Shown piece after piece: positions 1 through 64,000 of a stretch of 64,000 bases of DNA. Below the pieces are notes generated by a model. That model worked only from the letters and a program-made list of their open reading frames with translations. It searched no databases and was not told where the DNA came from. The position numbers and the translations under genes were made by a program. The first letter of the stretch is position 1, and the number at the start of each line of letters is the position of its first letter. The stretch comes from Salegentibacter lacus (GTDB taxonomy: Bacteria; Bacteroidota; Bacteroidia; Flavobacteriales; Flavobacteriaceae): positions 62,001-126,000 of the forward strand of contig NZ_JAIQZB010000008.1 in NCBI RefSeq assembly GCF_020164555.1, given 5' to 3'.

Positions 1-336
1 GATCCCGAATTTGATTTTCAGAATAGTCTAATCTCAGAAGAACTTCAGGCTGCTTCTACCTTTAGGTTAGGTGGAGAATATAGAATTAATAACTGGAGTT
101 TAAGAGGTGGTTATCGTTTTGAACAAAGTCCTTATGCCAATGAATCTACTATAGGTGATTTAACAGGCTACTCAGGAGGTATTGGTTATGATTTTGGAAG
201 CATGAAATTAGACCTGGCATACACCAATGCAAATTATGAGGAAAATGCAAGATTATACGAAACAGGATTAACAAATACCGCAAACATTGATAGAGATCTT
301 TCTAAAGTAATTTTATCACTAAGCTTCGGTTTATAA
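1..336 (+). CDS. OmpP1/FadL-family outer membrane transport protein, C-terminal end (partial)
   Basis: The window opens inside a reading frame (frame 1) that runs 111 codons to TAA at 334-336. The visible part alternates polar and aromatic residues as beta strands do. It carries the pattern LRGGYRFEQSPY, then GDLTGYSGGIGYDFG, and ends in SLSFGL, typical of the last strands of flavobacterial OmpP1/FadL/TodX barrels, which move hydrophobic substrates across the outer membrane. The 5' end lies outside the window. The family call rests on recognised C-terminal motifs only. A strong hairpin terminator follows 23 bases after the stop, so this is the last gene of its unit. Confidence 0.72.
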   Translation, partial: DPEFDFQNSLISEELQAASTFRLGGEYRINNWSLRGGYRFEQSPYANESTIGDLTGYSGGIGYDFGSMKLDLAYTNANYEENARLYETGLTNTANIDRDLSKVILSLSFGL

Positions 337-359
337 GAAATATATCTTACTTAAATTTC

Positions 360-387
360 AAAAAACGCCCCTAACGGGCGTTTTTTA
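360..387 (+). terminator. Rho-independent terminator after OmpP1-like gene
   Basis: Inverted repeat aaaacgccc / gggcgtttt around a ctaac loop, ending in a run of six T. The A-run on the other side would let it act in both directions. Confidence 0.85.
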
Positions 388-512
388 TTGTCTAATTCTT
401 ACAAAATATCAACCAAAATAGAACTATATAACTATTTTTCAGTAACTTAGAGAACCTATTTATTAAGCCTCATCTATCATAGCTGAATTATTAACTCTTA
501 ATTACACAGCTT

Positions 513-1289
513 ATGAAATCAATTTTTTACTGGATGATGCTAATTCCATTTTTAGTATTCTCCCAAAACGAACAAAATAACAGTGAGGAATACCTTATTG
601 TTGGCACTACTATTTTTTCTGCTAAAAGCGATAAAATGAAGGAGTTTTCTGAAGGAATGAGAAACCACAACGAGCAATTTCATGCGGAAGGGCCGATGGG
701 CGTAAGAGTTTTCAACATTATGAACGGCCAAAATGCGAACAGTTTTATGGCGGTTATGGGGCCAATGCCCTGGAGTGCTTTAGATGAAGCTATGGATAAT
801 ACCGCTCACGATGAAGACTGGTCTACAAATGTGGTACCCTACATAGCCGAAGAAGAAGAAACCACTTTCTGGAAATTTCACAACAAACTCTCCCATTTCC
901 CAACAAATTTTGAAATGAATAAACTAAAAGTGACGGTGTGGGATATTGAAAGAGGTGAATATGAAAACATGACTTCTGGCCTGGAAAAAGTAACCAAAGT
1001 TTTTAAAGAAAAAAGGCCTGAAATGCCATTTGGCATTTACACAAACGAATTCACTTCCACCCAATCAGGTCAGGATCTATCTGTAGTTCAATTTTTTGAT
1101 GACTTTTCCTGGCTTGGAAAAAACCAGAAACTAAAAGAAAAATATGATGAAGTTCACGGTTCGGGAAGTTTCGATAATTTTTTAAAAGACTGGATGAAAA
1201 CCACCAAAGGGGGTTCACAAGAATTATGGGTTTACAATCCTAAGTTAAGCGGACTCGGCCCACAGGTTACCACATCTACACAAGATTAA
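513..1289 (+). CDS. Secreted protein of unknown function with two similar alpha/beta halves
   Basis: This 258-residue protein starts with a signal peptide (KS, then a hydrophobic stretch, cleavage near VFSQ). I do not recognise a named family. The mature part seems to hold two related segments. One begins around YLIVGTTIFSAKSDKMKEF and one around KLKVTVWDIERGEYEN; each is followed by an amphipathic helix and a strand carrying aromatic residues (FMAVMGPMPW, LSVVQFFDDFSWLG). That layout suggests a duplicated ferredoxin-like or dimeric alpha-beta-barrel fold. It is monocistronic between two terminators. Export to the periplasm or beyond is supported; function is not. Confidence 0.8.
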   Translation: MKSIFYWMMLIPFLVFSQNEQNNSEEYLIVGTTIFSAKSDKMKEFSEGMRNHNEQFHAEGPMGVRVFNIMNGQNANSFMAVMGPMPWSALDEAMDNTAHDEDWSTNVVPYIAEEEETTFWKFHNKLSHFPTNFEMNKLKVTVWDIERGEYENMTSGLEKVTKVFKEKRPEMPFGIYTNEFTSTQSGQDLSVVQFFDDFSWLGKNQKLKEKYDEVHGSGSFDNFLKDWMKTTKGGSQELWVYNPKLSGLGPQVTTSTQD

Positions 1290-1326
1290 AGCATATAACT
1301 AATAAAATTATATTGCGACAATTTTA

Positions 1327-1364
1327 GAGCCTGCTTCAAATTTATTTTGAAAGCAGGCTTTAAA
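1327..1364 (+). terminator. Hairpin terminator after 513-1289
   Basis: agcctgcttcaaa pairs with tttgaaagcaggctt across a short loop, with a weak T/A-rich tail. It lies 38 bases after the stop codon. Confidence 0.65.
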
Positions 1365-1497
1365 TATTTTCATCACAATATTTCATCATTCTCCTTAAGC
1401 TCTCTTACCTGCATTAGATTAAATACTGTTTGAAAAAACTATTTTAATTCCTAAAAAAATTAGATTTTCTTACCTTGTAAAAAATTAATAGCCAATC

Positions 1498-1668
1498 ATG
1501 TTTGAGTTTGACCAGGAAACCTGGATTTACTTCGCGCTCATTGCGGTCTTTCTTATATATTTTATCTGGAATTCCCGCAGAGCGAAAAAGGAGCGAAAAG
1601 CACGTAAAAATAAAAACTTCAGAAGAAGATATATTGAACGTCGAAGAGAGGAAAAATCGGAAACATAA
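1498..1668 (+). CDS. Small basic single-pass membrane protein, 56 residues
   Basis: An ATG at 1498 opens 56 codons to TAA at 1666. The product begins MFEFDQETWIYFALIAVFL, one hydrophobic segment (about residues 9-24), then IWNSRRAKKERKARKNK and a strongly Arg/Lys-rich tail ending in EEKSET. A single N-terminal transmembrane helix followed by a positive cytoplasmic tail fits the positive-inside rule. Longer frames on both strands overlap this stretch, but their products are Ser/Arg-rich with no plausible fold. The upstream region is AT-rich without a Shine-Dalgarno site, as usual here. Function unknown. Confidence 0.7.
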   Translation: MFEFDQETWIYFALIAVFLIYFIWNSRRAKKERKARKNKNFRRRYIERRREEKSET

Positions 1669-1793
1669 ACCTGATTCTCTACTTACCAAAACCATTCGCT
1701 TAAGTCTTCATTTTGTACCTTTGAAAAGTAGACTACCCAGAGGCAAAGCCTCAAGTGGCATTATTTGAAAATACATCTTGATTTCGAGACGGG

Positions 1794-1828
1794 CCTCGTA
1801 GCATTTAAATCTCGATTATCGAGTGAAC
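1794..1828 (+). repeat. Copy 1 of a ~35-bp interspersed repeat with palindromic core
   Basis: The stretch starts cctcgtagcatttaaatctc and contains the perfect palindrome ctcgattatcgag (1811-1823). A near-identical copy lies at 57047-57081. It sits 48 bases upstream of the cobalamin adenosyltransferase ATG. The flanking aggcaaagcctc (1741-1752) is another short inverted repeat. Confidence 0.7.
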
Positions 1829-1875
1829 TTGTAATAAACCTACAAAGTATTAAGTAGAAAAAACAAAACTTTTAT

Positions 1876-2448
1876 ATGAAGATTTATACTAAAACCGGTG
1901 ATAAGGGTACTACCGCTCTTTTCGGAGGCACGAGAGTTCCCAAACATCATATTCGAATAGAGAGTTACGGGACGGTAGATGAACTTAATTCACACATTGG
2001 GCTAATTCGCGATCAGGATACGGGAGATCACACCAAGCAGATTCTAAGTAGAATTCAGGATAGACTTTTTACTATTGGTTCTACTTTGGCTACAGATCCT
2101 GAAAAACAAAAATTAAAAAGCGGAAAAGACCGGTTGAACATTCCAAAAATTTCTGAAGAAGACATTGAAATGTTGGAAAAAGAAATGGATAAGATGAATG
2201 ATAATCTTCCTGAGATGACTCATTTCGTTCTTCCCGGCGGGCATCAAAGCGTGTCATTCTGTCACATAGCACGTTGCGTTTGCCGCCGTGCAGAGCGACT
2301 TGCCACCGCTTTATATGAAATCGAAGCTTTTGATGATAGGGTTTTACAATATCTCAATAGACTTTCTGACTACCTATTTGTGCTGGCACGGATGTTGTCT
2401 AAAAGATTAAAGGCCGAGGAGGTGAAATGGATTCCCGAAAAATCTTAA
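1876..2448 (+). CDS. pduO: Cob(I)alamin adenosyltransferase, PduO type
   Basis: This 190-residue cytosolic enzyme transfers the adenosyl group of ATP to cob(I)alamin and so makes adenosylcobalamin. The N-terminus has the family ATP-binding signature TKTGDKGTTALFGGTRVPK, followed by SYGTVDELNSHIGL. The later helix carries FVLPGGHQSVSFCHIARCVCRRAER, including the conserved Arg residues of the active site. Length matches the PduO family. The evident clients in this window are the IcmF-type mutase (39384-42839) and any mutase served by MeaB (11526-12614). A repeated palindromic element lies in its leader. No cobalamin riboswitch was recognised upstream. Confidence 0.93.
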   Translation: MKIYTKTGDKGTTALFGGTRVPKHHIRIESYGTVDELNSHIGLIRDQDTGDHTKQILSRIQDRLFTIGSTLATDPEKQKLKSGKDRLNIPKISEEDIEMLEKEMDKMNDNLPEMTHFVLPGGHQSVSFCHIARCVCRRAERLATALYEIEAFDDRVLQYLNRLSDYLFVLARMLSKRLKAEEVKWIPEKS

Positions 2449-2541
2449 TCGCTTCCTAAAGCTTTAGCAAGAAATATTCAGTAAAATCTATAATTTTTGC
2501 GTATGTTCTTAACGGTATTGATTAAATAATAGATTTTTTTC

Positions 2542-2571
2542 TTGGCTATTACCACAAAAAATTTATTTTTG
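2542..2571 (+). promoter_or_regulatory. Bacteroidota-type promoter for DUF2795 gene
   Basis: TTG at 2542-2544, a 19-base spacer, then TATTTTTG at 2564-2571. This is an exact TAnnTTTG -7 box with the usual -33 element, 25 bases before the ATG. Confidence 0.6.
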
Positions 2572-2596
2572 CAAAAATAATAAACCTGAGCAACCC

Positions 2597-2818
2597 ATGT
2601 ATTGGACTTTAGAATTAGCATCTTATTTAAGTGATGCACCCTGGCCTGCAACTAAAGACGAATTAATTGATTACGCCATTAGAACAGGTGCTCCGCTAGA
2701 AGTAGTAGAAAACCTACAGGCAATTGAAGATGAAGGAGATTCGTATGATTCTATTGAGGAGATTTGGCCCGATTATCCTACTGACGAAGATTATCTTTGG
2801 AATGAGGATGAATATTAA
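2597..2818 (+). CDS. DUF2795 domain protein
   Basis: A 73-residue acidic protein. The first half matches DUF2795: MYWTLELASYLSDAPWPATK, then DELIDYAIRTGAPLEVVENL, a short helical domain of unknown function. The tail is very acidic (DEGDSYDSIEE, PTDEDYLWNEDEY). It has its own promoter and terminator and sits just upstream of secA. To my knowledge that order is common in flavobacteria, but no functional link to secretion is established. Cytosolic. Confidence 0.85.
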   Translation: MYWTLELASYLSDAPWPATKDELIDYAIRTGAPLEVVENLQAIEDEGDSYDSIEEIWPDYPTDEDYLWNEDEY

Positions 2819-2841
2819 ATAACAACACGCAAAAAATAGAA

Positions 2842-2870
2842 AAAAGTCTCCAAAGTGAGGCTTTTTTTTT
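2842..2870 (+). terminator. Terminator between DUF2795 gene and secA
   Basis: aagtctc / gaggctt stem (one G-T pair) with a six-base loop, followed by a run of nine T. Confidence 0.8.
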
Positions 2871-2906
2871 GCGTACATTTAAACCCCGTATTAAACAAAA
2901 ACCATT

Positions 2907-5900
2907 ATGGATTTTTTAAATTCTGTATTAAAAGTATTTGTTGGCGATAAATCAAAAAAAGACGTCAAGGAAATACAACCCATAGTCGAAAAGATCAAGG
3001 CGCTGGAAGGTGAGTTTGAAGCCCTGTCTATAGACGAACTTAGAGCAAAAACGACAAGTTTTAAAGCGAAAATCGCTGAAGCTTTAAAAGATATAAACAA
3101 GCAAATTGAAGAATTGGAAGCTGAGGCTGATGCCAGCGACGATATTACCCGAAAGGAAGATATTTATGCCGAAATTGATGCGTTAAAAGCCAAATCTTAC
3201 GAAACTTCTGAAGGGGTTTTAAACGATATTCTTCCGGAAGCTTTTGCTACTGTAAAAGAAACTGCGAAACGCTTTTTCCATAACGAACAAATAAAAGTTA
3301 CTGCATCAGAATTTGATCGTGAGATTTCTGGAGAGAAAGATTATGTAAATCTTGATGGAGACCACGCCATCTGGAATAACTCCTGGGATGCTGCCGGAAA
3401 ACCGGTAACCTGGGATATGATTCATTACGATGTTCAGCTAATTGGTGGTGTGGCAATGCACCAGGGAAAAATTGCAGAAATGCAAACCGGTGAAGGTAAA
3501 ACCCTTGTGGCTACCTTACCTATGTATCTCAACGCACTAACAGGAAACGGGGTTCACCTCGTAACAGTAAACGATTACCTGGCAAAAAGGGATAGCGCCT
3601 GGATGGCACCTATTTTTGAATTCCACGGCTTAAGTGTAGATTGTATAGATTACCACAGGCCTAATTCTGCATCAAGAAGAAAAGCCTATAATGCCGATAT
3701 CACTTACGGAACCAATAACGAATTTGGTTTCGATTATTTACGCGATAATATGTCTCACGCACCAAACGATTTGGTACAGCGCCCGCATAATTTTGCGATT
3801 GTAGATGAGGTGGATTCGGTTTTAATAGATGATGCACGTACGCCGCTTATTATTTCCGGACCTATCCCAAAAGGGGATGTTCACGAATTTAATGAACTAA
3901 AACCTGCAATTTCAAATATTGTAGAATTACAAAGAAAACACCTTACTAAGGTTCTGGCGGAAGCTAAAAAGCTTATCAAAGAAGGAAACACCAAAGACGG
4001 TGCATTCTTATTGCTTAGGGTTTACCGCGGACTTCCAAAGAATAAAGCTTTAATAAAATTTTTGAGTGAAGAAGGTATAAAACAATTACTGCAGAAGACC
4101 GAAAATCATTATATGCAGGATAATAACCGCGAAATGCCAAAAGTAGACGCGGACCTTTATTTCACTATTGAAGAAAAAAGCAATCAAATAGACCTTACCG
4201 ATAAAGGTATTGAGTTCCTTTCTGCTGATGGAGATTCCGATTTCTTTGTAATGCCTGAAATGGGGATGGAAATCGCCAAGATTGAAAAAGAAGGACTTCC
4301 TAAGGAAGAAGAAGCTGAGAAGAAAGAAGAATTATTTAGAGATTACAGCGTAAAAAGTGAACGTATTCACACGCTTCGCCAATTGCTTAAAGCCTATACC
4401 TTATTCGAAAAAGATGACGAATATGTGGTAATAGATAACAAGGTGAAAATCGTAGACGAGCAGACCGGTCGTATTATGGACGGGCGTCGTTATAGCGATG
4501 GTTTACACCAGGCAATTGAAGCCAAGGAAAATGTGAAAATTGAAGATGCTACACAAACTTTTGCTACCGTAACCCTTCAGAATTACTTTAGAATGTACGG
4601 CAAGTTATCTGGTATGACAGGTACTGCGGTAACTGAAGCAGGAGAATTGTGGGAAATCTACAAGCTGGATGTGGTAGAAATTCCTACCAACCGTCCCCTT
4701 GCAAGAAAAGATAAAGACGATTTGGTTTATAAAACCAAACGCGAAAAATATAACGCGGTTATAGATCACGTTACCGATCTTTCTAATGCCGGAAGACCTG
4801 TACTTATTGGTACAACTTCGGTAGAAATTTCAGAATTGCTTTCCAGAATGCTGAAATTGAGAAATGTGCCGCATAACGTACTTAACGCGAAACTGCACAA
4901 GAGAGAGGCCGATATTGTTGCTGAAGCAGGTAAATCTGGTATTGTGACTATTGCTACCAACATGGCGGGTCGTGGTACCGATATTAAATTAAGCAAAGAA
5001 GTTAAAGAAGCCGGTGGTCTGGCCATTGTAGGTACAGAGCGCCACGATTCACGTCGTGTAGACCGTCAGTTAAGAGGTCGTGCAGGCCGTCAGGGAGATC
5101 CGGGAAGTTCCCAGTTCTATGTATCGCTTGAAGACAACCTGATGCGTCTATTTGGCTCTGAAAGGATTGCAAAATTAATGGATAAAATGGGACTGGAAGA
5201 AGGTGAAGTAATTCAGCATTCTATGATCTCAAAATCCATTGAACGAGCGCAGAAAAAAGTAGAGGAAAATAACTTCGGAATTAGAAAACGTTTGCTGGAA
5301 TATGATGATGTGATGAACGCCCAGCGGGAAGTGATTTACAAACGTCGTTACCACGCATTATTTGGCGACAGGCTTAAGGTTGATATCGCAAATATGATCT
5401 TTGATACTTCTGAAGCGATCACCGAAAATAATAAAATTGCCCAGGATTATAAGAATTTTGAATTTGAGCTGATAAGGTATTTCTCTATGAGTGCCCCGGT
5501 TTCAGAAGAAGAATTTGAGAAAATGGGCGTACAAAAAATTTCCGGAATTGTTTATAAAGAAGCCTATAAGCATTACCAGGAAAAGATGAAGCACAGCGCT
5601 TCCAGGGCTTTCCCGGTAATTAAGCAGGTTTATGAAGACGAAAGCAACAATTTTGAAAGGATTTCAGTACCATTTTCAGATGGACAAAAAACGCTTCAGG
5701 TAGTTACCAATCTTGAAAAAGCTTATGAGAGCGAAGGTGTTCAGTTAGTTAAAGATTTCGAGAAAAATATAAGTCTCGCCATAATTGACGATGCCTGGAA
5801 AACCCACCTCCGCAAGATGGATGAGTTGAAGCAGAGTGTGCAGTTGGCGGTTCACGAGCAAAAAGATCCTTTATTGATCTATAAATTCGAAGCTTTTGAA

Positions 5901-6266
5901 TTGTTTAAAGCGATGCTTGATCAGGTAAACCGTGATGTGATTTCTTTCCTTTTCAAAGGGGAAATTCCGGAAGGCAATGTTTCCAGTATTCAGGAAGCGA
6001 GACAACGTAAAAAAGAGAAAGTTGAAACCCAGAAGGAAGAAATTCCTAATATAGATGAAAGAGCTGCGCAAAGCCGTGCTGCCGGGAATACCCAACAGCA
6101 ACGTCGCCCTCAGGTTACAGAAACTATCACCAGGGACCAACCAAAAATTGGCCGTAATGATAAAGTAACCATTAAAAATGTAATGAGCGGTGAAAATAAA
6201 ACCCTTAAATACAAACAAGCGATCCCGCTTATTGAAAAAGGAGATTGGGTTGTGGTAAATCAATAA
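2907..6266 (+). CDS. secA: Preprotein translocase ATPase SecA
   Basis: SecA drives secretory preproteins through SecYEG at the inner membrane by ATP hydrolysis. Walker A is MQTGEGKT at residues 192-199, and the DEAD-type Walker B reads VDEVD near 299-303. The second RecA-like domain shows [12 protein letters not shown] and the arginine-finger region [19 protein letters not shown]. At 1119 residues it is longer than E. coli SecA because of an insertion roughly between residues 330 and 500, as in other Bacteroidota. The C-terminal CxC zinc motif is absent. Instead the protein ends in a basic linker and a short domain ([12 protein letters not shown] to KGDWVVVNQ). Start chosen at the ATG just after the terminator. 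Confidence 0.98.
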
Positions 6267-6284
6267 TTTAATTTCAAATTATAT

Positions 6285-6342
6285 AAAAGGGCTGTCTAAA
6301 ACTCCTAAATACGGGAACTTTTAGTTAGCCCTTTCTTTTTTT
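6285..6342 (+). terminator. secA terminator
   Basis: Long hairpin: aaagggct pairs with agcccttt, extended by ctaaaa / ttttag, closing before a T-rich tail at 6331-6342. Confidence 0.75.
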
Positions 6343-6377
6343 GAGTAAATTAGCTTTCCAACTAACCGATCAAAAAA

Positions 6378-6854
6378 ATGAAAAACTACCAGATAGAAAT
6401 AAAGTGGGGAGTTATTTTCTTCGCTGCCTCTTTACTTTGGATGTATTTTGAAAAACTTATGGGTTGGCACGATGTGCTAATCGCTAAGCATCCAATCTTT
6501 ACGAATTTTTTCGGTTTAATTGCAATTGCGGTTTACCTATTTGCCATTCACGATAAAAGAAAGAATTTTTTCCGCGGGAAAATGAGCTGGAAACAGGGAT
6601 TTGTTTCAGGAGTAATTTTAAGCATCGTCATTGCCCTGCTTTCCCCTATCGGACAACTAATTACACACTACCTTATCTCTCCTGATTTTTTTGAAAATGC
6701 CATAGAAAGCAGTGTAGATAGGAATGCTATGAAACGTGAAGACGCCGAAGCTTATTTTAATCTAAGCTCATACATTGTACAATCTATTGCAGGTGCATTA
6801 ATGTTCGGCGTAGTAACCGCTGCTATAGCCGCGCTTATTTTGAAGAAAAAATAA
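6378..6854 (+). CDS. DUF4199 family integral membrane protein
   Basis: This 158-residue protein has four hydrophobic segments: near the N-terminus (WGVIFFAASLLWMYFEKL), around residue 45-55 (FFGLIAIAVYLFAI), around 73-92 (WKQGFVSGVILSIVIALLS) and at the C-terminus (SIAGALMFGVVTAAIAALIL). The layout and the loop DKRKNFFRGKMSWKQGF fit DUF4199, a Bacteroidota family of unknown function. It is convergent with, and abuts, the M23 gene on the other strand. Confidence 0.83.
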   Translation: MKNYQIEIKWGVIFFAASLLWMYFEKLMGWHDVLIAKHPIFTNFFGLIAIAVYLFAIHDKRKNFFRGKMSWKQGFVSGVILSIVIALLSPIGQLITHYLISPDFFENAIESSVDRNAMKREDAEAYFNLSSYIVQSIAGALMFGVVTAAIAALILKKK

Positions 6855-7556
6855 TCAGGAATTTCTTAATTTCAGTAAATAATTGGGATCCGGGCAATTT
6901 TGCAGGTAGAAATCAAGCTCCCTTCTGGAAGTCACACCGGGAAAATCTCCAATTTTTTCCACTAGATCTTCAATAATCTGAAAATGTAAATGCGGCGCAT
7001 AATCGCCGTTTTCTTCCGGTGTTCCTAATTCAGCAATTTTCTCACCTTTCTTCACAAAAGTACCGGGAATGAGATCATTTAATGACGCCTTACTTAAATG
7101 CCCGTAAAGCGAATAGAACTTCTTTTCTTCAAATTTGTGTTCCAGAATAATGGTAGGGCCGTAATCCCCAATATTAGAATTATCGTTAAAGCTATGAATT
7201 CTCCCATCTAGAACTGCTAAAACATCGGTATAGGCATCAGCCCAAAAATCGAGTCCTAAGTGAATATTTCTGTTGCTGTTTTCATCTTCTGAAGATGTAA
7301 AAAGTTCACTTCTATTATAGAGTTTTCGCACTTCAGAATAACCTCCAAAAGCTACCTTTTTCCCGAAGGCATTTAAATATTCAGCGATATAATTAGAAAA
7401 AGCCCGGGAAGATAAAATATCTACTTTCCCGAGCTCTACATTATTTTCAGATAAATCTATTACTATATAATCTTCTGCCTTTAAATTCACATCTAAAACC
7501 TTGGTAAACCCTGAGGTTAGCTGTGAAAGAAATTCAGAAAAATTTGTGGTTCCCAT
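6855..7556 (-). CDS. M23-type metallopeptidase domain protein without signal peptide
   Basis: This 233-residue protein has the LytM/M23 zinc motifs HLGLDFWA (HxxxD) and APHLHFQI (HxH), plus the ILEHKFEEKKFYSLYGHLS core strand. M23 enzymes usually cut peptidoglycan cross-links outside the cytoplasm, yet this N-terminus (MGTTNFSEFLSQLTSGF) is no signal peptide and no membrane segment is visible. The details IHSFNDN, DYGPTIILEH, GDFPGVTSRRE and CPDPNYLL recall, to my recognition, the M23 module found fused to class III aminotransferases and aminoglycoside-phosphotransferase-like domains. Here it stands alone. A cytosolic role on a small molecule is possible but unproven. Confidence 0.8.
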   Translation of the reverse strand: MGTTNFSEFLSQLTSGFTKVLDVNLKAEDYIVIDLSENNVELGKVDILSSRAFSNYIAEYLNAFGKKVAFGGYSEVRKLYNRSELFTSSEDENSNRNIHLGLDFWADAYTDVLAVLDGRIHSFNDNSNIGDYGPTIILEHKFEEKKFYSLYGHLSKASLNDLIPGTFVKKGEKIAELGTPEENGDYAPHLHFQIIEDLVEKIGDFPGVTSRRELDFYLQNCPDPNYLLKLRNS

Positions 7557-7612
7557 AAGCGATCTTTTAAACGATTGGCCGTCTAAGAATCGCTAAAATT
7601 ACACCTTGAAAT

Positions 7613-9007
7613 CTAATTTAACAAGACTTCGCTAAAATTAGCTTTAATACTTATATTTCCACCCGAATCTTTAGCTTTATGAAAGCCGCTAAGCTTTTTA
7701 TTATCATAAGATTCGCTACTTGTCACCTTCAAAGCATTGGGATGTTTAATATCGCTCTGCGTACCACTGTACATAAAATTAAATGCTGAAGAAGGTAAAG
7801 TCAGTTCTAAATCGCTATTTTCTAAATTGATGTCCAGGTTCTTGAAATTAGGTCCAACACTTGCGATATTCAATTCACCAAAATTCCCAGATAAAATCCC
7901 GGTATCTTCCACTTCACCGATATTTACATTACTCGAATTTGAGCTGAGTTTGATACTTTTTACTTTATTAATTTTAAAGTTTTTCACATATTTGGCATCC
8001 ATAACCCCATACGACCAGTAATTAATATTCACAGGCGTATAGGCAGCTTCTACATTGGTGTTTTTACCGGTTATCCTATCGGCGGTTAGGTTACTGTGGG
8101 AAAGATCGGCGCGCAGATTATTGGTTGTTCCCGAGAGTTTTACCTCCCCGTGACGTACATCAAGCTTAAGTTTGGTATTCTTAGGCATTTTAAGATTTAT
8201 GGTCTTTTTAGCTTTGGAATTACTTAAACCTATCACTTTGCTTCCATTTTCTGAATCTCCAAAACGAGCTTCCATTTGTGATCCAAACGATTCCCCCCAG
8301 GCTTCCATATCTTTCCCGAAACCTTCGGCCCACTTTTCCATAGATTTTTCAAATTCTTCGCTGTTAATATCCATTTTCATTTCGAAGTTCTTCTCCCAGT
8401 TTTCGGCATTCTTCTCAAACTGTGAAGCCCACTTCTCCATATCTTTTTCAAAATCATCTCCAAAATTTGCTTCTATCTCTTTTTCGAATTTTGCGATGTA
8501 TTTATCCCCATCTTTTTTATAAGCTTCATAGTCAAACTTGATATTGCCCATTTTCTCACTGAACTCCGGTGGAAGCGGTGCTCCCATACTTTCGCCCATA
8601 CTTTGCATTAACGGCGTCACCAAATTGTTCATTAATGGCTCTAGCATCTGCGGAAGGCTGGCCAACGGCTTTTCCAATCCGCTGAGATTTATATCTCCGT
8701 TCCATTGCATTCCTCCCCCAGAAGATATTGTCACTTCAGAAGCATCTCCTGAAGTATTTAATTTCCAACTAGCGAGTAGCTCATCTCTTTCTTCTTTCCC
8801 AATCTCATCGGTTTCTAAAGTGGCTTCAATTTTCACTTCATTTCTATCCCAGTAATCTACAATGATATTGGTATGACTGGCATCTATTTTCACTTCTACA
8901 TCGCCGGAAGTTTTATAAGTTTTGTCCAGCTTCTTCGTTTGTGCGCCAAGTGTTACCGGAAGGCAGAGCAGCAGCGCAACTATTAAATTATACCTCATAG
9001 TTTTCAT
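7613..9007 (-). CDS. DUF4097-type periplasmic/surface beta-strand protein with 11-residue repeats
   Basis: A 464-residue secreted protein: signal peptide (YNLIVALLLCLPVTLGAQ), a beta-rich N-terminal region (SHTNIIVDYWDRNEVKIEA) and a C-terminal beta-helix-like region (LSHSNLTADRITG, LENSDLELTLPSSAF) like DUF4097 putative adhesin or head domains. Between them, residues about 174-251 form a tandem array of 11-residue units of the type FEKxMEKWxxx. It is the last gene of a sigma/anti-sigma operon; its start overlaps the anti-sigma gene end by 20 bases. That position suggests it belongs to the sigma factor regulon or modulates its sensing. Exact function unknown. Confidence 0.82.
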   Translation of the reverse strand: MKTMRYNLIVALLLCLPVTLGAQTKKLDKTYKTSGDVEVKIDASHTNIIVDYWDRNEVKIEATLETDEIGKEERDELLASWKLNTSGDASEVTISSGGGMQWNGDINLSGLEKPLASLPQMLEPLMNNLVTPLMQSMGESMGAPLPPEFSEKMGNIKFDYEAYKKDGDKYIAKFEKEIEANFGDDFEKDMEKWASQFEKNAENWEKNFEMKMDINSEEFEKSMEKWAEGFGKDMEAWGESFGSQMEARFGDSENGSKVIGLSNSKAKKTINLKMPKNTKLKLDVRHGEVKLSGTTNNLRADLSHSNLTADRITGKNTNVEAAYTPVNINYWSYGVMDAKYVKNFKINKVKSIKLSSNSSNVNIGEVEDTGILSGNFGELNIASVGPNFKNLDINLENSDLELTLPSSAFNFMYSGTQSDIKHPNALKVTSSESYDNKKLSGFHKAKDSGGNISIKANFSEVLLN

Positions 9008-9605
9008 ATTTGTTGTCCTTTGATTGTTTGATTTCTTTTAATTTGTTTTTCAGCTTATACAACAAATCAAGTCTTAGCTGAAGATTCGCGATCATCGCCT
9101 CCAGGGTTTGCTCGTTTGGCCCGGCTTCTTTAATTTCTACATTTAAACGTTGGTATTCCTTATCCAGTTCTGACATCTGGTTCATAAAAGAATCGATAAG
9201 GGCTTTATTCTCTGGCGTAATATTAATCTTGGAAAATTCAATATTGAGGCTCGCCATATAATAATCTTCGATTTTCTTAAATTCCGGGGACACTTCACTT
9301 AACTGAAAGTTATTTTCAGTCAGTGTTCCCTTATCTTCCTTTTCTTCTGAAGTTTCAGTTGGAGTATCTACTACTGAAGGTTCATTATTAAAATTATCTC
9401 CACTTGAATTCAGAAAAAAGAATCCAACGCCTAGTGCTACAATAAGGACCGCCGCTATTTTCAGAAAAAAGAATTTATTGCTTTTCCTTTCTGAAGGGAA
9501 TTCTTTTTCCAGGCGATCTTCAAATCGCTTTTGGTGCCCTTTGGGTAAAGTATTAGGTTTAGGCTCCTTTTCATTTCTGAACATTTCTCTAATATCCTGT
9601 GCCAT
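8988..9605 (-). CDS. Putative membrane-bound anti-sigma factor
   Basis: This 205-residue protein has a soluble, charged N-terminus (MAQDIREMFRNEKEPK), one transmembrane helix near residues 47-65 (FLKIAAVLIVALGVGFFFL) and a helical periplasmic part rich in Glu/Lys (SQLDKEYQRLNVEIKEAG type). A single-pass protein encoded right after an ECF sigma gene, with the start overlapping that gene by 17 bases, is the standard arrangement for an anti-sigma factor. No zinc HxxxCxxC motif is visible, so it is not the ZAS class. The anti-sigma role is inferred from topology and context. Confidence 0.7.
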   Translation of the reverse strand: MAQDIREMFRNEKEPKPNTLPKGHQKRFEDRLEKEFPSERKSNKFFFLKIAAVLIVALGVGFFFLNSSGDNFNNEPSVVDTPTETSEEKEDKGTLTENNFQLSEVSPEFKKIEDYYMASLNIEFSKINITPENKALIDSFMNQMSELDKEYQRLNVEIKEAGPNEQTLEAMIANLQLRLDLLYKLKNKLKEIKQSKDNKYENYEV

Positions 9606-10134
9606 TTTTTATAGTCTTTAATTCTTCCTGCAATTTCTTCTTACCTCTGTGCACTAAAGTCCGCGAGGCTACCGGACTTATATTTAAAATCTCTGATATT
9701 TCTTCGTGGTCATAGCCTTCCATCAAAAATAACATCAGCGGATATTTATATTTCTCTGGAAGTTTTTCCATACTTTGCTTTATTTCTTCCATTCCAATTC
9801 CGTCGTCCACCTGCCAGTTGTCGTCCTCTTCGGCAGTGCTTAACACCTGTTCGTTTATAGCAACCAATTCAAGCTTTTTCGCTTTTAATTTATCTATACA
9901 TTTATTGATCACAATGCGTTTAAGCCATGCGCCAAAAGTTACTTCTCCTGTAAACTGCTGGAGTTTTGCAAAGGCTTTTATAAAAGCTTCCTGCATCGCG
10001 TCTTCCGCTTCATACGGGTCTTTCAAAAAACGCAAGGCCACATAATGCATACCCTGACAATACTGATTGTAAAGCTTCAGCTGCGCCCTGCGATCTTGGT
10101 TTTTACAGGCTTCTATTAATTGATGCTGTATCAT
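9589..10134 (-). CDS. RNA polymerase ECF-type sigma factor
   Basis: A 181-residue sigma-70 family protein. Region 2 reads YNQYCQGMHYVALRFLKDPYEAEDAMQEAFIK with the core-binding DAMQEAF motif; region 4 reads LPEKYKYPLMLFLMEGYDHEEISEIL and VASRTLVHRGKKKLQEEL, the helix-turn-helix that contacts -35-type elements. I chose the ATG at 10134 (MIQHQLIEACKNQ). The in-frame upstream extension (to 10185) has no similarity to family N-termini and would run into the likely promoter. The operon continues with the putative anti-sigma factor and a DUF4097 protein, suggesting an envelope-stress module. Confidence 0.92.
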   Translation of the reverse strand: MIQHQLIEACKNQDRRAQLKLYNQYCQGMHYVALRFLKDPYEAEDAMQEAFIKAFAKLQQFTGEVTFGAWLKRIVINKCIDKLKAKKLELVAINEQVLSTAEEDDNWQVDDGIGMEEIKQSMEKLPEKYKYPLMLFLMEGYDHEEISEILNISPVASRTLVHRGKKKLQEELKTIKNGTGY

Positions 10135-10243
10135 TTTTTTGATTGGTTGTACTATAAAGACGAAACTATTTTTGCAATGTTGCAAGCTTCCGTTAATTTT
10201 TTATTGAAAATAGGTTTTTCCTTTTTATTGGTTAAAAATTAAG

Positions 10244-10271
10244 TTTGCACGCTTTTTGAACTATACTTTTA
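10244..10271 (+). promoter_or_regulatory. Possible promoter of the DUF2911 gene
   Basis: TTTG at 10244-10247, 16 bases, then TACTTTTA at 10264-10271 (7 of 8 matches to TAnnTTTG). The spacer is shorter than usual. Confidence 0.35.
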
Positions 10272-10286
10272 CAAAGTAAATTTATA

Positions 10287-10850
10287 ATGAAAAAACCGGT
10301 AAAAACGTTTTTAAAAATTGGCGGAGTTATTATTGTCCTGGCTGCAGTATTGGTTTTTATAATGCGATACAGTACCAAAGCGCATAGCCCCGAAGACACG
10401 GTGAGTTATACGCAGGGAGACTTAAAGCTAGAGGTTTTTTATAACAGGCCATATAAAAAAGACAGGGTGATTTTCGGAAAACTCATTCCATACAATGAAG
10501 TTTGGCGAACCGGTGCCAACGAGGCTACTACTTTTGAGACCAATAAAGATATAATGGTAGACGGCTCCCTTTTGGAAGCCGGAAAATATACGCTATGGAC
10601 CATCCCAATGGAAAATTCATGGAAAGTAATTTTTAATAAAAATATGTATCCGTGGGGAATTGATTTTGATGAAAAAGCCTATCGAGACCCGGCATTTGAT
10701 GCACTGGTATTGGAAGTTTCAACCAAAGATTTAAAAAGGACTATGGAACAGTTCACCATTGGTTTTAACGAGAAAAATGAATTTATACATTTAAATTTAG
10801 CCTGGGATGAAACCCTGGTAAGCGTGCCTATAAAACCTGAAAAGGCATAA
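10287..10850 (+). CDS. DUF2911 domain protein, membrane-anchored
   Basis: A 187-residue protein with an N-terminal transmembrane anchor (FLKIGGVIIVLAAVLVFIM). The rest carries DUF2911 hallmarks: LEVFYNRPYKKDRVIFGKL, PYNEVWRTGANEATTFETN, LEAGKYTLWTIP and WKVIFNKNMYPWG. The family is common in Bacteroidota, periplasmic, and of unknown function. It is transcribed divergently from the sigma operon and ends in a strong terminator. Confidence 0.88.
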   Translation: MKKPVKTFLKIGGVIIVLAAVLVFIMRYSTKAHSPEDTVSYTQGDLKLEVFYNRPYKKDRVIFGKLIPYNEVWRTGANEATTFETNKDIMVDGSLLEAGKYTLWTIPMENSWKVIFNKNMYPWGIDFDEKAYRDPAFDALVLEVSTKDLKRTMEQFTIGFNEKNEFIHLNLAWDETLVSVPIKPEKA

Positions 10851-10893
10851 AAAAACAACCTCACGGGTTTTAAAACCTGTGAGGTTGTTTTTT
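10850..10893 (+). terminator. Strong terminator after DUF2911 gene
   Basis: Near-perfect stem: aacaacctcacgggtttt pairs with aaaacctgtgaggttgtt, flanked by A-run and T-run, so bidirectional. Its stem sequence resembles that of the terminator at 28643-28680. Confidence 0.9.
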
Positions 10894-10976
10894 ACGTCAC
10901 TCCTGAACTTGTTTCAGAGTCTAATTTCTTAGGAATTCTTAAAGTCTTAGATGCTGAAACAAGCAGCATGACTGAA
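10894..10976 (+). repeat. REP-like imperfect palindrome
   Basis: The left arm gtcactcctgaacttgtttc (from 10897) and right arm ctgaaacaagcagcatgact (from 10954) are inverted relatives. They share cttgtttcag and a tcta/taga end around a ~25-base AT-rich centre. The element lies between convergent genes. A related degenerate fragment is at 28683-28738. Confidence 0.6.
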
Positions 10977-10997
10977 AGAAAATTTCAAATATTTGCA

Positions 10998-11429
10998 TTA
11001 ATCCTCATCTACCAAAAGATTAAGAGTCACATCAATATTATCTCTTGTTGCTCTAGAATAAGGACAAACTTCGTGAGCTTCATTTACAAGTTTCTCACCG
11101 GTTTCTACGTCTACACCGGGCAAAAAGCAGTCTAACACTACTGCAAGCTGTAAATTTTCATCTTCAGTCTGACCTAATTTTACCACTGCGCTTACGCTAA
11201 GGTCTTCACCTAGTTCTATATCATGTTTTTTTGCTACTACTTGTAAAGCACTTCCAAAACAAGCAGAATATCCGGCTGCAAATAATTGCTCAGGATTGGT
11301 GAAATTTCCTCCTTCTCCACCCATAGATTTTGGCATACTTAATTTTACATCCAGTATTCCATCGTCACTTTTTGCATGACCTTTTCTTGCTCCTTTGGTA
11401 GTTACCGTTGTTTTATACAAATTTTTCAT
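10998..11429 (-). CDS. ohr: Organic hydroperoxide resistance protein (Ohr, OsmC family)
   Basis: Ohr is a thiol peroxidase that reduces organic hydroperoxides, using two cysteines. Both are visible: YSACFGSAL near residue 56 and HEVCPYSRATR near residue 120. The N-terminus YKTTVTTKGARKGHAKSDDG and NPEQLFAAGYSACF are typical, and 143 residues is the usual length. No adjacent OhrR (MarR-type) repressor gene is present. It is divergent from meaB with about 95 bases between starts. Confidence 0.94.
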   Translation of the reverse strand: MKNLYKTTVTTKGARKGHAKSDDGILDVKLSMPKSMGGEGGNFTNPEQLFAAGYSACFGSALQVVAKKHDIELGEDLSVSAVVKLGQTEDENLQLAVVLDCFLPGVDVETGEKLVNEAHEVCPYSRATRDNIDVTLNLLVDED

Positions 11430-11500
11430 CGTTATTTAAGTTATATTAAATTAGGCTTGAATATACCAAGCAAAAACAAGGCTCACAAAAATCGAATTCA

Positions 11501-11508
11501 TAAATTTG
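11501..11508 (+). promoter_or_regulatory. -7 box of the meaB promoter
   Basis: Exact TAAATTTG (TAnnTTTG) 17 bases before the TTG start at 11526. It rules out translation from in-frame upstream codons that overlap ohr. Confidence 0.5.
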
Positions 11509-11525
11509 TCATAAATAAGTATAGT

Positions 11526-12614
11526 TTGAGCAAGAAAGACCACCAATCGGCATTAAATGAATCTGGTAGTAAGCCGGCTTCCAGTAATGTAAATCCGAAT
11601 TCGGCTCAAAAAATTAGAGCTTCCCGCAAGAGTAAGTTTTTAGAACAAGACCTGCTTCAACAATTACTCGATGGCAATAAAACTGCGTTGAGCCGTGCAA
11701 TTACTTTAGTAGAAAGTAATCAATTCTCACATAGGCAAAAAGCTCAACAACTTTTGGAGGGCGCCCTGCCCTATTCCCAAAAATCAATTAGAATCGGAAT
11801 TACCGGCGTGCCAGGAGTTGGAAAAAGTACTTTTATAGAAAGTTTTGGCTCTTATTTAATTCAGCAGGGTAAAAAGGTGGCGGTTCTTGCGGTAGACCCC
11901 AGTAGTAGTGTTTCCCACGGAAGTATTTTAGGCGATAAAACAAGGATGGAAAACCTGGTAAAAGAAGAAAATGCTTTTATACGTCCCTCGGCTTCGGGTT
12001 CTTCTCTTGGTGGCGTTGCCAAAAAAACCCGCGAGAGTATTATTCTATGTGAAGCTGCGGGATTTGATGTGGTACTTATTGAAACCGTAGGCGTTGGCCA
12101 AAGTGAAACCACCGTACACAGTATGACCGATTTCTTTTTATTGCTGAAACTGGCCGGAGCCGGAGACGAACTGCAAGGAATAAAACGCGGAATTATAGAA
12201 ATGGCCGATGCCATTGTGATTAATAAGGCCGATGGCGATAATATTAAAGCTGCGAGAGAGGCCAAACTGGAATTTAATCGTGCGCTTCAACTTTACCCTT
12301 CAAAAGAAAGTGGCTGGAAACCAAAAGTTGCCCTTAGTAGCGCTCTAAATCAAACCGGAATAGATAGTGTTTGGGAACTTATTTCTGAATTTCAGGAGAT
12401 AGTGAAGGCCAATGGACATTTTCAGCAAAACCGAAAAGAGCAAAATAAATTCTGGCTTTTACAAACTATAAACGAGCATCTTAAAAACCGATTTTATCAA
12501 AATTCTATGATGAAAAAAGAATTGGAAGTTCAGCTGAAAGCTATCGAAAACAATAAGATTACCGCTTTTGCCGCAGCCGATCTGTTAATTGAAAAGTTTG
12601 ATAAGCTGGATTAA
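11526..12614 (+). CDS. meaB: MeaB/ArgK-type G-protein chaperone of B12-dependent mutases
   Basis: This 362-residue P-loop GTPase loads and protects adenosylcobalamin-dependent acyl-CoA mutases. Motifs: Walker A GVPGVGKS (residues 94-101), AVDPSSSVSHGSILGDKTRM, switch ETVGVGQSETTV, and base-specificity NKADGD. The frame is open back to 11376 inside ohr, but there is no ATG between there and the G domain. I place the start at TTG 11526, which follows an exact -7 box and begins LSKKDHQSALNES. The N-terminal ~50 residues form a helical arm, the C-terminal part a dimerisation region. The IcmF protein in this window has its own G domain, so the likely client is a methylmalonyl-CoA mutase encoded elsewhere. 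Confidence 0.92.
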   Translation: MSKKDHQSALNESGSKPASSNVNPNSAQKIRASRKSKFLEQDLLQQLLDGNKTALSRAITLVESNQFSHRQKAQQLLEGALPYSQKSIRIGITGVPGVGKSTFIESFGSYLIQQGKKVAVLAVDPSSSVSHGSILGDKTRMENLVKEENAFIRPSASGSSLGGVAKKTRESIILCEAAGFDVVLIETVGVGQSETTVHSMTDFFLLLKLAGAGDELQGIKRGIIEMADAIVINKADGDNIKAAREAKLEFNRALQLYPSKESGWKPKVALSSALNQTGIDSVWELISEFQEIVKANGHFQQNRKEQNKFWLLQTINEHLKNRFYQNSMMKKELEVQLKAIENNKITAFAAADLLIEKFDKLD

Positions 12615-13180
12615 TCCTTCTTAAATATTTTTTGCTGCGCCAATTCGTGAAGTTTGTAGAAAATAAAACCTATAAGTCCTCCAATTAGCATTCCAACAAT
12701 TATATCTCCGGGATAATGCACACCAAGATAAACCCGGCTATAAGCCACTAATAATGCCCAGGCAATTAGCCAGAATATCATCTTTGGAAATACTTTTCTA
12801 AATAATAACCCAAGAAAAATTGCCACGCCCATTGAATTGGAAGCGTGCGCAGAAAAGAACCCGTAAGAGCCGCAACGAACTGCGACAAAACGAGCATATT
12901 CCATTATCCCTTCCTGCCGGCAGGGCCTTAAACGTTCAAAAGCATCTTTGAAAACATTTCCCAACTGGTCTGTAGCGGTGATCAATAAGGTTATAAAAAC
13001 AACCGTCACCAGGCTTGATTTCCAACCAAATTTCTTAAAAATCAGGAATAAAAGCAAGGCGTATAAAGGGATTGCCGTCCATTTATCGGTTATGAGCAAC
13101 CAAAGCCAATCCCAGGATTCGTTTCCCAGGTTATTTAGCCAAAGAAATAATTTGTGATCTAACTCTATTAATCTTTCCAT
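12611..13180 (-). CDS. PAP2-family membrane phosphatase
   Basis: A 189-residue integral membrane protein with about five transmembrane helices. The three PAP2 motifs are KDAFERLRPCR (KxxxxxxRP), SAHASN (PSGH-type, with the nucleophile region altered to SAH) and SRVYLGVHYPGDIIVG (SRxxxxxHxxxD). These enzymes dephosphorylate lipid pyrophosphates such as undecaprenyl diphosphate, or phosphatidate; substrate not determinable here. Start and the preceding gene stop overlap by one base, so translation is probably coupled. Its 3' end overlaps meaB by four bases. Confidence 0.9.
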   Translation of the reverse strand: MERLIELDHKLFLWLNNLGNESWDWLWLLITDKWTAIPLYALLLFLIFKKFGWKSSLVTVVFITLLITATDQLGNVFKDAFERLRPCRQEGIMEYARFVAVRCGSYGFFSAHASNSMGVAIFLGLLFRKVFPKMIFWLIAWALLVAYSRVYLGVHYPGDIIVGMLIGGLIGFIFYKLHELAQQKIFKKD

Positions 13181-13410
13181 TAATCTTCCTCGTATCTGGC
13201 TATTTCCCTATCGTAGAATTCTGAAGCTTCTTTAATAAGGCCTTCTGTTTCATTTTCGAGTTCTTCTTCATCGTGCTGATCAAATTCTTCCAGCCATTCT
13301 ACTTCATCATTTTCAAGGTTGATTATAAAACGCGGAAATTCGGTATGCACTACAAAAATAGCAGTGGGATAATCGGTATTATCACCGAGAAGAAATTTAG
13401 GGAAATCCAT
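13180..13410 (-). CDS. Small acidic protein of unknown function
   Basis: A 76-residue, very acidic protein. It has a beta-rich first half (YPTAIFVVHTEFPRFIINLE) and a Glu-rich helical tail (HDEEELENETEGLI to REIARYEED). No signal peptide. It lies between the MATE and PAP2 genes, with a TAATG one-base overlap to PAP2. I do not recognise a family beyond its likely conservation in flavobacteria. Confidence 0.72.
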   Translation of the reverse strand: MDFPKFLLGDNTDYPTAIFVVHTEFPRFIINLENDEVEWLEEFDQHDEEELENETEGLIKEASEFYDREIARYEED

Positions 13411-13412
13411 AA

Positions 13413-14783
13413 TTAAATTTTTGATTGAACAAGACTTGATTCTTGCAAAATAAGTTTTTTTGTTAAATAGTTAAATCGAATGTACAACATTAATGCCGAA
13501 ACAGAGAGCCCGGCAAGGAGTCCAAGCCAAATTCCCATACTTCCCAGGTTTTCGGCTTTTCCAAAATACCAGGAAACGGGGAAGCCAATAATCCAGTAGG
13601 AAATAAAACAAATTACCGTAGGGATTTTCACATCCTGAAGTCCTCTTAAAGCTCCCAGTATAACCACCTGCAAACCATCGCTAAGCTGAAATAAAGCAGC
13701 AACCACTAACAATTGTGCAGCCAATAGAATTACCTCAGCATTATCTATATAAAAAGTAGGCAACCAATCTTTTAACAGAATAAAGCCTAAAGCAAATACG
13801 GCTTCAATTAGAAACACCAGTAGAAATGTTGAAAATGCGATTCGTCTTAAATCTTTAAAGTTCGCCAGGCCTTTTTGATTTCCTACCCGAATTGTAGCGG
13901 TAACTCCAAGGCCAACCGCGATCATAAAAGTCATTGAGGCAAGGTTCAAAGCAATTTGGTTTGCCGCCTGCGGGTTTGTTCCCAATAACCCGGCAAGAAA
14001 TACTGTAGCGGTAAAAATCCCTACTTCAAACAACATTTGCAGCGCCGTTGGGAAACCAAGATTTAATAGTCTTTTAAATACATCGGAATTCAAAGATTCC
14101 TTTTTACCCCACTTAAAGTATTCGGCGAATTTCTTTTTACGCCTTAAGATTTCCCAAACAAACCAAAGCATAAAGAAGCGGGAAATCAATGTCCCTATGG
14201 CAGCGCCCTCCAACTCTAATCTTGGGAAGATCCAGATTCCGTAGATGAGAAGGTAATTAAAAATCACGTTCACCACGTTCGCGATTAAAGTGGCATACAT
14301 GGCATATTTTGTTTGCGAAAGTCCGTCAGCGAATTGCTTAAAAGCCTGGAAAATCATTAACGGAATCATCGAAAAAGCCACAATATTTAGATAGGGAATG
14401 GCAAGCTCCACAACTTCCGGCGGTTGATCTAAATAATATAAAACCGGTTTTGCAATCAATAAGGTGAGAAAAAGAACAACCCCATTTATGGTGCATAAAA
14501 TAACGCCGTGGTGAAAATAGCTTCGGCCTTTATTGATATCCTTTGCACCATCGGCTTCGGCAATTAAAGGTGTAATTGCAAAAGAAAAACCAATGCCCAG
14601 CGAAAGTGCTATAAATACCAGGGAATTCCCCAAAGAAACCGCAGCGAGTGGTGCAGGCCCCAATTGCCCAATCATTAAATTATCCACCAATCCAACCATA
14701 ACATGGCCCAACTGGCCGAGCATTACGGGAAAGGCAATATTTAAATTTTTGCTGAATTCTTTAGTGTAGGCGCTTAGCTGCAA
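13413..14783 (-). CDS. MATE-family multidrug/cation antiporter
   Basis: A 456-residue inner-membrane protein with twelve hydrophobic segments. The start (FPVMLGQLGHVMVGLVDNLM) is the classic MATE first helix, repeated with related sequence in the second half (GFPTALQMLFEVGIFT). Family members expel drugs or organic cations in exchange for Na+ or H+. It lies two bases upstream of the small acidic gene, so the three genes MATE, acidic protein and PAP2 likely form one operon. Confidence 0.93.
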   Translation of the reverse strand: MQLSAYTKEFSKNLNIAFPVMLGQLGHVMVGLVDNLMIGQLGPAPLAAVSLGNSLVFIALSLGIGFSFAITPLIAEADGAKDINKGRSYFHHGVILCTINGVVLFLTLLIAKPVLYYLDQPPEVVELAIPYLNIVAFSMIPLMIFQAFKQFADGLSQTKYAMYATLIANVVNVIFNYLLIYGIWIFPRLELEGAAIGTLISRFFMLWFVWEILRRKKKFAEYFKWGKKESLNSDVFKRLLNLGFPTALQMLFEVGIFTATVFLAGLLGTNPQAANQIALNLASMTFMIAVGLGVTATIRVGNQKGLANFKDLRRIAFSTFLLVFLIEAVFALGFILLKDWLPTFYIDNAEVILLAAQLLVVAALFQLSDGLQVVILGALRGLQDVKIPTVICFISYWIIGFPVSWYFGKAENLGSMGIWLGLLAGLSVSALMLYIRFNYLTKKLILQESSLVQSKI

Positions 14784-14865
14784 AACATAAATTTAGGCGG
14801 CAAAGATAATAGGATTTTGCTGCTCTAAAATTTAAATTGCGATAAAGAATAATTAAATTTTAAAT

Positions 14866-16284
14866 CTAAAGTTTTTGATCTTTTTCAAGATTAATTCGCT
14901 TCATACCGTACTTATCTACCAAATAGATTAATGAAGTCATTGTGGCGGCTCCAAGTTCTAGCTCACGCTTGTTTACGTGTTCAAAAGTATCAGTTGCAGC
15001 GTGGTGATGATCAAAGTATCTTTGGGAATCTGGTCTTAAACCGGCAAGAACAATATCTCCCTTCTTTAACGGACCAATATCTGCACCGCTACCACCTCTT
15101 CCAAAATAATGAATTAGATAAGGTTCAAAAAGTGATTTCCAACTTTCAATTTGGGCGAATTGAGCATCATCGGCATCAAAAGAAAATCCGCGGGGAGTAA
15201 ATCCACCGGCATCACTCTCTAAAGCAAAAATGTGATTTTCATTTTTAGCATGAGCTACATCAGCATATTTATTACCGCCGCGTAAACCGTTTTCTTCATT
15301 CATAAAAAGCACAACTCTAATGGTTCTTTTAGGCTGGTAACCGGTTTCTTTAAACAAACGCAAAACTTCCATAGATTGCACCACCCCGGCACCGTCATCG
15401 TGAGAACCATCTCCTAAATCCCAGGAATCTAAATGTCCGCCAACTACCATAATTTCTTCAGGAAATTCGCTCCCGGTTATTTCACCTATTACGTTGTAAG
15501 ATTGTACCTCGCCGTGATTTTCTGAACTTAATTTATAATAAAATTCCAGATCTTTTTTCAGTTTTAAAATTCCGGAAAGATATTCGGCATCTTTAGTGCT
15601 TATTGCCGCAGCAGGAATTCTTTGACTATCCGGTAATTCTCCATAACTCATAGAACCCGTATGCGGATTATCATCAATTTTATGACTTAATGAACGAACA
15701 ATTACGCCGGCAGCTCCATATTTAGCGGCCGCTTCAGCACCAGAATAACGCTGATCTACACAACCGCCGTAAGCTGCGAAGGTTTGAATAAGTTCAGGAT
15801 TCATAGGGCGATTATAAAAAACAATTTTACCTTTTATTTCATCTTTATAATTTTCCAGGTCCTCAATTCCCTGTACTTCTAAAACCTGGGCTTTTAAACC
15901 GCTGATAGGAGTTGCTACCGAGCCACCTAAGGCAGTTATATTAACTTCGGTAGTCATTCCAGGTCCGGTTTGGATAAAAGCATGCTCGCGGGCTCCACGA
16001 GTCCATTTGGGCACCATTACCGGTTGTAACCAAACTTTGTCAAGGCCTAATTCTTCTAGCTGTTCTTTGGTGTATTCTACCGCCTTTTGCGCATTTAAAG
16101 AACCGGACAATCTACCTCCAATTTTATTTGAAAGATGGTCCAGCCAATCGTAGGCTTTACCATTCACCAGGGCTGCAGAATACAGTTCTCGAATTTTAAG
16201 AGAATCTTCTTGTGTTTCAGGAGCCTGAGCGTTAAGATCTACTATAAAGACCAGGCAAAAAATGGCTAAAATGTATTGTTTCAT
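14866..16284 (-). CDS. Secreted M28-family zinc aminopeptidase/carboxypeptidase
   Basis: A 472-residue exported metallopeptidase with signal peptide (YILAIFCLVFIVDLNAQ). Zinc-ligand and catalytic motifs: GGHLDSWDLG with DGSHDDGAGV, NEENGLRGG, ESDAGGF and, near the C-terminus, HHAATDTFEH. A protease-associated (PA) insertion appears at residues ~125-250 (EIKGKIVFYNRP, KYGAAGVIVRSL). The closest type is plasma glutamate carboxypeptidase-like (carboxypeptidase Q) M28 enzymes. It probably trims peptides for uptake in the periplasm. Monocistronic. Confidence 0.93.
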   Translation of the reverse strand: MKQYILAIFCLVFIVDLNAQAPETQEDSLKIRELYSAALVNGKAYDWLDHLSNKIGGRLSGSLNAQKAVEYTKEQLEELGLDKVWLQPVMVPKWTRGAREHAFIQTGPGMTTEVNITALGGSVATPISGLKAQVLEVQGIEDLENYKDEIKGKIVFYNRPMNPELIQTFAAYGGCVDQRYSGAEAAAKYGAAGVIVRSLSHKIDDNPHTGSMSYGELPDSQRIPAAAISTKDAEYLSGILKLKKDLEFYYKLSSENHGEVQSYNVIGEITGSEFPEEIMVVGGHLDSWDLGDGSHDDGAGVVQSMEVLRLFKETGYQPKRTIRVVLFMNEENGLRGGNKYADVAHAKNENHIFALESDAGGFTPRGFSFDADDAQFAQIESWKSLFEPYLIHYFGRGGSGADIGPLKKGDIVLAGLRPDSQRYFDHHHAATDTFEHVNKRELELGAATMTSLIYLVDKYGMKRINLEKDQKL

Positions 16285-16491
16285 CGGGGAAATAGGATTT
16301 GATATTTTAACTCTTAGATGCGAAAATAAATATTCCTGCAGAAGCTTCGATCTGAATGCTTACTTGTTTTTCAAACTTTTCAGGAAATATTTATAAGTTA
16401 CCAGTTTGATAACAAAGAATATGCCTGAAAAGTATTTTAGTTTGATGAATTTTAATCGACATACATTCAACCCAAAAAAAGATTAATTTTA

Positions 16492-16499
16492 TATCTTCG
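16492..16499 (+). promoter_or_regulatory. -7-like box before the GNAT-like gene
   Basis: TATCTTCG, a one-base variant of TAnnTTTG, ends 18 bases before the TTG start. The same octamer precedes the SRPBCC gene (30479-30486). Confidence 0.35.
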
Positions 16500-16517
16500 C
16501 CGCTAAATTATAGCAGT

Positions 16518-17117
16518 TTGGACAAAGCAGAGAAAGAAGAGATTATTACCAAGGTTACCAGTCTTTTAAAGGAAATCCCATCCTCTATGGATATTGTAAA
16601 AAAGGGAGGAAACCGTCACAAACGTTTTGAATATCTTGCTACGCATATGGTAGAAAAAGCCATTGAAAAAGATGCGCTTATTATCTCTGAAAACCGTATG
16701 GGAATTGCTATTCTATTTAAAACCAGCAAGAAAGAAGATAATTTCCTGAAAGATATCTGGACACAAATAGGTTTGGTTTTAAATGTTACGGGGATAAAAA
16801 ATGCTTACCGTATTGTAAAAAACCAGAATTACATTAAGAAACAACGCCCGCAAAACAGTGAATATCTTTACTGCTGGTTCTGGGGAATTTTAGCCGAATC
16901 CCGTGGTGCCGACACCCAGGTGGGAAAGGAAATGAAAGACGAATTTTACAGGCAAGCAACTGAATATCAAATCCCATTGTATGCTGAAACAAGAATGCGT
17001 AAAAATGCATTGGTTTATCAGCGTTTTGGCTTTGAGTTGTTTCACGAATGGCAACACCCAAGCGGCGATACTATGTACTTTTTAAGGTATAATCCGCCGC
17101 CAAGAAAAACTAACTAA
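16518..17117 (+). CDS. GNAT-like N-acetyltransferase fold protein
   Basis: A 199-residue cytosolic protein. Its C-terminal third (QIPLYAETRMRKNALVYQRF then GFELFHEWQ) matches the last beta-alpha-beta of GNAT acetyltransferases, in which the YxRFGF motif follows a helix. The acetyl-CoA loop (Q/RxxGxG/A) is not clear; the equivalent region reads ESRGADTQVGKEMKDE, with R-G-A-D-T-Q-V-G as a weak match. No in-frame ATG lies near the start, and TTG at 16518 follows a -7-like box, so TTG is probably the initiator. Substrate unknown. Confidence 0.72.
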   Translation: MDKAEKEEIITKVTSLLKEIPSSMDIVKKGGNRHKRFEYLATHMVEKAIEKDALIISENRMGIAILFKTSKKEDNFLKDIWTQIGLVLNVTGIKNAYRIVKNQNYIKKQRPQNSEYLYCWFWGILAESRGADTQVGKEMKDEFYRQATEYQIPLYAETRMRKNALVYQRFGFELFHEWQHPSGDTMYFLRYNPPPRKTN

Positions 17118-17124
17118 TTTCTTT

Positions 17125-18291
17125 CTAAAATTTACTTCCAAAGAGTTTTACATCTTCTTCAGAAATTGTATCACCACCAAGTATAATAAGGCGTTCCACT
17201 ACATTACGAAGTTCACGTATGTTTCCGCGCCAGTCATAATCTTTAAGGGTGTTTAAGGCATCTTTGGTAAATTCTTTTTTCCCCGAACCGTGTTCCGAAG
17301 AAATCTTTTCACTAAAATAATCGATTAAAAGCGGGATATCTTCACGACGCTCGTTTAGCGATGGTACTTCAATTAAAATTACCGCGAGCCTGTGATAAAG
17401 GTCCTCCCTAAATTTCTTCTCTTCAATTTCCTTTTTTAGATCTTTATTGGTTGCAGCCACAACCCTTACATCTACCTTAATATCTTTACCGCTACCAACA
17501 CGAGAGATTTTATTCTCCTGAAGCGCACGCAAAACTTTTGCCTGGGCCGAAAGACTCATATCACCAATTTCGTCAAGAAAAATTGTACCTCCATTGGCAA
17601 CTTCAAACTTACCAGCGCGGTCTTTATTCGCCGAGGTAAAAGCTCCTTTTACGTGGCCAAAAAGTTCACTTTCTATTAATTCTGAAGGAATAGCGGCGCA
17701 GTTCACCTCTACCATTGGCCCTTTAGACCGGTCGCTTTTTTGGTGTATCCAGTGCGCTACGAGTTCTTTTCCTGTACCATTTTGACCGGTAATCAGTACT
17801 CGAGCATCTGTTGGAGCAACTTTTTCAATAAGTTCTTTGATTCGCTGAATACCATCTGATTCACCGATCATTTCAAAATTCTTACTAACTTTTTTCTTAA
17901 GCCGTGTATTTTCCACGACGAGTTCTTTTCGGTCTAGCGCATTTCGAACAGTATTGAGCAGGCGGTTAAGATCTGGCGGTTTTGCGATATAATCAAAAGC
18001 TCCCAGTTTCATGGTGTTTACAGCAGTATCAAGATCGCCGTGACCGGAAATCATTACTACCGGAATTTCAGGCTTTATTTTCATTATAGCTTCCAGGACT
18101 TCGACCCCATCCATTTTGGGCATTTTAATGTCACAAAGTACAAGATCAAAATCCTGGTCTTTTACCTTTTCAATTCCTTCAAGTCCATCTGCTGCTTCTT
18201 CAACTTCATAATTATCGCTTTCTTCAGTAAGGATTTTTACTAAAACCCTTCTAATTGCTGCTTCATCTTCAATTAATAAAATATGTGCCAT
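17125..18291 (-). CDS. NtrC-type response regulator: receiver plus sigma-54 AAA+ domain, no DNA-binding domain
   Basis: A 388-residue regulator. The receiver domain (residues 1-120) has the phosphorylatable Asp54 in VLCDIKMPKMDG and the acidic pair ED at 8-9. The AAA+ domain has Walker A TGQNGTGKE near residue 170, the sigma-54 contact loop as GAFTSA (usual GAFTGA), Walker B GGTIFLDEIGDM and the arginine region FREDLYHRL. After RELRNVVERLII the protein ends in GDTISEEDVKLFGSKF, with no Fis-type helix-turn-helix. It would activate sigma-54 RNA polymerase without binding a specific enhancer, or through a partner. No sensor kinase is adjacent. Confidence 0.9.
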   Translation of the reverse strand: MAHILLIEDEAAIRRVLVKILTEESDNYEVEEAADGLEGIEKVKDQDFDLVLCDIKMPKMDGVEVLEAIMKIKPEIPVVMISGHGDLDTAVNTMKLGAFDYIAKPPDLNRLLNTVRNALDRKELVVENTRLKKKVSKNFEMIGESDGIQRIKELIEKVAPTDARVLITGQNGTGKELVAHWIHQKSDRSKGPMVEVNCAAIPSELIESELFGHVKGAFTSANKDRAGKFEVANGGTIFLDEIGDMSLSAQAKVLRALQENKISRVGSGKDIKVDVRVVAATNKDLKKEIEEKKFREDLYHRLAVILIEVPSLNERREDIPLLIDYFSEKISSEHGSGKKEFTKDALNTLKDYDWRGNIRELRNVVERLIILGGDTISEEDVKLFGSKF

Positions 18292-18292
18292 A

Positions 18293-19201
18293 TTATAAAA
18301 TACTAAATTTTAAGCCCCCACGGGCGTAGAATGTATTGTTTTCGTCTATTGTATACAGGTCTTCCCTATCTTTATCCCTTAATCGAATATCGTTCATAAC
18401 TGTATAACCGGCATAAGCATAGAATGATATATAATCGGTAAAATTATATTGATACCCTAAACCACTTAATACTATAGTCATAGACATACTTTCGGCAAGC
18501 CGGTCTGCACCTGGATTTGTTTGAGGATAAGGATTAAAATTTTGTTGGATATTAGCAAAAAAACCATCTAAAGTTACAAAACCCTGAACCTGGTGTTTGT
18601 CGTTAAAATAATATTTAAGATTGGTTTTTGGTATCCCTAAACCGTAAGACCATTTTTCATCAAAACGTTTGTAATAATTTATTACAGGTAGTGGAAACGG
18701 AAAACCGGTAGTCGTAGAATAGCTTAATCCCAAAATAAGTCTCCAGGGTTCTATGTAACGCTCATCTTCCTTAATTTTTATAAAATAAACAGATCCTGTG
18801 TAAATAAAATCGTCTTTTACCAACTCATTGGTAGCAAAATTAGAGGCAACTTTCACTCCTGTTTCTGCTCCAAAGCGCCATAATTCGTTCATTTTAAAAG
18901 TATAACCTACTTTTCCTGTAAATGATTGAAACCGGTCCAGGTTATTGGTTGAAAAAGCTTCATTATTTTCATATTTAAAATTCACGTTCCTGTATTCTAC
19001 TCCCGGAATTAGATATGCACCATTTTTATTTAGTTTAATGGGCAAATTCACAAAAGTCCTAAACCTACGAAATGAATTATCGGAATCTGATTGGGGGAAA
19101 TAGGTATATTCTATTCGGGCTAAATCTGTAGATTGGGCCGTTACCGGAAAAGTTACAGCTCCCAGCAAAAGGAAAGCTATAAATTTAAAGGTCTTATTCA
19201 T
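18293..19201 (-). CDS. Outer-membrane beta-barrel protein (DUF6268-like)
   Basis: A 302-residue protein. I set the start at 19201 (MNKTFKFIAFLLLGAVTF, a good signal peptide); the frame extends 28 codons further upstream into mscS without similarity. The mature part is built of alternating aromatic strands (YLIPGVEYRNVNFKY, WSYGLGIPKTNLKYYF, YISFYAYAGYTV) and ends FYARGGLKFSIL. These features indicate an outer-membrane barrel; the DUF6268 assignment is tentative. The start overlaps the mscS stop by eight bases. Confidence 0.75.
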   Translation of the reverse strand: MNKTFKFIAFLLLGAVTFPVTAQSTDLARIEYTYFPQSDSDNSFRRFRTFVNLPIKLNKNGAYLIPGVEYRNVNFKYENNEAFSTNNLDRFQSFTGKVGYTFKMNELWRFGAETGVKVASNFATNELVKDDFIYTGSVYFIKIKEDERYIEPWRLILGLSYSTTTGFPFPLPVINYYKRFDEKWSYGLGIPKTNLKYYFNDKHQVQGFVTLDGFFANIQQNFNPYPQTNPGADRLAESMSMTIVLSGLGYQYNFTDYISFYAYAGYTVMNDIRLRDKDREDLYTIDENNTFYARGGLKFSIL

Positions 19202-20114
19202 TTTTAGATAAATTTTGAGTAGGATAAAAATGCACATCCCGCTGTGGAAAAGGGATGGTGATATTATTTTTCCTGAATTCTTCATCTATTTTAAATCTAA
19301 GTTCACTCTTTATTTTTGGATCTACAAAACTATCAACTACATAAAAATGTAATGAAAAAACCAATGCTGAATCTCCGAAATCATCAAATAGAACAAAAGC
19401 TTCAGGGCTTTTCACAATATTTTTATTTGCACTCGCACATTCCAGCAAAACATCTTTTACTTTTTGGGTATCACTTCCATAGGCTACACCAACTTGAACT
19501 CCTTCCCGGGTGGTTGCATGGTTTTGGGTATAATTGTAGATCACATCGCTCATAAACTTATGATTAGGAATAATCATCACCTTATCATCTCTTGTTAAAG
19601 CGCGGGTAGTTCGAAGCTTTATTTGAAAAACACGTCCCACTCTACCGTCCATTTCTATCACGTCTCCCACTAAAAGGGATTTATCTAAAATAATAAAAAT
19701 CCCTCCAAGAATATCTTGAAAAAACTCTTGTAAAGCTAAACCTATACCTACAAAAAGGGCAGCCGAAGCTGTTAAAAGTATGGTAATATTTATTCCGGCA
19801 GAGCTTAATGTGATAAGGATCACCACCAAATAGACAAAATATTTTATAAACTTAAAGACGCTTATAAACTTATGCTTGTCCCCTTCCGCCAGTTTACCGG
19901 TAATGAAAGATCTAATTACACGAAGTATAATACTGGTAATCACAAAAGCGAAAACCACCAATAAAATTAAACCTACAGTAATTTCTATTGGCGTACCGCT
20001 AACTTCATATTTAAAAAGAATAAGATTCCAAAAATCAACGATGCCACCCCAAATATCTTCCTCTACTACCTCTTTAATAGCTTCTGTAGCTTCAAAACCC
20101 TCTTGTTCTTGCAT
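19194..20114 (-). CDS. MscS-type mechanosensitive ion channel
   Basis: A 306-residue small-conductance channel protein that opens under membrane tension. Hydrophobic segments lie near residues 35-65 and 85-130. The pore helix and following beta domain read LFVGIGLALQEFFQDILGG, IFIILDKSLLVGDVIEMDG and VGRVFQIKLRTTRAL, which is the MscS signature. The start lies three bases after the stop of the ABC permease gene, so it is probably co-transcribed with the genes on both sides. Confidence 0.94.
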   Translation of the reverse strand: MQEQEGFEATEAIKEVVEEDIWGGIVDFWNLILFKYEVSGTPIEITVGLILLVVFAFVITSIILRVIRSFITGKLAEGDKHKFISVFKFIKYFVYLVVILITLSSAGINITILLTASAALFVGIGLALQEFFQDILGGIFIILDKSLLVGDVIEMDGRVGRVFQIKLRTTRALTRDDKVMIIPNHKFMSDVIYNYTQNHATTREGVQVGVAYGSDTQKVKDVLLECASANKNIVKSPEAFVLFDDFGDSALVFSLHFYVVDSFVDPKIKSELRFKIDEEFRKNNITIPFPQRDVHFYPTQNLSKNE

Positions 20115-20117
20115 CTT

Positions 20118-21410
20118 CTAATATTTAAGCCATTTAAATAATTCCTTGTAACTGGCTTTTTTACCGTACATAAGAATTCCCACTCTGTATATCTTAGCCG
20201 CTACCCAAATAACTGCAAAATTAGTGATAATTAAAAGTGCTATTGAAATAACTAGTTCCCACCAAGGCACCCCAAATGGAATACGCATTAGCATAACTAT
20301 TGGTGAAGTAAGTGGTACCATAGAAAAAATAGTGGAAACAGTACCATGCGGATTTTCTATAACCGAAAAGAATCCTACGTAAATTCCTAACATTAAAGGC
20401 AGAATTACCGGAAACATGAATTGCTGGGTATCGGTTTCACTATCTACTGCAGCACCAATTGCCGCATAAATAGCACTATACAAAAAATAGCCCCCAATAA
20501 AATAAATTAAGAAAAATATAATCAGGCTTAGAATTGGTAAATTAAGAACATCCATCACCAATTGAGCAATTTCTGGTTGCGCTATTTCCTCAACAGTTTC
20601 TAATTGTGATTTCTGAACTGTAAAAATATCGATACCCAGAACGTAAAACGAAGTCATAGCCAATACGCCTGCCAAAAGAACCCAAATTGTAAATTGTGTG
20701 ATTCCGGCCAAAGATGTTCCCAGTACTTTACCCATCATAAGTGTAATAGGCTTTACTGAAGAAACGATTATTTCAATAATCCTGTTCGTTTTTTCTTCAA
20801 TCACACTGCGCATTACCATATTGCCGTAAATAATAATAAACATCATAAGCAAATAGCCCGCAGCGCCACCAAAGAACATTTTTATGTAGTTGGACATTTT
20901 AGAAGTACGCTCTCCAGAGAAATTTTGAATTTCAATTCTCACTTCGGTTTTGGCCTCATTTAATTGATTTACGTCAATCCCGCGCTCAATAAGTTCTTCC
21001 CGGGTAAGTCTATCGGCAATGGTTTTTTCAATAGCCTGAATAGTTCCCAAACCGGGTGATTCTTTTCCAAAGAATTGAACCCCTTTCAGATCTCTGTCAA
21101 TATTTTCAGGTATATAAATGAGTCCGTAATAATCCTGCTCATTTACCATTTGTTTTGCTTCTTCAAGAGACTTTCCCGAAAGGTCTAAGTATTGAACCTG
21201 TTCCTGGTCCTTAAATTCTGAAGCAAACATTTCAGTTTCATCAAACAACCCAATAATACGTTGCTCACTGCTATTCAGCATACTTAAATATGCAATTAGC
21301 GCAAACATTCCTACCAGAATTAGCGGACTCAAAAAAGTCATAATAACGAAGGTTTTATTCCTTACCCGCGCTAAATATTCCCGCTGAATTATAAGCTTTA
21401 GATTACGCAT
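20118..21410 (-). CDS. ABC-2 type transporter permease (NatB-like)
   Basis: A 430-residue integral membrane protein. It has one N-terminal transmembrane helix (FVIMTFLSPLILVGMFAL), a large extracytoplasmic loop of about 150 residues and then five to six helices. The motif ERTSKMSNYIKMFFGGAAGY followed by VMRSVIEEKTNRIIEIIVSS is diagnostic of the NatB/ABC-2 exporter group. It pairs with the ATPase gene, overlapping it by eight bases. Substrate unknown; relatives export Na+ or act on lipids or antibiotics. Confidence 0.92.
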   Translation of the reverse strand: MRNLKLIIQREYLARVRNKTFVIMTFLSPLILVGMFALIAYLSMLNSSEQRIIGLFDETEMFASEFKDQEQVQYLDLSGKSLEEAKQMVNEQDYYGLIYIPENIDRDLKGVQFFGKESPGLGTIQAIEKTIADRLTREELIERGIDVNQLNEAKTEVRIEIQNFSGERTSKMSNYIKMFFGGAAGYLLMMFIIIYGNMVMRSVIEEKTNRIIEIIVSSVKPITLMMGKVLGTSLAGITQFTIWVLLAGVLAMTSFYVLGIDIFTVQKSQLETVEEIAQPEIAQLVMDVLNLPILSLIIFFLIYFIGGYFLYSAIYAAIGAAVDSETDTQQFMFPVILPLMLGIYVGFFSVIENPHGTVSTIFSMVPLTSPIVMLMRIPFGVPWWELVISIALLIITNFAVIWVAAKIYRVGILMYGKKASYKELFKWLKY

Positions 21411-22332
21411 TTTGAGTGACGGTTTTTATGAAAATATCGTTTACTGAAGGAATAACTTCTACAAAATGATTTATCCTGGCTTTACCTAAAAGGTAATCTA
21501 AAAGCTGGTTTGGCGTTTCTCCATCTTTAAGCTGAATAGTTAGTTTTAGATCGTCGTTTATACTTTTAAAATTAGTGTTACCAATCACAAATTTCTCTTT
21601 TAACTCTGCAATTAGCGCGGCATCATTTTCTGTATCCAGGCCAACTTCATAAGTGTTAGATTTATATTCTCTTTTTATTTCTGCAACTTTACCATCTAAT
21701 AATTTATTAGATAGATGAATTAAAGCCATATAATCGCATAACTCCTCTACACTTTCCATACGGTGAGTTGAAAAAAGGATCGTTGCCCCTTCTTCTTTAA
21801 GCTGAAGGATCTCATTCTTAATTAAACCAGCGTTTACAGGATCAAATCCGCTGAAAGGTTCATCAAAAATCAGCAATTTAGGTCTATGCAAAACCGTAAT
21901 AATAAATTGAATTTTTTGAGCCATCCCTTTAGAAAGTTCCTGGATCTTTTTATCCCACCAACCTTCTATTTGTAATTTTTTAAACCAGTATTCCAGGCGT
22001 TCTTTAGCTTCGGTTTTTGAAAGTCCTTTTAACCGAGCCAGGTAGAGTGCCTGCTCTCCAACTTTCATAGACTTATAAAGTCCGCGCTCTTCCGGGAGAT
22101 AACCAATATGCGCAATATCATCTGGGTGTAAAGGCTTGCCATCAAGATAAACCTGGCCTTTATCTGGCATAGTAATTTGGTTTATAATACGAAGTAAAGT
22201 GGTTTTACCAGCCCCGTTAGGCCCTAAGAGACCAAATATACTTCCGCGGGGAATTGCGATAGACACATTATTTAGTGCAGTAAAATTGCCGAATTGCTTG
22301 TAGATATTTTCTGCTACTAAGAGGTTTTCCAT
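21403..22332 (-). CDS. ABC transporter ATPase (NatA-like)
   Basis: A 309-residue ATP-binding subunit for the adjacent permease. Walker A is LLGPNGAGKTT, Q-loop GYLPEERGLY, signature ELSKGMAQKIQF (LSKGM as in NatA-type), Walker B LLIFDEPFSGFDP and H-loop LFSTHRME. The C-terminal ~90 residues form the NatA-type accessory domain. I start at ATG 22332 (MENLLVAENIYKQFG); the 14-codon upstream extension is not typical. First gene of a likely four-gene operon (ATPase, permease, mscS, barrel protein). Confidence 0.93.
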   Translation of the reverse strand: MENLLVAENIYKQFGNFTALNNVSIAIPRGSIFGLLGPNGAGKTTLLRIINQITMPDKGQVYLDGKPLHPDDIAHIGYLPEERGLYKSMKVGEQALYLARLKGLSKTEAKERLEYWFKKLQIEGWWDKKIQELSKGMAQKIQFIITVLHRPKLLIFDEPFSGFDPVNAGLIKNEILQLKEEGATILFSTHRMESVEELCDYMALIHLSNKLLDGKVAEIKREYKSNTYEVGLDTENDAALIAELKEKFVIGNTNFKSINDDLKLTIQLKDGETPNQLLDYLLGKARINHFVEVIPSVNDIFIKTVTQNA

Positions 22333-22498
22333 ATAAAGAATTGGTATAAATAAGACTCCTTGAGATAAACCCACAAGGTATTAGCCTAGAAATCTATATT
22401 TCCTGAAACAATTTAATTTTCCATAAATGAGTAAATATATTGAAATAGCTTCAGAGATGTTTTGTAATAAAGAAAAAATAATTTCTCAAATGTCCTAA

Positions 22499-22535
22499 AA
22501 AACAAAACCCATCCTTAATAAATTAAGGATGGGAA
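22499..22535 (-). terminator. Terminator for the grpE-dnaJ unit
   Basis: Perfect 11-bp stem cccatccttaa / ttaaggatggg. On the minus strand it is followed by TTTTGTTTT. It lies about 85 bases past the dnaJ stop. Confidence 0.8.
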
Positions 22536-22618
22536 AAAAATTGCTATGAAAAAGAAAAATTGTCACTAAAAGACTTAGTGATAATCAAATATATAAATTT
22601 TTTCTTAAAACCGGGGTT

Positions 22619-23752
22619 CTAAGAAAACATATCTTTAACTTTTTCAAAGAATGATTTATCGCTTTTCTCGGGATTCGGCTGGAAGTTCTCGTCTTCAGCC
22701 ATTCTTTCAAAGAAATCGCGTTGTTCTTTATTCAAAGTTTTTGGAGTCCAAACGTTTACATGAACCAGTAGATCTCCTTTTCCGTAACCATTAAGATTAC
22801 CAATTCCTTTTCCTCTAAGTCTAAGAATCTTTCCAGATTGTACTCCTTCTTCAACCTTTATTCTCACTTTACCGGTAACGGTATCTATTTCTCTTGAAGA
22901 ACCTAATACCGCTTCAGATAAACTGATATACAAATCGTAATGCAGATTGTCTCCTTCGCGTTGCAGGCTGTGGTGCTCTTTTTCTTCTATAGCTACCAGC
23001 AAATCCCCGGGAACACCATTTCCTGGCGCATCGTTCCCTTTACCGGCAACCTTTAACTGCATTCCATCTTCTACTCCCGAAGGAATTTTAATAGAAACAG
23101 TTTCTTCCTTTTGCACCAATCCGTGAGCATCTGCCTCTGGCGGTCTTTGATCTATAATCTGTCCAGAACCACTACACGCAGTACAGGGAGATGCGGTTTG
23201 CATTCTTCCTAGAATAGTATTGGTAACTCTAGTTACCTGCCCGGTACCTTTACACGTAGTACATGTTTTATAAGTAGTACCGGGTGCCTGAACTTTTCTT
23301 TTTACTTTAATCTTTTTCTCGGCACCATTAGCAATTTCTTCTAAAGTAAGACTCACCCTAATTCTAAGGTTGCTTCCTTTTGCACGTCTTTGGCCACCGC
23401 CAAAACCGCCACCAAAACCAGAGAAGCCTCCGCCACCGCTGAAACCACCTCCGCCAAAGATGTCTCCAAACTGGCTGAATATATCGTCCATATCCATTCC
23501 GCCGAAGCCGCCACCGCCACCGGCGCCACCTTCAAATGCCTGGTGACCAAACCTGTCGTAACGGGCTCGTTTGTCTTCATTGCTAAGTACTTCGTAAGCT
23601 TCAGCCGATTTTTTAAACTTTTCTTCAGCCTCAGTGTCTCCCGGATTTTTATCTGGGTGATACTTAATGGCCATTTTTCGGTATGCTTTCTTTATTTCTG
23701 CGGTTGAAGCACCTTTACTTATGCCTAATATGTCGTAATAATCTTCTTTCAT
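22619..23752 (-). CDS. dnaJ: Chaperone DnaJ (Hsp40) with two instead of four zinc-finger repeats
   Basis: A 377-residue co-chaperone that stimulates DnaK ATPase and delivers unfolded clients. The J domain (residues 1-70) has the HPD motif in YHPDKNPG, followed by a long Gly/Phe-rich linker. The cysteine-rich region holds only two CxxCxGxG motifs, CTTCKGTG and CTACSGSG, separated by about 20 residues, whereas E. coli DnaJ has four. The two C-terminal substrate-binding domains follow ([20 protein letters not shown]). Clustered with grpE upstream. Confidence 0.97.
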
Positions 23753-23782
23753 GGTCTCGTTTTGCGAATTCTAAAAAAGCTT

Positions 23783-24376
23783 TTATTTGCCGGTTACTAC
23801 TTTAGGAAATCGAATAATTCGCTCCCCTAATTTGTATCCTCGCTCTACTACATCAACTATCTTGCCTTTAAGCTTATCTTTAGGTGCAGGTATTTGGGTA
23901 ATGGCTTCGTGAATTTCAGAATCAAAAGTATCGCCTTCTTTCACATTCATTGCCTCAAGGCCTTTACTGGTAAGCGTTTCTTTAAATTTATTGTGAATAA
24001 GCTCAACGCCGTGCACTAAATTTTCATCGCCAGATTTTCTGATTTCATTTAAAGCCCTGTCAAAATCGTCCAATACTGGCAACATGGCTGCCATTACTTC
24101 CTGGTTGGCAGTTTTAAATAACTCTAAACGTTCTTTTGAAGTTCTTCTTTTGTAATTTTCAAACTCCGCAAAAAGTCGTAGAAATTTATCTTTTTCCTTC
24201 TGAAGATCCTCTTTTAGCTTTTCTTCCTCAGTAAGCTCAAATCCATTATCTTCATTCCCACTTTCTTCTTTTTCCTTTTCTACCTCGTCTATGGCTTCGT
24301 CCAAAATATCCTCCACTTGATCTTTCACAGGCTGATCCTGTTGCTCTTCTTTTATATCTTTTTTCTTATTGCTCAT
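23783..24376 (-). CDS. grpE: Nucleotide exchange factor GrpE
   Basis: A 197-residue protein that releases ADP from DnaK. A long acidic and coiled-coil N-terminal half (KDIKEEQQDQPVKDQ, EEKLKEDLQKEKDKFLR) is followed by FENYKRRTSKERLELF, the four-helix core, and the C-terminal beta domain GDTFDSEIHEAITQI with VVERGYKLGERIIRFPKVVTG. First gene of the dnaK co-chaperone pair; dnaK itself is not in the window. Confidence 0.97.
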   Translation of the reverse strand: MSNKKKDIKEEQQDQPVKDQVEDILDEAIDEVEKEKEESGNEDNGFELTEEEKLKEDLQKEKDKFLRLFAEFENYKRRTSKERLELFKTANQEVMAAMLPVLDDFDRALNEIRKSGDENLVHGVELIHNKFKETLTSKGLEAMNVKEGDTFDSEIHEAITQIPAPKDKLKGKIVDVVERGYKLGERIIRFPKVVTGK

Positions 24377-24507
24377 TTTTATGCATTTTAATACAGCTTG
24401 AACGGGTCAAATTCATTGCCAATTATGATTCGATGTCAAAATGTCACTCATATTAATCACTCTTAATATTTAGTAAACATTTAGCATTCGCGTGTTTCTA
24501 GTTTATG

Positions 24508-24515
24508 TAATTTTG
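24508..24515 (+). promoter_or_regulatory. -7 box of the YceI-lipoprotein gene
   Basis: Exact TAATTTTG followed by C, 30 bases before the ATG. No clear TTG at the -33 position. Confidence 0.45.
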
Positions 24516-24545
24516 CAGCCTAAAATAAAACTAAATTTTAACAAA

Positions 24546-25214
24546 ATGAAAAAATCAATTTTAAGCACTTTTGTAATTGCAGCTTTTTTAACTGCGGTTG
24601 TAGGATGTAAGAACGATAAAAATCAGGCAGAAACTTCAGAAGCTCAAGAGGCAGCAACTGCACAAGCGGAAGCTATGGAGTTTAAGGTAGATACTTCAGC
24701 TTCTACTATTGAGTGGAGAGGAAGTAAACCAACTGGAGAGCATACCGGTACTATTAAACTTGCTGATGGTACTTTTAGCGCTAATGACAGTATTATTGAA
24801 AGCGGAAATTTCGTAATCGATATGCAATCTATTAACGTTACCGATCTTGAAGGAAAAGATAAAGCAGATCTCGAAGCTCACTTAATGGGAACTGTAGAAG
24901 GTAAAGAAGGTGACTTCTTTAACGCTACAAAATATCCTGAAGCTACTTTTGAAGTAACTGATATTACTGAAGAAAACGGACAGAAAATGTTATCTGGAAA
25001 CCTTACTATTAAAGAGGAAACCAAAAACGTTACTTTCCCTGTTAGCATTAACCAATCTGATGACAGTATTGAAATCACCAGTGAAGAATTCACTATAGAC
25101 AGAACAAACTGGAATGTAAATTTTGGTTCTAAATCTGTTTTTGATGGACTTGGAGACAACTTTGTAAGCGATGATATTGTTTTAAAGATCAACTTAAAAG
25201 CTACTAAAGCTTAA
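24546..25214 (+). CDS. YceI-domain lipoprotein
   Basis: A 222-residue lipoprotein. The signal ends in the lipobox VVGC (ATG 24546 chosen because it gives a clean signal and lies after the -7 box; an earlier in-frame start at 24492 does not). After an Ala/Gln/Glu-rich linker comes a YceI lipocalin-like domain: FKVDTSASTIEWRGSK, HTGTIKLADGTFS, SIIESGNFVIDMQSI, KYPEATFEVTDI and LTIKEETKNVTFPV. YceI proteins bind isoprenoid-like lipids in the periplasm. Monocistronic with its own terminator. Confidence 0.92.
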   Translation: MKKSILSTFVIAAFLTAVVGCKNDKNQAETSEAQEAATAQAEAMEFKVDTSASTIEWRGSKPTGEHTGTIKLADGTFSANDSIIESGNFVIDMQSINVTDLEGKDKADLEAHLMGTVEGKEGDFFNATKYPEATFEVTDITEENGQKMLSGNLTIKEETKNVTFPVSINQSDDSIEITSEEFTIDRTNWNVNFGSKSVFDGLGDNFVSDDIVLKINLKATKA

Positions 25215-25237
25215 GACAATTCATATAATTTGAATAC

Positions 25238-25271
25238 TAAAAAGGCTGCCAAAATTTGGCAGCCTTTTTTT
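25238..25271 (+). terminator. Terminator after YceI gene
   Basis: Perfect stem aaaaggctgccaaa / tttggcagcctttt with a T7 tail; also serves the convergent gene on the minus strand. Confidence 0.9.
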
Positions 25272-25290
25272 ATGCTTTATAATCTGAAAG

Positions 25291-26193
25291 TTATATTAAA
25301 TCTTCCAAAGCCTTAGCAAGATTTACATATTTAAAAGAGTAACCTTCCTGCTCTATTTTATCACTGCTCACCAACTGGCTGGATAATACCAGGTGTGCCA
25401 TTTCTCCCAATACAAGCTTTAGGGCAACTTTAGGAACATTAGGCAACCAGACAGGTTTTCCCATTTGGGAGGCTACTTCATTTACCAATTCCTTATTAGT
25501 AACAGGGTTTGGGGCTACGGCATTGTAAACGCCGGTAAGCTCATTTTCTACCGCGAACAAAAATATGCTGCTAATGTCGTCTATGTGAATCCAGGATTGC
25601 CATTGTTTTCCACTGCCAAGAGGCGAACCTACATTAAAATTAACCGGCTCTTTGAGTTTCTGGAGCATTCCACCAGTTTCAGCAAGTACTAATCCTATTC
25701 TAATTTTGGCGACCTCAATTCCCAGGTCTTTAAAATTATCTACGGCTTCTTCCCATTTCACCACCACTTCTCCTACAAAGGAGTCATCTACACCCTGATC
25801 TTCTTCGGTATACAATTTCTCTAGCGAACTGGGATAAACACCTATGGCACTGGCAGAAACCAGGTGTTTTACCTGGTGCTCATTTTCCTGTAAACAAGTG
25901 TAAAGTAAATTTGCCGTTTCGGTACGGCTTTTAAGGATCTTCTCTTTTTGCTCCGGGGTCCATCGCTCTGCAATACTGGCACCAACTAGATTTATAATAG
26001 CATCAACACCATCTATCGCTTTGCTATCAATTTCATCTTTGGTAGGATTCCAGTAAAAACCCTTGTAGTTTGTTTTATTTTCCAGTTTATCTTTGCTGGT
26101 AGAAAGGTAATATACCTCCATCCCCTTTTCCTGACATAACTGGGTGATTTTAGACCCAATTAAACCGGTAGCTCCTGTGATTAATACTCGCAT
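25291..26193 (-). CDS. TIGR01777-type SDR oxidoreductase (YfcH-like)
   Basis: A 300-residue NAD(P)-dependent epimerase-like protein. The Rossmann motif ITGATGLIGSKI is at the N-terminus, then INLVGASIAERWTPEQKEKI, HLVSASAIGVYPSS and the C-terminal DUF1731 region (GKPVWLPNVPKVALKLVLGE). These mark the YfcH/SulA-homologue family, whose substrate is not established. The typical active-site Tyr is in SAIGVYPS. Cytosolic. It lies about 70 bases downstream of mnmD on the same strand. Confidence 0.91.
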   Translation of the reverse strand: MRVLITGATGLIGSKITQLCQEKGMEVYYLSTSKDKLENKTNYKGFYWNPTKDEIDSKAIDGVDAIINLVGASIAERWTPEQKEKILKSRTETANLLYTCLQENEHQVKHLVSASAIGVYPSSLEKLYTEEDQGVDDSFVGEVVVKWEEAVDNFKDLGIEVAKIRIGLVLAETGGMLQKLKEPVNFNVGSPLGSGKQWQSWIHIDDISSIFLFAVENELTGVYNAVAPNPVTNKELVNEVASQMGKPVWLPNVPKVALKLVLGEMAHLVLSSQLVSSDKIEQEGYSFKYVNLAKALEDLI

Positions 26194-26263
26194 TTTTCTT
26201 TACAAGATAGTAACAAGAATAAACCTCTACTAAATATTATTACTGATTTAACAGCAAAACCAA

Positions 26264-26938
26264 CTAGTTTTTTAATGCTCTTAACATTTCGCGTTTTCCA
26301 GGCGGTCCCGGCAGCCTTTCAACGATAAAACCCGCAGTTTGCATAGCTCTTCTTACACTTCCCTTTGCCGAATAAGTGACTAAAACAGAATTATTCTTCA
26401 TCGCTGAAAACATTTTAGAAAAGATTCCTTCAGTCCAGAGTTCGGGTTGAACCCGGGCTCCAAAAGCATCAAAAAACACTAAATCGTATTTATTAATATC
26501 TTCAATTTCTTCAAAGCGTTTTTGTTGTTTTTCTAGTAGAAAGTTTTCTGAAATATCTGCCGTTTCATTCCACGGAATTTCATGCATTTTCTGAAAAGAA
26601 TTTATCTGATTTTGTGCGGAAAGCATTTCGGCATAATTCAGCTCTTTTATTTCAGCTGCCGAAACCGGATATGCTTCAACCCCGGTATAACTTACTTTTA
26701 GATGAAGTTTCTGAGCTTCAAGAAATGTGATAAAAGCATTTAGCCCGGTACCGAAACCTATTTCAAGAATTGCCAGATTTTTCTCTTTATTCAAGCCAAC
26801 CCAATATTCCAGTCCCATTTTTATAAAAACGTGTTGAGCTTCCTGTACCGCGCCGTGCTTAGAATGGTATTGTTCGTCCCATTCGCTTAAATGAATAGTG
26901 ACCGAGCCATCGCCGGTTTTTATAATTTTTCTTTCCAA
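26264..26938 (-). CDS. mnmD: tRNA 5-methylaminomethyl-2-thiouridine methyltransferase, MnmD type
   Basis: A 224-residue SAM-dependent methyltransferase. The SAM motif is ILEIGFGTGLNAFIT, and the family block YDLVFFDAFGARVQPELWTE is present, with LVTYSAKGSVRRAMQTAGF and LPGPPGKREML near the end. It matches the methyltransferase half of E. coli MnmC, which finishes mnm5s2U34 in tRNA wobble positions; the oxidase half is absent, as in stand-alone MnmD. One base separates it from the DUF4920 gene stop. Confidence 0.9.
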   Translation of the reverse strand: MERKIIKTGDGSVTIHLSEWDEQYHSKHGAVQEAQHVFIKMGLEYWVGLNKEKNLAILEIGFGTGLNAFITFLEAQKLHLKVSYTGVEAYPVSAAEIKELNYAEMLSAQNQINSFQKMHEIPWNETADISENFLLEKQQKRFEEIEDINKYDLVFFDAFGARVQPELWTEGIFSKMFSAMKNNSVLVTYSAKGSVRRAMQTAGFIVERLPGPPGKREMLRALKN

Positions 26939-26939
26939 G

Positions 26940-27446
26940 TTATTTCTTTAAAAGTACGCCGTTCGCGATAAAACCCCTGGATATTTTAGGAGAAGTAATT
27001 GCAGCTATTTCAGCTTCAGATTTACCTTCATCTTCAGCATAATGTTTTTGATCTTTAACCGACATTTCATTTATAAAGGCTTTTCCTTCTACGATCACTT
27101 CAGTGTTTTCGCTGTCTTTCGGCACGAAAAACCCGTAATCTTTAAAGGTTATCCTCACATCTTCTTCCTCCGGAAGTTCTAAAATCATCCAGCAACCTTT
27201 CTTTTTACAAACACTATTTATTTTTGAAGTAAACTTTAAATCTAAAGTATCACCGGGTTTCAGCGAATTGAATTTCTCAAGAGCTTGGGTGGATGATATG
27301 GCATTTTCTGAATCAATTTCGCTTCCAAAAGAATTATAGGAAACGGTATTGGTTTTAGCTAAAACTTCAGCTTCTTCATTAGATTTTTCATTTTTACAGG
27401 CAATAAATATTAAGGATAAAGCCAATATAGCAGCTATTTTTCTCAT
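26940..27446 (-). CDS. DUF4920 lipoprotein
   Basis: A 168-residue lipoprotein with signal and lipobox LIFIAC. I start at ATG 27446 (MRKIAAILALSL); the upstream in-frame part overlaps the promoter. DUF4920 features: LKPGDTLDLKFTSKI, SVCKKKGCWMIL (two Cys close together), EDVRITFKDYGFFVPKD and EVIVEGKAFINEMSV. The CKKKGCWM motif and fold recall OB-fold-like periplasmic proteins; function unknown. Likely co-transcribed with mnmD and divergent from ilvE. Confidence 0.88.
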   Translation of the reverse strand: MRKIAAILALSLIFIACKNEKSNEEAEVLAKTNTVSYNSFGSEIDSENAISSTQALEKFNSLKPGDTLDLKFTSKINSVCKKKGCWMILELPEEEDVRITFKDYGFFVPKDSENTEVIVEGKAFINEMSVKDQKHYAEDEGKSEAEIAAITSPKISRGFIANGVLLKK

Positions 27447-27479
27447 TTTATTATTTTTAGTTAAAACATTGTAAGGAGT

Positions 27480-27487
27480 CAAATTTA
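27480..27487 (-). promoter_or_regulatory. -7 box of the DUF4920-mnmD promoter
   Basis: Minus-strand TAAATTTG, exact TAnnTTTG, 33 bases upstream of ATG 27446. It lies 14 bases from the ilvE -33 element on the other strand. Confidence 0.5.
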
Positions 27488-27501
27488 CCAAAACTTTAGA
27501 T

Positions 27502-27531
27502 TTTGATTCTGTTTTAATTTAGGTAAATTTG
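27502..27531 (+). promoter_or_regulatory. ilvE promoter
   Basis: TTTG at 27502-27505, 18-base spacer, then exact TAAATTTG at 27524-27531. The 5' leader to the ATG would be under 15 bases. Confidence 0.65.
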
Positions 27532-27543
27532 TTAACTAAACTT

Positions 27544-28617
27544 ATGATAATGAAATACGATACTGACCAGCTCGAAATTAATAAAGTCCAAAAATCTAAA
27601 ATTGAAGAAGTAAATTTTGACAAACTGGTTTTTGGCGAAATTTTCACCGATCATATGTTTGTATGTGATTATGAAAATGGCAAGTGGCAAAATCCTAAAA
27701 TTACGCCTTATGGGCCTATTCAACTGGATCCATCTGCAAAAGTATTTCATTATGGGCAAGCCGTTTTTGAAGGAATGAAAGCCTATAAAGACGAAGACGA
27801 CCAGATTTGGCTTTTTAGACCGGAAGAAAATTACAAGCGTATCAATAAATCCAGCGCCAGGCTGGCAATCCCTGAATTTCCAGAAGAATTTTTCTTTAAC
27901 GGATTGGAAGAATTACTGAAACTGGAAAAAGATTGGATCAAAAAAGGTTTTGGAAATTCGCTATACATTCGCCCGTTTGTAATTGCTACCGAAGAATGCG
28001 TTTCTGCCAATCCTGCTACCAAATATAAATTTATGATTATTTGCTCTCCAGCACAGGCTTATTACAGCGGTGAAGTGAGAGTACAGTTTTCAGAAAAATA
28101 CAGCCGTGCTGCCGATGGTGGCGTTGGAGCTGCTAAAGCTGCCGGAAATTATGCCGCACAGTTCTACCCTACCAATCTCGCAAAAGAAGCCGGTTTTCAG
28201 CAAATAATCTGGACCGATGCCAATACGCACGATTACCTGGAAGAGGCCGGAACTATGAATATTTTCTTTAGAATTGGAGATAAACTTATCACCGCTCCTA
28301 CCAGCGATAGAATTCTGGATGGCGTAACCCGAAAAAGTGTCATAGATCTTGCAAAAGACCTTAACATTGAAGTGGAAATTAGAAGAGTGCCGGTATCTGA
28401 AGTTGTAGAAGCTGCAAGAAAAGGCGACCTAAAAGAGATCTTTGGTTCAGGTACCGCAACGGTAATTAATCCTATCGCCGGATTTGGATATAAAGGCGAA
28501 AAGTTTGAGCTTCCAAAAATGGAAGATTCTTACGGAAAATCTTTTAAAGACCGCTTAATGAAAATTCAATACAACCAGGCCGAAGATAAACATAACTGGA
28601 GATACCAGGTGAAGTAA
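27544..28617 (+). CDS. ilvE: Branched-chain amino acid aminotransferase
   Basis: A PLP enzyme of fold type IV (357 residues) that interconverts Leu/Ile/Val and their 2-keto acids with 2-oxoglutarate. Motifs: FHYGQAVFEGMKAY, the PLP-lysine in GAAKAAGNYAAQ, the DYLEEAGTMNIFF cofactor region and LDGVTRKSVIDLA. The frame is open to a TTG at 27529, but that codon lies within the promoter -7 box, so I start at ATG 27544; ATG 27550 (MKYDTDQLEI) is equally possible. Ends in a strong terminator. Branched-chain keto acids it makes are a natural source of isobutyryl-CoA for IcmF. Confidence 0.96.
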   Translation: MIMKYDTDQLEINKVQKSKIEEVNFDKLVFGEIFTDHMFVCDYENGKWQNPKITPYGPIQLDPSAKVFHYGQAVFEGMKAYKDEDDQIWLFRPEENYKRINKSSARLAIPEFPEEFFFNGLEELLKLEKDWIKKGFGNSLYIRPFVIATEECVSANPATKYKFMIICSPAQAYYSGEVRVQFSEKYSRAADGGVGAAKAAGNYAAQFYPTNLAKEAGFQQIIWTDANTHDYLEEAGTMNIFFRIGDKLITAPTSDRILDGVTRKSVIDLAKDLNIEVEIRRVPVSEVVEAARKGDLKEIFGSGTATVINPIAGFGYKGEKFELPKMEDSYGKSFKDRLMKIQYNQAEDKHNWRYQVK

Positions 28618-28642
28618 ATTTCCCCGAGTTTTTTATAAAAAT

Positions 28643-28680
28643 TAAACCTCACAGTTTTTGAATCTGTGAGGTTTTTTTTA
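28643..28680 (+). terminator. ilvE terminator
   Basis: aaacctcacag pairs with ctgtgaggttt, followed by T7. The stem resembles that at 10850-10893. Confidence 0.9.
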
Positions 28681-28682
28681 TG

Positions 28683-28738
28683 GAGTCTTCCCGAAAAATT
28701 TTTTCGAATTAAAACCTGAGGCAGGTTCAGGTTGACAT
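28683..28738 (+). repeat. Degenerate REP-like fragment
   Basis: ctgaggcaggttcaggttga (from 28717) resembles the inverse of the arm at 10897 (ctgaaacaagttcaggagtg), and gagtcttcccg starts the left side. It sits directly after a terminator with the same stem type as the one beside the better copy at 10894. Confidence 0.35.
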
Positions 28739-28741
28739 AAA

Positions 28742-29773
28742 TTATTCCGATAGGAAACGCACGGGAAGGGTCAATTTTCTATCCAATTCTGGTTTTCCTG
28801 AAGCATTTGACTTTTCAAATATCAAATAGCCTTCTTCGTCTTCCGGAATCTTCTCAAAAGATAATTCCGTAGAAAACGGGACAAAATCGCTGGTCATCCA
28901 TTCGCCGTTTGCTTTTATTGAAGTTTCTGCCAATAGTTTATAATCTTTATCGACTAATCTTACAGGAGCTTCCGCTTCAAAAAACCAGTTTCCACGGGCT
29001 TTACCGCTAATTCGTAAAGGAGAATTAATAAGCTTATTTGATGAGGGTTTTTCAACTTTTATAAGATCTGAAAGTTCTTTACGCTCTTCTGCATTTTCCC
29101 TGAAGAAATAAAGAGAACTCATAATTTTATCCAGTTGCTTTTTACTTTCTTCCTTAATCTCTCCAAAAATACGAACCTCATCTTCCCCCAAAGGGTCGCA
29201 TTGCTGCATAAGCTTGGATTTGCCATCAGCTGAAATACAGATAGCATTAAAATTTTCAATTTGATAATGCACAAAAATACCACTGTGTTTACTCCACTTT
29301 TCTGGAGATTGGTAAAATCTCAAGAAATAAGCCCAGGCTTCACCATTTTCTAATAGGTACACCCGGGAATCGTTTTTATTAATATTGAAAGACAGACCAG
29401 GATTGGCTTTCCACTCGCTTATAGATATTTGTCGTCCTGATAGTCCGTCAACGCCAAAGCCTTTAGGTAAAAAAGCGATGTAGGCCAGCTCCGGTTCTTC
29501 ATGGATAACGAGCGGCTCAGTGATTTCATATTTTTTTGGATAGACATTTATCACGCTACTTTTCCCCGGTAATTGTCCTTTAGCAACTTTAAAATCTGAA
29601 GGATATTCCAGCGCAAAATTCCAGGTACTATCAACATATTCCTGAAACTTACTATTTGTCTTAGTTATTGTGTCATTATTTTTTAGTTTTTTAGGAACTT
29701 CAGTAGTTTCGGTATTATTTTTACATCCAAAAGCTACAAGCAATATAAAAATAGAGAGCAACGAAATTTTCAT
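28742..29773 (-). CDS. Lipoprotein with C-terminal Gmad2-type immunoglobulin-like domain
   Basis: A 343-residue lipoprotein (signal with lipobox VAFGC). Residues ~40-230 form a domain I do not recognise (WNFALEYPSDFKVAKG, FPKGFG-like turns, YFLRFYQSPEKWSKHS). Residues ~245-335 match the Gmad2 beta-sandwich: NSPLRISGKARGNWFFEAE, PVRLVDKDYKLLAETSIKA and LSFEKIPEDEEGYLIFEK. Gmad2 domains were described in Gram-positive germination proteins but are widespread in cell-surface lipoproteins. Function unknown. Lies just downstream of the MazG-like gene on the same strand. Confidence 0.8.
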   Translation of the reverse strand: MKISLLSIFILLVAFGCKNNTETTEVPKKLKNNDTITKTNSKFQEYVDSTWNFALEYPSDFKVAKGQLPGKSSVINVYPKKYEITEPLVIHEEPELAYIAFLPKGFGVDGLSGRQISISEWKANPGLSFNINKNDSRVYLLENGEAWAYFLRFYQSPEKWSKHSGIFVHYQIENFNAICISADGKSKLMQQCDPLGEDEVRIFGEIKEESKKQLDKIMSSLYFFRENAEERKELSDLIKVEKPSSNKLINSPLRISGKARGNWFFEAEAPVRLVDKDYKLLAETSIKANGEWMTSDFVPFSTELSFEKIPEDEEGYLIFEKSNASGKPELDRKLTLPVRFLSE

Positions 29774-29792
29774 TTTTTCATTTAAATAAAAT

Positions 29793-30179
29793 TCAACTTT
29801 TAAGCACTTTCACTATATCGGGCCTGCAATAATTTGGCCCTTTTATCACCTTCCCTTTTTCATTGTAGATAGGATCCCCATTTTCATCAAGCTTACTCAT
29901 ATTACTATGCTGAATTTCATCAAAAACGGCTTCCATTTTATGCTCCAGGCCGTGTTCAATAATAGTTCCGCATAAAACATAGAGCATATCGCCAAGGGCA
30001 TCTGCCACTTCGATAAGATCTCCAGTATTTGCAGCTTCAAGGTATTCTTCGTTCTCTTCCTTCATTAATTCGTAGCGTAAACGATTTTTTTCATTTCCCA
30101 GTGAAGCCTGCGGCTTTTCAGCAATTCCCAGCTTAAACCTTTTATGAAATTCCTTTACCGCGGCGAGTCTCTTTTTCAT
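29793..30179 (-). CDS. MazG-like/all-alpha NTP pyrophosphohydrolase
   Basis: A 128-residue cytosolic protein of the all-alpha NTP-PPase superfamily. The metal-binding pattern is visible as EENEEYLEA (ExxE) and EVADALGDMLYVLCG (ExxD). The C-terminal GKVIKGPNYCRPDIVKVL is shared with phosphoribosyl-ATP-pyrophosphatase-like phage and bacterial homologues. It probably hydrolyses a (d)NTP to the monophosphate, so house-cleaning of nucleotides; substrate not determinable. Twenty bases upstream of the Gmad2 lipoprotein gene. Confidence 0.87.
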   Translation of the reverse strand: MKKRLAAVKEFHKRFKLGIAEKPQASLGNEKNRLRYELMKEENEEYLEAANTGDLIEVADALGDMLYVLCGTIIEHGLEHKMEAVFDEIQHSNMSKLDENGDPIYNEKGKVIKGPNYCRPDIVKVLKS

Positions 30180-30221
30180 TTGTTTATAATATAAATCAAT
30201 TACAGGTTAAGCCTAAAACCT

Positions 30222-30229
30222 TAACTTTG
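30222..30229 (+). promoter_or_regulatory. -7 box before the 62-residue membrane protein gene
   Basis: Exact TAACTTTG followed by C, 16 bases before the ATG at 30246. Confidence 0.45.
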
Positions 30230-30245
30230 CATAAAAGTAAATAAA

Positions 30246-30434
30246 ATGTTTAGCACTGGCCAACTCATTTTTGCGGGTTTATTTCTAGTCGTTTTTATAA
30301 TAATTATTGCAGTTAGTTATAAAAAAGATACCTTATTACATAGAAAACAATACAAAGGAAGCTTTTGGGTGCTAATAGCATTTCTTGCTTTTATAGGACT
30401 TCTCTTTGTTCTTAAAGGCTTTTTAAATCCGTAA
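30246..30434 (+). CDS. Small two-helix membrane protein
   Basis: A 62-residue protein with two transmembrane helices (about 7-22 and 41-58: LIFAGLFLVVFIIIIAV and FWVLIAFLAFIGLLFVL), joined by a basic loop SYKKDTLLHRKQYKG. The basic loop predicts both ends outside the cytoplasm. It has a good -7 box and is followed within 70 bases by the SRPBCC gene. No family recognised. Confidence 0.72.
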   Translation: MFSTGQLIFAGLFLVVFIIIIAVSYKKDTLLHRKQYKGSFWVLIAFLAFIGLLFVLKGFLNP

Positions 30435-30502
30435 TTCGCATCTTTACCAAGTGAGCTACTAATTATGTTAAATTAAGTATCTTCGCCTATAAACCCACCA
30501 AT

Positions 30503-31534
30503 ATGAAAATTCTAAAATACCTTTTCTTCTTACTACTTATTGTAATAATTGCAGGTTCTATTTATATCGCTACAAAAGATGGCGATTACCAGGTAGAAGA
30601 AACAAAAATCATTACAGCACCGGTAGAAATGGTTTTTCAGGAAGTAAACGAATTTAATAATTGGGAAAATTGGGAACCCTGGTCGGCCGAAGCAGATGAT
30701 ATGATTATTGAATATGGAGCGAAAACCAGCGGAGATAGCGCTTCTTATTCCTGGAAAAGTGAGAATGCCGGAGATGGGGAAATAAGAACTATTTCGGCCA
30801 AACCTTATTCTGAAATTGAACAGGAAATCAGCTTTAAAACTCCATTTGGTGAATCTACCAGCGAGATTTACTGGGAATTTAATGAAATTGAAAACGGCAC
30901 TGAGGTTACCTGGGGAATGAAAGGCAACCAAAGTTTTATGGAAAAACTGGCCTTTACCTTTGAGGATGAAAGCATAACTGAAATGATGCGTCCCAAATTC
31001 CAAACTGGTCTTAATAATATGGAAAGCGTTGTTTTAAATAAAATGGATAAGTATACTATTAATGTAGATGGAATTATCCAGCACGGGGGCGGTTATTATA
31101 TGTACACCACAACCGCCAGTAAAATAAGTCAGGTAGATGAAAAGATGACATCTATGTTTTCTGAAGTTTCTACTTATATGGATGAAAACGGAATTGAGAA
31201 AAATGGGAACCCCTTTGTCCTTTATAATGAATGGAATGAAAATTCTGGGAACGTCATTTTTTCCGCAGGAATATTCACACCAAGCGAAGTTATTACTCCC
31301 GCTGAAAGTGAGATTTTAACCGGGTTTATGCCTAACCAAAAAGTGCTAAAAACAACTCTGAAGGGAGATTATAAAAATTTAAAGGAAGCCTGGGACATTG
31401 CATATAAGTATATGGAAGCAAACGATCTTGAGATCGCTGAAGATGCTAATAACTTTGAAGTGCATTTAACTACTCCCGATAAAGTAGCTAATCCTGCAAA
31501 ATGGATTACGCATCTTTATATTCCGGTTAAATAA
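30503..31534 (+). CDS. SRPBCC-domain plus GyrI-like domain protein, membrane-anchored
   Basis: A 343-residue protein with an N-terminal transmembrane helix (YLFFLLLIVIIAGSIYIA). Then comes an SRPBCC/START-like domain (IITAPVEMVFQEVNEFNNWENW, GTEVTWGMKGN), which forms a hydrophobic ligand pocket. The C-terminal half (FVLYNEWNENSGNVIFSAGI, KVLKTTLKGDYKNLKEAWDI, HLYIPVK) fits the GyrI-like effector-binding fold. Both domains bind small molecules; the ligand is unknown. crcB starts six bases after its stop, so the two are co-transcribed. Confidence 0.82.
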   Translation: MKILKYLFFLLLIVIIAGSIYIATKDGDYQVEETKIITAPVEMVFQEVNEFNNWENWEPWSAEADDMIIEYGAKTSGDSASYSWKSENAGDGEIRTISAKPYSEIEQEISFKTPFGESTSEIYWEFNEIENGTEVTWGMKGNQSFMEKLAFTFEDESITEMMRPKFQTGLNNMESVVLNKMDKYTINVDGIIQHGGGYYMYTTTASKISQVDEKMTSMFSEVSTYMDENGIEKNGNPFVLYNEWNENSGNVIFSAGIFTPSEVITPAESEILTGFMPNQKVLKTTLKGDYKNLKEAWDIAYKYMEANDLEIAEDANNFEVHLTTPDKVANPAKWITHLYIPVK

Positions 31535-31540
31535 ACAAAT

Positions 31541-31915
31541 ATGCTTAAACAACTATTACTGATTTTTTTAGGGGGCGGTTTTGGCAGTGTTTTACGCTAT
31601 CTAATCAGTAAAAGTTTAAATTTTGAAACCGCATTTATCCCTTTTGGGACATTCACAGTAAATATTCTGGGTAGTTTACTACTGGGATTAATTCTTGGAG
31701 TCGCTGCCAAATCTGATATTTTCACTTCTAATATTGTTTTATTCCTGGCAGTTGGCTTCTGTGGCGGCTTTACCACATTTTCCAGTTTCGCTTTCGAAAA
31801 TCAGGCGCTTTTACGCTCTGGTGATTACCTAAATTTCTTCTTTTACACCTTCGGAAGCCTAATTCTAGGAATTTTAGCTGTCTTTTTAGGTCTTTTTCTT
31901 TCAAAATTGACTTAG
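31541..31915 (+). CDS. crcB: Fluoride channel CrcB (Fluc)
   Basis: A 124-residue dual-topology fluoride exporter with four transmembrane helices. Motifs: FLGGGFGSVLRYLISK, FGTFTVNILGSLLLG (the conserved Asn/Thr pore region) and VGFCGGFTTFSSFAFE (the Phe-box and Na+-site region). A single crcB gene would form a homodimer. The six-base gap to the upstream gene leaves no room for a fluoride riboswitch directly before it. Confidence 0.95.
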   Translation: MLKQLLLIFLGGGFGSVLRYLISKSLNFETAFIPFGTFTVNILGSLLLGLILGVAAKSDIFTSNIVLFLAVGFCGGFTTFSSFAFENQALLRSGDYLNFFFYTFGSLILGILAVFLGLFLSKLT

Positions 31916-31965
31916 TCACGGGTCAAAAAATTAGAAACAAATCAAAACACATATGTAATTTAAGA

Positions 31966-31996
31966 TAACCCCTAATTTTTTAGGGGTTGTTTTTAT
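31966..31996 (+). terminator. crcB terminator
   Basis: aacccctaa / ttaggggtt stem with a T-rich loop and a downstream gttttt run. Confidence 0.85.
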
Positions 31997-32084
31997 TTAT
32001 TTCATATTAATTTAGCATAAGACCCTATTTTTTAATGGGTGTTATGATATTTTTATACATTTACATCATCAAAATCAAGTTTTT

Positions 32085-32423
32085 ATGAAAAAAATAGAAG
32101 CCATTATTAGAAAATCTACGTTTGATGAAGTTAAGAAAGCACTTCATGAAACTGAAGTCAATTTTTTTAGCTATTGGGATGTTACCGGAGTAGGTAATGA
32201 AAAACAAGGTCATGTTTATCGGGGTGTGTCTTACAGTACCAGTGATATTCAAAGACGTAAAATTTCACTGGTAGTATCAGATGAAAATGTTGATAGCACT
32301 GTAGAAACAATTCTGAAAGCTGCGCATACCGGTTCGGTAGGAGATGGGAAAATATTTGTATCACCGGTAGAAGAAGCCTATCGCATAAGAACCAAAGAAA
32401 AAGGCACTGACTCCCTTTCTTAA
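32085..32423 (+). CDS. glnK: P-II family nitrogen regulator
   Basis: A 112-residue trimeric signal protein that reads ATP/ADP and 2-oxoglutarate and gates ammonium uptake. It starts MKKIEAIIRKSTFDEVKKAL, has the T-loop Tyr in YRGVSYS (usual RGAEY) and the ATP-binding stretch HTGSVGDGKIFVSPVEEAYR with RIRTKEKG. The T-loop is somewhat divergent (STSDIQRRK). Adjacent to amt as in most bacteria, so GlnK-type use is likely. Whether the Tyr is uridylylated is not known in this phylum. Confidence 0.92.
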   Translation: MKKIEAIIRKSTFDEVKKALHETEVNFFSYWDVTGVGNEKQGHVYRGVSYSTSDIQRRKISLVVSDENVDSTVETILKAAHTGSVGDGKIFVSPVEEAYRIRTKEKGTDSLS

Positions 32424-32455
32424 AACAAATCAACTCATTATAAAAAATCACTTTT

Positions 32456-33697
32456 ATGGAATTACTTACTACTAATAATGTTTGGATGATGGTGTGTACC
32501 GCACTTGTCTTTTTTATGCACCTGGGTTTCTCCCTGCTTGAAGTTGGACTTACCAGGCAAAAAAACGCCATTAATATCCTATTTAAAAACGTATTTATAA
32601 TTTGTGCCGGGTTATTAACCTATGCTATTCTTGGGTTTAACTTAATGTACCCCGGTTCTTTTATTGCCGGATTTATTCCTGATTATTTTTTCGACCTTTT
32701 TGGATTAAGTGCACCTCTGGCGGACGGTTCTTTAGACTTAGCTTATAATGAAGGATACACTTACTGGACAGATTTCCTCTTCCAGGGAATGTTTGCAGCC
32801 ACCGCGGCTACTATAGTCTCCGGGGCAGTTGCAGAACGAATTAAACTGGGAAGTTTTATGCTTTTTTCTGTGATCTATATCACCATTGTTTATCCAATTG
32901 TAGGCTCCTGGAAATGGGGCGGTGGATTTTTAGACGGACTTGGTTTTTACGATTTTGCCGGATCTACCCTTGTTCATTCTGTAGGAGGATGGGCAGCGCT
33001 AGTTGCCATCTACTTACTGGGAGCTCGCTTAGGTAAATTTGGTAAAGATGGTCAGTCACACGCAATACCAGGTCACAATATTCCTTTGGCCACTGCAGGA
33101 GTTTTTATCCTTTGGTTAGGTTGGTTTGGTTTTAACGGAGGTTCTGTACTTTCAGCCGATCCTTCTTTAACTTCTATCACCCTGGTAACAACCTGCCTTG
33201 CTGCGGCTGCGGGAGGTATCTCAGCCTTTCTGGTTTCCACGATTGCTTACAAGAATTACGATCTCACCATGTTCCTTAACGGGATTTTAGGCGGACTGGT
33301 AGGTATTACTGCAGGCGCAGACCTTATGTCGCCATTAGATGCGGTTCTTATTGGCCTGGTTGCAGGTGGTGTTATTGTATTAGGCGTTTCGCTGGTTGAC
33401 AAACTAAAATTAGATGACCCCGTTGGTGCCGTTGCTGTCCACCTTGCCTGTGGTATTTGGGGAACCCTGGCAGTAGGAATCTTTGGAAGTATGGCTGGAT
33501 TTAATCAATTACTTATACAGCTGGCGGGCGTAGGAATAATTGGTGCATTCTGTTGTATTTCAGCATTCGGTATCCTTTCAATTATTAAAGCAACAATGGG
33601 CTTAAGGATGGAAGAAAAAGAAGAAACTGAAGGCCTCGATGCCCACGAACATGGTATGGATGCATATGCCGAATTTGGAACAGCTCACGATAGATAA
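32456..33697 (+). CDS. amtB: Ammonium transporter (AmtB/MEP/Rh family)
   Basis: A 413-residue inner-membrane protein with eleven helices. Family motifs: FFMHLGFSLLEVGLTRQKN near the N-terminus, DFAGSTLVHSVGGWAALV (the conserved twin-His pore His is in LVHS), WLGWFGFNGGS, and AVHLACGIWGTLAVG with the second pore His. No cleaved signal peptide is evident, unlike E. coli AmtB. Forms an operon with the P-II gene (32 bases upstream) and probably the porin downstream. Confidence 0.97.
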   Translation: MELLTTNNVWMMVCTALVFFMHLGFSLLEVGLTRQKNAINILFKNVFIICAGLLTYAILGFNLMYPGSFIAGFIPDYFFDLFGLSAPLADGSLDLAYNEGYTYWTDFLFQGMFAATAATIVSGAVAERIKLGSFMLFSVIYITIVYPIVGSWKWGGGFLDGLGFYDFAGSTLVHSVGGWAALVAIYLLGARLGKFGKDGQSHAIPGHNIPLATAGVFILWLGWFGFNGGSVLSADPSLTSITLVTTCLAAAAGGISAFLVSTIAYKNYDLTMFLNGILGGLVGITAGADLMSPLDAVLIGLVAGGVIVLGVSLVDKLKLDDPVGAVAVHLACGIWGTLAVGIFGSMAGFNQLLIQLAGVGIIGAFCCISAFGILSIIKATMGLRMEEKEETEGLDAHEHGMDAYAEFGTAHDR

Positions 33698-33712
33698 AAT
33701 TTAAAAAAGAAA

Positions 33713-33734
33713 GGAGCGCTTGGCGGAGCGCTCC
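33713..33734 (+). other. GC-rich hairpin between amtB and the porin gene
   Basis: ggagcgc / gcgctcc stem with an eight-base loop, 15 bases after the amtB stop. No T-run follows, so it looks more like an mRNA-stabilising or processing hairpin than a terminator. Confidence 0.5.
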
Positions 33735-33799
33735 CTATAAGTAAACCTTTCATTAAGCTTTGCTCAACACATTTCAACTTATTAAACAAGACTTTTATT

Positions 33800-34915
33800 A
33801 TGAAAAAATTTACTATTGCAAATATCCAAAAAATATTCCTTTTAGGGCTATGCTTTGGAGTAGGTTCTAACCTGCAAGCTCAGGAAGCTGAAACAACTGA
33901 AGTTGAAAGCTTTATGTCTAATTTTAGTATAAGTGGTTCTGTAGATACCTATTTCAGAACCAATTTTAACGGATTAAATAAATATGAATATAATGATGCG
34001 GGCAATCCAATCGTTGGTCCGCAAGCTCCGGCTTCATCTTTTGCCAACGATCCCGGCTTTGCCATTGGAATGGCCAATGTAATTTTAGGATACGAAGGTG
34101 AAAAAGTTGGTTTTGTAGCCGACCTGGTTTTTGGTCCGCGCGGGGAAGACGCAGTTTTTGCATCAGCGGCACCCAGCAATATTGTGAATCAATTATATGC
34201 CTACTGGAATGTTTCAGATGCGGTTACTTTAACGATGGGAAATTTTAATACTTTCCTGGGCTATGAAGTAATCTCTCCGGCGGCCAACTTCAACTATTCC
34301 ACTTCGTATATGTTCTCTTATGGACCATTCTCTCATACCGGAATTAAAGCCGATTTCGCCATAGACGATAACTGGAGTGCAATGTTGGCCATTATGAATC
34401 CAACCGACTGGACAGAGTTTAATCCTTATGGGAAATATTCCTTTGGAGGTCAGCTTGGGTATTCCACCACTGCAGGTAGTGCATTTTTAAACCTGATCTA
34501 CGGCGAACAAATGCCACTTTCAGATGAAGCTACTTTTCAGATAGATTTAACCACTGGATGGGATTTTAGCGATGCTTTCTATTTAGGGCTAAACACTACT
34601 TATAACACTACCGATGGGGAAGGATTTTATGGAGCGGCACTATATCCGCAAATTCAAACTTCCGATAATTTTGCTATAGGTTTAAGAGCTGAATATTTTA
34701 AAGAATTAGAAGATGGCGGCCCGGTGTATGGAGCTGATGCAGAAGCATTAGATTTTACCCTAACTGGTAGTTATACTGTTGGAAGTCTAACCCTGAAACC
34801 GGAATTACGTTTGGATAAAGTATCCAATACACCATCCCCAGTTTTTGTAAACTCAGATTTAGAAGGAACCGATAATCTTTCTTCTTTTGTTCTGGCTGCG
34901 GTTTACGCGTTTTAA
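33800..34915 (+). CDS. Outer-membrane porin (OmpL-like) linked to ammonium transport
   Basis: A 371-residue beta-barrel protein with signal peptide (KIFLLGLCFGVGSNLQAQ). The mature start FSISGSVDTYFRTNF and strands such as AYWNVSDAVTLTMGNFNTFL and YSFGGQLGYSTTAGSAFLN fit the Bacteroidota outer-membrane porins often annotated as OmpL-like. It ends in FVLAAVYAF, with the C-terminal Phe typical of outer-membrane proteins. Position after glnK-amtB suggests it helps nitrogen compounds cross the outer membrane. The family is certain only as a barrel. Confidence 0.82.
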   Translation: MKKFTIANIQKIFLLGLCFGVGSNLQAQEAETTEVESFMSNFSISGSVDTYFRTNFNGLNKYEYNDAGNPIVGPQAPASSFANDPGFAIGMANVILGYEGEKVGFVADLVFGPRGEDAVFASAAPSNIVNQLYAYWNVSDAVTLTMGNFNTFLGYEVISPAANFNYSTSYMFSYGPFSHTGIKADFAIDDNWSAMLAIMNPTDWTEFNPYGKYSFGGQLGYSTTAGSAFLNLIYGEQMPLSDEATFQIDLTTGWDFSDAFYLGLNTTYNTTDGEGFYGAALYPQIQTSDNFAIGLRAEYFKELEDGGPVYGADAEALDFTLTGSYTVGSLTLKPELRLDKVSNTPSPVFVNSDLEGTDNLSSFVLAAVYAF

Positions 34916-34920
34916 AACAG

Positions 34921-35504
34921 TTATTTGAAATTTTTAACTCCTGCTGAAATGGCTATTTCCAAATGATTTTCGGCAGGAACTATGGGACAGGAAAAATCAC
35001 CACTATAAGCACAGTAAGGATTGTATGCTTTATTAAAATCTAACAGTATGGAATCACCCTCCGGTATCCTTAAGTCTAAATACCGTCCGCCGGAGTAGGT
35101 GGTTTCGCCGTTAGTAAGATCTGTGAAAGGTAGAAACAAATAATTATAATATTCAGGATGCGAAATAAGCTCCTGGTTTTGAAAAACAGTAAGCTTAAAT
35201 TCTTCTCCTTTTATACTGAAATATAACTCACCGTATTTTACATAAACTGCCAACCTATCAGTCGTAGTTTGCATTCTGAAGGGAGCTTCGGCAGGAGTTC
35301 TAACAAAATGGCTTTGACCTTATATGCTGAATCAATTTTAAAGTAATCCAGGCTTTTAAATTCAGCTAAATCTTTTTTAGAAAGCGGCGTACGCTCTGGG
35401 TCACTAAATTTCTAATTCATTTCCTGTTGGAATTCTACCGTATTTTTTTCTTGTGCAACCAGCGTAATAGACAGCAGAAAAAACAGGAAGACACTAAATC
35501 TCAA
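34921..35504 (-). pseudogene. DUF1684 protein gene broken by a stop codon and a frameshift
   Basis: Translating the minus strand from a TTG at 35504 gives a signal peptide (LRFSVFLFFLLSITLVAQ), then KNTVEFQQEMN, an in-frame TAG at 35412-35414, then KFSDPERTPLSKKDLAEF, SLDYFKIDSAYKVKA. At about 35310 the frame must shift by one (one base missing) to continue HFVRTPAEAPFRMQTTTDR and the intact C-terminal half (GGRYLDLRIPEGDSILLDFN, NPYCAYSGDFSCP). Together these rebuild a normal ~190-residue secreted DUF1684 protein. The C-terminal half alone (34921-35274) is open but lacks signal peptide and half the domain. Two lesions favour real decay over a single sequencing error. Confidence 0.82.
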
Positions 35505-35505
35505 T

Positions 35506-36927
35506 TTAACCTTTAGCTTTATAATATTTTGCCTCCCCAAGATATTCCCTGATTTTTTCATTATAAGCCTCACTTAATTTAAGGTCTAAAATTCCCTCAA
35601 TATCATATAAAACTTCCATATCATCAAAACCGGTTTTTAATAAATCCTCGAGATATAAAAGAGCGGTTTCATGATCACCATCGTGTCCGGCAATTTTAAT
35701 GATGTTTAAATAAGCTTCAGGATCTTTCTTATCGAATATGGTTCTAAGTATACTCACAAAAACTTTAGTTCTGGACGTAGCCTGGGAATTCACATAGCTG
35801 TCGTAATAATTTTTGCTAAGGTTATCAAGAAAACCCTGGAGTCTTTTGGCCATTTTTTGCTTCGGTCCGCTAAATTTTTCTTCATTTTTCTGAAGCTCCT
35901 CAACCTGAGCTGCCCACCAGCCAATATTTTCGAAGTTTGAAGTTACTACATCGGTTTCCATATAGTATAGATATTCTTCCTGTTTAGCCTTTTCTGATGC
36001 TACTACGTTTCGATATTCCCGTCGTTGTTGTTTAAAGGCTTTATTTCTTCTGATGTTCCTAATCTGATCACGTAAATCTATGTCAAGATCAAAATCATCG
36101 TATTTATCTTCTATTTGCTTAAGTTTTTCAAAAGCCTGGTAATAATTTCGGGTACGCCTTAAAACTTCGGCATATTCCACTTCAGCTTCAAAAAGTTCTT
36201 TTACTAATTCTAAATCTTTGGCCCTCTTCCCTTCTTTCATAGCATTTAGCGTAAATCCCGCCACGGCATTACGAATCACATCGGCATCAGGCCATTCTAC
36301 GTTCTCTTCACAGGTATAGAAATTCATTTCGGTGGGAAAATTTTCACTATCAAGATAGTCTTCTATTTCCTCTAGAATAAACATCGAATTATTACTATCG
36401 CAGGCCACCGCACTGAACATAAATTTATTGTTAGCATTTAAATACTCTGTATTTATCCAGGCATTTTCTACCGCCAGCACACCAGAAATATTATTGTAGA
36501 GAAAAGGCAAAGCTGTAGCTAATTGTCCACCTTCTGATAGTCCGGCTACGTAAACCTGTTCCCTATCTATGGCCAGCATACCATCTACCTGATTTATAAT
36601 TGGCCCTACTTTGTTTATGTTATTTTTTAAAGAATCCTCTTTCAAATTTAAATTAGAGGAAGCTATTATATAAGCCTGTTCTTCAGCGACTGTTCTAAAA
36701 AGTTGTGTGGTAGCTCTCCCCCTGCCTTCGTGATCAAAAACAAAGATTACCGGCCATTTTTCCTGTTCATTAAAATTTTTTGGAAGATATAAAGAAAAAC
36801 TGCTCGCCGTGGTATCTGTTGTTGGGATAGAATCTACAATTTTACCCAGGGGAAGTTTTATTTCCTGAGCATTCCCAAATTGAAAAGTTAAAGCAAAAAG
36901 TAATATTAGAACTAGTATCTTTTTCAT
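35506..36927 (-). CDS. Secreted alpha/beta-hydrolase (esterase-like) with helical C-terminal half
   Basis: A 473-residue exported protein (signal VLILLFALTFQFGNAQ). The N-terminal half is an esterase-D-like alpha/beta hydrolase: SFSLYLPKNFNEQEKWPVI, FVFDHEGRGRATTQLF and the nucleophile elbow GLSEGGQ. The C-terminal ~230 residues are helical and charged, with TPR-like pairs (NYYQAFEKLKQIEDKY, GDHETALLYLEDLLKTGF). Catalytic Asp and His are not assigned with certainty. The broken DUF1684 gene begins one base after its stop, so both were one transcript. Substrate unknown. Confidence 0.8.
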   Translation of the reverse strand: MKKILVLILLFALTFQFGNAQEIKLPLGKIVDSIPTTDTTASSFSLYLPKNFNEQEKWPVIFVFDHEGRGRATTQLFRTVAEEQAYIIASSNLNLKEDSLKNNINKVGPIINQVDGMLAIDREQVYVAGLSEGGQLATALPFLYNNISGVLAVENAWINTEYLNANNKFMFSAVACDSNNSMFILEEIEDYLDSENFPTEMNFYTCEENVEWPDADVIRNAVAGFTLNAMKEGKRAKDLELVKELFEAEVEYAEVLRRTRNYYQAFEKLKQIEDKYDDFDLDIDLRDQIRNIRRNKAFKQQRREYRNVVASEKAKQEEYLYYMETDVVTSNFENIGWWAAQVEELQKNEEKFSGPKQKMAKRLQGFLDNLSKNYYDSYVNSQATSRTKVFVSILRTIFDKKDPEAYLNIIKIAGHDGDHETALLYLEDLLKTGFDDMEVLYDIEGILDLKLSEAYNEKIREYLGEAKYYKAKG

Positions 36928-36981
36928 AATAATATCAAATAATTAATTTAAATATAAGCATAGATATCAAAGATCGTGCAT

Positions 36982-37011
36982 AAAAAAGCCCTCATCAACA
37001 GATGAAGGCTA
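36982..37011 (-). terminator. Terminator for the 37035-37229 gene
   Basis: agccttcatc / gatgagggct stem (one mismatch) with a four-base loop, followed on the minus strand by T6. Confidence 0.75.
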
Positions 37012-37034
37012 AATAAATATATAGTGATAGATTT

Positions 37035-37229
37035 TTATTTTTTAATTCGTTGTAATCTCATATTATTGCTTCCAAAAAAAAGACGAGCAACTAAAGAGAC
37101 AACAAGTAAGTCTGCAAAGATTAAAAACAACACCCTCACTACTTCAATACCGGAAAAATTTAATCCGGAAAATCCTATCGCACCCGTTAAGGCAGCTACG
37201 ATTAGATATAATGTACTATACTTTCTCAT
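37035..37229 (-). CDS. DUF1328/YtjA-like small membrane protein
   Basis: A 64-residue protein with two transmembrane helices (YSTLYLIVAALTGAIGFSG and VVRVLFLIFADLLVVSLVARL) and a short basic tail (MRLQRIKK). The pattern fits the YtjA/DUF1328 family of stress-induced small membrane proteins. I start at ATG 37229; the frame extends 19 codons further without family similarity. Function unknown. Confidence 0.75.
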   Translation of the reverse strand: MRKYSTLYLIVAALTGAIGFSGLNFSGIEVVRVLFLIFADLLVVSLVARLFFGSNNMRLQRIKK

Positions 37230-37446
37230 AATGTAATTTCTTTTTTTGTAAAAATAGGTATAGTATAGTCGCGATGGTATTAACAAAATTACAATTTGCT
37301 ATACTTTAACTAAAACAAATTTGGGTCTGAGAATTCCGTTAAAAATAGCTGAAAAAGTAGCCCGTTTTAACTAAAGCCTAAATATTCACCCCTTTAAATT
37401 GCTTAGTTTTAAATAGCTGGAAATGGAGCTATAATAAAATTTAAGA

Positions 37447-37896
37447 TCATTTTATCATACTCTTATTTATAGGAGCAAAATCTACAACCTGGGAAAGAAC
37501 AATATGGGTTTTCGTTTCGCCATAAGTAATAAGTTTATCTATAAATTCTTCCAAATGAACCTGGTCGCGGAGTACAACTTCCATAATTATATTTTCATTC
37601 CCGGTAATGCGGTAACAATTATTTACTTCTCTAAATTCTTTTACTTTTTCTAAAAATGGTTTTAACCTGCCCATAAAAGCCCGAAGGGTAATAATTGCTT
37701 TTAACTGATAGCCTGCTTTATGATAAGAAATTTGAGTCTTATAGCCTTTTATAATCCCGGCATCTTCCATTTTCTTTACTCTTTCGGCAACTGCCGGAGA
37801 GCTTAATCCCACTTCGCGTCCAATTTCTGCAAAAGAATACCGCGCGTTTTGTTGCAACCTCGCTAAGATAGCCCAGTTAAGTTCATCTACTTGCAT
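37447..37896 (-). CDS. Lrp/AsnC-family transcriptional regulator
   Basis: A 149-residue feast/famine regulator. The N-terminal winged helix-turn-helix reads LNWAILARLQQNARYSFAEI with VGLSSPAVAERVKKMEDAGI; the C-terminal RAM ligand-binding domain covers residues ~65-149 (NCYRITGNENIIMEVVLRD). Such proteins form octamers and sense amino acids. Divergent from the next gene; ilvE is a plausible but unproven target. Confidence 0.94.
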   Translation of the reverse strand: MQVDELNWAILARLQQNARYSFAEIGREVGLSSPAVAERVKKMEDAGIIKGYKTQISYHKAGYQLKAIITLRAFMGRLKPFLEKVKEFREVNNCYRITGNENIIMEVVLRDQVHLEEFIDKLITYGETKTHIVLSQVVDFAPINKSMIK

Positions 37897-37993
37897 ATTA
37901 AAGTTTTAATTGTAAAATACCTTATAATTAAAGGTTAATTCTAATTTACAGTTTAATATACAAAGATAAGCTATTTAATTTCTCTTTAATTTT

Positions 37994-38416
37994 ATGCTGA
38001 AATTAAATAAGATGTCGCAGGCTTTTCTAAATAACACTTATCAGATGCCGGTTTACCGGAAAGCATTGGAAATATTTAAGCTTTCCAGGGCTATGGCTGT
38101 GCATTTTACTCAAGATAAACACGTTCTGGAAATGGGATTTTCGGCCTGCCCAAAAGACAGGTATGCCGGCGACCTTGTTACAGAATCTCTTCAACTCGCA
38201 CCGGGAATAGCTTCAGTAGCTACGGCAAAAAGCTCCGGATCACGTTTAGAACGAATAAGAAATATTAGAAAGGCAAGTAAGAGTTTAAAGTTACTCTGTA
38301 AAAATCTTGAATTTTCCGGTGCTAAAGAAAGTGAGTTTCTAAGCTTGCTTAAAAAAGAAATTCATGTTTTCGATAAAATGATCGCCGACTGGATTCAGCA
38401 AATAAGAAAAGTTTAG
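37994..38416 (+). CDS. Predicted four-helix-bundle protein
   Basis: A 140-residue, basic, all-helical protein. The order of helices (MPVYRKALEIFKLSRAMAVHF, DRYAGDLVTESLQLAPGIAS, RLERIRNIRKASKSLKLLCK, FLSLLKKEIHVFDKMIADW) resembles the four-helix-bundle (S23/IVP-like) family, though the sequence match is weak. Such proteins may bind nucleic acid through Arg/Lys-rich faces. Start may be ATG 37994 or ATG 38012. No confident function. Confidence 0.6.
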   Translation: MLKLNKMSQAFLNNTYQMPVYRKALEIFKLSRAMAVHFTQDKHVLEMGFSACPKDRYAGDLVTESLQLAPGIASVATAKSSGSRLERIRNIRKASKSLKLLCKNLEFSGAKESEFLSLLKKEIHVFDKMIADWIQQIRKV

Positions 38417-38427
38417 TTTACTCCCTT

Positions 38428-39039
38428 TTAAAAAAAAGCAATTTTTATTCCTTCAATCAGCATATTGGTTCCAATAATAGCTATTATTAGTCCCATAATT
38501 TTCTCGATTACAATAATCTTGTTTTGACCAATAAACCGCACTAAATAATCACTGGATATAAAAGCGAGGTGGTTCAAGAACATAATTAGTCCAAACATTG
38601 CTGCAATAATTCCCATATCCATATAACTGGCGGTTGTGGTGTAATTCATCGCGGTTACAATAGTTCCGGGACCGGCCAGAATTGGAATTGCCAATGGAGA
38701 GATTGAAATCCCTTCATTAAAATCTATTTCTTTCTGGTTATCGATACTGGATTGCTGCGCCCTAATCATTTCAAAACCAACAAAAAACACAAGAATTCCA
38801 CCAGTAATCTTAAAGGCAGGAATAGTTAAACCAAAAAGCTGAAAAATATATTTACCCAATAGAATAAATCCAGTAACAATCACGAAAGCCGTGAAAGTCG
38901 CTTTTTTAGAAATAAAACGCTTTCTCTTCCCATCGGCCTGTTTGGTAAGGCTCAGAAAAATTGGGATATTTCCAATAGGATTATTGATCGCAAAAAATGC
39001 GGTAAACGCACCTATGGCATATAACCAGATATTTTCCAT
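38428..39039 (-). CDS. MarC-family integral membrane protein
   Basis: A 203-residue protein with six transmembrane helices. It has the MarC/YchE hallmarks FFAINNPIGNIPIFLSLTKQ near the N-terminus and SPLAIPILAGPGTIVTAMNY in the middle. I start at ATG 39039 (MENIWLYAIGAFTAFFAIN); the 24-residue upstream extension is not family-like. Despite the name, a role in antibiotic resistance has not held up; function is unknown. Confidence 0.92.
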   Translation of the reverse strand: MENIWLYAIGAFTAFFAINNPIGNIPIFLSLTKQADGKRKRFISKKATFTAFVIVTGFILLGKYIFQLFGLTIPAFKITGGILVFFVGFEMIRAQQSSIDNQKEIDFNEGISISPLAIPILAGPGTIVTAMNYTTTASYMDMGIIAAMFGLIMFLNHLAFISSDYLVRFIGQNKIIVIEKIMGLIIAIIGTNMLIEGIKIAFF

Positions 39040-39383
39040 AGATTTATATTTTTGGTACTTAAGCGGTTGAAAATTAGAAGCTGCAAAATTAATCTGAAAT
39101 TTTAGCCCCACCCAACAAAAAAGATAAAATTTTTAAGCATTTTGAAACTTGACAATTATGAGTATCATAAGTGTTCATAACGCCGAAAAAATAATATTAT
39201 TTCTAAAAACATCTTAAACAAAAAATCCCAATGAGACTATCGCCCATTGGGATGATTGATTTTCATAAAATTCTGAAATAAACTGCTTTCTTTTTCGAAA
39301 GATCCCTATATCACTACGCTCATCGGGATAAGCAGCCTGCACCTTTTTCTCTGCCCTTAGGTTTAGATAAAGTGGCTCTCTGC
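39040..39383. other. 344-bp intergenic region between marC and icmF
   Basis: No gene is seen. It holds the palindrome ttatgagtatcataa at 39156-39170 (perfect 6-bp arms), the icmF terminator at 39214-39254, and a stretch at 39299-39333 (agatccctatatcactacgc, then tcatcgggat) that looks like a decayed REP-type repeat. The palindrome is about 120 bases upstream of the marC start and could be an operator or a hairpin. Confidence 0.5.
39214..39254 (-). terminator. icmF terminator
   Basis: atcccaatg / cattgggat perfect stem (39225-39233 with 39245-39253), followed on the minus strand by TTTTTTGTTT. Confidence 0.8.
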
Positions 39384-42300
39384 TTACATATTTCTTCTAT
39401 ACTGCCCACCTACTTCAAACATTGCCCTGGTGATTTGTCCAAGAGAACAAACTTTGGTGGCTTCCATTAACTCTTTAAAGATATTTTCATTTTTAATTGA
39501 AGCTTCTTTGATTTTTTCTAAAGCTTCTTCGGCAGAATCTTCTTTGGCTTTGTGAAGCGTATTCAGCGTTTTAAGCTGATGTTGCTTTTCTTCTTCTGTT
39601 GCTCTAATTACCTCGCCCGGTGTAACCGTCGGCGAACCTGTTGAACTTAAAAAGGTATTTACACCAATAATCGGGTAATCACCGTTATGTTTTAAAGTTT
39701 CATAATGCAGACTTTCCTCCTGAATTTTCCCGCGTTGATACATAGTTTCCATCGCGCCAAGTACGCCACCTCTCTCTGTAATACGATCGAATTCGGTTAA
39801 AACGGCTTCTTCTACAAGATCGGTTAATTCCTCAATAATAAATGATCCCTGAATTGGATTTTCGTTTTTCGCGAGTCCTAACTCTTTATTTATAATCAAC
39901 TGAATTGCCATTGCTCTTCTTACTGAAGCTTCTGTAGGCGTTGTAATCGCCTCATCGTAAGCATTGGTGTGTAGGGAATTACAGTTGTCGTAAATCGCAT
40001 ACAGCGCCTGAAGCGTGGTTCTTATATCATTAAAATCTATTTCCTGTGCGTGTAAAGATCTTCCGGAAGTCTGGATGTGGTATTTCAACATCTGTGCCCT
40101 TGGATTCGCTCCGTATTTATGTTTCAAGGCTTTGGACCAAATTTTACGTGCTACCCTACCAATTACGGCGTATTCGGGATCAATTCCGTTAGAAAAGAAG
40201 AACGAAAGGTTGGGGCCAAATTTATTGATATCCATTCCCCGGCTTAAGTAATATTCCACGTAAGTGAATCCATTGGCCAGTGTAAATGCTAACTGAGTTA
40301 TGGGATTTGCACCGGCTTCAGCAATATGGTATCCTGAAATTGAAACCGAGTAAAAATTTCTTACTTTTTCTTTAATAAAATACTCCTGAACATCGCCCAT
40401 TAAACGCAATGCGAATTCCGTCGAAAAAATACAGGTATTTTGCGCCTGGTCTTCCTTTAAAATATCGGCCTGAACGGTTCCACGAACAACGCTGATTGTT
40501 TTTTTCTTGATTTCTTCATAAACCTCTGCAGGCAAAACCTGATCTCCGGTAAGGCCTAAAAGCATCAAGCCAAGACCATTATTTCCTTCCGGTAGCTCAC
40601 CGCGATAAACCGGACGATCTAACCCGCGGTCATCATAGAGTTCTTTATATTTTGCTTCAACTTTATCTACCAGTCCATTTTTCTTGATGTATTTCTCACA
40701 CTGCTGATCTATGGCAGCATTCATAAAAAACCCGAGCAACATAGGCGCCGGGCCATTAATGGTCATACTCACCGAAGTCATTGCATCTGCCAGATCAAAC
40801 CCGGAATAGAGTTTTTTAGCATCATCCAAGCAGCAAATTGAAACTCCTGAATTACCGATTTTTCCATAAATATCGGGACGTTCATCGGGATCGTTTCCAT
40901 ATAGTGTAACCGAATCGAAAGCAGTAGACAGTCTTTTTGCCGGCAAGCCCATACTCACATAATGAAAACGACGGTTCGTACGCTCCGGTCCACCCTCACC
41001 GGCAAACATCCTGGTTGGATCTTCACCCTGGCGTTTAAATGGATAAAGCCCTGCCGTGTATGGAAATTCTCCCGGTACATTTTCCTGAAGACACCATTTT
41101 AAAATATCGCCCCAGGCTTTATATTTTGGCAAGGAAACTTTAGGAATTTGAGAATGTGAAAGCGACTCGGTATGCGTATCTATCTTGATTTCCTTATCAC
41201 GAACTTTAAATGAATAAACTGGCTCTACATATCTGGTAACTTTTTCCTGCCAGCTTTGTATCACTTCCCAGTTATAAGGATCGAGATCCATTTTTACACG
41301 GTCAAACTCTGCGAAAAGTAACTTCAGAAAATCTTTTTGAGAATCTTCTGTAAAATCATTTATTTCTTCCTGGTTAATGCCGTGCTTTTCTAAGTATTGC
41401 GATTGATTATTAGTCATATCCATACCAGAAACCGACTCGATAGTTTTAAAAACCCCGTAGAGTTTTTGGGCTACTTCAGCCTGGTTTGCAGCTTTTTCAT
41501 CGTAACTTCGGTTATTTTCAGCAATTTCTGAAAGATAACGCGTTCGTTTCGGTGGAATCACGAAGATCTTTTCGCTCATTTCCGTAGAAATCTCGAAAGT
41601 AGAATTTAGATCGGCTTTGGTTTTTTCAGCAACCGTATCCATAATTTGACGATACAGGGTATTCATCCCCGGATCGTTAAACTGAGAGGCGATAGTTCCA
41701 AAAACCGGTAATTTATCAGCGTCTTCGTGCCATAACTGGTGGTTACGCTGATATTGTTTCTTTACATCACGCAAGGCATCCTGTGCGCCGCGTTTATCAA
41801 ACTTATTTATAGCTACCAAATCGGCGAAATCAAGCATGTCAATCTTTTCAAGCTGAGTAGCTGCTCCAAATTCTGGCGTCATCACATATAAAGCAACATC
41901 AGAGTGATCCATAATTTCAGTATCACTCTGTCCAATTCCCGAAGTTTCCAAAATAATCAAATCGAATTCAGCCGCTTTTAAAACCTCAACGGCTTCAGCC
42001 ACGTGTTTGGAGAGGGCAAGGTTAGATTGACGTGTCGCAAGAGAACGCATATAAACGTGTTCATTGTTTATGGCATTCATTCTAATTCTATCTCCCAGTA
42101 AGGCGCCGCCGGTCTTCCTTTTAGAAGGATCTACCGAGATAATTCCAATGTTTTTATCAGGAAAATCGGTTAAGAATCGGCGTACCAGTTCATCCACCAA
42201 ACTGGATTTTCCCGAACCACCGGTTCCTGTTATTCCCAAAACGGGAATTTTACTATTTTCGGTTTCTTTTCTTATTGGTTCGAAATGTTTCAGAAAAGAA

Positions 42301-42839
42301 TCATGTTTATTCTCTGCAAGGGAAATAAGCCTTGAAATAGTATTTACATTTTTATCTTTTAAATCTTCAGCAACAGATTTTTCTTCAACTAAATCGCGAG
42401 TTTCTGTGTCTACCCGCTTCACCATATCGTTAATCATTCCCTGGAGTCCCATTTCACGACCATCGTCTGGAGCGTAAATCCGGGTAATCCCGTAATCCAT
42501 TAATTCCTTGATTTCCTCCGGAAGAATTACTCCGCCACCACCGCCAAAAATAGCGATATGACCTGCATTTTTCTCCTGAAGCAGATCGTACATATACTTA
42601 AAATATTCGGTGTGCCCGCCCTGGTAGGACGTCATCGCAATTGCCTGTGCATCTTCCTGAATGGCGCAATTCACCACCTCATCAACACTACGATCGTGGC
42701 CAAGGTGAATTACTTCAACTCCTGTAGACTGAATGATTCGGCGCATAATGTTTATGGCTGCATCATGCCCATCAAAAAGCGAAGCTGCAGTTACGATTCT
42801 TATTTTATTTTTAGGGGTATATGGTTTTTGTTGTTCCAT
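39384..42839 (-). CDS. icmF: IcmF-type fused B12-dependent acyl-CoA mutase
   Basis: A 1151-residue radical enzyme. Order: B12-binding domain (residues ~12-140; DGHDAAIN at 23-30, then TSYQGGH and FGGGGGV); G domain of the MeaI/MeaB type (Walker [13 protein letters not shown] at ~203-214, [18 protein letters not shown]); TIM-barrel mutase (~residue 560 to the end) with [38 protein letters not shown] and [11 protein letters not shown]. This fusion defines isobutyryl-CoA mutase IcmF. The usual substrate-pocket pair differs: Tyr599 stands where I expect Phe, with Gln800 kept. ATG 42839 chosen; the longer frame adds 18 atypical residues. The natural substrate may therefore be a branched or short acyl-CoA other than isobutyryl-CoA. 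Confidence 0.93.
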
Positions 42840-42980
42840 TTGTAATGATATCGTGTTTTTGGTACTGCAATTTACGAAAATTGTAATTCTCAAGAGCCTT
42901 CCGTAATATTAATATAATTCTAAATTCAGTTCTGTTGAAACAACCCAAAATTCTTAATTTTATCATCCTATAATAGTGCT

Positions 42981-43832
42981 ATGTCAAAAATTACGCTTCT
43001 TATCCATTGCCCTGACACTTCAGGAATTATTGCTCATGTCACATCTTTTTTTTATAAAAGGCAGGGCAATATTATTTATATAGATCAATATGTAGACGTT
43101 GAAAATACTGTTTTTTTTATGCGTCTGGAATGTGAGTTTAATGCGGAAACCAATATCAGTGCCACCAAAGAAGAATTTAAGGAAACTGTAGCAGAAAAGT
43201 ATAAAATGGCCTGGGAAATGTATTCGGCTGATTCAAAGCCCCGTATGGCTGTTTTTGTTTCTAAATATGATCATTGTCTTTATGATATTTTAAGTAGGTA
43301 CAAATCGGGCGAACTTCAGGCGGTTATTACCTTAATTATTAGTAATCACAAGGAGCTTGAACATGTAGCACAAAATTTTGGAATTCCGTTTCATCATATT
43401 CCCGTAACTGCCGGCACGAAAGAAAAAGCTGCTGAAATCCAGCTTGAATTGCTTCAAAAAGAAAAAGTAGATTTTATTGTCCTGGCCAGGTATATGCAGA
43501 TAATACCAAAGTCTTTAATTACAGCTTTCCCCAATCGAATTATTAATATTCATCACTCTTTCCTACCTGCATTTGCTGGGGCTAAACCATATCATCTGGC
43601 CTATAAACGAGGTGTAAAAATAATTGGAGCCACCAGTCATTACGTCACTGAAGAACTAGACGCAGGGCCCATTATCGAACAGGATATTACCCGGATTTCT
43701 CATAGCCATTCCATTAAAGATCTTATTTTAAAAGGAAGAGACCTGGAAAAAATTGTGCTTGCCAGAGGTATAAAACTTCATATTGAACGAAAAACGCTGG
43801 TTTTTAATAATAAGACCATAATTTTCACCTAA
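42981..43832 (+). CDS. purU: Formyltetrahydrofolate deformylase
   Basis: A 283-residue enzyme that hydrolyses 10-formyl-THF to formate and THF, balancing one-carbon pools and feeding PurT-type purine synthesis. An N-terminal ACT domain (ITLLIHCPDTSGIIAHVTSF) is followed by the formyltransferase fold. Catalytic motifs: NIHHSFLPAFAGAKPY (Asn and His) and TEELDAGPIIEQD (Asp). Length matches the family. Divergent from icmF with about 140 bases between starts. Confidence 0.96.
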   Translation: MSKITLLIHCPDTSGIIAHVTSFFYKRQGNIIYIDQYVDVENTVFFMRLECEFNAETNISATKEEFKETVAEKYKMAWEMYSADSKPRMAVFVSKYDHCLYDILSRYKSGELQAVITLIISNHKELEHVAQNFGIPFHHIPVTAGTKEKAAEIQLELLQKEKVDFIVLARYMQIIPKSLITAFPNRIINIHHSFLPAFAGAKPYHLAYKRGVKIIGATSHYVTEELDAGPIIEQDITRISHSHSIKDLILKGRDLEKIVLARGIKLHIERKTLVFNNKTIIFT

Positions 43833-43864
43833 TATTCTGAAATTTATTTTAGTGCCAAAAATGA

Positions 43865-43872
43865 TATATTTG
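43865..43872 (+). promoter_or_regulatory. -7 box of the DUF4197 gene
   Basis: Exact TATATTTG followed by C, 15 bases before ATG 43888. It overlaps in-frame upstream codons and so fixes the start. Confidence 0.5.
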
Positions 43873-43887
43873 CAGGAAAACCTTGCT

Positions 43888-44595
43888 ATGAAAAAATTAT
43901 CCCTGATTCTGAGTATTCTCTTATTTTCATCCTGCGCCGAATTACAGACCATCGCAGAAAATTATCCGCAGGCCGGTGTTAGCAATACCGAAATAGCTTC
44001 AGGCTTAAGACAGGCCTTAGATATGGGAATTGAAAAACAGGTTACAAAACTGACCGAAGAAAACGGATTTTATAACAACGAGCTGGTAAGAATTACGCTT
44101 CCGCCAGAATTGCAAAAAGTAGACAAAACGCTTCGTGATGTTGGTTTAGATGCCTTAGCAGATCAAGGTTTAAAGGTATTAAATCGCGCTGCCGAAGAAG
44201 CCGTACAGGAAGCCACTCCAATTTTCGTAAATGCCGTGCGAGAAATTACTTTTAACGATGCCCGTAATATTTTATTAGGCCAGGATAATGCAGCTACGGT
44301 TTATCTTACCGGGAAAACCGATGAACAACTTTACGGAAAATTCAATCCAGTTGTTACCACTTCTCTTGAAAAAGTTGGCGCTACCGAAATTTGGACTAAT
44401 ATCATTAACCGGTATAACAGCTTACCACTTACTAATAATGTAAATCCAGACCTTGCAGATTATGTGACGAAGGAAGCGCTAAACGGAGTCTATACTATGA
44501 TTGCTATTGAAGAAAAAGAAATAAGAGAAAAAGTATCTGCAAGAACTACCAGCCTTTTGCAAAGGGTTTTCGCCCTACAGGACAGGCAATACTAA
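43888..44595 (+). CDS. DUF4197 lipoprotein
   Basis: A 235-residue lipoprotein (signal with lipobox LFSSC). DUF4197 features: GVSNTEIASGLRQALDMGIE, GFYNNELVRITLPPELQKVD, LNRAAEEAVQEATPIFVNAV and ITFNDARNILLGQDNAAT. The domain is helical, common in Gram-negatives, and of unknown function. The start at 43888 follows the -7 box. Confidence 0.92.
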   Translation: MKKLSLILSILLFSSCAELQTIAENYPQAGVSNTEIASGLRQALDMGIEKQVTKLTEENGFYNNELVRITLPPELQKVDKTLRDVGLDALADQGLKVLNRAAEEAVQEATPIFVNAVREITFNDARNILLGQDNAATVYLTGKTDEQLYGKFNPVVTTSLEKVGATEIWTNIINRYNSLPLTNNVNPDLADYVTKEALNGVYTMIAIEEKEIREKVSARTTSLLQRVFALQDRQY

Positions 44596-44735
44596 ATTAG
44601 TCCTTCACAACTTTATATTCAGCCAAAAGTAATTAAAAGCACGTTTATCCATTTTTTTAACATTTTAATGCTACAAGAAGAAAATTTTACATCAATATTA
44701 ACGCAGACTTAGCAACCCCTTGTGCTGATGCCTCC

Positions 44736-44743
44736 TATATTTG
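44736..44743 (+). promoter_or_regulatory. -7 box of the Lacal_2735-like gene
   Basis: Exact TATATTTG followed by C, 21 bases before ATG 44765. Confidence 0.45.
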
Positions 44744-44764
44744 CATCAAAGACGAAAACAGACT

Positions 44765-44947
44765 ATGTTCAAAATCTTTGAAACAAGATCTACAGAAGAA
44801 TGCCTATGTGATAAGTATACCCATCTTATGCACAAAGCTTATAAATTGGCACTTACCGATAAGGAAGAAAGCGACCGACTTAACGCAAAGGCTAAAACAA
44901 TTCTGAAAGAACTTAGGAGAATGCAATACGATAAAATAGATTACTAG
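44765..44947 (+). CDS. Lacal_2735-family small protein
   Basis: A 60-residue soluble helical protein. The pattern MFKIFETRSTEECLCDKYTH then LMHKAYKLALTDKEESDRLN and a Lys-rich helix resembles Lacal_2735 family proteins, which are short, flavobacterial and of unknown function. An eight-codon longer frame (from 44741) overlaps the -7 box, so ATG 44765 is preferred. It abuts the BtuF-like gene on the other strand. Confidence 0.72.
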   Translation: MFKIFETRSTEECLCDKYTHLMHKAYKLALTDKEESDRLNAKAKTILKELRRMQYDKIDY

Positions 44948-45721
44948 TTAAGTGCTAAGCTTTTTAAAGTAGTCTATTGCTTTCACCAATCGTGAGCCAT
45001 ACCAACTAAAATATTCCCCATCTACCAGTTTAATTTCCACATTTAATTCTGAAAAATATTCTTTATGCTTTTCTTTAAACGGATATGGTTCTGAGGAAAG
45101 CAATAGCAGATCAGGATTTTTTACTTTAATTTCTTCAAAAGTAGTTTCCGGATAACGGGATTCTTTAAAAACATTTTCGAACTTATTCAACTTTAAAAGT
45201 TCATCTATAAAAGTATCTTTTCCTGCAACCATTAATGGTTTTTTCCAGATAAAATAAGCCACCTTTCTTACCGGTTTATCTTTGAGTTGCTTCTGTAGTG
45301 CTGCAATTTTTTTCTTTACGGAAGACAGCATCGTTTCTACTAAAGCTTCTTTCTGAAAGATTTCTCCATATTGAGACATTAATTCAAAAGCATCCTCAAG
45401 CTTAACAATATCTGAAACATGAACCGGAGCAATTGCTTCTAGCTCCTCCACCATTTCTTTGGTGTTTTCCTCTTTATTACAAAGAATAATATCAGGTTTT
45501 AAAGCCTTAATTTTTTCCAGCTTCACTTGTTTGGTACCACCTACAATGGTCTTGGTTTTTCGAAGATATTCAGGATGTACACAGAATTTAGTGATTCCCA
45601 GCAAATGTTCTTCCAGGCCTAAATCGACTAAAAGTTCAGTCTGACTGGGAACTAAGGAAATAATTCGTTTGGGGACTTCTGGAAGGTAAATTTTTCTTTG
45701 TAATTGATCTTTAACTTCCAT
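44948..45721 (-). CDS. BtuF/FepB-type substrate-binding protein without signal peptide
   Basis: A 257-residue protein of the helical-backbone metal-receptor fold (class III solute-binding): PKRIISLVPSQTELLVDLGL, IKALKPDIILCNKEENTKE, a long linking helix (FQKEALVETMLSSVKKKIAA) and the second lobe (VAGKDTFIDELLKLNKFENV, IKVKNPDLLLLSSEPYPFK). These usually bind cobalamin or siderophores outside the inner membrane, but this N-terminus (MEVKDQLQRKIYLPEV) carries no signal or lipobox. No BtuCD-like genes are adjacent. A cytosolic cobalamin or metal-chelate binder is possible. Lies ten bases downstream of pyrF on the same strand. Confidence 0.88.
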   Translation of the reverse strand: MEVKDQLQRKIYLPEVPKRIISLVPSQTELLVDLGLEEHLLGITKFCVHPEYLRKTKTIVGGTKQVKLEKIKALKPDIILCNKEENTKEMVEELEAIAPVHVSDIVKLEDAFELMSQYGEIFQKEALVETMLSSVKKKIAALQKQLKDKPVRKVAYFIWKKPLMVAGKDTFIDELLKLNKFENVFKESRYPETTFEEIKVKNPDLLLLSSEPYPFKEKHKEYFSELNVEIKLVDGEYFSWYGSRLVKAIDYFKKLST

Positions 45722-45731
45722 TGCAAAAAAA

Positions 45732-46550
45732 TTAAAGCTGTTTCAATTCTTCGGCCATTTGTTGCTGAAGTACTTCCGCTTTGGCTCCTGCTATTTCAGC
45801 AAAGTTTGAAGATTCTGAAGCATAAATAATCTTTCGGGAAGAATTTACTAAAAGACCAACATTTTTAGTCATTCCGTATTTACAAACATCTTCTAGTTTT
45901 CCGCCCTGGGCTCCCACCCCCGGAACTAACAAGAAATTCTCGGGAATTATCTCCCTAATTTCCTTTAAAAATTCCGCTTTAGTCGCACCAACAACATACA
46001 TGAGTCGGTCGGCATTTTTCCAGGTTTTAGAAGTTTTCAGCACTTTTTTATAAAGCTCTTCTCCATCTATTTTTTGCGTCTGGAAATCGAACGCACCTTC
46101 ATTAGAAGTCAGCGCCAGCAAAATTGCCTGCCGGTTATCAAATTCGAGAAAAGGCTCTACAGAATCCTTTCCCATATAAGGAGCAACCGTTACCGAATCA
46201 AAACCAAGATCTTTGAGAAAGGTTTTTGCATACATCCTTGACGTATTACCAATATCGCCACGCTTGGCATCAGCGATGGTATACATTTCTGGATATTCGT
46301 GATGAAGATAATTTATTGTTTTCTCTAAGGCTTGCCAGCCTTCGACACCATTAGCTTCATAAAAGGCGATATTTGGTTTATAGGCCACACAAAATTTATG
46401 GGTAGCATCTATAATCGCTTTATTGAACTCAAAAATAGGATCCTCTTCAGATAACAGATAGGTTGGAATACGATCTATATCCACATCAAGTCCCACAGAT
46501 AAAAAAGACTTCTTTTTCAGGATCTGTTCAGTTAATTCTTGCGGGGACAT
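45732..46550 (-). CDS. pyrF: Orotidine 5'-phosphate decarboxylase (type 2)
   Basis: A 272-residue TIM-barrel enzyme that makes UMP from OMP, the last step of de novo pyrimidine synthesis. [15 protein letters not shown] at the start, catalytic [20 protein letters not shown] (the Asp-x-Lys-x-x-Asp tetrad), [16 protein letters not shown] and [11 protein letters not shown]. The type 2 family is longer than E. coli PyrF and common in Bacteroidota. Downstream of prfA on the same strand. Confidence 0.96.
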
Positions 46551-46594
46551 AGTTTAGAGTTTTATGATTAATTAGATTTAAAATATAAAAAGAA

Positions 46595-46677
46595 AATTCC
46601 GCTTTCGCGGAAAGTAATTCTTAAAATAAGGTTCTCACTAATATTAGAATTGTAGACCTCCGCCTTCGCGGAGGTGA
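46595..46677. repeat. Two related GC-rich hairpins between prfA and pyrF
   Basis: ttccgc-tttc-gcggaa (46597-46612) and acctccgc-cttc-gcggaggt (46656-46675) share the CCGC-YTTC-GCGG core. No T-run follows on the minus strand, so they look like repeated mRNA hairpins rather than classic terminators. Confidence 0.6.
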
Positions 46678-46683
46678 CTATTT

Positions 46684-47760
46684 TTAGAATATATCTGAAT
46701 TTTCTTTAAGCTTTTCGGTGTTTTCTACCAATCTCAGCTCGTCTATTATTTTCTGAATATCCCCATTTATAATATTAGAAAGATCATAAAGCGTAAGGTT
46801 TATACGGTGATCTGTAACCCTTCCCTGGGAATAATTATACGTTCTAATTTTCGCACTACGGTCACCACTGGAAACCATTGAGTTTCTCTTAGCGGCATCG
46901 GCCTCTTGCTTTTTCGCGAGTTCGATTTCGTATAAACGAGATCTTAAAACCCTAAAAGCCTTTTCCTTGTTCTTGTGCTGCGATTTTTGATCCTGGCACT
47001 GCGCCACCAAACCGGTAGGTTCGTGCGTTAAACGTACAGCAGAATAGGTAGTATTCACCGATTGCCCACCTGGACCGGAAGAACAGAAATAATCTATTCT
47101 TACATCCTTCATATCAATTTGCACATCAAATTCTTCAGCTTCAGGCAAAACCATAACGGTTGCTGCCGAGGTATGTACACGACCCTGGGTTTCGGTTTGT
47201 GGCACACGTTGTACACGGTGAACACCGGCTTCAAATTTCATAGTGCCGTAAACATCCTCACCTGAGATTTCAAAAATCATCTCTTTAAATCCGCCGCTGG
47301 TACCTTCGCTATAATCTACAATATTGTGTTTCCAGCCTTTGCTTTCTACATATTTAGTATACATCCTATAAAGATCGCCGGCAAAGATACTGGCCTCGTC
47401 CCCACCGGTACCCGCTCTAATTTCCATCACCACGTTTTTAGCATCGTCCGGATCTTTAGGCACCAACATCATTCTGATCTTTTCTTCCAGTTTCGGAACT
47501 TCCTTTTCGGCTTCTTCCAGCTGCATTTTGGCCATTTCGGTCATTTCTGCATCGCTGCCATCGGAAATTATTTCTTTGGCTTCTTCAATATTATTAGTGA
47601 GCTCCAAATATTTTTCGCGCACATCCATTAAAGCCCTAAGGTCTTTGTATTCTTTATTTAATTCTATATATCGCTTTTGATCTGAAATCACATCGGGCTG
47701 AATAATTAAATCATTCACCTCATCAAAACGCTGCTTTACTATATTAAGCTTCTCAATCAT
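46684..47760 (-). CDS. prfA: Peptide chain release factor 1
   Basis: A 358-residue protein that recognises UAA/UAG and releases the nascent chain. The catalytic GGQ is in [20 protein letters not shown]. The domain-1 helices are at the N-terminus, and the decoding domain holds [18 protein letters not shown] and [15 protein letters not shown]. Length and motifs identify RF1; RF2 would have a programmed frameshift and a shorter N-terminus. Upstream lies an exact -7 box. Confidence 0.96.
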
Positions 47761-47784
47761 ATAATCACACTGATTTTAGGAAAA

Positions 47785-47792
47785 CAAATTTA
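47785..47792 (-). promoter_or_regulatory. -7 box of prfA
   Basis: Minus-strand TAAATTTG, 24 bases upstream of the prfA ATG. Confidence 0.45.
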
Positions 47793-47857
47793 CGATAAAT
47801 TGATTGAATTACAGGATTGAAAAAAGAATTGTAAATTGAAACCATCAAGGGAGTTTT

Positions 47858-48145
47858 ATGCTAAGCAAAACCAGGGCAATCTTTTACTTTTACAGGCAAT
47901 TTATTTTGGCTTCTGTTTTATTGAATTTCTTTTTCCTGTTTTTAGGCAATCCAGTCATTTTCATAGTGCTATTCAAACTTTCCCTGGCTTCTTTGGTGTT
48001 TTATTTATATAAAACTTCCTATAAACATCATCTCTACTTTTACCAAAACCTTTCCTTAAGCAGTGCTAAACTCTTCGTTTTTAGTTTTATGATTGACTTT
48101 ATTTTCATCATAATTTCCGCCGGAATTTATTCTGTTATAGTATGA
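47858..48145 (+). CDS. Small membrane protein paired with an ABC ATPase
   Basis: A 95-residue protein with three hydrophobic segments (FILASVLLNFFFLFLG, VIFIVLFKLSLASLVFYLY, FVFSFMIDFIFIIISAGIYS) and a Tyr/His/Lys-rich central loop (TSYKHHLYFYQNL). No family recognised. Its stop overlaps the next gene start (ATGA), so translation is coupled to the ATPase and the two products likely act together. Confidence 0.75.
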   Translation: MLSKTRAIFYFYRQFILASVLLNFFFLFLGNPVIFIVLFKLSLASLVFYLYKTSYKHHLYFYQNLSLSSAKLFVFSFMIDFIFIIISAGIYSVIV

Positions 48146-48801
48146 TTTTTGAAATCGATAATGTTGAGCTTTATTTTGCTGAAAAGCAAATCTTAAATGG
48201 GGTTTACTTAAAAGCTGAAACAGGAAAGGTTACCGGTATACTTGGCGCTAATGGTTGTGGAAAAAGCAGTTTACTCAATATTTTCTTCGGAAGCTTGCAA
48301 TCCAGACATAAACTGATTAGGGTTGACAAGAAACCATACCTGAAACCACTTTTTAAATATGGAATCGTAAACTATTTACCACAGCAGAACTTTATTCCGC
48401 CAAAAATGAAAATGGAGAGTGCCTTTCAACTTTTTAAAGTAAACTTGATGGATTTTGTGAATAATTTCCCAGAATTTAAAAATTACAAAAAATTTCGAAT
48501 GCGGGAAATTTCAGGCGGTCAACAGCGGCTTGTAGAAATTTATATCTCCCTAAACAGCAAAGCCCAACTTGTTCTTTTAGATGAACCTTTCTCGCATCTT
48601 TCACCATTATACATTGAAAAGATTCAAAACTTGCTTCAGAAGTTGAAGTATGATAAAGCCATAGTTATAACCGACCATATGTACCGGCATATTTTAGAAG
48701 CTAGCGACGAACTATATTTACTAAAAAACGGCAGTACGCAGCTTATAAAAAATGAAAAAGCCCTTGAAGATTACCATTATTTAAAAGCCGGAACTTTTTA
48801 G
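48142..48801 (+). CDS. ABC transporter ATPase
   Basis: A 219-residue ATP-binding cassette protein with complete motifs: Walker A LGANGCGKSS, Q-loop VNYLPQQNF, signature EISGGQQRLVE, Walker B LVLLDEPFSHLSP and H-loop VITDHMYRH. It resembles LptB-like ATPases in general layout. The only adjacent membrane partner is the 95-residue protein, far smaller than an ordinary permease, so the export or regulatory role is open. Confidence 0.9.
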   Translation: MIFEIDNVELYFAEKQILNGVYLKAETGKVTGILGANGCGKSSLLNIFFGSLQSRHKLIRVDKKPYLKPLFKYGIVNYLPQQNFIPPKMKMESAFQLFKVNLMDFVNNFPEFKNYKKFRMREISGGQQRLVEIYISLNSKAQLVLLDEPFSHLSPLYIEKIQNLLQKLKYDKAIVITDHMYRHILEASDELYLLKNGSTQLIKNEKALEDYHYLKAGTF

Positions 48802-48864
48802 ATTCTCGGAAGAAATTTCAAGTATAAGAGATTCCTGAAATTTAAGATATCCAATCCAAATTAA

Positions 48865-49575
48865 TTAAACCTCACGATTCCCTATATTATTATAAGTAGA
48901 CATATCCAAAGGTTTAATCCAAAAAAGAAGTATTAACCCCAGGCTAAAAATATGTAGAAACCTATCGGGGTAATAAAATCCCGGGATTTCTAAATAAAAT
49001 GCGATAAAGAAATTAACATCAGAAAGTGCCATGAAAAGTGCAGCCAATAAAAAATAGAGGCTTTTTTTATTGCTATATCTATTGTTATAAGTAATTGCAG
49101 CACCAACCAAAATCATTGTGAGAATTGTGAATCCTAAATAGGCAGGAACAAAATAATCGTATAAATGAGCTTCAGGCACCATAGCTAACAATTCAAACAA
49201 CAAATAAATATTCACACTTATAACGAAAAGCCCTATAAACAATTCTAAAAGATTATACTTTATGGCTCGAATTTTAGGAAAGACAATCCAAACCAATAGA
49301 AAAAAAGTAAGCGACCTGGCTATGAAGGTTATGAAATTAAAAATCTCATTTTCGTAAAAAAGCAGCGATACATCACAAATTAAAAAGGAAAGCAATACAT
49401 AATGTATTTTAGAGTTTAAAGCGTGAAAAGATAAGCTCCATAAAATAAAATAGGAAGAAGCTGCTACCCTCAACCACCTGCTATGCTCATCATCTAAAAA
49501 ATAGAGACCAAGTAAATTAAGTACAACCCAAAATATTGTTGAAGTAAAAACAAATTTTGAGTTATATATGTTCAA
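48865..49575 (-). CDS. YhhN-like integral membrane protein (lysoplasmalogenase family?)
   Basis: A 236-residue protein with about eight transmembrane helices. The C-terminal block ALFMALSDVNFFIAFYLEIP resembles the YhhN pattern (G/AxxxFxxSDxxLA), where the Ser-Asp pair is conserved, and helix spacing fits. YhhN members cleave the vinyl-ether bond of lysoplasmalogen in eukaryotes; the bacterial substrate is unclear. Family match is moderate. Confidence 0.6.
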   Translation of the reverse strand: MNIYNSKFVFTSTIFWVVLNLLGLYFLDDEHSRWLRVAASSYFILWSLSFHALNSKIHYVLLSFLICDVSLLFYENEIFNFITFIARSLTFFLLVWIVFPKIRAIKYNLLELFIGLFVISVNIYLLFELLAMVPEAHLYDYFVPAYLGFTILTMILVGAAITYNNRYSNKKSLYFLLAALFMALSDVNFFIAFYLEIPGFYYPDRFLHIFSLGLILLFWIKPLDMSTYNNIGNREV

Positions 49576-49710
49576 TTTATTTACCAGGAGTTTAAATTTT
49601 TAAAGTTTAATACAAACGACTTTGAAAAATATAAATGAATGGACTAATACCTATAATTTTAAATAATGCTAATATAAATTTCACTCTTAAACAAGCACAA
49701 CGTTGAGCTA

Positions 49711-50889
49711 TTAATAGTGGAATTCCCCTAATTCACTTTTTATAGTGAGTTTTTTTTCTTCTGAAGCTTCCACCCTACCAACAATTTGTGCATCTACATT
49801 AAAAGATTTGGAGATTGCAATAATTTCTTCGGCAATTTCAGGATTTACATAAAGCTCCATACGGTGACCCATATTAAAAACCTGATACATTTCTTTCCAG
49901 TCGGTTTTGCTTTCTTGCTGAATAAGTTTGAAAAGGGGCGGCACCTCAAACATATTGTCTTTCACAATATGCAAATTATCTATGAAATGAAGGATTTTGG
50001 TTTGAGCACCTCCACTGCAATGCACCATCCCGTTAATTTCCTTATTACTGAATTTAGAAAGCATTTTCTTAATAATTGGAGCGTAAGTTCGGGTAGGAGA
50101 AAGCACTAATTTTCCAGCATCTAAAGGCGAATTTTCAACAGAATCGATTAAAGATTTAGTCCCGGAATAAATCAATTCTTCTGGAATATCATTATCAAAA
50201 CTTTCGGGATATTTTTCAGCTAAAACTTTAGAAAAAACATCGTGACGCGCGGAGGTAAGTCCGTTACTACCCATACCGCCATTATATTCTTTTTCGTAAG
50301 AAGCCTGGCCCGAAGAAGATAAACCAACAATTACATTTCCAGGTTTAATATTGGCATTATCAATTACATCTGCTTTTTTCATTCTAGCAGTTACGGTAGA
50401 ATCTACGATGATTGTTCTTACCAAGTCACCAACATCGGCGGTTTCGCCACCGGTTGAATGAATTTCTACACCAAACTCTTTTAGTTCAGCAATCAATTCT
50501 TCAGTACCATTAATAATTGCTGAAATCACATCTCCCGGAATTTTGTTCTTATTACGGCCAATGGTTGAAGAAAGCATTATGTTATCTACGGCACCCACAC
50601 AAAGCAGGTCGTCTATATTCATAATAAGTGCATCTTGTGCAATCCCTTTCCAAACCGAAAGATCTCCGGTTTCTTTCCAATACATATAAGCCAGGGAAGA
50701 TTTAGTACCCGCGCCATCGGCGTGCATAATTAAGCAATGATTTGCATCTCCCGTAAGATAATCGGGCACGATTTTGCAAAATGCCTTTGGAAATAAACCC
50801 TTATCTACATTTTTAATCGCATTGTGAACATCTTCTTTTCCTGCTGAAACTCCACGCTGGGCGTATCTTTTACTTACTTCCTGACTCAT
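49711..50889 (-). CDS. purM: Phosphoribosylformylglycinamidine cyclo-ligase (AIR synthetase)
   Basis: A 392-residue ATP-dependent enzyme of de novo purine synthesis that closes the imidazole ring. Motifs: YAQRGVSAGKEDVHNAI at the start, MHADGAGTKSSLAYMYW, IAQDALIMNIDDLLCVGA, STGGETADVGDLV and the C-terminal MVHCSGGAQTKILHF with NMGHRMELY. It is longer than E. coli PurM (about 345), as in other Bacteroidota. Monocistronic with its own -7 box. Confidence 0.94.
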   Translation of the reverse strand: MSQEVSKRYAQRGVSAGKEDVHNAIKNVDKGLFPKAFCKIVPDYLTGDANHCLIMHADGAGTKSSLAYMYWKETGDLSVWKGIAQDALIMNIDDLLCVGAVDNIMLSSTIGRNKNKIPGDVISAIINGTEELIAELKEFGVEIHSTGGETADVGDLVRTIIVDSTVTARMKKADVIDNANIKPGNVIVGLSSSGQASYEKEYNGGMGSNGLTSARHDVFSKVLAEKYPESFDNDIPEELIYSGTKSLIDSVENSPLDAGKLVLSPTRTYAPIIKKMLSKFSNKEINGMVHCSGGAQTKILHFIDNLHIVKDNMFEVPPLFKLIQQESKTDWKEMYQVFNMGHRMELYVNPEIAEEIIAISKSFNVDAQIVGRVEASEEKKLTIKSELGEFHY

Positions 50890-50908
50890 AACTGTGTTGT
50901 TGAAAAGC

Positions 50909-50916
50909 CAAATATA
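50909..50916 (-). promoter_or_regulatory. -7 box of purM
   Basis: Minus-strand TATATTTG, 19 bases before the ATG at 50889. Confidence 0.5.
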
Positions 50917-50968
50917 AACAGATTAGATTTTTTAGCCTCTAATGCCGATTACTTATTTCTATATAAAC

Positions 50969-51002
50969 AAAAAACCACGTGTTTAGCACACGTGGTTTTT
51001 AG
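50969..51002 (-). terminator. Glutamine synthetase gene terminator
   Basis: aaaaccacgtg / cacgtggtttt perfect stem, loop tttagca, with T-runs on both strands; 22 bases beyond the glnN stop. Confidence 0.9.
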
Positions 51003-51023
51003 GTATTTATCTAATTCTTTAAA

Positions 51024-53210
51024 CTATTTGGTAAAAAGCAATTCTCTATATTTAGTTAATGGCCAAAGCTCATCATCTATAAGAAGTTCTAATTTATCAC
51101 AGTGATATCTTATTTCATCAAAATAAGGCTTAACATCGTCACAATAAGCAAAAGCACGTTTTTCAGAGTCTTCTATCTTATTGGCAACCTTCCTGGCCTC
51201 GATCATAGCTTTAACTCCACTATTAATTTTAGCAATGTGCGCAGAGATCTCTTCAATTATTTCTAATTGCTCGTTAGAATGCTTCTTGAAATCCTCATTA
51301 TAAATATGCTTCAAGCCTTCTACGTTCTCAATAAGAATATTCTGGTAACGAACCGCTGTTGGGATTACATGATTTCTGGCAATATCCCCAAGGATTCTTC
51401 CTTCAATCTGGATTCGCATCGCGTAGTCTTCAAGCTCAATTTCGTGACGGGCTTCCAGTTCCACTTTGTTCATCACTTTCATCTCTTCATAAAGAGCGAT
51501 TGTTTTCTCAGAAACCTGTGCTTTTAATGCCTGTGGCGTAGTCCTGTTATTACTTAAGCCACGTTTTTTAGCTTCTTTTTCCCAGGCCTCACCATAACCA
51601 TCACCTTCAAAACGAATATTCTTAGATTTCTTGATGTAATCCCTAAGCACATTAAAGATGGCATCATCCTTTTTCATTTTCTTGCCTTTAATCAACTCAT
51701 CAACTTCAGCTTTGAAGTCTTTTAGCTGCTTGGCCATAATGGTGTTTAGTACCGTCATTGGATTAGCACAGTTCGCGGTAGAACCAACTGCTCTAAATTC
51801 AAATTTATTACCTGTGAAGGCAAAAGAAGAAGTACGGTTACGATCTGTATTATCCAGAAGAATTTCCGGAATTTTACCTACTACATTAAGTTTAAGTTCT
51901 GTTTTCTCTTGTGGAGATAACTTCCCGTCGGTTACTTTTTCCAATTCATCCAGCACCTCTGTTAACTGAGAACCAATATATGCAGAAATAATTGCCGGTG
52001 GTGCTTCGTTTGCTCCCAACCTGTGATCGTTAGATGCACTTGCAATTGCAGCCCTCAAAAGTTCTTCGTTATCATGTACCGCCTTAATACTGTTTATAAA
52101 GAAGGTTAAAAACTGAAGGTTCTTCATTGGTGTAGAACCCGGCCCCAACAGGTTGATACCGGTATCTGTAGATAAAGACCAGTTATTATGCTTACCACTA
52201 CCGTTTATTCCAGCGAATGGTTTTTCGTGCAGAATTACTTTAAAATGGTGTTTTTCGGCAATTTTGCTCATAATATCCATAAGTAATGAATTATGGTCTA
52301 CGGCAAGGTTACCTTCTTCAAAAATAGGTGCCAGTTCAAATTGGTTTGGCGCCACCTCGTTATGGCGTGTTTTTACTGGAATACCAAGTTTCATACACTC
52401 AATTTCCAAATCACGCATATAAGCCAATACCCTTGATGGAATTGAACCAAAGTAATGATCATCTAATTGTTGTCCTTTTGCGGGAGAATGACCCAATAAA
52501 GTGCGCCCTGCCAATGTAAGGTCGGGACGCGTTGCCGCTAAAGCTGAATCGATAAGGAAATATTCCTGTTCCCAGCCTAAAGTTGCATTAACTTTAGTAA
52601 CATTTTTATCAAAATATTTAGCTACTGAAGTTGCAGCCTGGTCTACAGCCTGCAGTGCTCTTAATAGCGGTGTTTTATAATCTAAAGCTTCACCTGTATA
52701 AGAAACGAAGATTGTAGGAATACAAAGGGTAGTTCCCCAAATAAAAGCTGGAGAAGTAGGATCCCACGCAGTATAACCACGGGCTTCAAAAGTATTTCTA
52801 ATTCCTCCACTCGGGAAACTTGAGGCATCTGGCTCTTGTTGTACCAGGGCCCCACCACCAAATTTCTCTATTGCACTACCATCAGCCTGAGTTTCAAAAA
52901 AGGCATCGTGTTTTTCTGCAGTTGCTCCGGTTAATGGTTGAAACCAGTGCGTATAATGGGTTGCCCCTTTTGCAATGGCCCATTCTTTCATTCCGGTAGA
53001 AATATGGTCTGACACTCTACGGTCAATTTTCTTCCCGGTTTTTATAGCTTCCATCACATTCTCGTAAGCTTCCTTGGTAAGGTATTGCTTCATGGAGGCT
53101 TCGTTAAACACATTTGTTCCAAAAAGCTCAGACCTTCGGGCCGGCTCTTTAATTTTAACCGGCTTGCGGTTCATGGTTTCTTTTAAAGCTGCAAATCGTA
53201 ATGTTGACAT
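51024..53210 (-). CDS. glnN: Glutamine synthetase type III
   Basis: A 728-residue dodecameric enzyme that makes glutamine from glutamate, ammonia and ATP. GSIII hallmarks: FVSYTGEALDYKTPLLRAL, CMKLGIPVKTRHNEVAPNQF, HEKPFAGINGSGKHNNWSL, ANEAPPAIISAYIGSQL and NRTSSFAFTGNKFEFRAVG. I start at ATG 53210 (MSTLRFAALKETMNRKPVK); the longer frame overlaps the promoter -7 box. It is the only glutamine synthetase in the window and the logical sink for ammonium from the glnK-amtB-porin operon. Confidence 0.97.
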   Translation of the reverse strand: MSTLRFAALKETMNRKPVKIKEPARRSELFGTNVFNEASMKQYLTKEAYENVMEAIKTGKKIDRRVSDHISTGMKEWAIAKGATHYTHWFQPLTGATAEKHDAFFETQADGSAIEKFGGGALVQQEPDASSFPSGGIRNTFEARGYTAWDPTSPAFIWGTTLCIPTIFVSYTGEALDYKTPLLRALQAVDQAATSVAKYFDKNVTKVNATLGWEQEYFLIDSALAATRPDLTLAGRTLLGHSPAKGQQLDDHYFGSIPSRVLAYMRDLEIECMKLGIPVKTRHNEVAPNQFELAPIFEEGNLAVDHNSLLMDIMSKIAEKHHFKVILHEKPFAGINGSGKHNNWSLSTDTGINLLGPGSTPMKNLQFLTFFINSIKAVHDNEELLRAAIASASNDHRLGANEAPPAIISAYIGSQLTEVLDELEKVTDGKLSPQEKTELKLNVVGKIPEILLDNTDRNRTSSFAFTGNKFEFRAVGSTANCANPMTVLNTIMAKQLKDFKAEVDELIKGKKMKKDDAIFNVLRDYIKKSKNIRFEGDGYGEAWEKEAKKRGLSNNRTTPQALKAQVSEKTIALYEEMKVMNKVELEARHEIELEDYAMRIQIEGRILGDIARNHVIPTAVRYQNILIENVEGLKHIYNEDFKKHSNEQLEIIEEISAHIAKINSGVKAMIEARKVANKIEDSEKRAFAYCDDVKPYFDEIRYHCDKLELLIDDELWPLTKYRELLFTK

Positions 53211-53246
53211 ATTGGTGTTGTTTGATAAATTTTGAATTTCAGCTAC

Positions 53247-53254
53247 CAAATGTA
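53247..53254 (-). promoter_or_regulatory. -7 box of glnN
   Basis: Minus-strand TACATTTG, 36 bases before the ATG at 53210, overlapping in-frame upstream codons. Confidence 0.5.
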
Positions 53255-53333
53255 TGTATTTTTACAGACACCCCGTAAAATATTACCACCCTGATTTGAA
53301 TTTTTATGTATTTCTTAATACACCCCCTTAAAA

Positions 53334-54281
53334 TTAACCCAAAAATGCAAGACCCGTAAAAATAACATAGCTCACGAATAAAATCACACCTTTGTATCTG
53401 TTGAAAAGAAACCTTTTTGGAAGAAAAGCTAAAGGTGCAATGGCAAAAGCGATACCAATCATCCAGAAAATGTCATTTGTGAGTATCTGATCTGACTGAA
53501 TATAAATAGGTTGAATCATCGCAGTGATTCCTAAAACCGAAGCGATATTAAAAATATTAGATCCTATAAGGTTCCCAAGGGAAAGTGCTTTTTCCTTTTT
53601 TAATGCTGCAATAACCGAAGCTGCTAGTTCCGGTACACTCGTGCCTATAGCGATCATAGTAACCGAGATTACCCTTTCACTCACTCCTAACATAGTAGCA
53701 AGATCTACGGCGCCATCTACCAGCAACTCCGACCCTCCCCAAAGAGCCACGCCTCCTATTACTAACCATAGAATCATTTTAAAATTAGAAGTTTGCTTTA
53801 GAGAATCGTCTATTCCTTCCACTGCGATTTCAGTTTTTCTACGGGATCTTCTTATCAATAAAATTAGAAAAACGATAAGACCTATAAACAAAAAGAGTCC
53901 TTCTAAACGAGAAATATTCCCACCTGTACTTAAAAAATAATAAAGTACAATAGAGAAAAGCATCATGGCCGGCCAGTTAAACCTATAAAACTCCCTGTCT
54001 ACAGAAATAGAGGTTATTATTGCAGTAATTCCCAATACCAAACCTAAATTGGCAATGTTAGAACCTATTACATTTCCTAAGGCAATATCAGAAAAACCGC
54101 TTAATGCAGCTTGTAAACTCACCAGAAGTTCGGGAGCCGAAGTAGCGAAAGAAACCACTGTCAACCCTATTACCATTCGGGAAATATTGAATTTAAATGA
54201 TAAAGCTACTGAAGCTCGCACTAAAAATTCCCCACCTACCACTAGTAACACAAGCCCAATAAGAATAAAAACAATGCTCAT
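53334..54281 (-). CDS. Calcium/sodium antiporter (CaCA family, YrbG-like)
   Basis: A 315-residue inner-membrane exchanger with ten helices in two inverted halves. The alpha-repeats are ALGNVIGSNIANLGLVLG (first) and SLGNLIGSNIFNIASVLG (second), with SFATSAPELLVSLQAAL and AIGTSVPELAASVIAALK as partner helices. It exchanges Ca2+ for Na+ or H+. Monocistronic on the minus strand, divergent from the blaI-like gene. Confidence 0.94.
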   Translation of the reverse strand: MSIVFILIGLVLLVVGGEFLVRASVALSFKFNISRMVIGLTVVSFATSAPELLVSLQAALSGFSDIALGNVIGSNIANLGLVLGITAIITSISVDREFYRFNWPAMMLFSIVLYYFLSTGGNISRLEGLFLFIGLIVFLILLIRRSRRKTEIAVEGIDDSLKQTSNFKMILWLVIGGVALWGGSELLVDGAVDLATMLGVSERVISVTMIAIGTSVPELAASVIAALKKEKALSLGNLIGSNIFNIASVLGITAMIQPIYIQSDQILTNDIFWMIGIAFAIAPLAFLPKRFLFNRYKGVILFVSYVIFTGLAFLG

Positions 54282-54386
54282 CTAAAGTTTTTTTTTGCGA
54301 AGATAAAATAATCCTATGAGCTAAACTTAAAAGCATCATAAATCAAAAATAAACTATTAAATTAGTACGCTAACTATTTTTTACGT

Positions 54387-54394
54387 TATATTTG
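54387..54394 (+). promoter_or_regulatory. -7 box of the BlaI-like gene
   Basis: Exact TATATTTG, 20 bases before the ATG. Immediately upstream, ttttttacgttatattt contains no clear TACAnnTGTA BlaI operator, but a diverged operator may overlap here. Confidence 0.5.
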
Positions 54395-54414
54395 AAATAA
54401 CCAAACAAATTAAA

Positions 54415-54780
54415 ATGAAACGATTAACTAATAAAGAAGAGGAAGTAATGCGCATTCTCTGGCAATTGGAGAAAGCCTTTGTAAAGCAGATAATACCACA
54501 TATCCAGGACAAAAAATTGCATTACAATACGGTTTCTACTATTGTAAGACATTTAGAAGATAAAGGTTTTGTAGCTCACGAGGCTTATGGGAACACCCAT
54601 CAATATTACCCTGTAATTACCAAAGAAAAATACAGGAAGCATATTATGAGTTTAACCTCAAAAAGATTTTTTGATAACTCATATAAAAGTATGGTTTCCT
54701 TTTTCGCTAAAGAGGAAAAAATTAGCGCCGATGAGCTTCGGGAAATCCTTGAGATTATAGAAAAGGATAAAAAGGAATAA
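54415..54780 (+). CDS. BlaI/MecI/CopY-family repressor
   Basis: A 121-residue winged-helix repressor. The N-terminal domain MKRLTNKEEEVMRILWQLEKAF and LHYNTVSTIVRHLEDKGFV with YPVITKEKYRK match BlaI, and the C-terminal helices mediate dimerisation. In classic systems the adjacent BlaR1-type peptidase removes this repressor when a signal binds. The next gene starts three bases after its stop, so the two form an operon that probably controls itself. Confidence 0.94.
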   Translation: MKRLTNKEEEVMRILWQLEKAFVKQIIPHIQDKKLHYNTVSTIVRHLEDKGFVAHEAYGNTHQYYPVITKEKYRKHIMSLTSKRFFDNSYKSMVSFFAKEEKISADELREILEIIEKDKKE

Positions 54781-54783
54781 TCT

Positions 54784-56901
54784 ATGGAAGCATTCCTAAT
54801 CTATCTTCTTAAAGGTGCCAGCTTATTGAGTATTTTTTACCTGGTCTATATTTTCTTGTTAAAGAATGAAACTAATTTTCAGGTAAACCGCAAATTTTTA
54901 CTTAGCGGCATTTTTGCATCTGCCTTTTTACCAGCAATTTACTTTACACGAAAAGTAATTGTTGAAGCAAATAACTTTTCTTTCAACAAAATTCCTGTAA
55001 ATACAAATGCTTCTTCAGAAGATTTAGTTTCAAACTTTGGGATTTGGGAAGTTTTGGGGTTTATTTATTTTCTTATTACTGCATTTTTCTTATTTAGGAT
55101 TTTTGTTCAGCTTTTCAAAATTCAGAAACTCATTAATCGAAGCACTGTTTACAAAGCTGAAGGTTTTAACTTCCTCAAAACCGAAGCTACAGTAAGTCCG
55201 TTTTCCTTCTTCAAATTCATCGTTTACAATCCTACAGCCCATTCAGAAAAAGATCTGATAATGATTCTGCATCACGAAAAAATACACGCAGCGCAATGGC
55301 ATTCTGTAGATATACTAATCGCCAACCTCACCACTGCCCTACTCTGGTTTAACCCTTTAAGCTGGTTGTATAAAAAAAGCGTGGAACAAAACCTGGAATA
55401 TATCGCCGACAGGGAAACGGTAGCTATTTCGGGAGCTAAAAAATCGTATCAACAAACCCTGGTAAAGGTTTCTATCGCAAATTTACAACCAGCGCTTACC
55501 AATCATTTTTATCAATCATTTATTAAAAAACGAATTCTTATGCTGAATAAAAAATCATCTCAAACCTCTAGTCTATGGAAAATAAGCCTTGTTTTTCCTT
55601 TAGTCCTGGCTTTTATGCTCGCTTTTAATGTAAAGACTGAAGCGCAAACAAAAAAATCTGAATATACGGTAGAAGGTGTTCAGGTAAATAAATCGGTTTC
55701 ATCGGTTATTACAAAATTTTCTAAGCAAGAAAGTTTAGAGAGAATTTCTAAGGTTTTTGAGAAATTTGATATTGAACTTGAGTTTTCCGAACTTGAATAT
55801 TCCAGTGAAATACTTACCAGTATAAAAGTTTCATTCTTAAACAAAAAAACCAACGAAACGGGTGTTTTCTCGGCCAGTAATTCAGAAGGAGTTGAATCTT
55901 TTGAAATCTTTACAGATAAAAAAGAAACCGGTTTTAGAAAAGCCAACACCCTTATGGGAAAAGGAGCTATTTCTTCTAACGGAAGTCTTTTAGGCAAGCT
56001 TGGTAAACATCCCTTATATGTTATAGATGGGAAAAAATATACTTCTAAAGAATTAGACGGGAAATATCTGGATATTTCCGATGGAGGAATCAGTATTTTC
56101 CTGGCTGAAGAAGCAAAAACAAAATTTGGAACTGAAGCGCAGGATGGAGCTATTATTACAAAGAGTGCCAGGATTATAGATGATTTACAGAAAGAATTTA
56201 AAAAAATTGATAAGGAAAATTCTGAAGCTAAACGAGAATTTCTGCAAATAGAATATGGCAAATCACCGAGTTTAATTTCCCTGGAAACTAATTTCAAGGA
56301 GAAGAAAAAAACCAAAAACAAAAAGTTAGTACAAGCCTCCACAGATCCTAAGGAGATCCCTGGAAATCCAATTTATATTTTAAATGGTGAAAAAAGTAAA
56401 AAAGAGATTATAGGCCTTATCGATCCAAAACTGATTGAGAGTGTAAACGTATTAAAAGGAGAAAGCGCTACTTCGCTGTATGGCGAAGATGCAAAAGACG
56501 GTGCGGTGATCATTACTACCAAGGTTTTGGATAAATCTAAAAAAGAAGATACTAAAAAAGGGAAAGGATATTCAATTGGAATTCAGAGATTTCAAAAGAA
56601 AACCGATTATGAAATTATAAAGGGAGGACTTAGTTTCCAGACGGGAGAAGATATCAATGCATTTCAATGGAATAAAGAACCTGACGAAAAAATCAATTTT
56701 TACCTTAACGACGAGGAAAAAAATAGACCGTTAGTAATTATTGATGGCAAAAAGGCAAATGAAACTACTCTAAAGGAAATTGATCCTCAGAATATTGAAA
56801 GAATAAATGTTCTAAAAGGTGAAGGTGCAATTGAAAAGTATGGCAATAAAGCCGATTATGGAGCTATAGAAATTACTACCAAAAAAGAAATCAAAGAATA
56901 A
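54784..56901 (+). CDS. BlaR1-like M56 metallopeptidase with three TonB-plug-like C-terminal repeats
   Basis: A 705-residue membrane protein. The N-terminal part has three transmembrane helices, then the cytosolic M56 zinc protease with HEKIH at residues 164-168 and downstream NLEYIADRE near 205. A fourth helix (about 268-283, SLVFPLVLAFMLAFNV) leads to a ~420-residue extracytoplasmic tail with no penicillin-binding sensor. The tail has three related segments: HPLYVIDGKK (~408), GNPIYILNGEKS (~526) and RPLVIIDGKKAN (~648). The last two are followed by VNVLKGESATSLYGEDAKDG and INVLKGEGAIEKYGNKADYG, like TonB-receptor plug domains. Paired with a BlaI repressor. Confidence 0.9.
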   Translation: MEAFLIYLLKGASLLSIFYLVYIFLLKNETNFQVNRKFLLSGIFASAFLPAIYFTRKVIVEANNFSFNKIPVNTNASSEDLVSNFGIWEVLGFIYFLITAFFLFRIFVQLFKIQKLINRSTVYKAEGFNFLKTEATVSPFSFFKFIVYNPTAHSEKDLIMILHHEKIHAAQWHSVDILIANLTTALLWFNPLSWLYKKSVEQNLEYIADRETVAISGAKKSYQQTLVKVSIANLQPALTNHFYQSFIKKRILMLNKKSSQTSSLWKISLVFPLVLAFMLAFNVKTEAQTKKSEYTVEGVQVNKSVSSVITKFSKQESLERISKVFEKFDIELEFSELEYSSEILTSIKVSFLNKKTNETGVFSASNSEGVESFEIFTDKKETGFRKANTLMGKGAISSNGSLLGKLGKHPLYVIDGKKYTSKELDGKYLDISDGGISIFLAEEAKTKFGTEAQDGAIITKSARIIDDLQKEFKKIDKENSEAKREFLQIEYGKSPSLISLETNFKEKKKTKNKKLVQASTDPKEIPGNPIYILNGEKSKKEIIGLIDPKLIESVNVLKGESATSLYGEDAKDGAVIITTKVLDKSKKEDTKKGKGYSIGIQRFQKKTDYEIIKGGLSFQTGEDINAFQWNKEPDEKINFYLNDEEKNRPLVIIDGKKANETTLKEIDPQNIERINVLKGEGAIEKYGNKADYGAIEITTKKEIKE

Positions 56902-56928
56902 TTTTCGTTTTTCATTGTAATTTGAATT

Positions 56929-56960
56929 AAAAGGCAGGCTCATTCCCTGCCTTTTTCTTT
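56929..56960 (+). terminator. Terminator after the blaI-blaR1-like operon
   Basis: aaaaggcagg / cctgcctttt stem with a seven-base loop and a T-rich tail. Confidence 0.85.
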
Positions 56961-57046
56961 TGCTTGATTTTCAATATCTTTGAAGTAATTGGCTTGGAGC
57001 ATACTCACGAATTACGCTAAGAAAATAATATTCATTTTGAGTCTAT

Positions 57047-57081
57047 CCTCCGAGCATTTAGATCTCGATTATCGAGTAAAC
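57047..57081 (+). repeat. Copy 2 of the ~35-bp interspersed repeat
   Basis: Starts cctccgagcatttagatctc and contains ctcgattatcgag (57064-57076), differing from copy 1 at 1794-1828 at only a few positions. It lies 10 bases before the ATG of the next small gene. Confidence 0.7.
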
Positions 57082-57090
57082 CAACCAACA

Positions 57091-57243
57091 ATGAAAAAGA
57101 AGATTTTTAAAGCACTTTCTAAACTTAATAAGAAAGTTCTGCCCAATTACACTAAGAAAGAACTGGATCTTAGAAAAGCCAGTAAAGTACAAATGGCCAT
57201 TATTGGCTGGAAATCCTGGGTAACCCGAAATTCTTTAGATTAG
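57091..57243 (+). CDS. Conserved 50-residue basic protein
   Basis: A 50-residue protein beginning MKKKIFKALSKLNKKVLPNY, continuing YTKKELDLRKASKVQMAI and ending WKSWVTRNSLD. Lys-rich with a central hydrophobic helix (VQMAIIGWKSWV). Similar short flavobacterial proteins are, as far as I recall, sometimes labelled SsrA-binding, a label I do not trust here because this is far too short for SmpB. The frame extends 34 codons upstream through the repeat, which is not credible coding sequence. Confidence 0.72.
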   Translation: MKKKIFKALSKLNKKVLPNYTKKELDLRKASKVQMAIIGWKSWVTRNSLD

Positions 57244-57280
57244 AAAAAGCCCTTAAGAAAAATCTTAAGAGCTTTCTATA
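57243..57280 (+). terminator. Terminator after the 50-residue gene
   Basis: aaagcccttaaga pairs with tcttaagagcttt (one bulge), loop aaaa, with a short T/A tail. Confidence 0.6.
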
Positions 57281-57298
57281 AATTATCCAAACTGTTTC

Positions 57299-57949
57299 CT
57301 ATTTACTCATCTTCTTAGCCTTCTCTTCCAGCTTCTTAACATCGGTTGGATACGGATTCTCTTTTAAGGTCTTTGCTAAATGTACCAGGTTGTGCGCCAT
57401 AAGCAACATCATATTATTGGTGAATTCGTGTTTATTCCCTTCTGCTTCAATATAACTTGGGCCGGGACCGGCTTCACCCACGTAGTAACAGAATCCGTTA
57501 ACAGGAACGGTAAACCCATGTTCCGAAAGGTCAAAAACCATACTGGAAATCGCTTTTTTAGCACCGTCTTCATTACCATCTACCATTACTCCGGCAACTT
57601 TGTTATAAGTTGGGAACTGGCCGTTTTCTTCGCTTCCCTCTTCCATAATTCCGTCAAACCGCTCGGCAACCATCTTGGCAACTGCACCGCGATCACCCCG
57701 CCAAATTGGAGTTGCAATTATTAAAATATCGGCGGCCTTAACTTTCTTTAAAATCTCAGGCCATTCATCTCCATTTTTTTCATCAGAGGTAACTCCAAAA
57801 TGAACTTCATGATCTACTACACGAACAATCTCAGTAGAAACATCCAGATCTTTAAAAACCTTTTCGGCTTCTTCAATAAAGGCTTCGGTATTAGAGGTTT
57901 TAGGAGATTTTTTTAAGGTACAATTCAAGAATAAAGCTTTCAGTTTCAT
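57299..57949 (-). CDS. Flavodoxin-fold NAD(P)H-dependent oxidoreductase
   Basis: A 216-residue FMN-binding protein of the flavodoxin-like/FMN-reductase family. KALFLNCTLKKSPKTSNTEA at the N-terminus forms the phosphate-binding loop after the first strand; ADILIIATPIWRGDRGAVAK is the typical second flavin loop (TPxWxG), followed by GVMVDGNEDGAKKAISSMVF. Cytosolic. Substrate (quinone, FMN or nitro compound) cannot be told from sequence. Confidence 0.88.
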   Translation of the reverse strand: MKLKALFLNCTLKKSPKTSNTEAFIEEAEKVFKDLDVSTEIVRVVDHEVHFGVTSDEKNGDEWPEILKKVKAADILIIATPIWRGDRGAVAKMVAERFDGIMEEGSEENGQFPTYNKVAGVMVDGNEDGAKKAISSMVFDLSEHGFTVPVNGFCYYVGEAGPGPSYIEAEGNKHEFTNNMMLLMAHNLVHLAKTLKENPYPTDVKKLEEKAKKMSK

Positions 57950-58071
57950 AATTTAGGTTTTATGGTTAGACCCTGCAACATATTAAAAAGGGGAATCTAA
58001 AGCAGTTAAGGCTTGGTTAAACCTACCTTAGTGTTTTGTTAGAAGCCCTATATTTATGATAAAGTATTAAT

Positions 58072-59346
58072 ATGATGAAAAAATACCTTTTACTAAGCAT
58101 CTTTTGTTTTTCGATAATTAACCTTAACTCTCAATCCTGGAAAAAGCTTCCAGCTAATGGAGAAGCACAAGAGCGCCACGAAAATGCCTTTGTACAGGCG
58201 GGAAAGCGTTTTATTTTAATTGGAGGTCGTGGTAATAAACCCATTGATATCTATGACACCGAAAACCAAATCTGGAAAAAAGGCGCTCAACCTCCCCTTG
58301 AAATTCATCATACCCAGGCGGTTAGCCTCGACGGACTTGTTTATGTTTTAGGTGCTTTTACTGGCGGCTGGCCAGATGAAGATCCTATTCCCAATATTTA
58401 TATCTACGATCCGCTGGAAGATCTCTGGATTAAAGGCCCGGAAATTCCCGAAGACAGAAGGCGTGGTGCCGCGGGGGTTGCGGTAAAGGATAAAAAAATC
58501 TATTTGATAAATGGAATTAGGAATGGCCATACCTCAGGTTGGGTTAACTGGTTTGATGAATATGATGTTTATAAAAATGAATGGAAAAAACTTCCTGATT
58601 CGCCTAATGAACGAGATCACTTTCAGGCTGTAATAACTGAAAATATACTTTTTGTTGCCGGTGGAAGAAAATCGGGAAGTGTTGAAGGCAACGGATTTGC
58701 AGGCACGGTAAAACCTACCGATATCTATGATTTTGATGCTGAAAAATGGAAATCTATTACTGAAATCCCTACTCCCAGGGGCGGCACTGCAATTGGACTT
58801 TTAGATAATAATCCGGTTATTTTGGGCGGTGAAAGTGACACCCAGGAAGCTGCGCACAATGAAGCTGAAATTTATGATCTCGCCAAGGGAAAATGGGACA
58901 GTTTACCACCTTTAAAACAAGGCAGGCACGGTACCCAGGCTATCACCATTAATAAACAAATTATTATTGGTGCCGGTAGTGGGAATCGCGGTGGCGGTCC
59001 TGAACTAAATTCTTTTGAAGTTTTCTCAAAAGATAATTCCCTTAATTTCAGCACCGAAGCTATCCTAGCTGGCTCACTAAAAGCTTCAGCCGACAATCTT
59101 AATTTTCCAAAAGAAGAAACAAAAAGTGTAAGAATTTCCCATAAAGGAGGCAACCAGGCCATTATTATTACCGAGATAAGCATTAGCGATGGCTTTAGTC
59201 TTATAAATAAGAAAAGCCTACCCTTTGTTTTAGCGCCACGTTCAGAATTTGAACTAGAAATAAAGGGAAATCAAGATCCCGGAGAACTACACGTTAAAAC
59301 AGCAGGAAAAAAAGAAGGCATAAGGCTTAATCTAAATAAAAAATAG
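58072..59346 (+). CDS. Secreted Kelch-repeat beta-propeller protein
   Basis: A 424-residue exported protein (signal YLLLSIFCFSIINLNSQS). About six Kelch blades follow, each with paired Gly and Trp: FILIGGRGNKPIDIYDTE, YVLGAFTGGW, IYLINGIRNG, LFVAGGRKSGS, PVILGGESDTQE and IIIGAGSGNRGGGP. The last ~110 residues form a separate beta-sandwich (SLKASADNLNFPKEETKSVR then LAPRSEFELEIKGN) like ASPM/SPD-2/Hydin-type or choice-of-anchor domains. No catalytic copper ligands as in galactose oxidase were found. Probably binds glycan or protein partners at the cell surface. Confidence 0.88.
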   Translation: MMKKYLLLSIFCFSIINLNSQSWKKLPANGEAQERHENAFVQAGKRFILIGGRGNKPIDIYDTENQIWKKGAQPPLEIHHTQAVSLDGLVYVLGAFTGGWPDEDPIPNIYIYDPLEDLWIKGPEIPEDRRRGAAGVAVKDKKIYLINGIRNGHTSGWVNWFDEYDVYKNEWKKLPDSPNERDHFQAVITENILFVAGGRKSGSVEGNGFAGTVKPTDIYDFDAEKWKSITEIPTPRGGTAIGLLDNNPVILGGESDTQEAAHNEAEIYDLAKGKWDSLPPLKQGRHGTQAITINKQIIIGAGSGNRGGGPELNSFEVFSKDNSLNFSTEAILAGSLKASADNLNFPKEETKSVRISHKGGNQAIIITEISISDGFSLINKKSLPFVLAPRSEFELEIKGNQDPGELHVKTAGKKEGIRLNLNKK

Positions 59347-59371
59347 TACTTCATTAATCCGGGAAAAACAA

Positions 59372-59379
59372 TAAATTTG
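59372..59379 (+). promoter_or_regulatory. Candidate distal -7 box for the exporter operon
   Basis: Exact TAAATTTG followed by C. It would give a leader of about 150 bases. Confidence 0.4.
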
Positions 59380-59481
59380 CATACCAAATTAATAACATAA
59401 TTCAGGCTCGGTGGGCAAAGAATTTTGCGACAACAATCGTTAAAATTTGATTAAATCCTGATGAAAAATTCTTTTGAGATT

Positions 59482-59489
59482 TATTTTTG
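59482..59489 (+). promoter_or_regulatory. Candidate proximal -7 box for the exporter operon
   Basis: Exact TATTTTTG followed by C, 43 bases before ATG 59533. A 16-codon frame (59496-59546) lies between it and the gene start. Confidence 0.45.
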
Positions 59490-59532
59490 CATATCATGGA
59501 AAAATCACTTTTAAACGGCATAGTATTACTTA

Positions 59533-61197
59533 ATGAGCAAAACTAAACCTGGAAACCCGGTAAAACGACTTTGGAACTTACTCAAACTAGATAAGCGCGA
59601 TGTAAAACACATACTTTTCTATGCACTTTTTGCGGGTTTAATAAATTTAGCGGTCCCTTTGGGAATCCAGGCTATTGTTAATCTAATCCAGGGAGGCAAA
59701 GTTAGTACCAGCTGGGTTATTCTGGTAATTTTAGTAACGCTCGCCGTAGGTTTAGTTGGCGTTTTTGAATTATTACAGCTCAGGCTGGCAGAGAATATTC
59801 AGCAAAAGATTTTTACCCGTTCAAGCTTCGAATTTTCATACCGGTTTCCAAAAATTAAGAGCGAAGCCTTACAAAATATTTATCCTCCTGAATTGGCAAA
59901 CCGTTTTTTCGACACCTTAACGGTTCAAAAAGGGGTAAGTAAAATTTTATTAGATCTGCCTTCAGCTACGGTACAAATTATCTTTGGTGTAATCTTATTA
60001 TCTCTCTATCACCCATTCTTTATTTTATACGGATTATTACTTGTTCTACTCCTTTACATCGTTTTTAAATTTACCGCTGAAAAAGGTTTAAAAACCAGTT
60101 TAGATGAATCGAAGCATAAATATGAAGTTGCTTATTGGATTCAGGAAATAGCCCGAAATTTAAAAAGCTTTAAAATTTCAGGCCGCAGCAAACTCGCGCT
60201 TGACAAAAACGACAGGCTTACTGCAAAGTATTTAAAAGAAAGAGAAGATCATTTTGGGGTGCTTAAGACCCAATATATTAAGCTTATTATTTTTAAAGTT
60301 CTTGTCGCCGGTGGTTTATTGGCTATTGGAGGTATTCTGGTTTTAAACCAACAAATGAATATTGGTCAATTTGTGGCTGCAGAGATCATTATTTTATTGA
60401 TAATTTCTTCTGTAGAAAAATTAATCCGCGGGCTTGAAGATATTTACGACACCTTAACGTCACTGGAAAAACTAGGCCAGGTAGTAGACAAACCTCTGGA
60501 AGAATTTGAAAATCAGAATACTATAAATGCTTCAAATGGCCTTAAACTAGAACTAAAGGATGTAGCTTTTGAACCCGAAGGCCACACGGTTTTAAAAGGT
60601 ATTAATGTCACCTTAGAACCCGGAAAAATTTTAGCCATCACAGGACCTGCAGGAAATGGCAGAACCAGTCTTTTAAAATTAATAGCAGGTATTTTCACTC
60701 CTACTCAGGGAAAGATTTACATTAACGATACTGCCAGGCATACCCTGGTTTTAAATGAGTACAGGCAACACCTGGGCACTTATTTACCCGATGAAATTCC
60801 TTTTGAAGGAACCCTGTGGGAAAACATAACTTTTGGCGACACTTCTATTTCTGATCAGAATATAGATTGGGCTTTAGAACATTCAGGCCTAAAGGAGTAT
60901 GTAAAAGATCAACCCAATGGAATATTTACTCAAATTCATCCGGAAGGAAGGTACCTTTCTACACTTATATCAAAGCGTATAATCATTGCACGAGCTATTG
61001 TAAAAAAACCTTCTATTCTTATTTTAAAGGAACCTTTTGAGAAATTTGAACTTTCAGAAAGAAAAAGATTATTAAAGTTTTTAACCGATTCAGAAAATAA
61101 ATGGAGCCTTATTATAGCCAGCAATGACAAATTATGGAAAGAAGTATGTGATGAACGCCTGGAATTACAGGACGGTAAAATTGTTAAAGCCCTGTAG
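59533..61197 (+). CDS. Type I secretion-style ABC protein with degenerate nucleotide-binding domain
   Basis: A 554-residue half-transporter: five to six transmembrane helices (residues ~25-330; LINLAVPLGIQAIVNLIQGG resembles the bacteriocin/RTX exporter class) and a C-terminal ABC domain. All catalytic motifs are altered. Walker A is GPAGNGRTS (371-379) with Arg377 in place of Lys; the Q-loop position is Pro419 (GTYLPDE); the signature region is LSTLIS (475-480); Walker B is ILILKEPF with Lys499 for Asp, although Glu500 remains; the H-loop reads IIASND. No N-terminal peptidase domain. ATP turnover is therefore doubtful. It is followed by HlyD and TolC genes at gaps of 2 and 8 bases, so it is the inner-membrane part of a tripartite complex. 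Confidence 0.9.
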   Translation: MSKTKPGNPVKRLWNLLKLDKRDVKHILFYALFAGLINLAVPLGIQAIVNLIQGGKVSTSWVILVILVTLAVGLVGVFELLQLRLAENIQQKIFTRSSFEFSYRFPKIKSEALQNIYPPELANRFFDTLTVQKGVSKILLDLPSATVQIIFGVILLSLYHPFFILYGLLLVLLLYIVFKFTAEKGLKTSLDESKHKYEVAYWIQEIARNLKSFKISGRSKLALDKNDRLTAKYLKEREDHFGVLKTQYIKLIIFKVLVAGGLLAIGGILVLNQQMNIGQFVAAEIIILLIISSVEKLIRGLEDIYDTLTSLEKLGQVVDKPLEEFENQNTINASNGLKLELKDVAFEPEGHTVLKGINVTLEPGKILAITGPAGNGRTSLLKLIAGIFTPTQGKIYINDTARHTLVLNEYRQHLGTYLPDEIPFEGTLWENITFGDTSISDQNIDWALEHSGLKEYVKDQPNGIFTQIHPEGRYLSTLISKRIIIARAIVKKPSILILKEPFEKFELSERKRLLKFLTDSENKWSLIIASNDKLWKEVCDERLELQDGKIVKAL

Positions 61198-61199
61198 AT

Positions 61200-62567
61200 A
61201 TGCTGAATATTTCTGAAGAAAAATTACACGAGCGTATAGATATTACCGGAACTAAATCTGGAAAATTCGTATTTTTTAGAAAGCACTATGCGATTTTTAA
61301 TTATGTACTTATTGGATTATTTATCTTATTCATAATTATTCTCTTTCTACCCTGGACTCAGAATATTAGGGCTACGGGAAATGTCACCACCTTAAGCCCT
61401 GAACATAGGCCTCAAACAATTCAATCTCCCATCCCGGGACGTATTGAACAATGGTATATTGATGAAGGGGATTTTGTAAATAAAGGAGATACTATTTTAA
61501 GGATTTCTGAAGTTAGCAGCGATTATTTTGATCCTTTACTCATCAATAGAACTTCCAGCCAGATAGAAGCGAAAAATCAATCGGCCAACTCTTATGACGA
61601 AAAGATTGGGGCTCTTCGGCAGCAATTAGAAGCACAGCAAGAGGAACGGAAATTAAAACGAAGTCAGGCCATTAACAAGATAGAACAAGCGCGTTTAAAA
61701 GTAAGAAGCGACAGCATAAAGCTTGAAGCCGCACAAACACAGGTAGAAATTGCGAAAACACAATTTGAAAGACTCCAAACTTTGCAGGAAGAAGGTTTAT
61801 ATTCCCAAACCGATTTGGAGGCCAGACGCTTAAAATTACAGGAAGCCCAGGCAAAGCTCATCGCCCAGCGAAATGACCTTTTATCAAGCAAAAACCAGGT
61901 AATTAACGCTGAGATCGAGATCAATAGAATTAGAGCTGAATATGCTGATAAAATTTCCAAAACCCAACAGGAAATTTTCACCACACAAAGTAACCAATTT
62001 GGCACCCGTGCTGAAGTTGACAAGCTTCAAATCCAGCTTTCAAATTACGAACAGCGTAGCAGTTTATATTATATTCTGGCACCCCAGGATGGTTATGTAA
62101 ATAAAGCTTTGCGTGCCGGTTTAGGCGAGACATTCTCACAAGGAGAACAATTGGTGGGCATTATGCCATCTAACTATCAAATAGCGGTAGAAACCTATGT
62201 AAGGCCATTAGACCTGCCACTAATACACGTAGGTGAAGATGTGCGCATTCAATTTGATGGATGGCCTGCAATTATTTTTAGCGGTTGGCCAAACCTTTCT
62301 TATGGAACTTATGGTGCAGAAGTAGTAGCGGTAGAAAATTACATTTCGAAAAACGGAAAGTACAGGGTTTTACTTGCTCCAGACACCGAAGACAATCTCT
62401 GGCCCGAACAAATAGGAATTGGAAGTGGTGCTCAAACCATTGCCCTCTTAGAAAATGTCCCTATTTGGTACGAGCTATGGCGAAATTTAAATGGATTCCC
62501 ACCTAATTATTATGAACAGGGTGAGAATGCTCAGACTGAGACCTCAAAAAGTAATAATAAAAAGTAG
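61200..62567 (+). CDS. HlyD-family periplasmic adaptor protein
   Basis: A 455-residue membrane-fusion protein that bridges the ABC protein and TolC. One N-terminal transmembrane helix (YVLIGLFILFIIILFLPW), then the split lipoyl-like domain (RPQTIQSPIPGRIEQWYIDE with GDFVNKGDTILRIS, and YYILAPQDGYVNKALRAGLG). A long antiparallel coiled coil (residues ~125-280) is rich in Gln/Glu/Arg (QQEERKLKRSQAINKIEQ). A C-terminal beta domain follows. Length of the coiled coil resembles type I secretion adaptors rather than RND adaptors. Confidence 0.94.
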   Translation: MLNISEEKLHERIDITGTKSGKFVFFRKHYAIFNYVLIGLFILFIIILFLPWTQNIRATGNVTTLSPEHRPQTIQSPIPGRIEQWYIDEGDFVNKGDTILRISEVSSDYFDPLLINRTSSQIEAKNQSANSYDEKIGALRQQLEAQQEERKLKRSQAINKIEQARLKVRSDSIKLEAAQTQVEIAKTQFERLQTLQEEGLYSQTDLEARRLKLQEAQAKLIAQRNDLLSSKNQVINAEIEINRIRAEYADKISKTQQEIFTTQSNQFGTRAEVDKLQIQLSNYEQRSSLYYILAPQDGYVNKALRAGLGETFSQGEQLVGIMPSNYQIAVETYVRPLDLPLIHVGEDVRIQFDGWPAIIFSGWPNLSYGTYGAEVVAVENYISKNGKYRVLLAPDTEDNLWPEQIGIGSGAQTIALLENVPIWYELWRNLNGFPPNYYEQGENAQTETSKSNNKK

Positions 62568-62575
62568 ACTAATAA

Positions 62576-63952
62576 ATGCGCTTAGTACACTATTTTTCTA
62601 TTCTATTCTTTATTTGTTCTTCGGCGTTTGCCCAAACAGACAGCCTAAGTTATACCGAATTTTTAGATATAGTAATTAGTGAGCATCCTGTAGTTAGCCA
62701 GGCCGGACTGGTGAGAAATATAGGCGATGCCGAAGTACAATCGGCAAGAGGTGCCTTCGATCCCAGGTTTGAGGTAGATTATAAAGAAAAGGAATATAAA
62801 GGCACCGAATATTACGATCTTCTTGATGCTCAACTTCAAGTCCCAATGTGGTACGGATTGAAATTAAAAGGCGGTTTTCAGCAAAGTCAGGGCGCATATG
62901 TTAATCCACAAAACAAGGTGCCGGATGCCGGATTATTTCAGGCCGGTGTCATTTTATCCCTGGGAGAAGGACTCTGGATTAATTCACGAATGGCCGGTTT
63001 ACGCAAAGCACAGGTATATAGGGAGCAAAGCAGAGCTGAACAGCAACTGATTATAAACGATATACTACTCGATGCTTCTTTTGTCTATTTTGAATGGGTA
63101 AGAGCCCACCAGAAATTAAAAATATTTGAAGATTTTTTAGAAAACGCCAACGAGCGTTACAGCGGAATTAGGCGCGGGGCCGAAATTGGGGAAATTGCAG
63201 GAATAGATACAGTGGAGGCGAGTCTAAATATCCAAAAACGTAGGTTGCAAGCCAACCAGGCGTCGGTAGAACTTAGAAAAAAACGGCTGGAACTTTCAAC
63301 TTATCTATGGGACCAGGATCAACCCCTTATTTTGCAAGAACAGGTATTGCCGGTAGGTACCGATGAAGTTTTTAGTACCCTGATTTCTGAAATTCCCGAG
63401 GCAAATTTTGACACCCACCCGCAATTAGAATTTTACAGACGAAAAATAGAAGCGCTGCAAATAGAAAAGCGTTATCGCATTAATCAGCTATTACCAAAGA
63501 TAGATTTAGAGTATAATTTTCTTTCAGAAGAACCCGATAATTTTGAAACCTTTAATGCCAATGCCTACAAAGCAGGTGTTAAGTTTTCTATGCCTTTATT
63601 TCTGAGAAGAGAACGCGGGGATCTCAAGATAGCCGAATATGAGCTACAAGACGCCAAACTGGAACTCAGTCTAAAAGACAACCAGTTACAAGCAAAAATT
63701 AATGCTATAGAACAACAATTGCAGGCTTTTTTAGAACAAATTGAGATGACCGAGCAAATGGTTGTTGATTCTAACGCCCTACTTCAGGCCGAAGTGCGTA
63801 AATTTAATTTTGGAGAAAGTTCAATATTTTTAATAAATACCCGCGAAACCAGGTTTATTGAAGCCAGGCTGGAGCAATTAGATCTTCAGATTAAATATTT
63901 AAAAACCCAGGCAGAATATCTGCAAGCCCTTGGTGGAAATCCTGTACAGTAA
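62576..63952 (+). CDS. TolC-family outer-membrane channel
   Basis: A 458-residue protein with signal peptide (FSILFFICSSAFAQ). Two TolC-type repeats are visible: LVRNIGDAEVQSARGAFDPR with the beta strands FEVDYKEKEYKGTEYY, and in the second half YRINQLLPKIDLEYNFLSEE with AYKAGVKFSMPLFLRRERGD. The helical hairpins are rich in Gln, Leu and Ala. It completes the tripartite exporter. Its stop is 48 bases before the window end, so it is unclear whether more genes follow in the operon. Confidence 0.93.
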   Translation: MRLVHYFSILFFICSSAFAQTDSLSYTEFLDIVISEHPVVSQAGLVRNIGDAEVQSARGAFDPRFEVDYKEKEYKGTEYYDLLDAQLQVPMWYGLKLKGGFQQSQGAYVNPQNKVPDAGLFQAGVILSLGEGLWINSRMAGLRKAQVYREQSRAEQQLIINDILLDASFVYFEWVRAHQKLKIFEDFLENANERYSGIRRGAEIGEIAGIDTVEASLNIQKRRLQANQASVELRKKRLELSTYLWDQDQPLILQEQVLPVGTDEVFSTLISEIPEANFDTHPQLEFYRRKIEALQIEKRYRINQLLPKIDLEYNFLSEEPDNFETFNANAYKAGVKFSMPLFLRRERGDLKIAEYELQDAKLELSLKDNQLQAKINAIEQQLQAFLEQIEMTEQMVVDSNALLQAEVRKFNFGESSIFLINTRETRFIEARLEQLDLQIKYLKTQAEYLQALGGNPVQ

Positions 63953-64000
63953 ACAAAACGCCATTAATTTATACAGCAGATTCCCGAAATCTATGCTAAT

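Follow-up and report, generated by a model that had tools for sequence, protein, structure and literature searches.

An ABC protein with degenerate ATPase motifs in a HlyD-TolC exporter operon of Salegentibacter lacus, and its Bacteroidota relatives with and without an NBD

The last genes of the 64,000-nucleotide stretch of Salegentibacter lacus DNA analysed here (the window) encode an ABC exporter protein that has lost most of its ATPase motifs, followed by a HlyD-type adaptor and a TolC-type outer membrane factor. Motif loss, inverted conservation of the two domains and the existence of a clade of relatives devoid of the nucleotide-binding domain (NBD) together suggest that the transmembrane domain (TMD) is the selected part and that ATP hydrolysis by the protein's own NBD was abandoned. 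On balance we consider it probable that these proteins form an ATP-independent exporter coupled to HlyD and TolC, that own-NBD hydrolysis was given up across much of the Bacteroidota, and that an ion or substrate gradient would provide the power. More tentatively, we propose a natural Bacteroidota lineage whose ATPase motifs decayed first, in which one branch later deleted the NBD and spread in three families, and which would act as the secondary-active pump of a HlyD-TolC exporter. Similar ATPase damage in the relatives, and a branch that lost the NBD and kept the other pump parts, suggest that an ATP-driven pump type evolved to run without its ATP motor.

The operon and its ABC protein

The features of the operon discussed below are:

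59533..61197, + strand: pseudo-ATPase ABC exporter half-transporter, 554 aa, with TMD at residues ~8-325 and NBD at ~336-554
59554..60507, + strand: TMD, residues 8-325, the domain under stronger conservation, with 68.9% median identity to 28 Flavobacteriaceae orthologues
60136..60174, + strand: coupling helix 2 and its approach, residues 202-214 (W202, E205, R208, F213, K214), from model and alignment
60382..60384, + strand: Glu284 in TM6, candidate ion-coupling residue, from family alignment and model
60538..61194, + strand: degenerate NBD, residues ~336-554 (median identity 42.0% to the same 28 orthologues)
60661..60663, + strand: Walker A Lys replaced by Arg377 (GPAGNGRT), aligned to control exporters
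60787..60789, + strand: Q-loop Gln replaced by Pro419, spacing as in control exporters
60955..60969, + strand: signature LSGGQ replaced by LSTLI (475-479), from alignment
61027..61032, + strand: Walker B Asp replaced by Lys499, catalytic Glu500 retained, from alignment
61123..61125, + strand: H-loop His replaced by Asn531, from alignment
61200..62567, + strand: HlyD-type periplasmic adaptor, 455 aa, starting 2 bases past the ABC stop
62576..63952, + strand: TolC-type outer membrane factor, 458 aa, with two OEP stretches, 8 bases past the HlyD stop

The ABC frame is unbroken and its product is a member of the ABC exporter superfamily with a type IV/B-like fold, as judged from Pfam (ABC_tran 70.6 bits and ABC_membrane 41.8 bits, against gathering scores of 25 and 28) and from Foldseek matches of its AlphaFold2 model. 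The latter, built on an 83-sequence alignment, is a complete six-helix exporter with its NBD (mean pLDDT 94). The intact frame, normal transmembrane part and gene spacing read in the initial annotation are thus borne out. Its assertion that every catalytic motif is changed holds for K377R, Q419P, the signature, D499K and H531N; Glu500, the only retained element of the ATPase motif set (Walker A Lys, Q-loop, LSGGQ, Walker B Asp-Glu, H-loop His), does not fit it, nor do Walker A Thr378 and the glycine frame of the P-loop. To place the motifs, the protein was aligned to seven further exporter-type ABC proteins encoded in this genome. These controls are essentially canonical: all seven have the Walker A Lys, Q-loop Gln, Walker B Asp, His and second signature Gly; one carries LSSGQ and one has Asp replacing the catalytic Glu.

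The gene order is shared by the family, with HlyD no more than 200 bp away in 100 of 103 loci and a TolC-like gene at most 2.5 kb off in 97 of 101. At E<=1e-5 the window adaptor matches itself alone in the genome. No obvious type I substrate was recognised among 17 neighbour proteins by Pfam or in gene-order strings scanned by eye. A TetR-type regulator, absent from the window, adjoins 42 of 101 family loci, a hint at small-molecule efflux.

Motif loss and domain conservation in the family

LSGG is retained in none of the 168 NBD-bearing rows of the alignment. Fourteen rows, every one in a basal side-clade, keep Lys, Asp, Glu and His together, and these members could be active ATPases. The Walker A Lys is intact in 150/168, and many members may therefore still bind nucleotide; the catalytic position holds Asp or Glu in 144/168. 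A first alignment of 154 NBD-bearing members gave LSGG in 0, Walker B Asp in 33, H-loop His in 18 and Q-loop Gln in 7, the last count being soft because Gln placement is uncertain by one residue in some relatives (e.g. SQED-IF). Of these 154 members, 137 have an intact Walker A Lys, and position 499 is variable (Glu in 56, Lys in 44, Asp in 33); conservation of the exact R377/P419/K499 pattern, the question put by the initial annotation, is not supported. Arg377 is found in 9/9 Salegentibacter-type rows, yet in 12/154 overall, and is rejected as a hallmark of the family. Rows L145 and L168 (= G796), whose frames run off the end of a contig or stretch, were dropped; L097, split into two frames, stays in the motif counts and was left out of the tree for its length.

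The NBD is less conserved than the TMD in all of the 28 best-scoring orthologues. The order is reversed in 7/7 orthologues of the single canonical exporter used as control (TMD 60%, NBD 67%). Median omega among Salegentibacter is 0.031 for the TMD and 0.083 for the NBD, with Ks near saturation. At the sequence level the NBD is drifting faster than the TMD and is still retained as a docked domain. The membrane core is strongly constrained throughout, including Gly and Pro positions of the TM helices, and cytosolic N123, R124, K133, S193 and K196 are among the most conserved residues of the family. Recent decay in a single genome is rejected, since motif loss is family-wide and both domains are under purifying selection; at the sequence level, NBD degradation is old and lineage-wide. 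Intact motifs are not the rule among the orthologues (LSGG in 0/154), which sustains the earlier proposal of selection for a retained, non-canonical function.

Forms whose open frame is too short for an NBD were found in 57 of 262 genomes in three further families. We read 36 NBD-less loci from 35 genomes, which code for proteins of 329-369 aa with HlyD and TolC downstream in 36/36, and rejected assembly artefacts for these loci; the other 22 genomes were judged on frame length alone and may include contig-edge cases. G962, with a 402 aa frame and a match starting at base 212 of its contig, was excluded from the f3 count. The NBD-less rows form one clade (SH-aLRT 99) beside degenerate NBD-bearing rows, in trees from quick searches with midpoint drawing roots, and a single deletion is supported against multiple independent ones. 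Their pN/pS is 0.14-0.25 over the 10 pairs among the five f3 rows and 0.14-0.47 over all 36 pairs, with pS near saturation. The cytosolic helices are still conserved in the NBD-less forms, which could mean a cytosolic partner.

Residues 202-214, with the coupling helix on which the NBD docks, are largely retained in NBD-bearing members, with W202 in 152/152 and F213 in 151/152 degenerate NBD-bearing rows, and have drifted in the NBD-less clade, where they are the least retained among 93 windows of six conserved positions; ICL1 is 94% retained in the same rows. Part of this drift may predate NBD loss, since E205 is already low (38%) in 13 close NBD-bearing rows. Position 284, in the last TMD helix of the model (277-318), is acidic in 203/204 family rows, 36/36 NBD-less rows included; one of the seven control exporters has Asp in this column. 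It is Glu in 15/16 basal-clade rows, where Walker motifs are mostly intact. Glu284 did not, then, arise with ATPase loss, and a gain tied to that loss is rejected.

Energy source and alternative roles

In the mechanism we favour, the protein would provide the inner-membrane component of a tripartite exporter with HlyD and TolC, a relative of the type I secretion and peptidase-containing ABC exporters (T1SS/PCAT). Two TMD copies would dimerise as is usual for such exporters, beneath the HlyD-TolC conduit, and would export, by alternating access, a compound that is likely to be small, toxic or amphipathic. The cycle would draw its power from an ion or substrate gradient in place of ATP; buried acidic residues, Glu284 for instance, are candidates for the coupling sites, and the NBD of window-like forms would be a structural or regulatory appendage. 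Among the three options of the initial annotation, export driven another way fits best. Ion-gradient-driven export by analogy draws on engineered NBD-less MsbA and LmrA, the only proteins for which it is demonstrated: PMC4979069 and PMC6155054 describe ethidium efflux by MsbA without NBD using a pH gradient, and proton-coupled transport by LmrA that requires Glu314 of TM6.

It is unlikely, if conceivable, that the TMD dimer does no active pumping and instead serves the HlyD-TolC bridge only as an anchor or gate, in a signalling or envelope-tethering role. Such a scaffold would accommodate a diverse clade that tolerates the absence of the energy module, the strong conservation of the cytosolic residues listed above and the lack of a visible cargo. 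However, constraint extends over the whole membrane core, more than a plain anchor is expected to need, and the adjoining TetR-type regulators suggest efflux.

We regard as decidedly unlikely that the degenerate NBD drives or gates export by binding ATP or hydrolysing it very slowly. The frequent Walker A Lys and catalytic acidic residue, continued purifying selection on the NBD, the near-invariant W202 and F213 and the basal members with a possibly active site argue for such residual use. Against it stand the combined changes at 377, 419, 499, 531 and the signature in the window protein and the survival of a nested, conserved clade without NBD; moreover, according to PMC4979069, ATP blocked rather than drove transport by MsbA without the Walker A Lys.

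Another locus could also supply the hydrolysis, through a canonical ABC half or free NBD that joins the protein in a heterodimer or trans-complex like TmrAB or TM287/288; we hold this to be very unlikely, and it is the weakest of the three options proposed initially. Degenerate sites are frequent in heterodimeric exporters; those of TmrAB, TM287/288 and ABCG5/G8 have a non-canonical Walker B or H-loop, as in the window protein, and PMC7756269 reports for ABCG5/G8 the same Walker A Lys to Arg change. The genome has at least seven near-canonical exporter-type ABC proteins, and the cytosolic helices kept by NBD-less forms would suit a trans partner. But a composite ATP site joins the Walker A/B of one NBD to the signature of the other (PMC7756269), and with Walker B, His and signature mostly lost from one NBD no canonical composite site could form with a partner. 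The window protein differs from these heterodimers in having lost all three on one subunit, without a linked partner gene: HlyD lies directly 3' in nearly all family loci, the operon holds no second ABC half, and the look past position 64000 that the initial annotation advised gave none, as none of the 22 genome matches at 1e-5 lies in the 11.5 kb beyond the window end. The closest paralogue in the genome scores 3e-25, and one unlinked paralogue tested for co-occurrence is present in 8/41 genomes. Nine of the 36 NBD-less loci were searched for NBD ORFs; in eight, up to 16 kb of sequence holds no such ORF, and in the ninth a single one lies ~4.3 kb off. Residues 202-214 have drifted where the NBD is missing, and a nested sister branch is entirely without it.

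A decaying, non-functional gene is in effect refuted: nearly all catalytic motifs are altered, the system is dispensable, with no match at 1e-60 in 122/299 Flavobacteriaceae genomes, L097 is split, and a few matches have a single internal stop (three rows, plus G576, G379, G633 and G1082), but the frame is intact in the window and the great majority of listed rows, omega is far below 1 in both domains, the operon is retained and median TMD identity across 28 orthologues is 69%.

Relation to known exporters

By query length, the window model matches HlyB (8dck_B) with a TM score of 0.90 over 544 columns, the PCAT1 core (8voz_A) with 0.90 and PrtD (5l22_B) with 0.83, and TM287/288 gives a similar match. 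The operon has its gene order with HlyD and TolC in common with these T1SS/PCAT systems; the family differs in its lost catalytic motifs and in its clade without NBD. The window protein scores far below the NCBIfam type I secretion cut-offs (in brackets) of LssB, 166.3 (693.1), PrtD, 146.9 (510.15), and HlyB, 145 (725.55), and likewise far under that of the NHLM type. MacAB-TolC and RND tripartite pumps have the same three-part, envelope-spanning architecture, but the folds of their inner-membrane components differ from the window ABC protein.

The NBD-less clade resembles MsbA-MD and LmrA-MD, ABC exporter TMDs without NBD. These are laboratory constructs derived from active pumps, whereas the deletion in the family is natural and lies inside a HlyD-TolC operon. 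Glu284 may correspond to LmrA Glu314, an acidic residue likewise in TM6. Evidence for NBD-free pumping by ABC exporter membrane domains has come so far largely from truncated MsbA and LmrA; evolution appears to have removed the NBD in like manner, within operons that retain the matching adaptor and outer-membrane duct, so that ATPase-free pumping becomes directly testable with natural proteins. For annotation, this widespread Bacteroidota ABC protein is probably no ATPase.

Basal and some other relatives carry an N-terminal extension. Pfam (E<=5) detects no C39 in six such extensions and gives weak unrelated matches in two. Fold comparison alone points to a C39-like domain: the model of one N-extended relative, of modest quality (mean pLDDT 79), aligns with whole PCAT1 and HlyB chains over 682-730 columns, with an rmsd of 14-25 indicating that domain placement differs.

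Organization and motifs of the exporter operon

The exporter genes and their neighbours are arranged as follows:

54415-56901: regulator gene, then membrane-protein gene, read from translation only
58072-59346, + strand: Kelch-repeat protein, N-terminus signal-peptide-like, gene immediately upstream of the ABC gene (domain match)
59533-61197, + strand: ABC exporter half-transporter of 554 residues, intact frame (ORF reading, domain matches)
2 bases past the ABC frame end: start of the HlyD-type adaptor gene
8 bases beyond the stop of the HlyD-type gene: TolC-type outer membrane factor gene

ORF and domain reading agrees with the initial annotation on the intact ABC frame and the spacing of the HlyD and TolC genes. 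The Kelch-repeat gene occupies the upstream slot taken by a TetR-type regulator in some other loci; it adjoins the exporter in all but one of the 8 named Salegentibacter loci (L038-L045) and carries no label in the remaining gene-order strings. S. tibetensis and the window genome share 91% protein identity. The regulator at the first position is presumably BlaI-like, and the membrane protein, which we take to resemble M56/BlaR1-type peptidases, has repeated TonB-plug-like segments (LNGEK...IESVNVLKGE...GAVIITTK). Across the family, HlyD lies at most 200 bp downstream in 100/103 loci with wide flanks (exceptions L097, L128, L176) and a TolC-like gene within 2.5 kb in 97/101 (exceptions the same three and L127). 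A TetR-type regulator, assigned from Pfam matches in three loci, is found upstream in 42/101 loci; its presence suggests that some members may carry out inducible efflux of harmful compounds.

Motif positions in the nucleotide-binding domain (NBD, residues ~336-554), which follows the transmembrane domain (TMD, ~8-325), were set by alignment with seven further exporter-type ABC proteins from this genome, those of its 22 matches for which loci were retrieved. All seven have the Walker A Lys, Q-loop Gln, Walker B Asp, H-loop His and second signature Gly; their departures are LSSGQ in one and Asp replacing the catalytic Glu in one. In the window protein the Walker A Lys is replaced by Arg377, the Q-loop Gln by Pro419, LSGGQ by LSTLI, the Walker B Asp by Lys499 and the H-loop His by Asn531. 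The claim that every catalytic motif is changed thus stands for these five but not for the catalytic Glu500, which is retained. With a mean pLDDT of 94, the AlphaFold2 model is confident, and it resembles solved type I secretion (T1SS) and peptide exporters. By fold and operon the system is an ABC/T1SS-type tripartite exporter which, judged by its motifs, is probably no longer an ATPase.

Family extent, motif loss and conservation

Matches to the window protein at E<=1e-60 occur in 177/299 Flavobacteriaceae genomes searched. In the phylum scan 92/296 genomes reach 1e-30; counted from rows, 76 of the 92 lie at <=4.7e-77 and the next match at 1.6e-35, a fall that bounds the family sharply. A first alignment held 163 distinct members, counting L097, which is split over two frames, plus the window protein; the open-ended rows L145 and L168 were left out. 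Its 154 NBD-bearing rows have LSGG in none, Q-loop Gln in 7, Walker B Asp in 33, catalytic Glu in 41, H-loop His in 18 and Walker A Lys in 137. After addition of 40 loci and the window protein (168 NBD-bearing) the counts are 0, 7, 37, 44, 21 and 150, respectively. Intact Walker A/B and signature motifs in most close orthologues would have meant recent decay and refuted the initial annotation; the absence of LSGG and the rarity of the Walker B Asp speak against this. Lys, Asp, Glu and His are combined in 14/168 rows, all within one basal side-clade recovered in two trees, and LSGG is absent even there.

The basal phylum members L127, L131 and L132 are nearest to canonical, with LSTGQ/LSTGE signatures and intact Walker A, Asp-Glu and His; they could be true ATPases and a useful reference state. 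L118 and L195 (genome set f7) have lost Walker A entirely (GxxGxGK replaced) at full protein length, a second route of decay; Walker A is also missing from L188, L198 and L199. Basal relatives are extended at the N-terminus. For L110, a long class-level relative, the model (mean pLDDT 79) gives its best alignments to PCAT1 and HlyB over their whole chains, pointing to an origin among C39-domain T1SS/PCAT exporters; six N-terminal extensions gave no Pfam match to a C39 domain at E<=5.

Median identity to 28 Flavobacteriaceae orthologues, the best-scoring loci outside Salegentibacter rather than a random sample, is 68.9% for the TMD and 42.0% for the NBD, with the NBD lower in 28/28. For comparison, a single canonical exporter from this genome has 58-61% (TMD) and 64-69% (NBD) with its 7 orthologues; conservation is inverted in the window protein family. 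Ten Salegentibacter-type sequences, two of them apparently identical, form 45 pairs. Over the usable ones, median omega is 0.031 in the TMD (35 pairs) and 0.083 in the NBD (34 pairs), rough values because Ks is near saturation. Both contrasts indicate that the NBD is held, yet much less tightly than the TMD. At the sequence level, catalytic machinery has been lost, the operon retained and selection centred on the TMD.

A clade without NBD

The phylum scan gave four TMD-only proteins and the class scan further ones among the matches listed. Frames of <=424 residues, too short for TMD plus NBD, were counted from rows in 11/39, 27/76 and 19/71 matched genomes of three targeted family scans (101, 81 and 80 genomes searched), that is 57/262. 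The 36 NBD-less loci read, from 35 genomes (one with two copies), encode 329-369 aa and are all followed by HlyD then TolC; 13 NBD-bearing loci read beside them have HlyD matches in 12 and TolC in 13. In a TMD tree of 129 rows (quick method, midpoint root) all 36 form a single clade (SH-aLRT 99) adjoining eight NBD-bearing rows from a single family in which the Walker A Ser/Thr is gone too. The simplest order of events would be motif decay, NBD deletion and diversification of the stripped form, which probably moved between families since it is found in three with interleaved branches. The 9 NBD-less rows of a 96-row HlyD tree are also one clade (SH-aLRT 100), so adaptor and TMD have a common history. 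With pS near saturation, pN/pS is 0.14-0.47 over 36 NBD-less pairs and 0.14-0.25 over the 10 pairs of five rows from genome set f3.

Genome G1074 carries the system three times, twice without and once with the NBD (L211, L212, L238). An ORF of 282 aa that matches a canonical-type NBD (L166:13019-13867) lies ~4.3 kb downstream of an NBD-less operon, the sole such case among 9 NBD-less loci checked. The open PMC matches listed (titles, abstract starts) describe neither this family nor a natural NBD-less ABC exporter, weak evidence of absence as subscription journals lie mostly and preprints wholly outside.

Role of the NBD and proposed transport by the TMD

In the type IV exporter fold, coupling helix 2 is a part docking on an NBD. 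Of 98 TMD positions conserved to >=85% across 152 degenerate NBD-bearing rows, six fall at 202-214, in coupling helix 2 and its approach. NBD-less rows keep these six to 36% and 13 close NBD-bearing relatives to 87%, although E205, one of the six, is already kept to only 38% in those relatives. This drift, first seen in a smaller set of 9 NBD-less rows, is the lowest retention among 93 sliding windows, though overlapping windows are low on the same account; NBD-less rows keep ICL1 (104-141) to 94% and all positions outside 199-216 to 84%. NBD-bearing members therefore seem still to dock the dead NBD and NBD-less members to dock none any more, with the membrane core remaining constrained.

As an alternative to transport, the exporter protein may be a passive scaffold. 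Residual or switch-like nucleotide use is also possible, being feasible in members with intact Walker A but less likely in the window protein. Pairing with a partner ATPase is unlikely: with Walker B/His and signature missing from one and the same chain, both composite sites would be defective. No linked second half turned up within the operon or past position 64000, where the initial annotation proposed to look for one: none of the genome's 22 matches falls within the 11.5 kb read past the window end, nor was an ABC protein seen by eye among complete ORFs of >=150 aa there. That the gene is dead and decaying is, in practice, excluded. An apparent TolC-RND adaptor-RND pump operon begins ~4 kb past the window end (L251:4580-10201) and has no ABC half.

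We infer that the TMD still moves cargo, by analogy with an experimental precedent. According to PMC4979069, MsbA without its NBD retains ethidium efflux with a pH gradient and confers erythromycin tolerance on cells, and ATP blocks the MsbA mutant that lacks the Walker A Lys. Speculatively, if bound ATP likewise locked this pump, complete NBD loss would be advantageous. Proton-coupled transport by LmrA requires Glu314 in TM6 (PMC6155054), for which Glu284 of the window protein, also in TM6, is a candidate counterpart. This position is acidic in 203/204 family rows, and Lys/Arg255, Glu/Asp295 and Lys296 are likewise nearly constant. Since the basal clade has Glu284 too (15/16 rows), it is a family trait and no gain tied to ATPase loss.
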